Shown: positions 1 to 36,212 of the stretch, piece by piece
Numbering within the stretch: position 1 is the first letter of the stretch
Layout of the letters: the number at the start of each line of letters is the position of its first letter
From: Acidobacteriota bacterium
GTDB lineage: Bacteria > Acidobacteriota > Vicinamibacteria > Fen-336
Assembly (NCBI GenBank): GCA_022340545.1
Contig: JAJDNV010000037.1
Coordinates: forward strand, 1-36,212
DNA length: 36,212 bases
Direction of reading: 5' to 3'
Made by a program: the position numbers and the translations under genes
The notes under the pieces: generated by a model
Databases searched by the model: none
The model's input: only the letters and a program-made list of their open reading frames with translations
What the model was told of the DNA's origin: nothing

Positions 1-688
<688 letters not shown>

Positions 689-696
<8 letters not shown>

Positions 697-2905
697 GCTC
701 GTCGTCGAGATCGGCGTGGAGGAGATGCCCGCGCCGTGGCTCCCCGGTCTGGCCCGGCAGCTGGGATCGCGTTTCGCCGAGGTCGCGGGGAAGGAGCATC
801 TCGCGGCGACGGACGTCGGGACGTACTGGACGCCGCGCCGCCTCGTCCTCCGGGCCGAGATCCCCGGCCGTCAGCCGGACCGGGAGGAGCATGTGTGGGG
901 TCCCTCGCTGAAGGTCGCGAAGGATCCCTCCGGGAAGTGGACGGGCGCGGCCGAGGGCTTTGCCCGCAAGAACGCGGTGGGCGTCGAGGAGCTGCAGGAG
1001 GCCCCCCGGAACCCCGCCAGGCCCGAGGAGACGCATCTCCTGTTCGTCCGCAAGACCGCCGGGGCCGACGCCGCCGAGGTCCTTCCCGAGCTGTTCGCCT
1101 CGACCCTGCGGGCCCTCGCCTTCCCGAAGCGGATGAGCTGGGACGCCTGGATCGACGACGGTCGTGGGGCCTTCCCGTTCGGCCGACCCGTCCGCTGGTT
1201 TGTCGCACTGCTCGACGGGCGCGTTGTGCCGTTCGCCATTCACGCCCTCGAGGCGGGCGCGAAGGGGGACGTGGTCGTCGAGAGCGGCTCGCTGAGCCGG
1301 GGACACCGGTTTCTCCCCCGGGAGACGGCGGGTCAGCCCCTGAGCGTCACCTCGTTCGCCGAGCTGCGGGACGGATTACGCCGACGCTTCGTGATGGTCG
1401 ACCCGGCGGAGCGCCAGGAGCGGGTCGAGGAGGGACTCCGCGCCGTGGCTTCCGGCGCGGAGGTGGACGATCACGGCCTGACCCGGGAGTGGCGCGACCT
1501 CGTCGAGTACCCGACGGTCGTCGCCGGGGAGGTCCCGTCCGAGTTCCGGTCGCTCCCCATCGAGGTGCTCGAGACCGTCCTCACCCACCACCAGAAGTAC
1601 ATCCCCCTGCGGGACGCCGACGGGCAGGTCGCCCGCTTCGCCGCCGTCGTCAACGGGGACGGGGCGTCCGCGCCGGAGATCGTGCGGGGGATGGAGCGGG
1701 TCGTGGTGGCGCGGCTGCGGGACGGCGCGTTCTTCTTCGGGGAAGACCGCAAACGCCGGCTGGCCGACCGCGTCGAGGACCTCGCCGGCGTGACGTTCCA
1801 CCGGGGGCTCGGCAGCTACCGCGACAAGGCCGACCGCATGGTGCGCCTCGTGGGGATCATGGGAGAGATGGGGCTCCTCGACGCACCCTCCCGGGCCTCC
1901 GCCGAGCAGGCGGCCCGGCTGGCCAAGGCCGACCTCACGACGCTCATGGTCGGAGAGTTCCCCGAGCTGCAAGGGATCATGGGCGGGATCTACCTCGAAG
2001 CGGAGGGCGCAGCGGTCGAGGTGGCCACCGCCGTCCGGTGGCACTACCACCCGGTGGCAGTCGAAGAAGGCGCCGCCCCGGCGGCCGCGCTCGCCGGGCG
2101 GGACGCCGAGACCCGTGTCTTCGCCGTGGTGGCCCTCGCCGACAAGCTCGACACCCTGGCCGGCTACTTCGGGCTCGGCGAGCGCCCCACCGGAAGCCGC
2201 GATCCGTTCGGGCTGCGGCGCGCGGGGCAGGGGGCGGTTCGGGTCGTCCTCGATTTCTGGAGGCCGGGAGACGGCGAGCCCCGTCCGGATCTGGAGCGGC
2301 TGGCCGTGGCTGCGGTGCAAGGCCACGGCGACGGTCTGAAGAGGCCGCCCGACGAGGTCCGCTCGGCCCTCGTGCAGTTCCTCCTCGAGCGCTTCCAGTA
2401 CGTGCTCGAGAGCCGGGGCTTCCCGCCCGAGGAGGTCAAGGCCGTGCTCCGGGCCGACGAGGCCGGCGCCACGAGCGTCCGGGCCCTCGCCGACCCGCTG
2501 GACGCGGCACGGCGCGTGGCCGCCCTGCACCGGGTGCGGGCGGACTCGCGTGAGGACTTCGAGGCCCTGGCCGCCGCCTTCAAGAGGGCGAAGAACATCC
2601 TCTCGGAGCAGGAGCCGGCCCCGAAGGTGGACCCGGCACTGTTCGAAGACGACGCCGAGCGGGATCTTCACCGCGCGGTGACGTCGGCGGCGGCCGCCGC
2701 CGCGTCGGCGAACGCCGCCGGCGACGACGAGACGCACCTGCGCGGGCTCGCGGGGCTCAGAGGGCCCGTGGACCGCTTCTTTGACGACGTTCTGGTGATG
2801 GCGGAGGACCCGGGAATACGGGGCAACCGCCTCGCACTCCTCAGGGACACGCTGTCCCTCTTCTATCGCATCGCAGACATTCAAAAGCTCGGAGGTAGCT
2901 CGTGA
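689..2905 (+). CDS. glyS: Glycyl-tRNA synthetase beta subunit
   Basis: 738 aa; N-term [22 protein letters not shown], internal [12 protein letters not shown] and C-term anticodon-binding region; overlaps glyQ. Confidence 0.97.
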
Positions 2906-5739
2906 CTCAATACGTTTACTTCTTTGGAGGTGGCAAGGCGGACGGCCACAAGGACATGAAGGACACCCTCGGCGGCAAGGGCTCCGGCCTCGCCGAGATG
3001 ACCAACGCCGGCGCCCCCGTGCCGCCCGGGTTCACCATTACCACCCAGGCGTGCAACGCGTTCGTCGACCAGGGCCGGGTTCCGCCCGAGGTGGACGAGC
3101 AGACCGAAGCCGCCCTGGCCCGGCTCGAGGAGCTGGAGGGCAAGAAGCTCGGCGACTCCGAGAACCCGCTCCTCGTTTCGGTCCGCAGCGGCGCCAAGTT
3201 CTCGATGCCGGGGATGATGGACACCATCCTCAACCTGGGCCTCAACGACCAGTCGGTCGAGGGTCTCAAGAAGAAGACCGGCAACGGGCGCTTCGCCAAG
3301 GACAGCTACCGGCGCTTCATGCAGATGTACGGCAACGTGGTCCTCGGCGTCGATAAGGACGCCTTTGAGCACGAGCTCAACGCGGTCAAGAAGAAGGCGA
3401 AGGTGAAGGCCGACGTCGACCTCGACGAGGCCGATCTCGACGACGTCATCGCCCGCTACAAGAAGGTCGTGAAGCGAGAGGTCCACCAGGACTTCCCGCA
3501 GGACGCGCGGGAGCAGCTCGTCGGGGCGCGCGACGCCGTCTTCGAGTCGTGGATGAATCCCCGGGCCATCACCTACCGCAAGCTCAACGACATCCCCCAT
3601 GACCTCGGGACCGCGGTCAACGTCCAGACGATGGTCTTCGGGAACATGGGCGACTCCTCGGCCACCGGCGTCGGCTTCACCCGCGACCCCGGGACCGGCG
3701 CGAAACAGTTCTACGGCGAGTTCCTGCAGAACGCCCAGGGCGAGGACGTCGTGGCCGGCATCCGCACGCCTCACCCGATCGCCGACCTCGAGGAGCTGAT
3801 GCCGGCGGCCTACCGGCAGCTGCGCGACATCACGACCCGCCTGGAGAAGCACTACAAGGACGTCCAGGACTTCGAGTTCACCATCCAGGAAAACAAGCTG
3901 TATATGCTCCAGACCCGCAACGGCAAGCGGACCGGGCTGGCCGCCATCAACATTGCCGTCGACATGGTGGAGGAAGGCATCCTTACGCCGGCGGAGGCCA
4001 TCCAGAAGATCGAGGCCCAGGCCCTCGACCAGCTGCTTCATCCCATCTTCGACCCGAAGGCCCGGGCGAAGGCCGAGGTCGTGGCCAAGGGGCTCGCCGC
4101 CTCGCCGGGCGCGGCCGCGGGCGCGGTCGTGTTCACCGCGGACGACGCGGTGGCCTGGGCCCAGAAGGGCAAGAAGGTCATGCTCGTCCGGATGGAGACG
4201 GTTCCCGACGACATTCATGGGATGAGCGTCGCCCAGGGCGTCGTGACCGCCACCGGCGGCATGACGTCCCACGCGGCGGTCGTCGGCCGCCAGATGGGCA
4301 AGCCCTCGGTGGTCGGTTGCGGGGCGCTGGACATCAACAGCAAGGTCAAGCAGGTGAAGGTCGACGGCAGGGTTGTCAATGAGGGCGACTTCCTGTCCAT
4401 CGACGGCTCCACCGGTGACGTCATGCTCGGCCAGGTGCCGACGAGCCCCTCCGAGGTGATCCAGGTCGTGCAGGGCAGGCTCAAGCCCGAGAAGTCGGCC
4501 GTCTACCAGAAGTTCGAGAAGCTGCTGGGCTGGGCCGACGAGATCCGTCGTCTCGGCGTCCGGGCCAACGCCGACGGGCCGAGGGACGCGAAGATCGCCT
4601 TCGCCTTCGGCGCCCGGGGGATCGGCCTCTGCCGTACCGAGCACATGTTCTTCGCCCAGGACCGGCTGAAGCTCGTGGTGAAGATGATCCTCTCCGCCGC
4701 CCGCGGCCAGAAGGGTCTCGATCTCACCGCGGACCTCAAGGCCCGGATCAAGGAGGCGAAGGGCCGGACCGCGAGCGAGCTTCGCAAGGAGCTCGCGAAG
4801 GTGCAGAAGGAGTACGGCAAGCACATCGCCGAGTACACCGGCGCCCTCAAGGGCCTGATGCCCATGCAGAAGAAGGACTTCGTCGGCCTCTTCCGGGAGA
4901 TGCACGGCACCCCGGTGACCATCCGCGGGCTGGATCCGCCGCTGCACGAGTTCCTGCCCAAGCGCGAGGAGCTCATGGTCGAGGTGGCCGTCCTGAAGGC
5001 GAAGAACCCCAAGAAGAACGCCCGCAAGATCGCTCAGAAGGAGAAAATCCTCCGCGCGGTGGAGGAGCTGCACGAGTTCAACCCCATGCTCGGCCACCGC
5101 GGCTGCCGCCTCGGCATCACCTATCCGGAGATCACCCGCATGCAAGCGCGGGCCATCTTCGAAGCTGCGCTCCAAGTCGCGAAGACGGGACAGGATGTCA
5201 AGCCCGAGGTCATGATCCCGCTCGTCGGCCACGTCGAGGAGCTGAGACGGCAGAAGCAGATCGTGCTCGAAGAGGCGAAGGCCGTCCTCAGCAAGCCCGG
5301 CGGCGACAAGGTCGACTTCCTGGTGGGCACCATGATCGAGGTGCCCCGGGGCGCCATCACCGCGGACGAGGTCGCGAAGGAGGCCGACTTCTTCTCCTTC
5401 GGCACCAATGACCTGACCCAGATGGGCTTCGGTCTGAGCCGCGACGACGCCGGCAAGTTCCTGGTCTACTACCAGGAGCACGGCATCCTCGAGAAGGACC
5501 CCTTCGTGTCGATCGACGTCGATGGTGTCGGTGCCCTGGTCGAGATCGGCGTCAAGAAGGGCCGCGCCACCAAGCCCACGCTCAAGATCGGCATCTGCGG
5601 GGAGCACGGCGGCGACCCGGCGTCGATCCGCTTCTGTCACGAGGTCGGCCTCGACTACGTGTCCTGCTCGCCGTTCCGCGTGCCGATCGCGCGACTGGCC
5701 GCGGCGCAGGCCCAGCTCGAGAAGCCGATTGGTGACTGA
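2902..5739 (+). CDS. ppdK: Pyruvate, phosphate dikinase
   Basis: 945 aa; YVYFFGGGKADGHKDMKDTLGGKGSGLAEM, catalytic-His region GGMTSHAAVVGRQMGKPSVVGC, C-term GICGEHGGDPASIRFCHEVGLDYVSCSPFRVPIARLAAAQA; 4-bp overlap with glyS. Confidence 0.97.
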   Translation: MTQYVYFFGGGKADGHKDMKDTLGGKGSGLAEMTNAGAPVPPGFTITTQACNAFVDQGRVPPEVDEQTEAALARLEELEGKKLGDSENPLLVSVRSGAKFSMPGMMDTILNLGLNDQSVEGLKKKTGNGRFAKDSYRRFMQMYGNVVLGVDKDAFEHELNAVKKKAKVKADVDLDEADLDDVIARYKKVVKREVHQDFPQDAREQLVGARDAVFESWMNPRAITYRKLNDIPHDLGTAVNVQTMVFGNMGDSSATGVGFTRDPGTGAKQFYGEFLQNAQGEDVVAGIRTPHPIADLEELMPAAYRQLRDITTRLEKHYKDVQDFEFTIQENKLYMLQTRNGKRTGLAAINIAVDMVEEGILTPAEAIQKIEAQALDQLLHPIFDPKARAKAEVVAKGLAASPGAAAGAVVFTADDAVAWAQKGKKVMLVRMETVPDDIHGMSVAQGVVTATGGMTSHAAVVGRQMGKPSVVGCGALDINSKVKQVKVDGRVVNEGDFLSIDGSTGDVMLGQVPTSPSEVIQVVQGRLKPEKSAVYQKFEKLLGWADEIRRLGVRANADGPRDAKIAFAFGARGIGLCRTEHMFFAQDRLKLVVKMILSAARGQKGLDLTADLKARIKEAKGRTASELRKELAKVQKEYGKHIAEYTGALKGLMPMQKKDFVGLFREMHGTPVTIRGLDPPLHEFLPKREELMVEVAVLKAKNPKKNARKIAQKEKILRAVEELHEFNPMLGHRGCRLGITYPEITRMQARAIFEAALQVAKTGQDVKPEVMIPLVGHVEELRRQKQIVLEEAKAVLSKPGGDKVDFLVGTMIEVPRGAITADEVAKEADFFSFGTNDLTQMGFGLSRDDAGKFLVYYQEHGILEKDPFVSIDVDGVGALVEIGVKKGRATKPTLKIGICGEHGGDPASIRFCHEVGLDYVSCSPFRVPIARLAAAQAQLEKPIGD

Positions 5740-5751
5740 CGCCCGGACGCT

Positions 5752-5788
5752 CTGCGGGCACCCCGCCGTCCTTACCGGGTGCCCGCAG
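5752..5788 (+). terminator. Terminator-like hairpin downstream of ppdK
   Basis: Perfect 12-bp arms CTGCGGGCACCC (5752-5763) / GGGTGCCCGCAG (5777-5788), 13-nt loop; no clear U-tract. Confidence 0.5.
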
Positions 5789-5834
5789 GGCGCTCAGCCG
5801 TCGGCCTGCAGCTCGGTGGCCACGATCATTCATT

Positions 5835-5871
5835 GACCCCCCACCCTATCCCTCCCCACGTAGGGGGAGGG
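5835..5871. repeat. 37-bp GC-rich palindromic repeat, copy a
   Basis: GACCCCCCACCCTATCCCTCCCCACGTAGGGGGAGGG; matches 5965-6001 at 35/37 positions; internal palindrome CCCTCCCC-ACGT-AGGGGGAGGG. Confidence 0.85.
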
Positions 5872-5894
5872 AAAGGCTTGAGATAGGCCACGGA

Positions 5895-5929
5895 CGCCGA
5901 CGTGTCCCCAAGGAAGGGACACGCCGGCG
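5895..5929. repeat. Inverted repeat (14-bp arms, 13 matching) between the two 37-bp repeats
   Basis: CGCCGACGTGTCCC (5895-5908) / GGGACACGCCGGCG (5916-5929). Confidence 0.75.
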
Positions 5930-5964
5930 GAACTGGGCCTGGTGCTCAACTGCGCCTGCAAATG

Positions 5965-6001
5965 GACCCCCCTCCCTAGCCCTCCCCACGTAGGGGGAGG
6001 G
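5965..6001. repeat. 37-bp GC-rich palindromic repeat, copy b
   Basis: GACCCCCCTCCCTAGCCCTCCCCACGTAGGGGGAGGG; same orientation as 5835-5871, exactly 130 bp downstream. Confidence 0.85.
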
Positions 6002-6054
6002 GCCCTCTCCACGTGGGGGGTGTAGTGCTTGGGGTTATGATCTTTGCCCGCTGA

Positions 6055-7860
6055 GTGAGAGCTGCCGAGGGGGGAGGGTTCCTGTCCGCAGTCGAACGTT
6101 TACCTGAAGACCTGGTCAATAAAATCGCGGCCGGGGAGGTCGTGGAGCGGCCGGCGTCCGTCGTCAAGGAGCTCATCGAGAACGCCATTGACGCGGGGGC
6201 GCGGAGTATCCACATCGACATCGAGGGCGGAGGGGCCGGCCTCGTCCGCGTGAGGGACGACGGCCGAGGGATGAGCCGGACGGACGCCGAGCTGGCCCTC
6301 GAGCGCCACGCCACCTCCAAGCTCCGGAAGTTGGAGGATCTGCAGGCGATGGCGACCCACGGGTTCCGGGGCGAGGCGCTTCCGTCGATCGCCGCGGTCT
6401 CCGAGCTGGTCCTGCGCACACGCGAGGACGGCACGGTCGAGGGGACCGAGATCGCGGTGAGCCACGGCCGCCGTCTCCACGTCCGCGACGCGGGACACCC
6501 GCGGGGCACCACCGTGGAGATGCGGGATCTGTTCGGGGCAGTGCCCGCCCGACGCAAGTTCCTGCGGGCCGCCTCCACCGAGGCGGGTCACGTGGCGGAG
6601 GCGGTCACACTGCTGGCTCTGGCCCGTCCGGAGACCGGGTTCTACCTCAAGTCGGGTGCGCGCCGGCTGCTGGAGGCGCCCCCCGTCGATGGCCTGGCCC
6701 CGCGCCTCTACCAGGTGTTTGGGCCGCGGCTGCTCGAGGATGTCGTGCCCGTGGAAGGAGGGGCCGACTGGGCGGTGGTTCGCGGCTTCGTCTCCCGTCC
6801 CGACCGGCCCCGGCCGTCGCGGCCGTCGCTGCGGCTCTACGTGAACCGGCGACCCGTGCGCGACCGGGCCCTGGCGAAGGCCGTCTCCGAGGCGTACCGG
6901 GGATCCGGCGGGGGCGAGCGAGGCTTCGAGGCGTTCCTGTTCGTCGAGGCGCCGCCCCACCTCGTGGACGTGAACGTCCACCCGGCCAAGACCGAGGTCC
7001 GCTTCGCGGACGCGCGCACGGTGTGGGCCGCGGTCGAGCGCGCGGTACGGGAGGCGCTGTCCGAGGGCGTGCGTGAGCTTCCCCGGGTCGAGGTCGGGCG
7101 GGACGCCGAGGACGGATCTGTGGCCGAGCGGGCCGCGGCCGCGACGCGCTCGTTCTTCGAGCACGGCTCCGCGTTGAGCGGGACGGCCCCGGCATCGGGC
7201 TGGGGCCGGCGGCCGGAAGCGCCGGACCGGGTGGCGGAGGTCTCGGCGTCGCCGGCACCGGCCGGCGCACCCCCGATCGTCCTCGGGCAGCACCGCCTCA
7301 CGTACATCGTGGCGAGCGACGGAGACGAGCTCGTTCTCGTCGACCAGCACACCGCGCACGAAAGGGTCCGCTTCGAGCGCCTCCTGGAGCGAGCCGGCCG
7401 CCACGCGGTCCAGTCGCAGGGCCTGGTGACGCCGCTGGTCCTCGAGCTCCCCCCGGAGCTGAGGCCGGTCCTGGACGCCCAGGCCGAGACGCTCGGCGAG
7501 CTCGGCTTCGACGTGGAGGCCTTCGGAGGCGGCTCGATCCGTCTGCGCGCCCTGCCTGCCGTGCTGGGACACAAGGACCCCGGACCCGCGCTGGAGGGCA
7601 TACTCCGGGACCTGGCCCAGCGCGGAGAAGCGGAGTGGGCGGTGGCGGGCACGCGAGACCGCCTGGCCGCAACCCTCGCGTGCCACTCCGCGGTTCGAGC
7701 GGGCCAGCCCCTGAACGTGGAGTCCATGTCGGCCATCGTGCGCGACCTGCTCCAGACCGCGCACCCGACGTTGTGTCCCCACGGGCGGCCGACCGTGGTG
7801 CGGATCCCCCGGGCCGAGGTCAGCCGCTGGTTCGGCCGAACCGGCTGGCGACGGCAGTAG
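6055..7860 (+). CDS. mutL: DNA mismatch repair protein MutL
   Basis: GHKL N-terminus ERLPEDLVNKIAAGEVVERPASVVKELIENAIDAGA, THGFRGEALPSIAAVSEL; C-term DQHTAHERVRFE (endonuclease-type motif DQHA-X2-E-X4-E with A to T). Exact start uncertain (GTG 6055 assumed). Confidence 0.96.
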   Translation: MRAAEGGGFLSAVERLPEDLVNKIAAGEVVERPASVVKELIENAIDAGARSIHIDIEGGGAGLVRVRDDGRGMSRTDAELALERHATSKLRKLEDLQAMATHGFRGEALPSIAAVSELVLRTREDGTVEGTEIAVSHGRRLHVRDAGHPRGTTVEMRDLFGAVPARRKFLRAASTEAGHVAEAVTLLALARPETGFYLKSGARRLLEAPPVDGLAPRLYQVFGPRLLEDVVPVEGGADWAVVRGFVSRPDRPRPSRPSLRLYVNRRPVRDRALAKAVSEAYRGSGGGERGFEAFLFVEAPPHLVDVNVHPAKTEVRFADARTVWAAVERAVREALSEGVRELPRVEVGRDAEDGSVAERAAAATRSFFEHGSALSGTAPASGWGRRPEAPDRVAEVSASPAPAGAPPIVLGQHRLTYIVASDGDELVLVDQHTAHERVRFERLLERAGRHAVQSQGLVTPLVLELPPELRPVLDAQAETLGELGFDVEAFGGGSIRLRALPAVLGHKDPGPALEGILRDLAQRGEAEWAVAGTRDRLAATLACHSAVRAGQPLNVESMSAIVRDLLQTAHPTLCPHGRPTVVRIPRAEVSRWFGRTGWRRQ

Positions 7861-7866
7861 CCTGTG

Positions 7867-7933
7867 GCTCGAACGGCTGTCTTTCGGAGGGGCTCCACCG
7901 TGGCCGTTGCCCGGTGAATCCCTCCGTTCGAGC
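7867..7933. repeat. Inverted repeat just downstream of mutL
   Basis: Perfect 10-bp arms GCTCGAACGG (7867-7876) / CCGTTCGAGC (7924-7933); overlapping hairpin CTCCGT (7922-7927) / ACGGAG (7935-7940). Confidence 0.6.
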
Positions 7934-7945
7934 TACGGAGAACCT

Positions 7946-8198
7946 CTAGTGGTACGTCACCGAAATCGTGTGGACTGCATAGGCGTGGTGGCGCGCAGGC
8001 GGCCGGGGCCCCCGACGAGGACGCAGCTGTGCTTCGAAGTTGATGCTCGAGGCGCCCGAATCGTGAACAATGGCGTACCCCAGGAGGCTGACGGGGCCTG
8101 CGGCCCCGCACGATTCGGGCACCTCGCCGCAGACGGGGTGGCCGCCGAGCGCCCAACGCTCCAGTAGAACGCACACGAGTTCGGTGACAGGACACTAG
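7946..8198 (+). repeat. CTAG-bounded palindromic element, copy 1 (long form)
   Basis: Starts CTAGTGGTACGTCACCGAAATCGTGTG, ends CACACGAGTTCGGTGACAGGACACTAG; core GGCGGCCGGGGCCCCCGACGAGGACGCAGCTGTGCTTCGAAG shared with copies 2-4; nested hairpin 8048-8126 with 18-bp arms (17 matching). Confidence 0.92.
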
Positions 8199-9061
8199 TC
8201 ACAATGGGCAAGCGCAAACTCGCGGAAGGCCGCCATCACCTTGCGCGTCACCGGCCCGGGCCGGCCGTCGGCGATCAGGCTCTCGTCCACCTGCCGGACC
8301 GGCAGGATCTCCCGCGTGGTGGAGCTAAGAAACGCCTCGTCGGCGCCGAGGAGGTCGTCCATCGTCAGCATCTCCTCCCGACTGGCCACACCGAGGGTCG
8401 GGGAGAGCTCGAGCACGATCTCCCGGGTGATGCCGCCCAGGATTCCCGCGCTGAGCGGCGGGGTACGGAGGGCTCCCTGGTTGACCACGAACACGTTGGT
8501 GCTCGCGCCCTCGGCGATGTGCCCTTCGTGGTTCAGGAGCACCGCCTCCTCCGCGCCCCGGGCCTTCGCCTCGCGCACGGCCAGGATGTTGTTCAGGAGG
8601 TTGGAGGACTTGATCACCGGATCCAGGCTCCGGGGGTGGTTGCGGCGGACGGCGACCGCGCACACGCGGATGCCCTCCTCGTACTGTCGCTCGGAGACCG
8701 GAGTCAGCTCCTTCTGTATCATGACGACGGTCGGGCCGACGACGGTGTCGAAGTCGTACGAGGAGTTGCCGACCCCGCGGCTGACGACGATGCGGACGTA
8801 GGACTCGACGTGGTCGGCCCGGGCGAGGAGGGCCCGGACCTGATCGAGGAGCTCGCCGTCCGTCGCCGGGACGGGGATGCCGAGACGGTCGGCCGATGCA
8901 CGCATCCGACGGAAGTGTCGGCCGCTCTGGAAGGGGCGCCCGTTGTAGGTGCGCAGCACCTCGTAGACGCTGTCGCCGAAGACGAAGCCGTTGTCGAGTA
9001 CCGGAACTCGCGCCTCGTGGAGGGGCACGATCTCACCGTTGACAGAGGCAAAGGATCCCAT
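8195..9061 (-). CDS. Class IV PLP-dependent aminotransferase (D-amino acid / branched-chain aminotransferase-like)
   Basis: 288 aa; VPVLDNGFVFGDSVYEVLRTYNGRPFQSGRHFRRMRASADRLGI, VIKSSNLLNNILAVREAKARGAEEAVLLNHEGHIAEGASTNVFVV. Confidence 0.92.
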   Translation of the reverse strand: MGSFASVNGEIVPLHEARVPVLDNGFVFGDSVYEVLRTYNGRPFQSGRHFRRMRASADRLGIPVPATDGELLDQVRALLARADHVESYVRIVVSRGVGNSSYDFDTVVGPTVVMIQKELTPVSERQYEEGIRVCAVAVRRNHPRSLDPVIKSSNLLNNILAVREAKARGAEEAVLLNHEGHIAEGASTNVFVVNQGALRTPPLSAGILGGITREIVLELSPTLGVASREEMLTMDDLLGADEAFLSSTTREILPVRQVDESLIADGRPGPVTRKVMAAFREFALAHCD

Positions 9062-9193
9062 GGCTGATGCTCGCGGAGGCGTGGTCGGGCGAGGTGCGGT
9101 GACGCAGACCCCGATCCGACTACGTCCCGGCGACGACTGTACCTCACCGCACCCTCAAAGGCGATGCGGCAGGGGAATCCCCCGGGGCCGGGC

Positions 9194-10012
9194 ATGAACG
9201 AGGCGCGGGCCATCGTCCTCGGCACTCTCCAGGGGCTCGGTGAGTTTCTCCCCATCAGCAGCTCCGGCCATCTCATCGTCGTGCCCTGGCTGCTGGGCTG
9301 GCCCGACAGCGGCCTGGCCTTCGACGTGGCCCTCCACCTTGGGACCCTGGCCGCGGTCGCCTATGCCTTCTGGCGTGACTGGCTTCGCCTGCTCAGCGCC
9401 GGGGTGCGTGGGATCCTCTCGGGGCGGCCGCTGGCCAACCCGGACAGCCGGCTCCTGTGGTACCTGGCCCTCGCCACCATCCCCGGCGCCCTCGCCGGCC
9501 TCGCCCTCGATGAGTGGGCCGAGACCGTCTTCCGGTCCCCGGCACTCGTGGCCCTCATGATGGCGCTCCTCGGGCTGGTGCTCTGGGCCGCCGACCGCCG
9601 GGTTGCCCACGCCGGATCGGAGGAGGAGGTCTCTCTCCGCGACGCGCTCCTCATCGGCCTGGCCCAGGCCCTGGCGATCGTTCCCGGCACGTCCCGCTCG
9701 GGGGTCACGATCGCGACCGCCCTCTTCCTCGGGCACCGGCGCGAGGGGGCGGCCCGCTTCAGCTTCATGCTCGCCCTTCCCATCACCCTTGGGGCTGCGG
9801 TCTTCAAGGTGCCCGATCTCTTCCCGGGCGGCGTCGACACCGCTCCGATCCTCCTGGGCATGCTGGCCGCCTTCGGGTCCGGCTTCCTGGCCATCCGGGT
9901 GCTGTTGGCCTACGTCCGGACGAGGTCCTACCTGCCCTTCGTCTACTACCGCCTGGCCTTCGCGCTGCTGGTCTGGGGAGTCCTTCTGGTGCGTGGCGCA
10001 AACCTGGGATAG
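9194..10012 (+). CDS. uppP: Undecaprenyl-diphosphatase (BacA/UppP)
   Basis: MNEARAIVLGTLQGLGEFLPISSSGHLIVVPWLLGW; PGTSRSGVTIATALFLG; polytopic membrane protein. Confidence 0.96.
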   Translation: MNEARAIVLGTLQGLGEFLPISSSGHLIVVPWLLGWPDSGLAFDVALHLGTLAAVAYAFWRDWLRLLSAGVRGILSGRPLANPDSRLLWYLALATIPGALAGLALDEWAETVFRSPALVALMMALLGLVLWAADRRVAHAGSEEEVSLRDALLIGLAQALAIVPGTSRSGVTIATALFLGHRREGAARFSFMLALPITLGAAVFKVPDLFPGGVDTAPILLGMLAAFGSGFLAIRVLLAYVRTRSYLPFVYYRLAFALLVWGVLLVRGANLG

Positions 10013-10021
10013 ATTCGACTC

Positions 10022-11599
10022 ATGATCCCGGTCCTGACAGCGGACGAGATGCGACGGGCCGATCGCGTCACGATCGACGAGATCGGCCTTCCCGGCGCCG
10101 TGTTGATGGAGAACGCCGGAGCCGCGGTTGCCGCGTCGATCCGCGAGCGGTTCCCGGACGCGCGGCGCATCGTCGTGCTCTGCGGAAAGGGGAACAACGG
10201 CGGCGACGGCTTCGTCGTGGCGCGTCGCCTGAGGTCGTCGGGGGCCGAAGCGCTTCTCCTGGGGCGGAAGGGAGACGTCAAGGGGCACGCCCGGATCCAT
10301 CTCGACGCGTGCGAGCGCTCGGGGGGGGCCGTTCGAGAGGTGGTCGACCCCGCCGCGTGGGCCGCGGCCCTCGAGCGCGTGCGCGCCGCCGACCTGCTCG
10401 TCGACGCGCTCCTCGGGACCGGCCTGCGCTCCGCACCGACGGGCCTCGCCGCCGATGCGGTCGCCGAGCTCGGCCAACGCGCAAAAGCCGGGGTCCCGGT
10501 GGTCTCGGTCGACATCCCGTCTGGAGTCGGTGCCGACGGGGGGGCGCTCGATGCACCGGCCGTGCCGGCCACGTTGACCGTAACGTTCGCCGCCGCGAAG
10601 CGAGGGCACGTGCTGCCGCCGGCCTGCGAGTGCGCGGGCGATCTGGTGATCGCCGACATCGGGATCCCGTCCGAGACGCTCGCCGCGGTGAAGCCCTCGC
10701 TCTTCCTGCTGGAGGACGCAGACGCGGCCGCGGCCTTTCCCCCGAGACTGCCCGCTGCCCACAAGGGCGACCTCGGCCACCTGCTCGTCGTGGCCGGGTC
10801 CCTCGGCAAGACGGGCGCCGCGATCCTCGCCGCGGGGGGGGCGCTGCGGGCGGGGGCCGGCCTCGTGACCGTGGCCACCCCGGCCTCGTGTGTTTCGATC
10901 GTGGCCGGGGGGCGTGCGGAGATCATGACCGAGGCGCTGCCCGAGACGCCGAGTGGGGGCGTGTCGGGAGACGCGATCGACCGCCTCCTGGCTCTCGCCG
11001 GCGAGCGCGATGCGGTCGTGCTCGGCCCCGGCCTGGGGCAGGATCCCTCGACGCGTGCTCTCGTCCTGGAGTTCGTTCGGCGCTGCCCGGTGCCCCTCCT
11101 CATCGACGCGGACGGGCTGAACGCCCTGGCCGCGGTGTCCGGCGGCCCCTGGAGGGACGCGGTGCGAGAGCGGCCGGCGGCCACCCTTCTGACCCCCCAC
11201 CCCGGGGAGATGGCCCGCCTGGTCGGCCGGGGCGTCCCGGAGATCCAGCGTCAGCGTGTGGAGGAGGCGTTGCGGCTGGCCGAGGAGAGCGGCGCGGTCA
11301 TCGTCCTCAAGGGACAGCGCACCGTCGTCGGCGAGCCGGGAGGACGCGCTGCGGTGAGCCCGACCGGCAACCCGGGCATGGCGTCGGGGGGAACGGGCGA
11401 CGTGCTCTCCGGGGTCATCGGGGCGCTCCTCGCCCGCCACGATGGCTGGCTAGCGGCCACCGCCGGTGTGTACGTCCATGGGCGGGCCGGCGATCTCGCG
11501 GCGCAGGCGTGCGGCGAGGAGGGGCTCGCCGCGGGAGACCTCCAGGAGGCCCTGCCCCGGGCCATCGAGTCGGTGCGGCCGCCGGCGGGAGGAACGTGA
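10022..11599 (+). CDS. nnr: Bifunctional NAD(P)H-hydrate epimerase / ADP-dependent dehydratase
   Basis: N-term YjeF_N: VLMENAGAAVAASI, VLCGKGNNGGDGFVVARRL; C-term carbohydrate-kinase-like: AHKGDLGHLLVVAGSLGKTGAAILA, LLTPHPGEMARL, NPGMASGGTGDVLSGVIGALLA. Confidence 0.95.
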   Translation: MIPVLTADEMRRADRVTIDEIGLPGAVLMENAGAAVAASIRERFPDARRIVVLCGKGNNGGDGFVVARRLRSSGAEALLLGRKGDVKGHARIHLDACERSGGAVREVVDPAAWAAALERVRAADLLVDALLGTGLRSAPTGLAADAVAELGQRAKAGVPVVSVDIPSGVGADGGALDAPAVPATLTVTFAAAKRGHVLPPACECAGDLVIADIGIPSETLAAVKPSLFLLEDADAAAAFPPRLPAAHKGDLGHLLVVAGSLGKTGAAILAAGGALRAGAGLVTVATPASCVSIVAGGRAEIMTEALPETPSGGVSGDAIDRLLALAGERDAVVLGPGLGQDPSTRALVLEFVRRCPVPLLIDADGLNALAAVSGGPWRDAVRERPAATLLTPHPGEMARLVGRGVPEIQRQRVEEALRLAEESGAVIVLKGQRTVVGEPGGRAAVSPTGNPGMASGGTGDVLSGVIGALLARHDGWLAATAGVYVHGRAGDLAAQACGEEGLAAGDLQEALPRAIESVRPPAGGT

Positions 11600-12021
11600 T
11601 CCCGGAGCTGACCACGCGCAGCGAGGACGAGACCATGGCCCTCGCCGAGCAGCTCGGCACGCAGTTCCACGGCGGGGAGGTCGTGCTCCTCTCCGGCGAG
11701 CTCGGGGCCGGGAAGACGGCCTTCGTGCGCGGCCTGGCCCGAGGGGTCGGGGCCGACCCGGGCGAGGTGACGAGCCCGACGTTCGTGCTTCTCACGTCCT
11801 ATGCCGGACGGCTCACCCTTCACCACGCCGACCTTTATCGTCTGGCCGGCGACGGCGACGAGATCGAGCTCGGCCTGGACGAGCTTCCGGGGCCGCAGGG
11901 TGTGCTGGCGGTCGAGTGGGCGGACCGGCTGCAATGGCCGTGCTGGCCACGCGCGCTCCGAGTGCACCTCGATCACGCGGGGGATGACCTCCGCCGCCTG
12001 CGCATCGAGGAGGCGGCGTGA
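11596..12021 (+). CDS. tsaE: tRNA threonylcarbamoyladenosine biosynthesis ATPase TsaE
   Basis: GTG start overlapping the nnr stop (GTGA); Walker A GELGAGKTAFVRGLARGVG, VTSPTFVLLTSYAGRLTLHHADLYRL. Confidence 0.93.
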   Translation: MIPELTTRSEDETMALAEQLGTQFHGGEVVLLSGELGAGKTAFVRGLARGVGADPGEVTSPTFVLLTSYAGRLTLHHADLYRLAGDGDEIELGLDELPGPQGVLAVEWADRLQWPCWPRALRVHLDHAGDDLRRLRIEEAA

Positions 12022-13463
12022 TGAGGCGTGTCTCGGGGATCATCGCGTTGGCCGTCGCCCTCGGCGCCGGTTGTGGCGGTGGGCCGCGGCCCGAGGCGGA
12101 CGAAAGGGATGCACCAACGCGGCCGCTGAGGGCGGGGAGCGGGCTCAACGTCCTCCTCATCACGATCGACACCCTGCGTGCCGACCACATGAGCCTGTAC
12201 GGTTATCCTCGCGAAACGACGCCGCACATCGACGCCTTCGCGCAGTCGGGGATCACGTTCGACCAGGCCTACACCTACTGGCCCAAGACGCGGGGCAGCT
12301 TTGTCGCGATGATGACGGGTCGGCTGGCCGCGCAGAGCGGGTACGGAAAGACCCACCCGCTGCTGCTCGACTTCAACCCCACGCTCGCGGGCATCCTGCG
12401 GGAGGCGGGCTACGAGACCGTCGCCGTCGTCGACAACCCCAACGTCGCCGCCTCGCTGGGGTACGCGAAGGGTTTCGACCGCTATCGGGAGACATGGGAA
12501 GAAAAGGCGCTTGTCTCCGAGATGGACCGGGCCCGCGCGATCACGTCGGACGGCGTTCAGTTCCTCCGGGAGGCGAGCCCCGAGAGACCGTTCCTTCTCT
12601 GGCTCCACTACGTCAACCCTCACGCGCCCTACACGCCCCCACCCCCCTTCGACGGCGCCTTCCTCGACGAGGAGGCCCAGCGGGGTCCCGCGCTGGAGCC
12701 GGTCGATGGCGTCAACGGCGGGGTGGCGCGGGTGTGGGAGGTGCCGGGTCGGGGCCTTGGCTACTACGTCGCACAGTACGACGGCGAGATCGCCGTCACC
12801 GACGCAGAGGTGGGCCAGGTCCTCGAGAGCCTGCGGAGCTCCGAGGTGGGGGAGCGGACGATCGTGATCCTCACGTCGGATCACGGCGAGAGCCTCGGCG
12901 AGCACAATTATTACTTCGATCACGGCCAGAACCTGTACGATCCCAGCATGCGGATCCCGCTGGTCATGGTTGGCCCCGGGCTGAGCGGGGGAGAGCGGAG
13001 CGACACGCTGGCCACGACCCTCGACCTCGTCCCGACCGTCCTCGACGCAGTCAAGGTGTCCTTCCCGCCCGGTCTCACGGGTCGGAGCCTTCTCGGGGTG
13101 GGAAGGGGAGGGGCCGGCCCGGATCGACCGCGCCTCTTTGGGCAGAACGACCGCAACCTGCTCGGGTCGTGGGATGATCGCTTCAAGATCGTGGCCACCC
13201 CGAGAGAGGAGGGGACGGACTACGCCCTCTTCGATCGCGAGAAGGATCCCGGGGAGACGCACGATGTCGGACCGCGGATGCCGGGCGCGCTCCGAGAGCA
13301 GCGGGAGGAGCTCGAGGCTTTCCGCCAGACGATTGACTCGCAGCGCGCGAAGACGCGCCGGCTGCTGGAAGGCCGCTCCGGGGAAGAGAGGCTCAGCCCG
13401 GAGGCGTGTGAGAAGTTGAAGGCGATGGGGTATATCCAGCAGGCCTGCCCGCAGCATCAATGA
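12018..13463 (+). CDS. Sulfatase-like / alkaline phosphatase superfamily lipoprotein
   Basis: Lipobox LGAGC; LNVLLITIDTLRADHMSLYGYPRETTPHIDAFAQSGITFDQAY; VILTSDHGESLGEHNYYFDHGQNLYDPSMRIPLV. Confidence 0.9.
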   Translation: MMRRVSGIIALAVALGAGCGGGPRPEADERDAPTRPLRAGSGLNVLLITIDTLRADHMSLYGYPRETTPHIDAFAQSGITFDQAYTYWPKTRGSFVAMMTGRLAAQSGYGKTHPLLLDFNPTLAGILREAGYETVAVVDNPNVAASLGYAKGFDRYRETWEEKALVSEMDRARAITSDGVQFLREASPERPFLLWLHYVNPHAPYTPPPPFDGAFLDEEAQRGPALEPVDGVNGGVARVWEVPGRGLGYYVAQYDGEIAVTDAEVGQVLESLRSSEVGERTIVILTSDHGESLGEHNYYFDHGQNLYDPSMRIPLVMVGPGLSGGERSDTLATTLDLVPTVLDAVKVSFPPGLTGRSLLGVGRGGAGPDRPRLFGQNDRNLLGSWDDRFKIVATPREEGTDYALFDREKDPGETHDVGPRMPGALREQREELEAFRQTIDSQRAKTRRLLEGRSGEERLSPEACEKLKAMGYIQQACPQHQ

Positions 13464-13494
13464 CCCCGGGGCGGGCGGCGGAGGAGGACGACAG

Positions 13495-14745
13495 GTGAGC
13501 GGTGCCGGGCAGGCCTTCGACATCTCTCGTGTTCTCGTCAGCGAAGAGGTCCGCCAGATCCGCCGCGAGGGCTGGACGGGCGTGCTGGCCCTGGCCCAGG
13601 GCGACATCGCGAAGGGTCTCTATTTCATGGACGGGGAGATCGTCTTCGCGGCGTCGACCGTTGAGGAGGATCGCCTCGGCGCCAACCTCTACCGGATCGG
13701 ACGGATCACGGAACCCCAGTTCCGGGCGGCGATGACCGCGGCGCAGACGCCGGGCCGACGCCTCGGGCAGGCCCTCATCGATGCCGGGGTCCTGAAGCGC
13801 GAAGAGCTGGCGGCAGCGGTGGAAGGACAGGCGGAGCGGATCGCCCTCTCGGTCCTCCGCTGGACGAGCGGGCGGCTGCAGCGGCGGGCGATGGAGCGGC
13901 CCCTCCCCGCCGACCTGATCCTCGAGCTCAAGACGGGTCGCCTGCTGCTCCTGGGGGCGCGGCTCTTCCCGAACCCGAGGCGCCTCGAGGTTGCGCTCGG
14001 GGGGCCGGGGACGCGGCTGCGCCGCGTGGCCATCCGCCCGTTCGCCTACGACCAGCTGCCCACCTCGTCTCCGGAGCGTGCGGTGCTGGCCCTCTCGGCT
14101 CGCGAGACCACCCTCGGGGACGCGCTCAGTCTGCCCCATCCCCGGGATCAGCTGCTGCGGGCGGTTTACGGGCTCGTGGCCAGTGGCATGGTCGAGACAC
14201 ACGAGGCGGCGCCCGCGGCGCCGGAAGCGCCCGAGGAGATCGAGGTCGAGATCGAGGTCGAGCCCGCGGCTGAGCCCGCGCTCGAGCCCGGGTCCGCACT
14301 CGGGGAGGTCGGGCCGGCGTTCGAGGCTGGACCCGCTGACGACGAGGTCGGGTCTGAGCCCGACGCGCCGCCGAGCCCCGACACCGGCGAGCAGCGGGCG
14401 CGCTCGCTGCTCGAACGGGGGCAGCGGCAGGCGGCGGTGGAGCTGCTGACGACCCTCGTCGAGATGTACCCCGACGCGCACGGCTGCCGGAGGCTGCTCG
14501 CGATGACGCTGGCGCAGGCGGGGTCGTTCCAGAAGGACGTCGAAAGCCACTGCCTCGCCGCCCTCGAGATGGACTCCAAGGACACGGAGCTCAGACACCG
14601 CCTGGCGACCTACTACCGCCGTGCCGGGATGACCGCGCGAGCGATGCTACAGCTACGCAAGATCCTCTCCGACGATCCCGGTCACGCCGGGGCCTGGCGG
14701 GACCTCGGCGAGCTCGAGGCCGCGGAGGGGAAGCGGGGCCGGTAG
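13495..14745 (+). CDS. PATAN/DUF4388-type protein with acidic linker and TPR-like C-terminus
   Basis: N-term REGWTGVLALAQGDIAKGLYFMDGEIVFAASTVEEDRLGANLYRIGRIT; C-term helical repeats RSLLERGQRQAAVELLTTLVEMYPDAHGCRRLLAMTLAQAG. Confidence 0.75.
   Translation: MSGAGQAFDISRVLVSEEVRQIRREGWTGVLALAQGDIAKGLYFMDGEIVFAASTVEEDRLGANLYRIGRITEPQFRAAMTAAQTPGRRLGQALIDAGVLKREELAAAVEGQAERIALSVLRWTSGRLQRRAMERPLPADLILELKTGRLLLLGARLFPNPRRLEVALGGPGTRLRRVAIRPFAYDQLPTSSPERAVLALSARETTLGDALSLPHPRDQLLRAVYGLVASGMVETHEAAPAAPEAPEEIEVEIEVEPAAEPALEPGSALGEVGPAFEAGPADDEVGSEPDAPPSPDTGEQRARSLLERGQRQAAVELLTTLVEMYPDAHGCRRLLAMTLAQAGSFQKDVESHCLAALEMDSKDTELRHRLATYYRRAGMTARAMLQLRKILSDDPGHAGAWRDLGELEAAEGKRGR
14236..14259 (+). repeat. 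In-gene tandem repeat (2 x 12 bp, GAGATCGAGGTC)
   Basis: GAGATCGAGGTC at 14236-14247 and 14248-14259, encoding EIEVEIEV in the acidic linker. Confidence 0.85.
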
Positions 14746-14915
14746 CGCGACGTCACCGAAGTCATGTCTGTAGGAAGGGCGTGGGGGCGCGCAGGCGGCC
14801 GGGGCCCCCGTCGAGGACGCAGCTGTCCTTCGAAGCTGACGCGCCCGCAGCCGGGGTGGCCGCCGAGCGCCCAGAGCTCCGGAGAATGCACATGACTTCG
14901 GTGACGGGACAGTAG
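14742..14915 (+). repeat. GTAG-bounded palindromic element, copy 2 (short form)
   Basis: GTAG...GTAG direct repeats; perfect 16-bp inverted arms GTCACCGAAGTCATGT / ACATGACTTCGGTGAC; core GCGCGCAGGCGGCCGGGGCCCCCGTCGAGGACGCAGCTGTCCTTCGAAGCTG. Confidence 0.92.
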
Positions 14916-14926
14916 GAGCGCCGGGG

Positions 14927-16525
14927 CTACTTGAGGCCCTGGCAGCGGGCGCAGACGTCGAGGAGACGGCCTTCGAGCATGTCCTGCTTGCGCCGGCGGC
15001 CCACCTCACCCTTCCACACGTCCTCGATCGAGCTCGCGAAGACGTTGGCGGTCTTGGTACGCCCCTCGTAGTCGGTGCAGCAGCTCACCACGTCGCCGTT
15101 CCACTGGATGACGAACTGGTCGTAGGGGGCGGGGCAATAGGTGTCCTCGACGCTGGCCCCGGCGTCGGGCGAGGGCAACACGGAGAGAGGAACCTCGGCT
15201 CGCTGCCCATCCCCGCCGATTACGTTGCCCCAGCTGTGGCAGCGCTTCCAGATCAGGTGCACGCCATCGAGCAGCGTGTAGCGACTGCCGTTCTCGTCCT
15301 GATCCAGGAAGCGCGCGCTCCGGATCCGATCCCAGTCGTGGAAGCGGGGAACGAGGTGGTGACGTTCCTCCAGCTCGCGGGCGAACGTGATCCAGTCCTC
15401 GAGGAAGGCCAGGGCCTGCTCCTCCTCGCTGACGATGCGCTGGTCGTCCACGTGCTTCGTGTTCATGATGTCGATCTCGAGGATGGTGCGCGCACCCAGG
15501 GCGACCTTCCGCTCGACCGCCAGCCGCACCTTGTCCCGGTACTCGTCGAAGAGGAGACGGGGAGCCTTGCGTGTCATGAACGACGCGGGGTCCGGGGTCT
15601 GATACGACAGGATCAGGTTGGTCAGGCCGGCGCGATAGAGGCCGTCGATCCTCTCGCGGGTGATGTGGCCGCAGTTGGTGTTGAGCTCGATTGCGACGCC
15701 CCGGGTCTCCGCGTGCTCCACGATCTCCGCAAGGTGGGGGTGGAGCATCGGCTCACCCATCTGATGGAGCTTCACCGGAAAGAGCGGCCCGAGCCACGAT
15801 TGCTTCTCCGCGACCTCGTCGAGGAGACGGAAGACCTTCTCCCTCTTCATAAAACCGCGCCGCCGATCCATGATCTCGTCCGGGCACCATGTGCACTTGA
15901 AGTTGCAGGCGTTGGTGATCTCGACGAAGAGGTAGTCGATCGGGTAGAAGCGGCCCGGCAGCTTCTTCAGGTCCGGGAGCGGGGCCACCGCGGGGAACGA
16001 GGCGAGATCGGCCGGGGGCTCGCGGCCGACCACGACGCGTGAGACGAGCATCCGGCTGCGGAACTCGAGGCGGAAGGAGGCCCCGTGGTGCTGCGTGCGG
16101 GTGGGGTCGAAATCGGGGAGGGTGAACACCGCGCGGCGGAAGTGTTCCGATCCCGCCCCGTCCGGCGCCCACCGCTGCTCCGCCGGCGCGTAGAGGCCGT
16201 CGACCGGAGCGTCCCGAGTCGTCGATGCGTACTGCAGCCGGAACTCACCGTATCGGCTGCCGTAGTACTCGACCTCGACCCACAGACTCGAGGTCGCTCG
16301 GTGGCGGAAGCGCTCGGGGAGGGTGAAGTAGAGGTAGTACGAGGTGTCGTCGGGGGCGAGGCATGGCCGGTTGTCCCGGTGGACGATCCGCCAGACGCCG
16401 TCTCCACCGGAAGGGACTCTCAGCTCACCGCGGGGCCCGTCGTGGCCGACCTCGGTCTCGACGCGCTCGGGGCCGCGGAGGAGGCGGGCGAGGCCCCCAC
16501 CCAGGCGGAACAGGATCGCGTTCAA
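14927..16525 (-). CDS. Radical SAM/SPASM protein with N-terminal beta-sandwich (CBM-like) domain
   Basis: CNFKCTWCPDEI (CxxxCxxC), C-term SPASM cysteines CPAPYDQFVIQWNGDVVSCCTDYEG...CARCQG. Start taken as TTG at 16525 overlapping the upstream stop (TTGA). Confidence 0.88.
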   Translation of the reverse strand: MNAILFRLGGGLARLLRGPERVETEVGHDGPRGELRVPSGGDGVWRIVHRDNRPCLAPDDTSYYLYFTLPERFRHRATSSLWVEVEYYGSRYGEFRLQYASTTRDAPVDGLYAPAEQRWAPDGAGSEHFRRAVFTLPDFDPTRTQHHGASFRLEFRSRMLVSRVVVGREPPADLASFPAVAPLPDLKKLPGRFYPIDYLFVEITNACNFKCTWCPDEIMDRRRGFMKREKVFRLLDEVAEKQSWLGPLFPVKLHQMGEPMLHPHLAEIVEHAETRGVAIELNTNCGHITRERIDGLYRAGLTNLILSYQTPDPASFMTRKAPRLLFDEYRDKVRLAVERKVALGARTILEIDIMNTKHVDDQRIVSEEEQALAFLEDWITFARELEERHHLVPRFHDWDRIRSARFLDQDENGSRYTLLDGVHLIWKRCHSWGNVIGGDGQRAEVPLSVLPSPDAGASVEDTYCPAPYDQFVIQWNGDVVSCCTDYEGRTKTANVFASSIEDVWKGEVGRRRKQDMLEGRLLDVCARCQGLK

Positions 16526-17491
16526 GGGTCCTTGCTCGCAGGCGGGCTCAGCTTGAGCGTCGAGGCAATGAGGTCGGGCCAGATGTCGATACGCCAGAAG
16601 ACGTCTTCCCGACCCTCGAAGGCCAGCGAGACCCCCCGATGCCCCTCGGCAAGGTAGAAGCGCTTGATGTAGCTCGCGGCGATCGAGGTCTCGGTGCGCA
16701 TGACGTCGACGTATCCCTCCCTCCACTCCTCGTGACTCACGACAAGGAGGTTCTCCCCGAGCCGAGCCCTCGTCGCTTCATAGAAGGCCTCGATCCCTCG
16801 TGCTTCTTCGGGCATCTGCTCGACGGTCATCGTCAACGAGGCGTGCACCGTCTGGTCGCGCTGGACGGCCAGGGCCGGGCTGGTGAACTGGACGAGGAGC
16901 GTGCCGCTACCCGAGAACTGCCGGCTCTCGCGCCAGGAGGGGGGCACGCCGAGCGAGACGCCGAAGCGCTCCCAGTGCTCGACCGGGTAGAGCTCCGGGC
17001 GCTCCAGGGTGAAGCTCGCCCACATCTCGTCGAGGGCCGCCCGGTGCTCCTCGAAGGCCTCGGGCTCTCCCTGGGCGTAGAGTCCCCAGAAACGCTCGCC
17101 CCTGGCCACCAGGAGGAGCCGGTGACGGGTTCGTCCGTCGGGCGAGGAGTAGCTCCAGCTCCGCCCCCTGGCCCCGTATCGTTCCTCCTCCCGCGAGGCG
17201 GCGACCTCGTTGCCGGCGAGGTACGCCTGGGCATACTCGTCGACGGAGGTGGTGAGCGGCCCGGCGAGGAGGGTGACGGAGACCGCCGCCTTGTTCTCGG
17301 GAGCGGCCGGCGGGGCGAGGAAGTACCGGTACCAGATCCCTTCCTGCTCCGCCTCGTCTGTCCTCCAGCCGGAGGGATAGCGGAGGGACACCTCCTGCTT
17401 CCCGTTGAAGTAGGTCGCGAAGGTCTCCCGTTCGCCGCGACGGCAGCCCGTGGCGAAGAGAACGATGGCGAGGACGGCGAGGAAGGATCGG

Positions 17492-17499
<8 letters not shown>
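16522..17499 (-). CDS. Conserved hypothetical lipoprotein (PsbP/DcrB-like repeats suspected)
   Basis: Signal peptide and lipobox LFATGC; 325 aa; TTG start; two apparent related halves ([13 protein letters not shown] / [13 protein letters not shown]). Confidence 0.7.
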
Positions 17500-18955
<1,456 letters not shown>

Positions 18956-19025
18956 TCGTTGCCCCTCCTTCGCTGGCCCCGACCGGCGGCCGGGATCCCC
19001 GGCGCGACGCGAACCCGCCCCTCGA

Positions 19026-22187
<3,162 letters not shown>

Positions 22188-22282
22188 GTCCGCGCGAGGC
22201 TCTCCGGGGGGTGCGAGGCTAACCCTCTCCCCGCTGCGTCCGCCGGAAGACGCGGAGGTATGCTCGGTCCCCTTATGGGCTC

Positions 22283-22312
22283 AGCATACCAACCCCCGTC
22301 AGGGCTTGGCAA
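22283..22312 (-). promoter_or_regulatory. Candidate secA promoter
   Basis: On the minus strand TTGCCA (22312-22307) - N18 - TATGCT (22288-22283); the -10 lies in one arm of the inverted repeat GGTATGCT (22257-22264) / AGCATACC (22283-22290). Confidence 0.45.
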
Positions 22313-22396
22313 TGGAGTGCGGAGCCGGAGGGGGGCTGCTCACCAGCAGGCCCCGCAGTAGCCCGCACGGCGTCCTGGAGACTGTTCAGCAGCCTG

Positions 22397-22568
22397 CTAG
22401 CGTGCTGTCACCGAGTCGTTGTGTTCTCTGGAGTGTTCGGCGCTCGGCGGCCACCCCGTCTGCGGGCGCAGCAGCTTCGAAGTGCAGCTGCGTCCTCGTC
22501 GGGGGCCCCGGCCGCCTGCGCGCCACCACGCCCGCCCGGCCAACACGACCTCGGCGACGTACTGCTAG
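22397..22568 (-). repeat. CTAG-bounded palindromic element, copy 3 (short form, inverted orientation)
   Basis: CTAGCGTGCTGTCACCGAG...CTCGGCGACGTACTGCTAG; contains CTTCGAAGTGCAGCTGCGTCCTCGTCGGGGGCCCCGGCCGCCTGCGCGCC, the reverse complement of the core in copies 1 and 2. Confidence 0.92.
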
Positions 22569-23461
22569 CGGAAGGACCTGTACTCGTCCAGGATGAACGT
22601 GATGGGGTTGCGGAGCTGGTCGTCCACCCACACCTCGTAGTGGAGGTGGGGCGCCGTCGAGCGCCCGGTGTTGCCCACGAAGCCGATGACGTCGCCGCGG
22701 CGCACCCGCTGGCCCGGGCGGGCGTTGAAGCCGTCGAGGTGGGCGAAACGGGTGACGATTCCGTAGCCGTGATCCACGACGAGGGCGTTGCCGTAGGCGC
22801 CGCGCTTGCCGCGGAAGGTGACCACCCCGTCGGCCGGGGCCACGACACGGGTCCCTCGTGGGGTCGAGATGTCGATGCCCGGGTGGAAGTCCGGCATGCC
22901 CGTGAAGGGGTCCTTGCGGTTCCCGAAGGACGCCGAGAGGTATCCCCGGACGGGCCAGATCGACGGCGTCGAAGCGAGCAGGACCTGCTGGTCCTTGAAA
23001 AAGGCCTGGAGCCGGCTCGACTTCTCGGTGAGGGCACTGACGGTCTGATCCATGTCCTGGAGCGAGGCGCCGATGTCCAGCGAGGGAGCGGCCGTCTCGA
23101 GGCGCGTCGTCCCGCCCACGCCGCCGATGCCCGCCTCCGGCAGGCTCTCCTCGACGCCGGCCATCAGACCCAGCTTGGTCACCATGTTCTGGAGGGTCAG
23201 GACCCGGGCTTGGAGACGGCCCGCGTTGTCCTCGTAGGCCCGGGCCTTGGCCGCGAGGGCCAGGTTCTCGCCCCGAAGTCGCTGCAATTCAGCAACTTCG
23301 ACGTTGATCCAGGTGTAGTGGATGACGATGGCCACCAGGGCCACGGCCAGGAAGCCGAGGGCCCCCAGGACCCACTTGGTCAGACGAACCGAGACCTGGA
23401 ATTTCCGAAACCGCGCCTTGGCGTGCGGGACGACGATCAGTGTGTAGAACTCGTTGGCCAT
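22565..23461 (-). CDS. M23 family metallopeptidase (LytM domain, membrane-anchored)
   Basis: N-terminal TM and coiled coil; GYLSASFGNRKDPFTGMPDFHPGIDISTPRGTRVVAPADGVV, HLHYEVWVDDQLRNP. Confidence 0.93.
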   Translation of the reverse strand: MANEFYTLIVVPHAKARFRKFQVSVRLTKWVLGALGFLAVALVAIVIHYTWINVEVAELQRLRGENLALAAKARAYEDNAGRLQARVLTLQNMVTKLGLMAGVEESLPEAGIGGVGGTTRLETAAPSLDIGASLQDMDQTVSALTEKSSRLQAFFKDQQVLLASTPSIWPVRGYLSASFGNRKDPFTGMPDFHPGIDISTPRGTRVVAPADGVVTFRGKRGAYGNALVVDHGYGIVTRFAHLDGFNARPGQRVRRGDVIGFVGNTGRSTAPHLHYEVWVDDQLRNPITFILDEYRSFR

Positions 23462-23517
23462 CAATCGCTCCGAGCCAAACGAACAAACCCCCACTCCGGC
23501 TCAAAAGAAGCCGACGG

Positions 23518-23547
23518 AGGCTAGCACGCCCGTCAGGCAAGGGTCAA
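23518..23547 (-). promoter_or_regulatory. Candidate promoter of the M23 peptidase gene
   Basis: Minus strand TTGACC (23547-23542) - N18 - TAGCCT (23523-23518), preceded by TGC (extended -10-like TGCTAGCCT). Confidence 0.45.
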
Positions 23548-23556
23548 GGAAGGGCC

Positions 23557-25086
23557 TCACGGCAGCCCCTCGAGCCCGGCGTCGGAGACTCCCAGCCTAA
23601 AATGAAGGGCTTCAGTGAGATCCCGCGTCGTCACCTCGTCCCGGTCCGCAAGATCGGCGAGGGTGCGGGCCACCCGGAGGAGGCGGTCCAGCCCCCGGGC
23701 GGTGAGTCCCAGCCGGTCCACGGCATGCTGCAGCAGGGCGTCGCCGTCGCCCGCGGGGCGGGCCACCTCTCGCAGGGCATCGGTCGAGAGACGCGCGTTG
23801 CTCGGGGCGCCGGTCACCGGGGCCCGGGCGAGCTGCCGCTGCCGGGCGGCGGCCACCCGGGAGGCGACCCGGGAGGACGGCTCGGCGGGAGGGGTGTTGA
23901 TCTCGGAATAGGCCAGCGGGGGGACGCCCACGTGGAGATCCATTCGGTCCATGAGCGGCCCGGAGATCCGGTTCCGGTAGGCGCGCGCCTCGCGTGCGGT
24001 GCAGCGGCACGGCCGGGCCACGGCGCCCGCCTGCCCGCACGGGCAGGGGTTCATGGCGGCCACGAGCTGAAATCGGGCGGGCAGGCACACCGTGCCCCGA
24101 CGACGGCTGATCGTGATCTGGCCCTCCTCGAGCGGCTGTCGGAGCACCTCGAGCGCGTGCCGCCGGAACTCCGGCAGCTCATCCAGGAAGAGGACGCCGC
24201 GGTGCGCGAGGCTCACCTCGCCCGGTTGGGGGACGGATCCGCCTCCGGCCAGGGCCACGTCGCTCGCGGTGTGGTGGGGGCTGCGAAAGGGCCTCGAGGC
24301 GGGGACGTCCGAGTCCGCCCGCCCGGCCGCGGAGTGGACGGCCGCCACCTCGAGGGCCTCGGACGGGGAGAGGTCGGGCAGGATGCCGGGAAGCCGGCGG
24401 GCCAGCATCGTCTTGCCCGCTCCCGGGGGACCGACGAGTAGCAGGTTGTGGCTCCCGGCGGCGGCGATCTCCAGCGCCCGCCGGGCCAGGGGCTGTCCTC
24501 GGACGTCGGCCAGGTCCGGCGGGGGCGTTCGGGCGGCGTGGGGTGCCGGGGGAGGCGGAGGAGGGGGCGGCGCCTCGGCGCTCACCAGGGCCACCGCCTC
24601 GTCCAGTGTCGCGACGGGATGAACAGCGAGGTCCGGGACGAGCGCGGCCTCGCGGTGGTTGGCGACGGGCACGATGGCCGTGGCGAGGCCGCGGCGCCGG
24701 GCCAGCAGAAGCATGGGCAGGACCCCGGACACGGGCCGAACGGCTCCGTCGAGGGCGAGCTCGCCCACCAGCAGCGCCCCGGCGAGTCCCGAGCGGACGG
24801 CCGCGCCGTCAGCGGCGAGCAGACCGAGGGCGGTGGCGAGGTCGAAGGATGAGCCGTACTTGCGCAGGTTGGCCGGCGCCAGGTTGACCGTGATCCGGCG
24901 ATCCCACTTGAAGGAGTAGCCGCAGTTGCGCAGGGCAGCGCGGATTCGGGCCTCGCTCTCCTTCACCGCGGAGTCGGGCAGGCCCACCATGACGAAGCGG
25001 GGGAAACCCCCGGCGACGTCGGCCTCCACGCGCACGAGGTGAGCCTCGACGCCGAGGATGGCCGCCGTCAACGCGGTCGCAAGCAT
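23557..25086 (-). CDS. comM: YifB/ComM family Mg-chelatase-like AAA+ ATPase
   Basis: MLATALTAAILGVEAHLVRVEADVAGGFPRFVMVGLPDSAVKESEARIRAALRNCGY; Walker A GPPGAGKTMLARRLPGILP; FRSPHHTASDVALAGGG; CPCGQAG. Confidence 0.95.
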   Translation of the reverse strand: MLATALTAAILGVEAHLVRVEADVAGGFPRFVMVGLPDSAVKESEARIRAALRNCGYSFKWDRRITVNLAPANLRKYGSSFDLATALGLLAADGAAVRSGLAGALLVGELALDGAVRPVSGVLPMLLLARRRGLATAIVPVANHREAALVPDLAVHPVATLDEAVALVSAEAPPPPPPPPAPHAARTPPPDLADVRGQPLARRALEIAAAGSHNLLLVGPPGAGKTMLARRLPGILPDLSPSEALEVAAVHSAAGRADSDVPASRPFRSPHHTASDVALAGGGSVPQPGEVSLAHRGVLFLDELPEFRRHALEVLRQPLEEGQITISRRRGTVCLPARFQLVAAMNPCPCGQAGAVARPCRCTAREARAYRNRISGPLMDRMDLHVGVPPLAYSEINTPPAEPSSRVASRVAAARQRQLARAPVTGAPSNARLSTDALREVARPAGDGDALLQHAVDRLGLTARGLDRLLRVARTLADLADRDEVTTRDLTEALHFRLGVSDAGLEGLP

Positions 25087-25305
25087 CGGATCCTCCCCCG
25101 GGAGCATCACCACCCTCGTGCGTGGGGCCGGCCCCCGGCCGACGGGCCACGGTGGGAGAGGACCGTGTGCTTCGCTCTGGAGGATAGCCTGGAGCCAGGT
25201 CACGGCGGGTCCGGCGGCTGGGCCGCCTCGCCGGCCCGTCGGCGGACTCGGGGAGCCCGGGCGGTCGGCTCGGCCTCTGAGGGGGCAGGGGACCGACGTG
25301 GTGCG

Positions 25306-25335
25306 TTGCGCCGTTCCACCGGCATCCGATAAGAT
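25306..25335 (+). promoter_or_regulatory. Candidate promoter of the lipoprotein/GT operon
   Basis: TTGCGC (25306-25311) - N18 - TAAGAT (25330-25335), about 60 nt before the ATG at 25402. Confidence 0.4.
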
Positions 25336-25401
25336 GAGAAAGTTTTCGCCGAATGGACGCTCCTGCAGGCGCCACATCCTCAAATTCGTAGGAGAACGAG
25401 C

Positions 25402-26367
25402 ATGACAAACCGCCGTACGCGCGGGGCGGCCCTCGTCGCCGTCCTCGCCGGGCTTCTGGTGATGCCGGCGTGCAACCGTCGCCAGCCCGTCGAGGTCAAC
25501 CCCATCGTCCCCTCCATCGAGCTCAATCGCACGCGCGCACCCCTGGGGAGCGCACTTGAGATCCAGTACACGTGGACCCTGGAGCCAGGGGCCAGGAAGC
25601 TGGACCAGGACTACCGGGCCTTCGTTCAATTCCTGGACTCGCACGAGGTGATCCTTTTCCAGGACGATCACCTGCCCGTCCCACCCCCGTCGAGCTGGGA
25701 GCCCGGACACACCTACAGCTACGCGCGAACCGTCTTCATTCCCGTCTACCCGTACGTCGGCGAGGTCGAGGTGCGGATGGGGCTCTACCCCTATCCCGGA
25801 CGCGGCGAGCGGCCGGTGCTGAAGGGCGAGGACCGTGGCTTCCGCGAGTACAAGGTCGCGACCATGGAACTTCTGCCGCAGACGGAGAACATCTTCCTCG
25901 TCTACAAATCGGGTTGGCACAACCCGGAGACCCACCCGGAGAACCCCAGCATCGAACGCACCTGGACGGAGAAGGAGGCCGTCGTCTCCTTCAAGAACCC
26001 GAAGACCGACATCGTCGTCTACCTTCAGGCGGACACGTGTGTGAAGTGCTTCCCCTCCACGCCCGAGCTGACCGTGTCGGTGGGGAGCAACGTGGGCATC
26101 AAGATGCCGATCGAGGAGCCTCAGGTCTTTCTGAAGAAGATCCGGGTGAAGGCGGAGGATCTCGGCGACGAGGAATGGGTCGACCTGACCATCGCGATGA
26201 ACGAGTCGTTCATCCCCAACCAGCTCGACCCGCCGCTCAACAACGACGACCGGGAGCTCGGCCTGAACGTCTATCATCTCTACGTGGCGGACGCGGACAC
26301 GGTGGGCCCGGCCGAGGGTATCGTGGACGCGGAGCGTCTCGGTCCGGCCCCGCCGGCGGCACCCTAG
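25402..26367 (+). CDS. Conserved hypothetical lipoprotein
   Basis: Signal peptide with lipobox-like AGLLVMPAC; 321 aa beta-rich mature region; lies upstream of a glycosyltransferase cluster. Confidence 0.7.
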   Translation: MTNRRTRGAALVAVLAGLLVMPACNRRQPVEVNPIVPSIELNRTRAPLGSALEIQYTWTLEPGARKLDQDYRAFVQFLDSHEVILFQDDHLPVPPPSSWEPGHTYSYARTVFIPVYPYVGEVEVRMGLYPYPGRGERPVLKGEDRGFREYKVATMELLPQTENIFLVYKSGWHNPETHPENPSIERTWTEKEAVVSFKNPKTDIVVYLQADTCVKCFPSTPELTVSVGSNVGIKMPIEEPQVFLKKIRVKAEDLGDEEWVDLTIAMNESFIPNQLDPPLNNDDRELGLNVYHLYVADADTVGPAEGIVDAERLGPAPPAAP

Positions 26368-26395
26368 GAGGCTCGGCCGGCGAGCGAGCGAGAGA

Positions 26396-26423
26396 GGGAG
26401 GCGGCGCGGCCGTCTCCCTTTTT
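26396..26423 (+). terminator. Intrinsic (Rho-independent) terminator
   Basis: GGGAGGCGGC - GCG - GCCGTCTCCC (one G.U pair) followed by TTTTT. Confidence 0.85.
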
Positions 26424-26457
26424 CGTTTCTGGGACGAGCAGGAGCGGGGGGCGTGAC

Positions 26458-26970
26458 ATGGACGAGTGGACGGGAAGCGACGGCCGGGTGGACGTGGCCG
26501 CCATCATGGGCCGGATCCGCGAGAAGATTCGTGGCCGGAGGGACCGGGGGCTCTACACCGACGAGGAGGTCGAGGAGCTGAGCGCCCTGCGGCTCCAGGC
26601 GTTCGCCGACGACGCCGGGATCGATCCGGACCTCCTCGCCCGCCTCATGGCGCCGAACCACAACTGGAACATCTCCACCGACTACCGGATCGAGACCCAC
26701 CGGGCCGGACCCGCCGCCCGCCTCGTGGTGCTCCTGAAGAAGCTGGTCCGGCCCTGGATCCGTCTGTACACCGACCAGCCGCTCAGCCGGCAGGCCCAGA
26801 TCAATCTCTATCTTCACTACCTCTGCCACAATCTCGTGCGGGAGCTGGTCCGTCTGCAGATCGAGCACACCGCCGTGCGCAACAAGCTGGACGCGCTCGC
26901 GGGCGAGCCGGGGCCGCCGGGCGACGAGGCGTCGCCGGGCGGAGAAAAGGGCGAGAAGGCGTCGGGGTGA
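26458..26970 (+). CDS. Small conserved hypothetical protein upstream of glycosyltransferases
   Basis: 170 aa; VDVAAIMGRIREKIRGRR N-terminal motif; overlaps the downstream GT start by GTGA. Confidence 0.6.
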   Translation: MDEWTGSDGRVDVAAIMGRIREKIRGRRDRGLYTDEEVEELSALRLQAFADDAGIDPDLLARLMAPNHNWNISTDYRIETHRAGPAARLVVLLKKLVRPWIRLYTDQPLSRQAQINLYLHYLCHNLVRELVRLQIEHTAVRNKLDALAGEPGPPGDEASPGGEKGEKASG

Positions 26971-28151
26971 AGGTCGCCTTCGTCGTCCAGCGCTACGGGA
27001 CCGAGATCGTTGGCGGGGCCGAGCTGCACTGCCGCTGGGTGGCCGAGCACCTGGCCAGGCGGCACGAGGTGGAGGTGCTGACCACCACCGCGACCGACTA
27101 CCTCACGTGGCGCAACGCCCTCGAGCGGGGCCTGTCGGAGGTGAACGGCGTGGCCGTGCGCCGGTTCCCCGTCGCCCGGGAGCGGGACATCGAGCGGTTC
27201 GACCCCGTGGCCAACAAGGTCTGCTTCTTCGAGCACACCGACGAGGAGGAGCGCCGGTGGGCCGAGGAGCACGGGCCGGTCTGTCCGGAGCTTCTGGCCC
27301 ACCTGCGTGAGCACGAGCGCGACTACGACGCCCTCATCTTCTTCTCCTACCGCTACTGGACGACCTACTTCGGGCTGCAGGTGGCACCGCACAAGAGCAT
27401 CCTGGTGCCGACCGCGGAGCACGACCGGGTCCTCTACCTGCGGCTCTTCCGGCCCTTCTACCGCCTCCCCGCGGCGATCGCCTTCAACAGCCCCGAGGAG
27501 CGCATCCTCATCGAGAGGATCACCGGCAACGAGAACCTCCCTGGCGAGGTGGTGGGGACGGGAATCGACCGTCCCCCCGCGATCCCCGTCGAGGAGGTGG
27601 CGCCGCGGCTCGACCTCCTCGGGGACTACCTCGTCTACGTGGGACGGATCGAGCCCGAGAAGGGCTGCGCGGTCATGATTGACCACTTCCTCCGCTGGCA
27701 GCGCGAGACGCGGGCCAACGTGACCCTCGCGCTCTTCGGCCGCAGCACCATGACCTTCTCGGAGAACGCCCACGTCCGTCTCATGGGGGTGGTCCCGGAT
27801 GGGGAGAAGCTCGCCGCCATCGCCCGCGCGCGCGCCCTCGTTATGCCTTCGCGGCACGAGAGCCTGTCGATGGTGGTGCTCGAGGCCTGGATGATGGGAC
27901 GTCCGGTCCTCGTGAACGGCGACTGCGAGGTCCTCCGCGGGCAGGTGCTGCGCGCAGACGGAGGCCTCTACTATCGTCGCTACGAGGAGTTCGCGGCGGC
28001 CCTCGACCTGCTCATGGGGGAGCCCGCCCTCGCCGACCGGCTGGGACGCCAGGGCGGCGAGTACTTCGAGGAGAACTACGCCTGGGAGCGCATCGTGGAG
28101 AAGTACGAGCGGCTCCTCGCAATGGCCACCGGGGGAGGTGGGCGCGGGTGA
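26967..28151 (+). CDS. Glycosyltransferase family 4-like protein, paralog A
   Basis: VKVAFVVQRYGTEIVGGAELHCRWVAEHLARRHEVEVLTTTATDYLTWRN; LVYVGRIEPEKGCAVMIDHF; VMPSRHESLSMVVLEAWMMGRPVLVNG. Confidence 0.88.
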   Translation: MKVAFVVQRYGTEIVGGAELHCRWVAEHLARRHEVEVLTTTATDYLTWRNALERGLSEVNGVAVRRFPVARERDIERFDPVANKVCFFEHTDEEERRWAEEHGPVCPELLAHLREHERDYDALIFFSYRYWTTYFGLQVAPHKSILVPTAEHDRVLYLRLFRPFYRLPAAIAFNSPEERILIERITGNENLPGEVVGTGIDRPPAIPVEEVAPRLDLLGDYLVYVGRIEPEKGCAVMIDHFLRWQRETRANVTLALFGRSTMTFSENAHVRLMGVVPDGEKLAAIARARALVMPSRHESLSMVVLEAWMMGRPVLVNGDCEVLRGQVLRADGGLYYRRYEEFAAALDLLMGEPALADRLGRQGGEYFEENYAWERIVEKYERLLAMATGGGGRG

Positions 28152-29314
28152 GGCTCGCCTTCGTCATCCAGCGGTACGGGCTGGAGGTTGCAGGCGGGGC
28201 CGAGCTGCACTGCCGCTGGCTGGCCGAGCGCCTGGCCCAGCGTCATCACGTCGAGGTGTTTGCCACGCGGGCGCTCGACTACCTCGAGTGGCGGAATCAC
28301 TACCCCAGGGGCACCGAGGTCGTGGGCGGCATCCCGGTCCACCGCCACACCGTTCGGCGGACCCGAAACGCGCGGAAGTTCGCCTCGCTCAGCAACCTGT
28401 GCTTCCACGAGACGCACAGCCGCGAGGAGGAGGAGGCCTGGGTGCGCGAGAACGGTCCGTTCTCGCCGGAGCTCGTCCGGAAGGTGAGACGCTCGCGGAG
28501 CGACTTCGACCGGTTCCTCTTCTACTGCTACCGCTACTACCAGAGCTACCACGGCCTGCCCCCGGTGAGGGACCGGGCCATCCTCGTGCCGACGGCGGAG
28601 GAGGACCCGGCCATCCAGCTGGGTGTCTTCAAGGATCTCTTCCGCTCCCCCCGCGGCATCCTCTACCTGACCCCGGAGGAGCGGGCCCTGGTGGAGGACG
28701 CGAGCGGGAACCACGATGTCCCGAACGCGGTGATCGGGTCCGGGCTCAACCTCCCGCCGACCGACGCCGGCCATGATTTCGCGGCCCGGCACGGGCTGAC
28801 TCGCCCCTTCGTCCTTTATGTCGGACGGATCGACAAGAACAAGGGCTGCGTGAGCCTCTTCGCCTACTTCCGCAAGTTCGTCGAGGAGACCAGGGCCGAC
28901 GTCGACCTGGTTCTCGCCGGCTCCGCGGTGATCCCGATTCCCGATCACCCCCGCATCCACCACGTCGGCCGCGTCACCGAGGAGGAGAAGGTGGCGGCGC
29001 TCGGCCAGTGCCGGCTCCTGGTGATGCCGTCGCCCTACGAGAGCCTCTCCATCATCACGCTCGAGGCCTGGAAGCTGGGAACCCCGGTGCTCGCGAACGG
29101 GCGGTGCCGGGTGCTGATGGGACAGTGTCTTCGCTCGAACGGGGGGCTCTTCTACCACGGGTACGCGGAGTTCGCCGAGGGGCTGCGCCTCCTGCTGGAG
29201 AAGCCACAGCTGGCGGCCTCGCTCGGCCGGCAGGGCCGGGACTGGGTCGACACCGAGTGCGCGTGGGAGACGGTGGAAGGCCGGGTGGAGGAGCTGCTCG
29301 AGCGAACGGGCTAG
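28148..29314 (+). CDS. Glycosyltransferase family 4-like protein, paralog B
   Basis: VRLAFVIQRYGLEVAGGAELHCRWLAERLAQRHHVEVFATRALDYLEWRN; VLYVGRIDKNKGCVSLFAYF; VMPSPYESLSIITLEAWKLGTPVLANG; GTGA overlap with paralog A. Confidence 0.88.
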   Translation: MRLAFVIQRYGLEVAGGAELHCRWLAERLAQRHHVEVFATRALDYLEWRNHYPRGTEVVGGIPVHRHTVRRTRNARKFASLSNLCFHETHSREEEEAWVRENGPFSPELVRKVRRSRSDFDRFLFYCYRYYQSYHGLPPVRDRAILVPTAEEDPAIQLGVFKDLFRSPRGILYLTPEERALVEDASGNHDVPNAVIGSGLNLPPTDAGHDFAARHGLTRPFVLYVGRIDKNKGCVSLFAYFRKFVEETRADVDLVLAGSAVIPIPDHPRIHHVGRVTEEEKVAALGQCRLLVMPSPYESLSIITLEAWKLGTPVLANGRCRVLMGQCLRSNGGLFYHGYAEFAEGLRLLLEKPQLAASLGRQGRDWVDTECAWETVEGRVEELLERTG

Positions 29315-29558
29315 CCGACGTCGTGCCCCCGCACCCCTACGACTCTCGACCACGCGGAGCCCCGGGGCGGGCTCGGCGTGCACCCCGTCTGCGGCGGGGT
29401 GCTCGAATCGCGCGGAGCCGCAGGCTCCGGGTGGTGTCGCCGGACCCGCCCTTGTACGCGATTCGAGCACTCCGAAACCAACAGCCTCGAAGTTGAGCAG
29501 GGTCCTCGCCGGGGCCCCGCCCGCCGAGCCCGTCACCGCGTGGTCGTTGCCCAGCTAG
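29311..29558 (-). repeat. CTAG-bounded palindromic element, copy 4 (long form, inverted orientation)
   Basis: CTAG at 29311-29314 and 29555-29558; CACCCCGTCTGCGGCG and CGAAGTTGAGCAGGGTCCTCGCCGGGGCCCCGCCCGCC match copies 1/3; nested hairpin arms GGGGTGCTCGAATCGCG (29396-29412) / CGCGATTCGAGCACTCC (29457-29473). Confidence 0.85.
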
Positions 29559-30685
29559 TCTTTGCTGGTGAGGTCGAGGTCGAGGCGGACGGCCAGCTTC
29601 TCCAGCTTGCGGGTGCCGACAAGGGTGAGCCTCACCGCGTCGCGGACGATCTCCTCGCGGCCGTCCCGGTCGAAGCCGAGGTGGATGCGCAGGTCGGTGA
29701 GACCCTTCAGGAGGTGGGGGGGGACCGCGAGCGCGGTCTTGCGCTGGATCTCCTGGCGCGCGTCGGGGCTGGGGGAGGGCGTGTCGCCCTGGTTCTTGCG
29801 GTCGCGGACGGCGGTGGGCGCGTGTGTCCGGTTGTCCCTCGTCATCTCGCGCAGCTTCCGGAGCTCCAGACCGATGTCGAGCGACCCCTTGGTGCTGACC
29901 GCGCGCACCTTGACCTTGTCGGTGTCCTCTTCGGCGAACTCGACCGCGAGAGGGTCCATCAGGGCCGGGTCGCTCGCCGAGCCGGTCTTCTCGGCCGCGG
30001 GGGTCTCGGCCGGATACGCCGCGGAGGCCGCGGCCTCTGCCGCGGCCTTCTTCTTGCGCTTCTTGCCCTTTGGAGCCACCCCTTCGGGCTCCTCGTCGGC
30101 GATGCGGCTCCGAACCGAGTCGAGGGCGAGGCGTGAGATCTCCTTGAGCGTCTCGAAGACCCCCACCCCGTGAATCGCCGCCGCCTCGAACGAGGGCGCG
30201 CTGGTCGGGTTCAGGGCCTCCTCGAGCTTCTCGACGGGCAGGATGTTGCGGAGGTCCCGCTTGTTGTACTGGTACACGATCGGGACGTCGGCCACGGGCA
30301 GGCCGAGCTCCTCGAGGTTCTGCTTGAGGTTGGCCAGCGACTCCTCGTTGGGCTCGAGCGCCGGCACCTGGCTGTCGGCGACGAAGACCACGCCGTCGAC
30401 GCCCTTGAGGACGAGACGTCGCGTCGCGTTGTAGAAGACCTGGCCGGGCACCGTGTACAGCTGCAGCCGCACCTTCATCCCTCCGATGACGCCGACGTCC
30501 AACGGGAGGAGGTCGAAGAAGAGCGTCCGGTCGGTCTCGGTCTCCAGGCTGACCATCTCGCCGCGAGAGCGGGGGGCGGTCTTGTTGTGAATCCACTGGA
30601 GGTTGGTCGTCTTGCCGCAGAGGCCGGGCCCGTAGTAGACGATCTTCGCCGTCATCTGCAGCGCGGTGTAGTTCAGGAAGACCAT
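29555..30685 (-). CDS. mglA: MglA-type small GTPase with long C-terminal extension
   Basis: MVFLNYTALQMTAKIVYYGPGLCGKTTNLQWIHNKT; LQLYTVPGQVFYNATRRLVLKGVDGVVFVADSQ; VYQYNKRDL; low-complexity linker plus helical C-terminal domain. Confidence 0.9.
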   Translation of the reverse strand: MVFLNYTALQMTAKIVYYGPGLCGKTTNLQWIHNKTAPRSRGEMVSLETETDRTLFFDLLPLDVGVIGGMKVRLQLYTVPGQVFYNATRRLVLKGVDGVVFVADSQVPALEPNEESLANLKQNLEELGLPVADVPIVYQYNKRDLRNILPVEKLEEALNPTSAPSFEAAAIHGVGVFETLKEISRLALDSVRSRIADEEPEGVAPKGKKRKKKAAAEAAASAAYPAETPAAEKTGSASDPALMDPLAVEFAEEDTDKVKVRAVSTKGSLDIGLELRKLREMTRDNRTHAPTAVRDRKNQGDTPSPSPDARQEIQRKTALAVPPHLLKGLTDLRIHLGFDRDGREEIVRDAVRLTLVGTRKLEKLAVRLDLDLTSKD

Positions 30686-30729
30686 GGCCGAGGCGGGAAG
30701 TTTAGCACTCTCCGCCTCGTCGCCGCGGC

Positions 30730-31221
30730 TCAGAAGCTCAAGCCGAGGCCGACGAAGTACCGGTGGTCCAGGTCCACGGGAGCGGGCGTGGGCAGGTCCA
30801 CCCACTGGAGCTCGCCCCGGACGACCAGCCCGAAGGGGAACTTCAGCTTGAGCCCCAGGAAGAGCTGGCCGAGGGTCCCGGTGTCGCTGTCGCCGGGCAA
30901 CGATTCGCGATAGACACCGGCCCCGATGCCGCCATAGGGAACGAGCCGCCCGAACGAGGGGCCGATGTAGGCCTTGGCCGAGAGGGTGAAGAGGCTCGTC
31001 GACGGGAGCTCGCTGGCCTGCCAGGCCCCTTCCAGCTCGCCCCCGACGAGGTTGAAGAGGGTGATGGTGAGGGTGCCGCCCCACCCGGTGCTCCAGCTCT
31101 CGCCCGGGTCGGCCCCGGAGAGGAAGGCGCCGATCTCGGCCGGCGTGGCCGCCGGCGCGGCAGCGGAGAGCAGTCCCGTCACCAACAGGGCCCGGAGCGG
31201 GACGAGGCGCCGCCGGCTCAT
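30730..31221 (-). CDS. Putative outer-membrane beta-barrel protein
   Basis: Signal peptide LRALLVTGLLSAAAPAATPA; alternating beta pattern; C-terminal HRYFVGLGLSF with terminal Phe. Confidence 0.6.
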   Translation of the reverse strand: MSRRRLVPLRALLVTGLLSAAAPAATPAEIGAFLSGADPGESWSTGWGGTLTITLFNLVGGELEGAWQASELPSTSLFTLSAKAYIGPSFGRLVPYGGIGAGVYRESLPGDSDTGTLGQLFLGLKLKFPFGLVVRGELQWVDLPTPAPVDLDHRYFVGLGLSF

Positions 31222-31445
31222 TCGACCACGACCCGTCGCGGCTCTCGCCCTCCACGCTTCTTCTTCTGCGTCTCGGGCTCCTCCATGCGCTGGAGCTGCC
31301 ACTGGCACATCAGAACGATCCCCTCGAGGATCTGGCGTCGGATCTGACGCAGCCGCGTCCGATCGATGCCCGCCTCCTCCAGGATCTCCGAGACCATGCA
31401 ACACGGCTTCTTGGGTTCCGGGCGGGAACGCCTGGGTCGGCTCAC
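31218..31445 (-). CDS. 75-aa basic Cys-Cys mini-protein in ArsA-like operon
   Basis: GTG start overlapping the ArsA stop (GTGA) and ATGA overlap with the downstream gene; KKPCCMVSEILEEAGIDRTRLRQIRRQILEGIVLMCQWQLQRMEE. Confidence 0.65.
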   Translation of the reverse strand: MSRPRRSRPEPKKPCCMVSEILEEAGIDRTRLRQIRRQILEGIVLMCQWQLQRMEEPETQKKKRGGREPRRVVVE

Positions 31446-32623
31446 GACGCCTCCTTCTTTCCGAACGTCACCCGCAGCCACTGGTCGGCGAAGGCCGCCC
31501 CCTCGACCTGACGACCGGAGAGGGTCCGGGGCAGGACCAGGTGGCGCCGCTGGTTGTCGACCTGCACCACAAGGTCGTCGCCGCGGGTCCACACCTGGAT
31601 CCGGTCCTTCTCCGCGAACGGCAGGCGCAGGGAGAGAGTGTACCCTCCGCCCTTCTTGCGAATCTCCATCGGCTTCTCGCTGTGGAGCACTGCGGTCGGG
31701 TCCGTGCGGCCGAAGACACGCCGGGCGAACTCCTCGAGCATATCGGTGCCCACCATCTCCCGGTCGAACAGAGGCGCCTCGAAGAAGGGGAGTGGGTCGA
31801 AGGCGGTGCGGGCGGTGGCGAGATGCCCGGCCTGGATGTCGAACCAGCGGTCGAAGTAGTCGGACCGCGCCTCCTCGGGCAGCACGCGGTTGGCCACGAT
31901 CGCGTCGACGGGGAAGCCGAAGAGGTTGAGGTAGGTGTAGAGCCGCTGGGACTCGTTGATGACCATCTTCTCCGGGTTCAGGACGATGCGGATCGAGCTG
32001 CGACTCGGGTTCTGGAGGATGGGCCCCATGCGCTCCATCTGACCGTAGAGCTCCTTGACCGCCCCGAAGACGTCGTCGGAGGGGAGCGGGAACTCGGTCA
32101 CGCGCTTCGCGACCGGGCGGACCGTCCGCACCACCGTGCGCTGGATTGGAAAGATCCGGGCGAAGTAGAAGCCCAGCACCTCGGGCACCGCGAGCATGCG
32201 CACCGTGTCCCCGGTGGGGGCGCAGTCGATGACGATGACGTCGTAGCGGTGGCTGTCGGCGAACGCCTTCACGCGCAGGAGGCTGAACAGCTCCTCCATT
32301 CCCGGGAGGATGGCCAGCTCCTCCGCCACCGTCTCCTCCACCCCGCGGAAGGTGATGAACCGGGTCAGGTAGTCGTGGATCACGCCCCAGTGGCTGGCGA
32401 GCTCCTGGTTCACGTCGATCTCGACCGCGTCCAGCTTCGGCAGGATGCGCGTGGGCTCGCCGGTGATCTCGCAGTCGAGGGCGTCGGCGAGGCTGTGGGC
32501 GGCGTCGGTGGACACCACGAGGGTGCGGTGACCGCGGCCGGCGGCGTGGATCGCGGTCGCCGCGGAGAGGCTCGTCTTCCCGACCCCGCCCTTTCCCGAG
32601 TACAGGATGAGCCGGGTGCTCAT
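31442..32623 (-). CDS. ArsA/Get3-like ATPase 1 with C-terminal HSP20-like domain
   Basis: LILYSGKGGVGKTSLSAATAIHAA; VIDCAPTGDTVRMLAVPE; C-term GGYTLSLRLPFAEKDRIQVWTRGDDLVVQVDNQRRHLVLPRTL. Confidence 0.9.
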   Translation of the reverse strand: MSTRLILYSGKGGVGKTSLSAATAIHAAGRGHRTLVVSTDAAHSLADALDCEITGEPTRILPKLDAVEIDVNQELASHWGVIHDYLTRFITFRGVEETVAEELAILPGMEELFSLLRVKAFADSHRYDVIVIDCAPTGDTVRMLAVPEVLGFYFARIFPIQRTVVRTVRPVAKRVTEFPLPSDDVFGAVKELYGQMERMGPILQNPSRSSIRIVLNPEKMVINESQRLYTYLNLFGFPVDAIVANRVLPEEARSDYFDRWFDIQAGHLATARTAFDPLPFFEAPLFDREMVGTDMLEEFARRVFGRTDPTAVLHSEKPMEIRKKGGGYTLSLRLPFAEKDRIQVWTRGDDLVVQVDNQRRHLVLPRTLSGRQVEGAAFADQWLRVTFGKKEAS

Positions 32624-33786
32624 GGCGCCCCCGCGCGCACCCGGTTGGATGCGGCCCGGGCCGCGGGCAGGATCGTCTCGGCGAACAGTGCGAGGCCCTT
32701 CAGGTCGTGCACGTCCTGCTCGAACTCCGGGACCAGGATGGGGGTCTCCTTCGCGTCCACCTCGAGACGGGCCACCGCCCTCCGCTCGACCCGGGCGAGC
32801 GTCTGCTGCTCACGGAAGGTCTCCACCAGCTTCGAGGCGAGGGCGGGTGGTACGCGGGCGCGGCGGTGACCGCGCGTGGCGGCCGCCCCCCGCCCGGGAT
32901 CGGGATGGACACGGTTGACGACGACGGCGAGAAAGGGCATCTCCTTTTCCGTCAGGCGGCGATGGAAGTACAAGGCCTCTTCGAGGGCGAGCGGCGCCGG
33001 CGCGGCCACCAGGACGAACCCGGACGCGGGATCCCGGAGGAGGGCGTGGACCCGGGTCGCCCGCTCCTTGAAACCATCGTACATGCCCTCGAAGGCCAGG
33101 AAGAACTCGGACAGGTCCTGGAGGAACTCCAGCCCCAGGATCCGGTCGGCCAGCCGGACCGCGAGGGCACCGGTTCGCGTCGCCACCTTGAGGGTGAGGC
33201 GCCCCGCGGCGAAGTAGGGCTTCAGGAACCAGCGCAGGACGCTGGTGTCGAGGAAGTCCATCAATCGGTCGGGGGCCTCGAGGAAGTCGAGGGCGTGACG
33301 CGTGGGCGGTGTGTCGAGCACGACCAGGTCCCACTGCGGGTCGGCCGAGAGCTCGAGCAGCTTCTCCATGGCCATGTACTCGTGGCTTCCGGCCAGGGCC
33401 GCCGAGACGTGTCGGTAAAAGCGGTTGTCGAGGATACGCTTTCGGGCCGCTGCATCCGGGGTGTGACGCTCGACCAGGGCGTCGAAGGTGCTCTTGACGT
33501 CGAGGACCATGGCCCAGAGGGCGCCGCGGGGGGACTTCGTCCTCCGGCCGGAGAGATCGATGGCCCGCGGCTTCCCCGAGAGCCGGTTGAGCCCGAGGCT
33601 GGTGGCGAGCCGGCGTGAGGGGTCGATCGTGCAGACCAGGACGTTCCGACCTCCGCGGGCCGCGTGCTGGGCCAGCGCCGCCGCCGTCGTCGTCTTGCCC
33701 ACGCCGCCGGATCCGCACACCACGAGGACGTGCCTCTCGCGCAGGGCGCGCTCGAGCGTCGCCTCGGGTCGGCGCCGCGGCGGCAT
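32620..33786 (-). CDS. ArsA/Get3-like ATPase 2 (GSGGVGKT P-loop)
   Basis: HVLVVCGSGGVGKTTTAAALAQHAARGGRNVLVCTIDPSRRLATSLGL; VVLDTPPTRHALDFLEAPDRLMDFLD. Confidence 0.9.
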   Translation of the reverse strand: MPPRRRPEATLERALRERHVLVVCGSGGVGKTTTAAALAQHAARGGRNVLVCTIDPSRRLATSLGLNRLSGKPRAIDLSGRRTKSPRGALWAMVLDVKSTFDALVERHTPDAAARKRILDNRFYRHVSAALAGSHEYMAMEKLLELSADPQWDLVVLDTPPTRHALDFLEAPDRLMDFLDTSVLRWFLKPYFAAGRLTLKVATRTGALAVRLADRILGLEFLQDLSEFFLAFEGMYDGFKERATRVHALLRDPASGFVLVAAPAPLALEEALYFHRRLTEKEMPFLAVVVNRVHPDPGRGAAATRGHRRARVPPALASKLVETFREQQTLARVERRAVARLEVDAKETPILVPEFEQDVHDLKGLALFAETILPAARAASNRVRAGAP

Positions 33787-34739
33787 CAGGCGGCCTCGAG
33801 CCGCTCGGCGAGCAGCTCGAGGTCCTCGCGCTCGAGCGTCTCACGGAAGAGGAAGGGCAGCGAGGCGAGGGGAGCGGCCAGTCCCCGCTTCAGCCGACCC
33901 CGGTAGAGACGGGTCAGGCGACGGCGCCGGATCTGTCGGCGCGCCGCGCGCAGCGCCGCGGGCAGCGCGACCCCCGGCTCGAGGGATCCCCGCGCCTCCT
34001 CCGCAGTCAGGCGGAGCACCTCCGCCTCCTCCGGGTCGCTGAACCGCCGCTCGTGGCACGCATTGAGCACCGCGGCGGCCGGCTCGACCTCGAGCTCGTC
34101 CGCCGCGAGGCGCTGGAACTCCAGCGCCTCCACCACGGCCATCTCTTCCGGGACCGCCACCACGACGAGACCGGTGCGCCCGGGGTCACGCAGGAGCTTG
34201 AGGACCCGCCGGGCGTTGTGGCCGACGGGGCCGACCGGAATCGCCCGGGACGCGACGAGGGGGACCTTGAGAAAGGCGAGGCCGTGCCCGGTGGCAGGGG
34301 CGTCGACGACGATCACGTCCCAGGCGGGACGACGCGAGAGGCGGGCGCGCGCCTCCTCCAGCACCATGATCTTGCCCAGGATCATCAGCTCGCGCAGGCC
34401 CGGAGCGGCCGAGAAGAAGCGCCGGTAGATGGGGCTCGAGAGGACCCGGCGGGCAAGAAGGTCCACCGGGACGACGTGCCGGACGTACTCGTCCATCACC
34501 GTGGCCGGGTCCAGGTTCACAGTGGAGAGCCCGGGCAGCGCCTCCTTCACCCGACCCTTCGAAGGGGGCCCGCCGAGGAGGCGTGCTGCCTCGAGAGGCG
34601 CGCCCACCTCGACGAGGAGCACCCGTTTCCCTCGAGCCCGGGCGGCGAGGGCGAGCGACGCCCCCACGACGCTCTTGCCGACTCCGCCCTTGCCGGTGAG
34701 GACGACGAGCCGCCGCGACAGGAGGTCGTCGAGTAGCAT
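33786..34739 (-). CDS. ArsA/Get3-like ATPase 3
   Basis: RRLVVLTGKGGVGKSVVGASLALAARARGKRVLLVEVGAPLEAARLLG; VIVVDAPATGHGLAFLKVP; TGATG-type junction with ATPase 2. Confidence 0.9.
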   Translation of the reverse strand: MLLDDLLSRRLVVLTGKGGVGKSVVGASLALAARARGKRVLLVEVGAPLEAARLLGGPPSKGRVKEALPGLSTVNLDPATVMDEYVRHVVPVDLLARRVLSSPIYRRFFSAAPGLRELMILGKIMVLEEARARLSRRPAWDVIVVDAPATGHGLAFLKVPLVASRAIPVGPVGHNARRVLKLLRDPGRTGLVVVAVPEEMAVVEALEFQRLAADELEVEPAAAVLNACHERRFSDPEEAEVLRLTAEEARGSLEPGVALPAALRAARRQIRRRRLTRLYRGRLKRGLAAPLASLPFLFRETLEREDLELLAERLEAA

Positions 34740-34780
34740 CCGCGGGGAGCCTAGCACACGGCCGCGGCGCGGGAGGGTGC

Positions 34781-34788
34781 TATAGAAT
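34781..34788 (+). promoter_or_regulatory. Candidate -10 element for GT2 (leaderless-like)
   Basis: TGCTATAGAAT with only 8 nt between TATAGAAT and the ATG at 34797; no obvious -35. Confidence 0.45.
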
Positions 34789-34796
34789 GCCCGCTC

Positions 34797-35579
34797 ATGG
34801 GCGACTCGTCCGCGCTCGAGCCCTCCTCCCGCGCGGAGCCGAGAGAAGAGAAGGTCGTCATCGTCATGCCCGCCTACAACGCGGCGCGGACGATCGAGGA
34901 CACCTTCCGCGCCATCCCCGAGGGCTACTACGACGAGATCGTGGTGGTGGACGACCACAGCGGGGACGACACCTCCGCGAAGGCCGCCGCGCTCAACCTC
35001 AAGGTCATCCGCCACCCCCACAACGTCGGCTACGGCGGGAACCAGAAGACGTGCTACATGGAAGCTCTGCGCAGCGGGGCCACCATCGTGGTCATGCTCC
35101 ACCCCGACGGCCAGTACGACCCCGCGATCATCCCCGACATGATCCAGCCCATCCGCGAGGGGCGGGCCGACATGGTCCTGGGATCACGTATGCTCACCCC
35201 CGGCGGAGCCAGGCGCGGCGGCATGCCCCTGTGGAAGCGGGTCGCCAACCGCTTCTTGACGACCGTCGAGAACCTCGCCATGGGGCGAGGATTCGCGGAG
35301 TGCCACACCGGGTACCGTGCCTACAGCCGGCGCTTTCTGGAAACCGTCCCCTTCTTGCGCAATGCCAACGGGTTCGTGTTCGACACCGAGGTGATCTTCC
35401 AGGCCGTGAACTTCGACCTGCCCGTGGTCGAGGTGCCCGTCGAGAGCCGCTACTTCGAGGACGCCTCGTCCGTGGGCTTCCGTCAGGGTGTCGTCTACGG
35501 GCTCGGAACGCTCTGGACGGCCCTGCGATACCGGCTCCACCGCGCGGGCCTCGCGTCCAGCGACAAGTTCCGTAGGTAG
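34797..35579 (+). CDS. Glycosyltransferase family 2 (dolichol-phosphate-mannose-synthase-like)
   Basis: KVVIVMPAYNAARTIEDTFRAIPEGYYDEIVVVDDHSGDDTSAKAA; HNVGYGGNQKTCYMEAL; MLHPDGQYDP; MVLGSRML. Confidence 0.92.
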   Translation: MGDSSALEPSSRAEPREEKVVIVMPAYNAARTIEDTFRAIPEGYYDEIVVVDDHSGDDTSAKAAALNLKVIRHPHNVGYGGNQKTCYMEALRSGATIVVMLHPDGQYDPAIIPDMIQPIREGRADMVLGSRMLTPGGARRGGMPLWKRVANRFLTTVENLAMGRGFAECHTGYRAYSRRFLETVPFLRNANGFVFDTEVIFQAVNFDLPVVEVPVESRYFEDASSVGFRQGVVYGLGTLWTALRYRLHRAGLASSDKFRR

Positions 35580-35667
35580 CGACGCGTCAGGGAGTCGTGT
35601 GGCGCTCGCCCGCCGAGCCCCTGGGCGCGTGGTCCGGGACGCTCACACGAGCCGCGGCGCGTCCTAC
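35576..35667. repeat. Probable degenerate, internally deleted copy 5 of the palindromic element
   Basis: Imperfect terminal arms GACGCGTCAGGGAGTCGTGTGGCG / CGCTCACACGAGCCGCGGCGCGTC; CCCGCCGAGCCCCTGGGCGCGTGGTC (35609-35634) resembles copy 4 CCCGCCGAGCCCGTCACCGCGTGGTC (29520-29545); ends at TAG stops of both flanking genes. Confidence 0.6.
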
Positions 35668-36212
35668 TCCCCTAGAACCTCGCCGATGCGGGCCAGCATG
35701 CCCTCCTTGAAGTCCTTCTGCAGGGGCTTGGGGCCGACGTAGAGGCCGAAGAGGGTCTTCGCGAACGTGGGGTCGGCGATGGGGGGCTTTTCCTCGCCCT
35801 TCATGACCGTCTCGATCGTTCCTCCAGGAACCCAGCGGAGCGTGCACTCCTCGCCCTTCTTGACCTCGGGGAAGTACGAGATGAACTGGGCCAGGACCTT
35901 CGGATCGGTGCCCTCCTCCAGCGCCTCGCGCATGGCACCCTGGATCTTCTTCTCTCCCAGGTCGCGCAGGAAGTGCAGGACCAGCTCCTTCTTGAAGTCG
36001 CCGGTCTGCACTGCCTCGAAGAGCTCGTCCGAGACGGGCTTCCCCTTGAAGGCGGCCAGGGGCCCCTCGGCGGCGGCCTTGTCCACGTAGAGGGCGACGG
36101 CGTACGCCTTGAAGCTGAAGATGATCTTCTTCACACGGAGCCCGGTTCCGAGCAGCACCAGGTCGTCCCTCTCGACGTCGAAGGCGACCTTGCTCTTGGG
36201 CTCGGTATAGGT
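35664..36212 (-). CDS. Chalcone-isomerase-like protein (5' end beyond window)
   Basis: Open to window edge (TYTEPKSKVAFDVERDDLVLLGTGLRVKKIIFSFKAYAVALYVDKAAAEG...); FKAYAVALYVDK and LYVGPKPLQKDFKEGMLARIGE fit the family. Confidence 0.75.
   Translation of the reverse strand, partial: TYTEPKSKVAFDVERDDLVLLGTGLRVKKIIFSFKAYAVALYVDKAAAEGPLAAFKGKPVSDELFEAVQTGDFKKELVLHFLRDLGEKKIQGAMREALEEGTDPKVLAQFISYFPEVKKGEECTLRWVPGGTIETVMKGEEKPPIADPTFAKTLFGLYVGPKPLQKDFKEGMLARIGEVLGE

What the first reader, a model, noticed from the sequence alone, without database searches (positions are those of the whole stretch)
8048..8126. Nested hairpin module distinguishes long from short element forms
Copy 1 carries CGAGGCGCCCGAATCGTG (8048-8065) / CACGATTCGGGCACCTCG (8109-8126) around a GGGGCC-TGC-GGCCCC hairpin (8093-8107). 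Copy 4 has the same architecture in opposite orientation (29396-29473, inner hairpin CGGAGCC-GCA-GGCTCCG), with compensated changes (GCCCGAATCGTG vs GCTCGAATCGCG; GGGGCC/GGCCCC vs GGAGCC/GGCTCC). Copies 2 and 3 lack it at the same position. Paired changes that keep base pairing suggest selection on the structure or a self-contained module that inserts or excises.
Basis: seen in the sequence. Interest (0 to 1): 0.72.

Follow-up and report, generated by a model that had tools for sequence, protein, structure and literature searches.

The report
Optional hairpin inside stop-codon mobile element
The hairpin is an optional arm of a small, protein-less mobile DNA element that has spread through one genus of Acidobacteriota by inserting mostly into the stop codons of genes, and its two sides do change together to keep pairing.

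Summary
The hairpin is not a free-standing module. It is an optional helix at one fixed point inside a short structured "kernel" (49 nt, gapless in 33 aligned copies), which is the heart of a dispersed palindromic element. The host genome has 62 kernel hits, a second species of the genus at least 25. Outside the genus there is one weak hit among 191 other class genomes; a pattern scan of about 85,000 species found it only in that second species.

The module model finds 10 copies in this genome and 1 in the sister species, all inside kernel elements, none alone. Paired changes are real: 6 of 24 pairs changed on both sides, and no shuffle of 500 reached the 13 observed cells. They reflect about two subtypes.

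The element behaves like a MITE. It has inverted ends, TA duplicated within CTAG, no ORF, a star-like copy tree, and empty orthologous sites in the sister species, four precise to the CTAG. CTAG is about 11-fold depleted and at least 38% of CTAGs are TAG stops, so the element lands on stop codons and rebuilds them (28 of 37 copies). No partner transposase was found.

Unexplained: why one kernel and helix sit inside arms of at least four different sequences.

The parts
7946..8198 (+). Copy 1, long form; CTAG at both ends (7946-7949, 8195-8198); the right CTAG holds the in-frame TAG stop of the aminotransferase gene (8195-9061, minus)
   Evidence: empty orthologous site in G001
7956..7971 (+). 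left inverted repeat GTCACCGAAATCGTGT of copy 1
8173..8188 (+). right inverted repeat ACACGAGTTCGGTGAC of copy 1
8011..8045 (+). 5' part of the structured kernel of copy 1
8046..8127 (+). optional helix module (the finding): outer stem 8048-8065/8109-8126, inner hairpin 8092-8108
8128..8137 (+). 3' part of the kernel of copy 1 (CGCAGACGGG)
14742..14915 (+). Copy 2, short form, kernel 14807-14855; the left TAG is the stop of the gene ending at 14745
22397..22568 (-). Copy 3, short form, kernel 22455-22503; CTAG at both ends; 22565-22567 is the stop codon of the M23 peptidase gene
29311..29558 (-). Copy 4, long form with different arms; both terminal CTAGs are in-frame stops of the convergent flanking genes
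29394..29476 (-). optional helix module of copy 4

Best explanation
The hairpin is an optional helix in a MITE-like, non-autonomous palindromic mobile element. Shown: the element has inverted ends, carries no ORF of its own, is bounded by TA inside CTAG, and sits at sites that are empty in the sister species. Shown: most copies lie in the TAG stop codon of a flanking gene, whose stop is rebuilt at the element's end. Inferred: a Tc1/mariner/IS630-type transposase acting in trans inserted the element into TA of CTAG. Because CTAG is rare in this genome and largely confined to C-TAG stop codons, and because insertions elsewhere were purged, copies accumulated at gene ends. The long form has the extra helix at the junction of kernel helices P3 and P2, and the short form lacks it. 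Inferred: complementarity is kept because the element works, or is repaired, as a folded strand during transposition or as RNA.
For: 62 kernel hits in the genome and shared ends. Deletion derivatives that keep the ends: a 55-bp one and a 118-bp one. Empty orthologous sites in G001, precise at CTAG for copy 1 and copy 3, L003 and L012. The base outside the left TA varies (C15 G3 T2 A1) and outside the right TA (G18 C2 A1), while the inner G and C come with the element. 28 of 37 copies have an end TAG as the in-frame stop of a long GC3-rich ORF (with copy-4 ends corrected). CTAG 170 seen against 1943 expected in 711 kb of G001, 64 of them C-TAG stops. Context 41 convergent, 27 tandem, 0 divergent. 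Star-like copy tree, as after a burst. The IS630 preference for TA in CTAG is Tenzen and Ohtsubo 1991, seen here only as a title in the reference list of PMC2170065.
Against: No IS630-type DDE_3 transposase in G000 or G001, and the end sequence is not found elsewhere above background in 396 phylum genomes. The same kernel and module occur inside arms with different end sequences, which a simple MITE does not predict. For copy 2 the empty site is not base-precise.
Confidence: 0.72

Rival explanations
1. The kernel with its optional helix is a functional structured RNA or 3'-end regulatory element (for example an mRNA 3' stabiliser or bidirectional terminator) that was spread by transposition and is kept by selection on the fold.
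For: Kernel gapless at 49 nt in 33 distinct copies from two species, with invariant unpaired stretches and a C-G to G-C swap in P3. Arms of different sequence stay complementary: own pairing -47 to -50 kcal/mol, cross-family -39.6, shuffled -37.4. Module double changes. All 68 classified copies lie downstream of at least one gene.
Against: No Rfam match. Restricted to one genus. Orientation in tandem contexts only 18 sense to 9 antisense. Inside the G000 family the kernel (0.925) is no more conserved than most of the flanking stems (0.85-1.0) or the inverted ends (0.93). Many orthologous sites are empty.
Confidence: 0.15
2. REP/BIME-type palindromes amplified by a tyrosine (Y1) transposase (RAYT or TIRYT).
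For: 3'-end location and palindromy as in REPs (PMC3733652). TIRYTs are known in Acidobacteria (same paper), and G001 has two Y1 genes.
Against: No Y1 gene found in G000, where most copies are. The two G001 Y1 genes are flanked by GGGGTCAG repeats and no kernel. Insertion duplicates TA.
Confidence: 0.08
3. The inner hairpin is itself a mobile module that inserts into or leaves the element.
For: It is present or absent at one fixed point; long copies do not form one clade, though the tree is poorly resolved.
Against: Never found alone in two genomes by BLAST or covariance model. No own target duplication seen at its junctions.
Confidence: 0.03
4. The paired changes arise without selection, by hairpin-templated repair (quasi-palindrome correction), and spread with subtype amplification. 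This concerns the cause of the covariation and is compatible with the main explanation.
For: Double changes fall into about two subtypes (copy 1 with L028; L005, L007 and L011), so there are few independent events.
Against: Arms of different sequence in several families stay complementary, which repair could also produce; the mechanism is hard to exclude.
Confidence: 0.3

Closest known systems
IS630/Tc1-mariner-derived MITEs (RUP of Streptococcus pneumoniae) and TA-flanked Correia/NEMIS of Neisseria
   Same: 100-250 bp, no ORF of its own, paired inverted ends, TA duplication, long hairpin; Correia elements also exist in a short and a long form that differ by about 50 bp of internal sequence (PMC2229807)
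   Different: GC-rich; placed largely in stop codons; a conserved multi-helix kernel shared by families with different ends; optional helix nested in the kernel; no partner IS found
BOX elements of pneumococcus
   Same: modular palindromic repeat with an optional internal module that does not disturb the outer fold (PMC3049150)
   Different: no sequence relation tested; here one optional module, never repeated, at a fixed junction
REP / BIME and CGTC-tagged REPs
   Same: palindromic, 3'-end and convergent location; CGTC stands next to the stem in many copies
   Different: REP units are 20-40 bp with 8-9 bp stems for the CGTC type (PMC3733652); here 85-255 bp with a multi-helix kernel
SPRITE repeats of pneumococcus
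   Same: strong enrichment at the 3' ends of convergent genes (PMC3049150)
   Different: SPRITE resembles a terminator with a U tract; this element has none

Membership tests
MITE (non-autonomous IS derivative) | short, no coding capacity, terminal inverted repeats | tested here: met
   ends; no gene-like ORF belongs to the element
MITE (non-autonomous IS derivative) | mobile: occupied and empty orthologous sites with a target duplication | tested here: met
   copy 1, copy 3, L003, L012 precise; TA with variable outer bases
IS630/Tc1-mariner MITE | TA duplication, CTAG preference | tested here: met
   the CTAG preference of IS630 is known here from a cited title
IS630/Tc1-mariner MITE | partner transposase with the same ends in the genome or a relative | tested here: inconclusive
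   no DDE_3 in G000 or G001, ends only in G000 above background; both genomes are fragmented assemblies that may lack multi-copy transposons, so it works like one but is not filed as a member
REP elements with RAYT/TIRYT | tyrosine transposase gene flanked by the repeat | tested here: not met
CGTC-tagged REP | 20-40 bp, 8-9 bp stem, loop 4-5 | tested here: not met
   size and fold, compared
described structured RNA family | match to an Rfam covariance model | tested here: not met
structured RNA in general | transcribed and folded in the cell | not testable with these tools
   no transcript data

The most novel reading that the evidence does not exclude
The 49-nt kernel, with its optional helix, is a new class of functional structured RNA or single-strand DNA motif, recognised by a protein, that has been carried inside several transposable palindromes with unrelated ends in one Acidobacteriota genus.
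Probability: 0.17. Interest if true: 0.7.

Novelty: new variant of a known kind. Interest (0 to 1): 0.43.

Why it matters
It gives a clear case of how a target preference (CTAG), in a high-GC genome that avoids CTAG, turns into stop-codon insertion that leaves both neighbouring genes intact, a tolerated niche for mobile DNA. The shared kernel inside different arms raises a testable question: what keeps a folded core constant while the arms and ends are replaced?

Tried and rejected
Rfam at gathering and loose thresholds: nothing credible (the one weak hit is a snoRNA model at E 0.33). HDV-like ribozyme, suggested by TCCTCGC on the reverse strand: considered by eye only, no P3 partner. Module alone: none. 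Autonomous partner: DDE_3, Y1 and an end-pattern search of 396 phylum genomes gave none; L219 looked like a lone end but is a 55-bp deletion derivative. Shared occupancy of orthologous sites as proof of ancient insertion: rejected, because loci of G001 were fetched for carrying the kernel, and about five shared sites among 62 is roughly what a limited set of CTAG stops would give by chance (my estimate). Tree of long and short copies: unresolved, star-like. Viral contigs: no match to the kernel pattern. A first loose pattern for kernel copies gave 794 mostly chance matches and was dropped.

Full report
Observation. Copies 2 and 3 lack it at the same point.

What it belongs to. The window is contig C204 of a 5.04-Mb, 406-contig draft genome. 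A blast-type search with the right part of copy 1 found 40 matches. Thirty-two loci were fetched and aligned. The main family is about 174 bp in its short form: CTAGTGGTACGTCACCGAAGTCGTGT...ACACGACTTCGGTGACAGGACACTAG. The whole element is one long hairpin.

The kernel. Copies with different arms share a gapless 49-nt kernel, CCCG-N-CGAGGA-CSC-W-GCT-NNACTTCGA-AGC-NNNN-GSG-CCCGCAG-N-CGGG, with three short helices and invariant unpaired stretches. Its covariance model finds 62 hits in this genome and at least 25 in G001, the same genus, plus one weak hit in a search of 193 class genomes. Viral contigs gave none.

Arm families. At least four arm types surround the kernel. Arms pair with their own partners at -47 to -50 kcal/mol, across families at -39.6, and shuffled at -37.4. 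The arms therefore differ in sequence but stay complementary.

The module. Eleven copies were aligned: 24 pairs, 97% of cells paired, 6 pairs changed on both sides, 13 double-changed cells, 0 of 500 shuffles as high, and every slid version far lower. The changes fall into about two subtypes (copy 1 with L028; L005 with L007 and L011), so the number of independent events is small. A covariance model of the module finds 10 places in G000 and 1 in G001, all inside kernel elements at the same junction (contexts). It does not occur alone. Copy 4 and its G001 counterpart occupy the orthologous site and are both long forms with different arms.

Mobility. The window is syntenic with G001:C138. In G001 the sites of copies 1, 2 and 3 are empty. 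For copy 1, MutL and the aminotransferase end on one shared CTAG (GGAG-CTAG-TCGCAGTGGGC), and in the window the right end of the element reads CTAG-TCACAATGGGC. For copy 3 the G001 site is GCG-CTAG-CCGAACG, the peptidase stop. L003 and L012 give two more precise sites. Outside the element the base before the left TA and after the right TA varies, inside it is constant, so TA is the likely duplicated target.

Stop codons. In 28 of 37 examined copies a terminal TAG is the in-frame stop of a long, GC3-rich ORF, in about seven on both sides (with the ends of copy 4 corrected). CTAG is depleted about 11-fold in 711 kb of G001 (170 against 1943 expected) and at least 38% of CTAGs are stop codons; the window shows the same, 12 against 101. 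Of 68 copies with both neighbours classified, 41 lie between convergent genes, 27 between tandem genes and none between divergent genes. Target preference plus purging of harmful insertions explains the placement without any special recognition of stop codons (inference).

Partner enzyme. No DDE_3 transposase in G000 or G001, no Y1 transposase in G000, and the two in G001 are flanked by other repeats. The end sequence occurs 29 times in G000 and at background elsewhere in 396 phylum genomes. Metagenome assemblies often lose multi-copy transposons (general knowledge), so absence is not proof.

Known relatives. Correia elements come in a short and a long form differing by an internal sequence, and RUP is linked to IS630-Spn1 (PMC2229807). 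BOX elements are modular (PMC3049150). IS630-family elements duplicate TA, and a preference of IS630 for TA in CTAG is cited in PMC2170065. REPs favour 3' ends and convergent sites (PMC3733652). No paper describing this family was found in four text searches.

Verdict. A new MITE-like family, a variant of a known kind with two unusual traits: a conserved multi-helix kernel shared across families with different ends, and an optional helix nested in it.

Noticed in passing
window 7861-7945: A second palindrome (GCTCGAAC...GTTCGAGC) lies between the MutL stop and copy 1; it is absent from the G001 ortholog and not repeated in the loci held.
   Followed up: partly
window 5826-6060; L027, L147, L149, L010, L137: A second dispersed repeat (ATTGACCCCCCACCCTATCCC...) recurs in the genome and is found inside or next to kernel elements.
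   Followed up: partly
L166 and L167 (G001); L065, L130, L154: GGGGTCAGGTC-type repeats in G001 flank its two Y1 transposase genes and fit the GGGGWSAS ends of tyrosine transposase elements (TIRYTs) described in PMC3733652.
   Followed up: partly
L219 (G000:C85 near 9866): A 55-bp deletion derivative keeps both CTAG ends and little else.
   Followed up: yes
L025, L029, L070, L140: A variant short form replaces the 3' kernel end with CGAAYTGGCGGTG, another optional small stem.
   Followed up: no
L059 (G001:C159): Two kernel units stand in tandem 115 bp apart.
   Followed up: no
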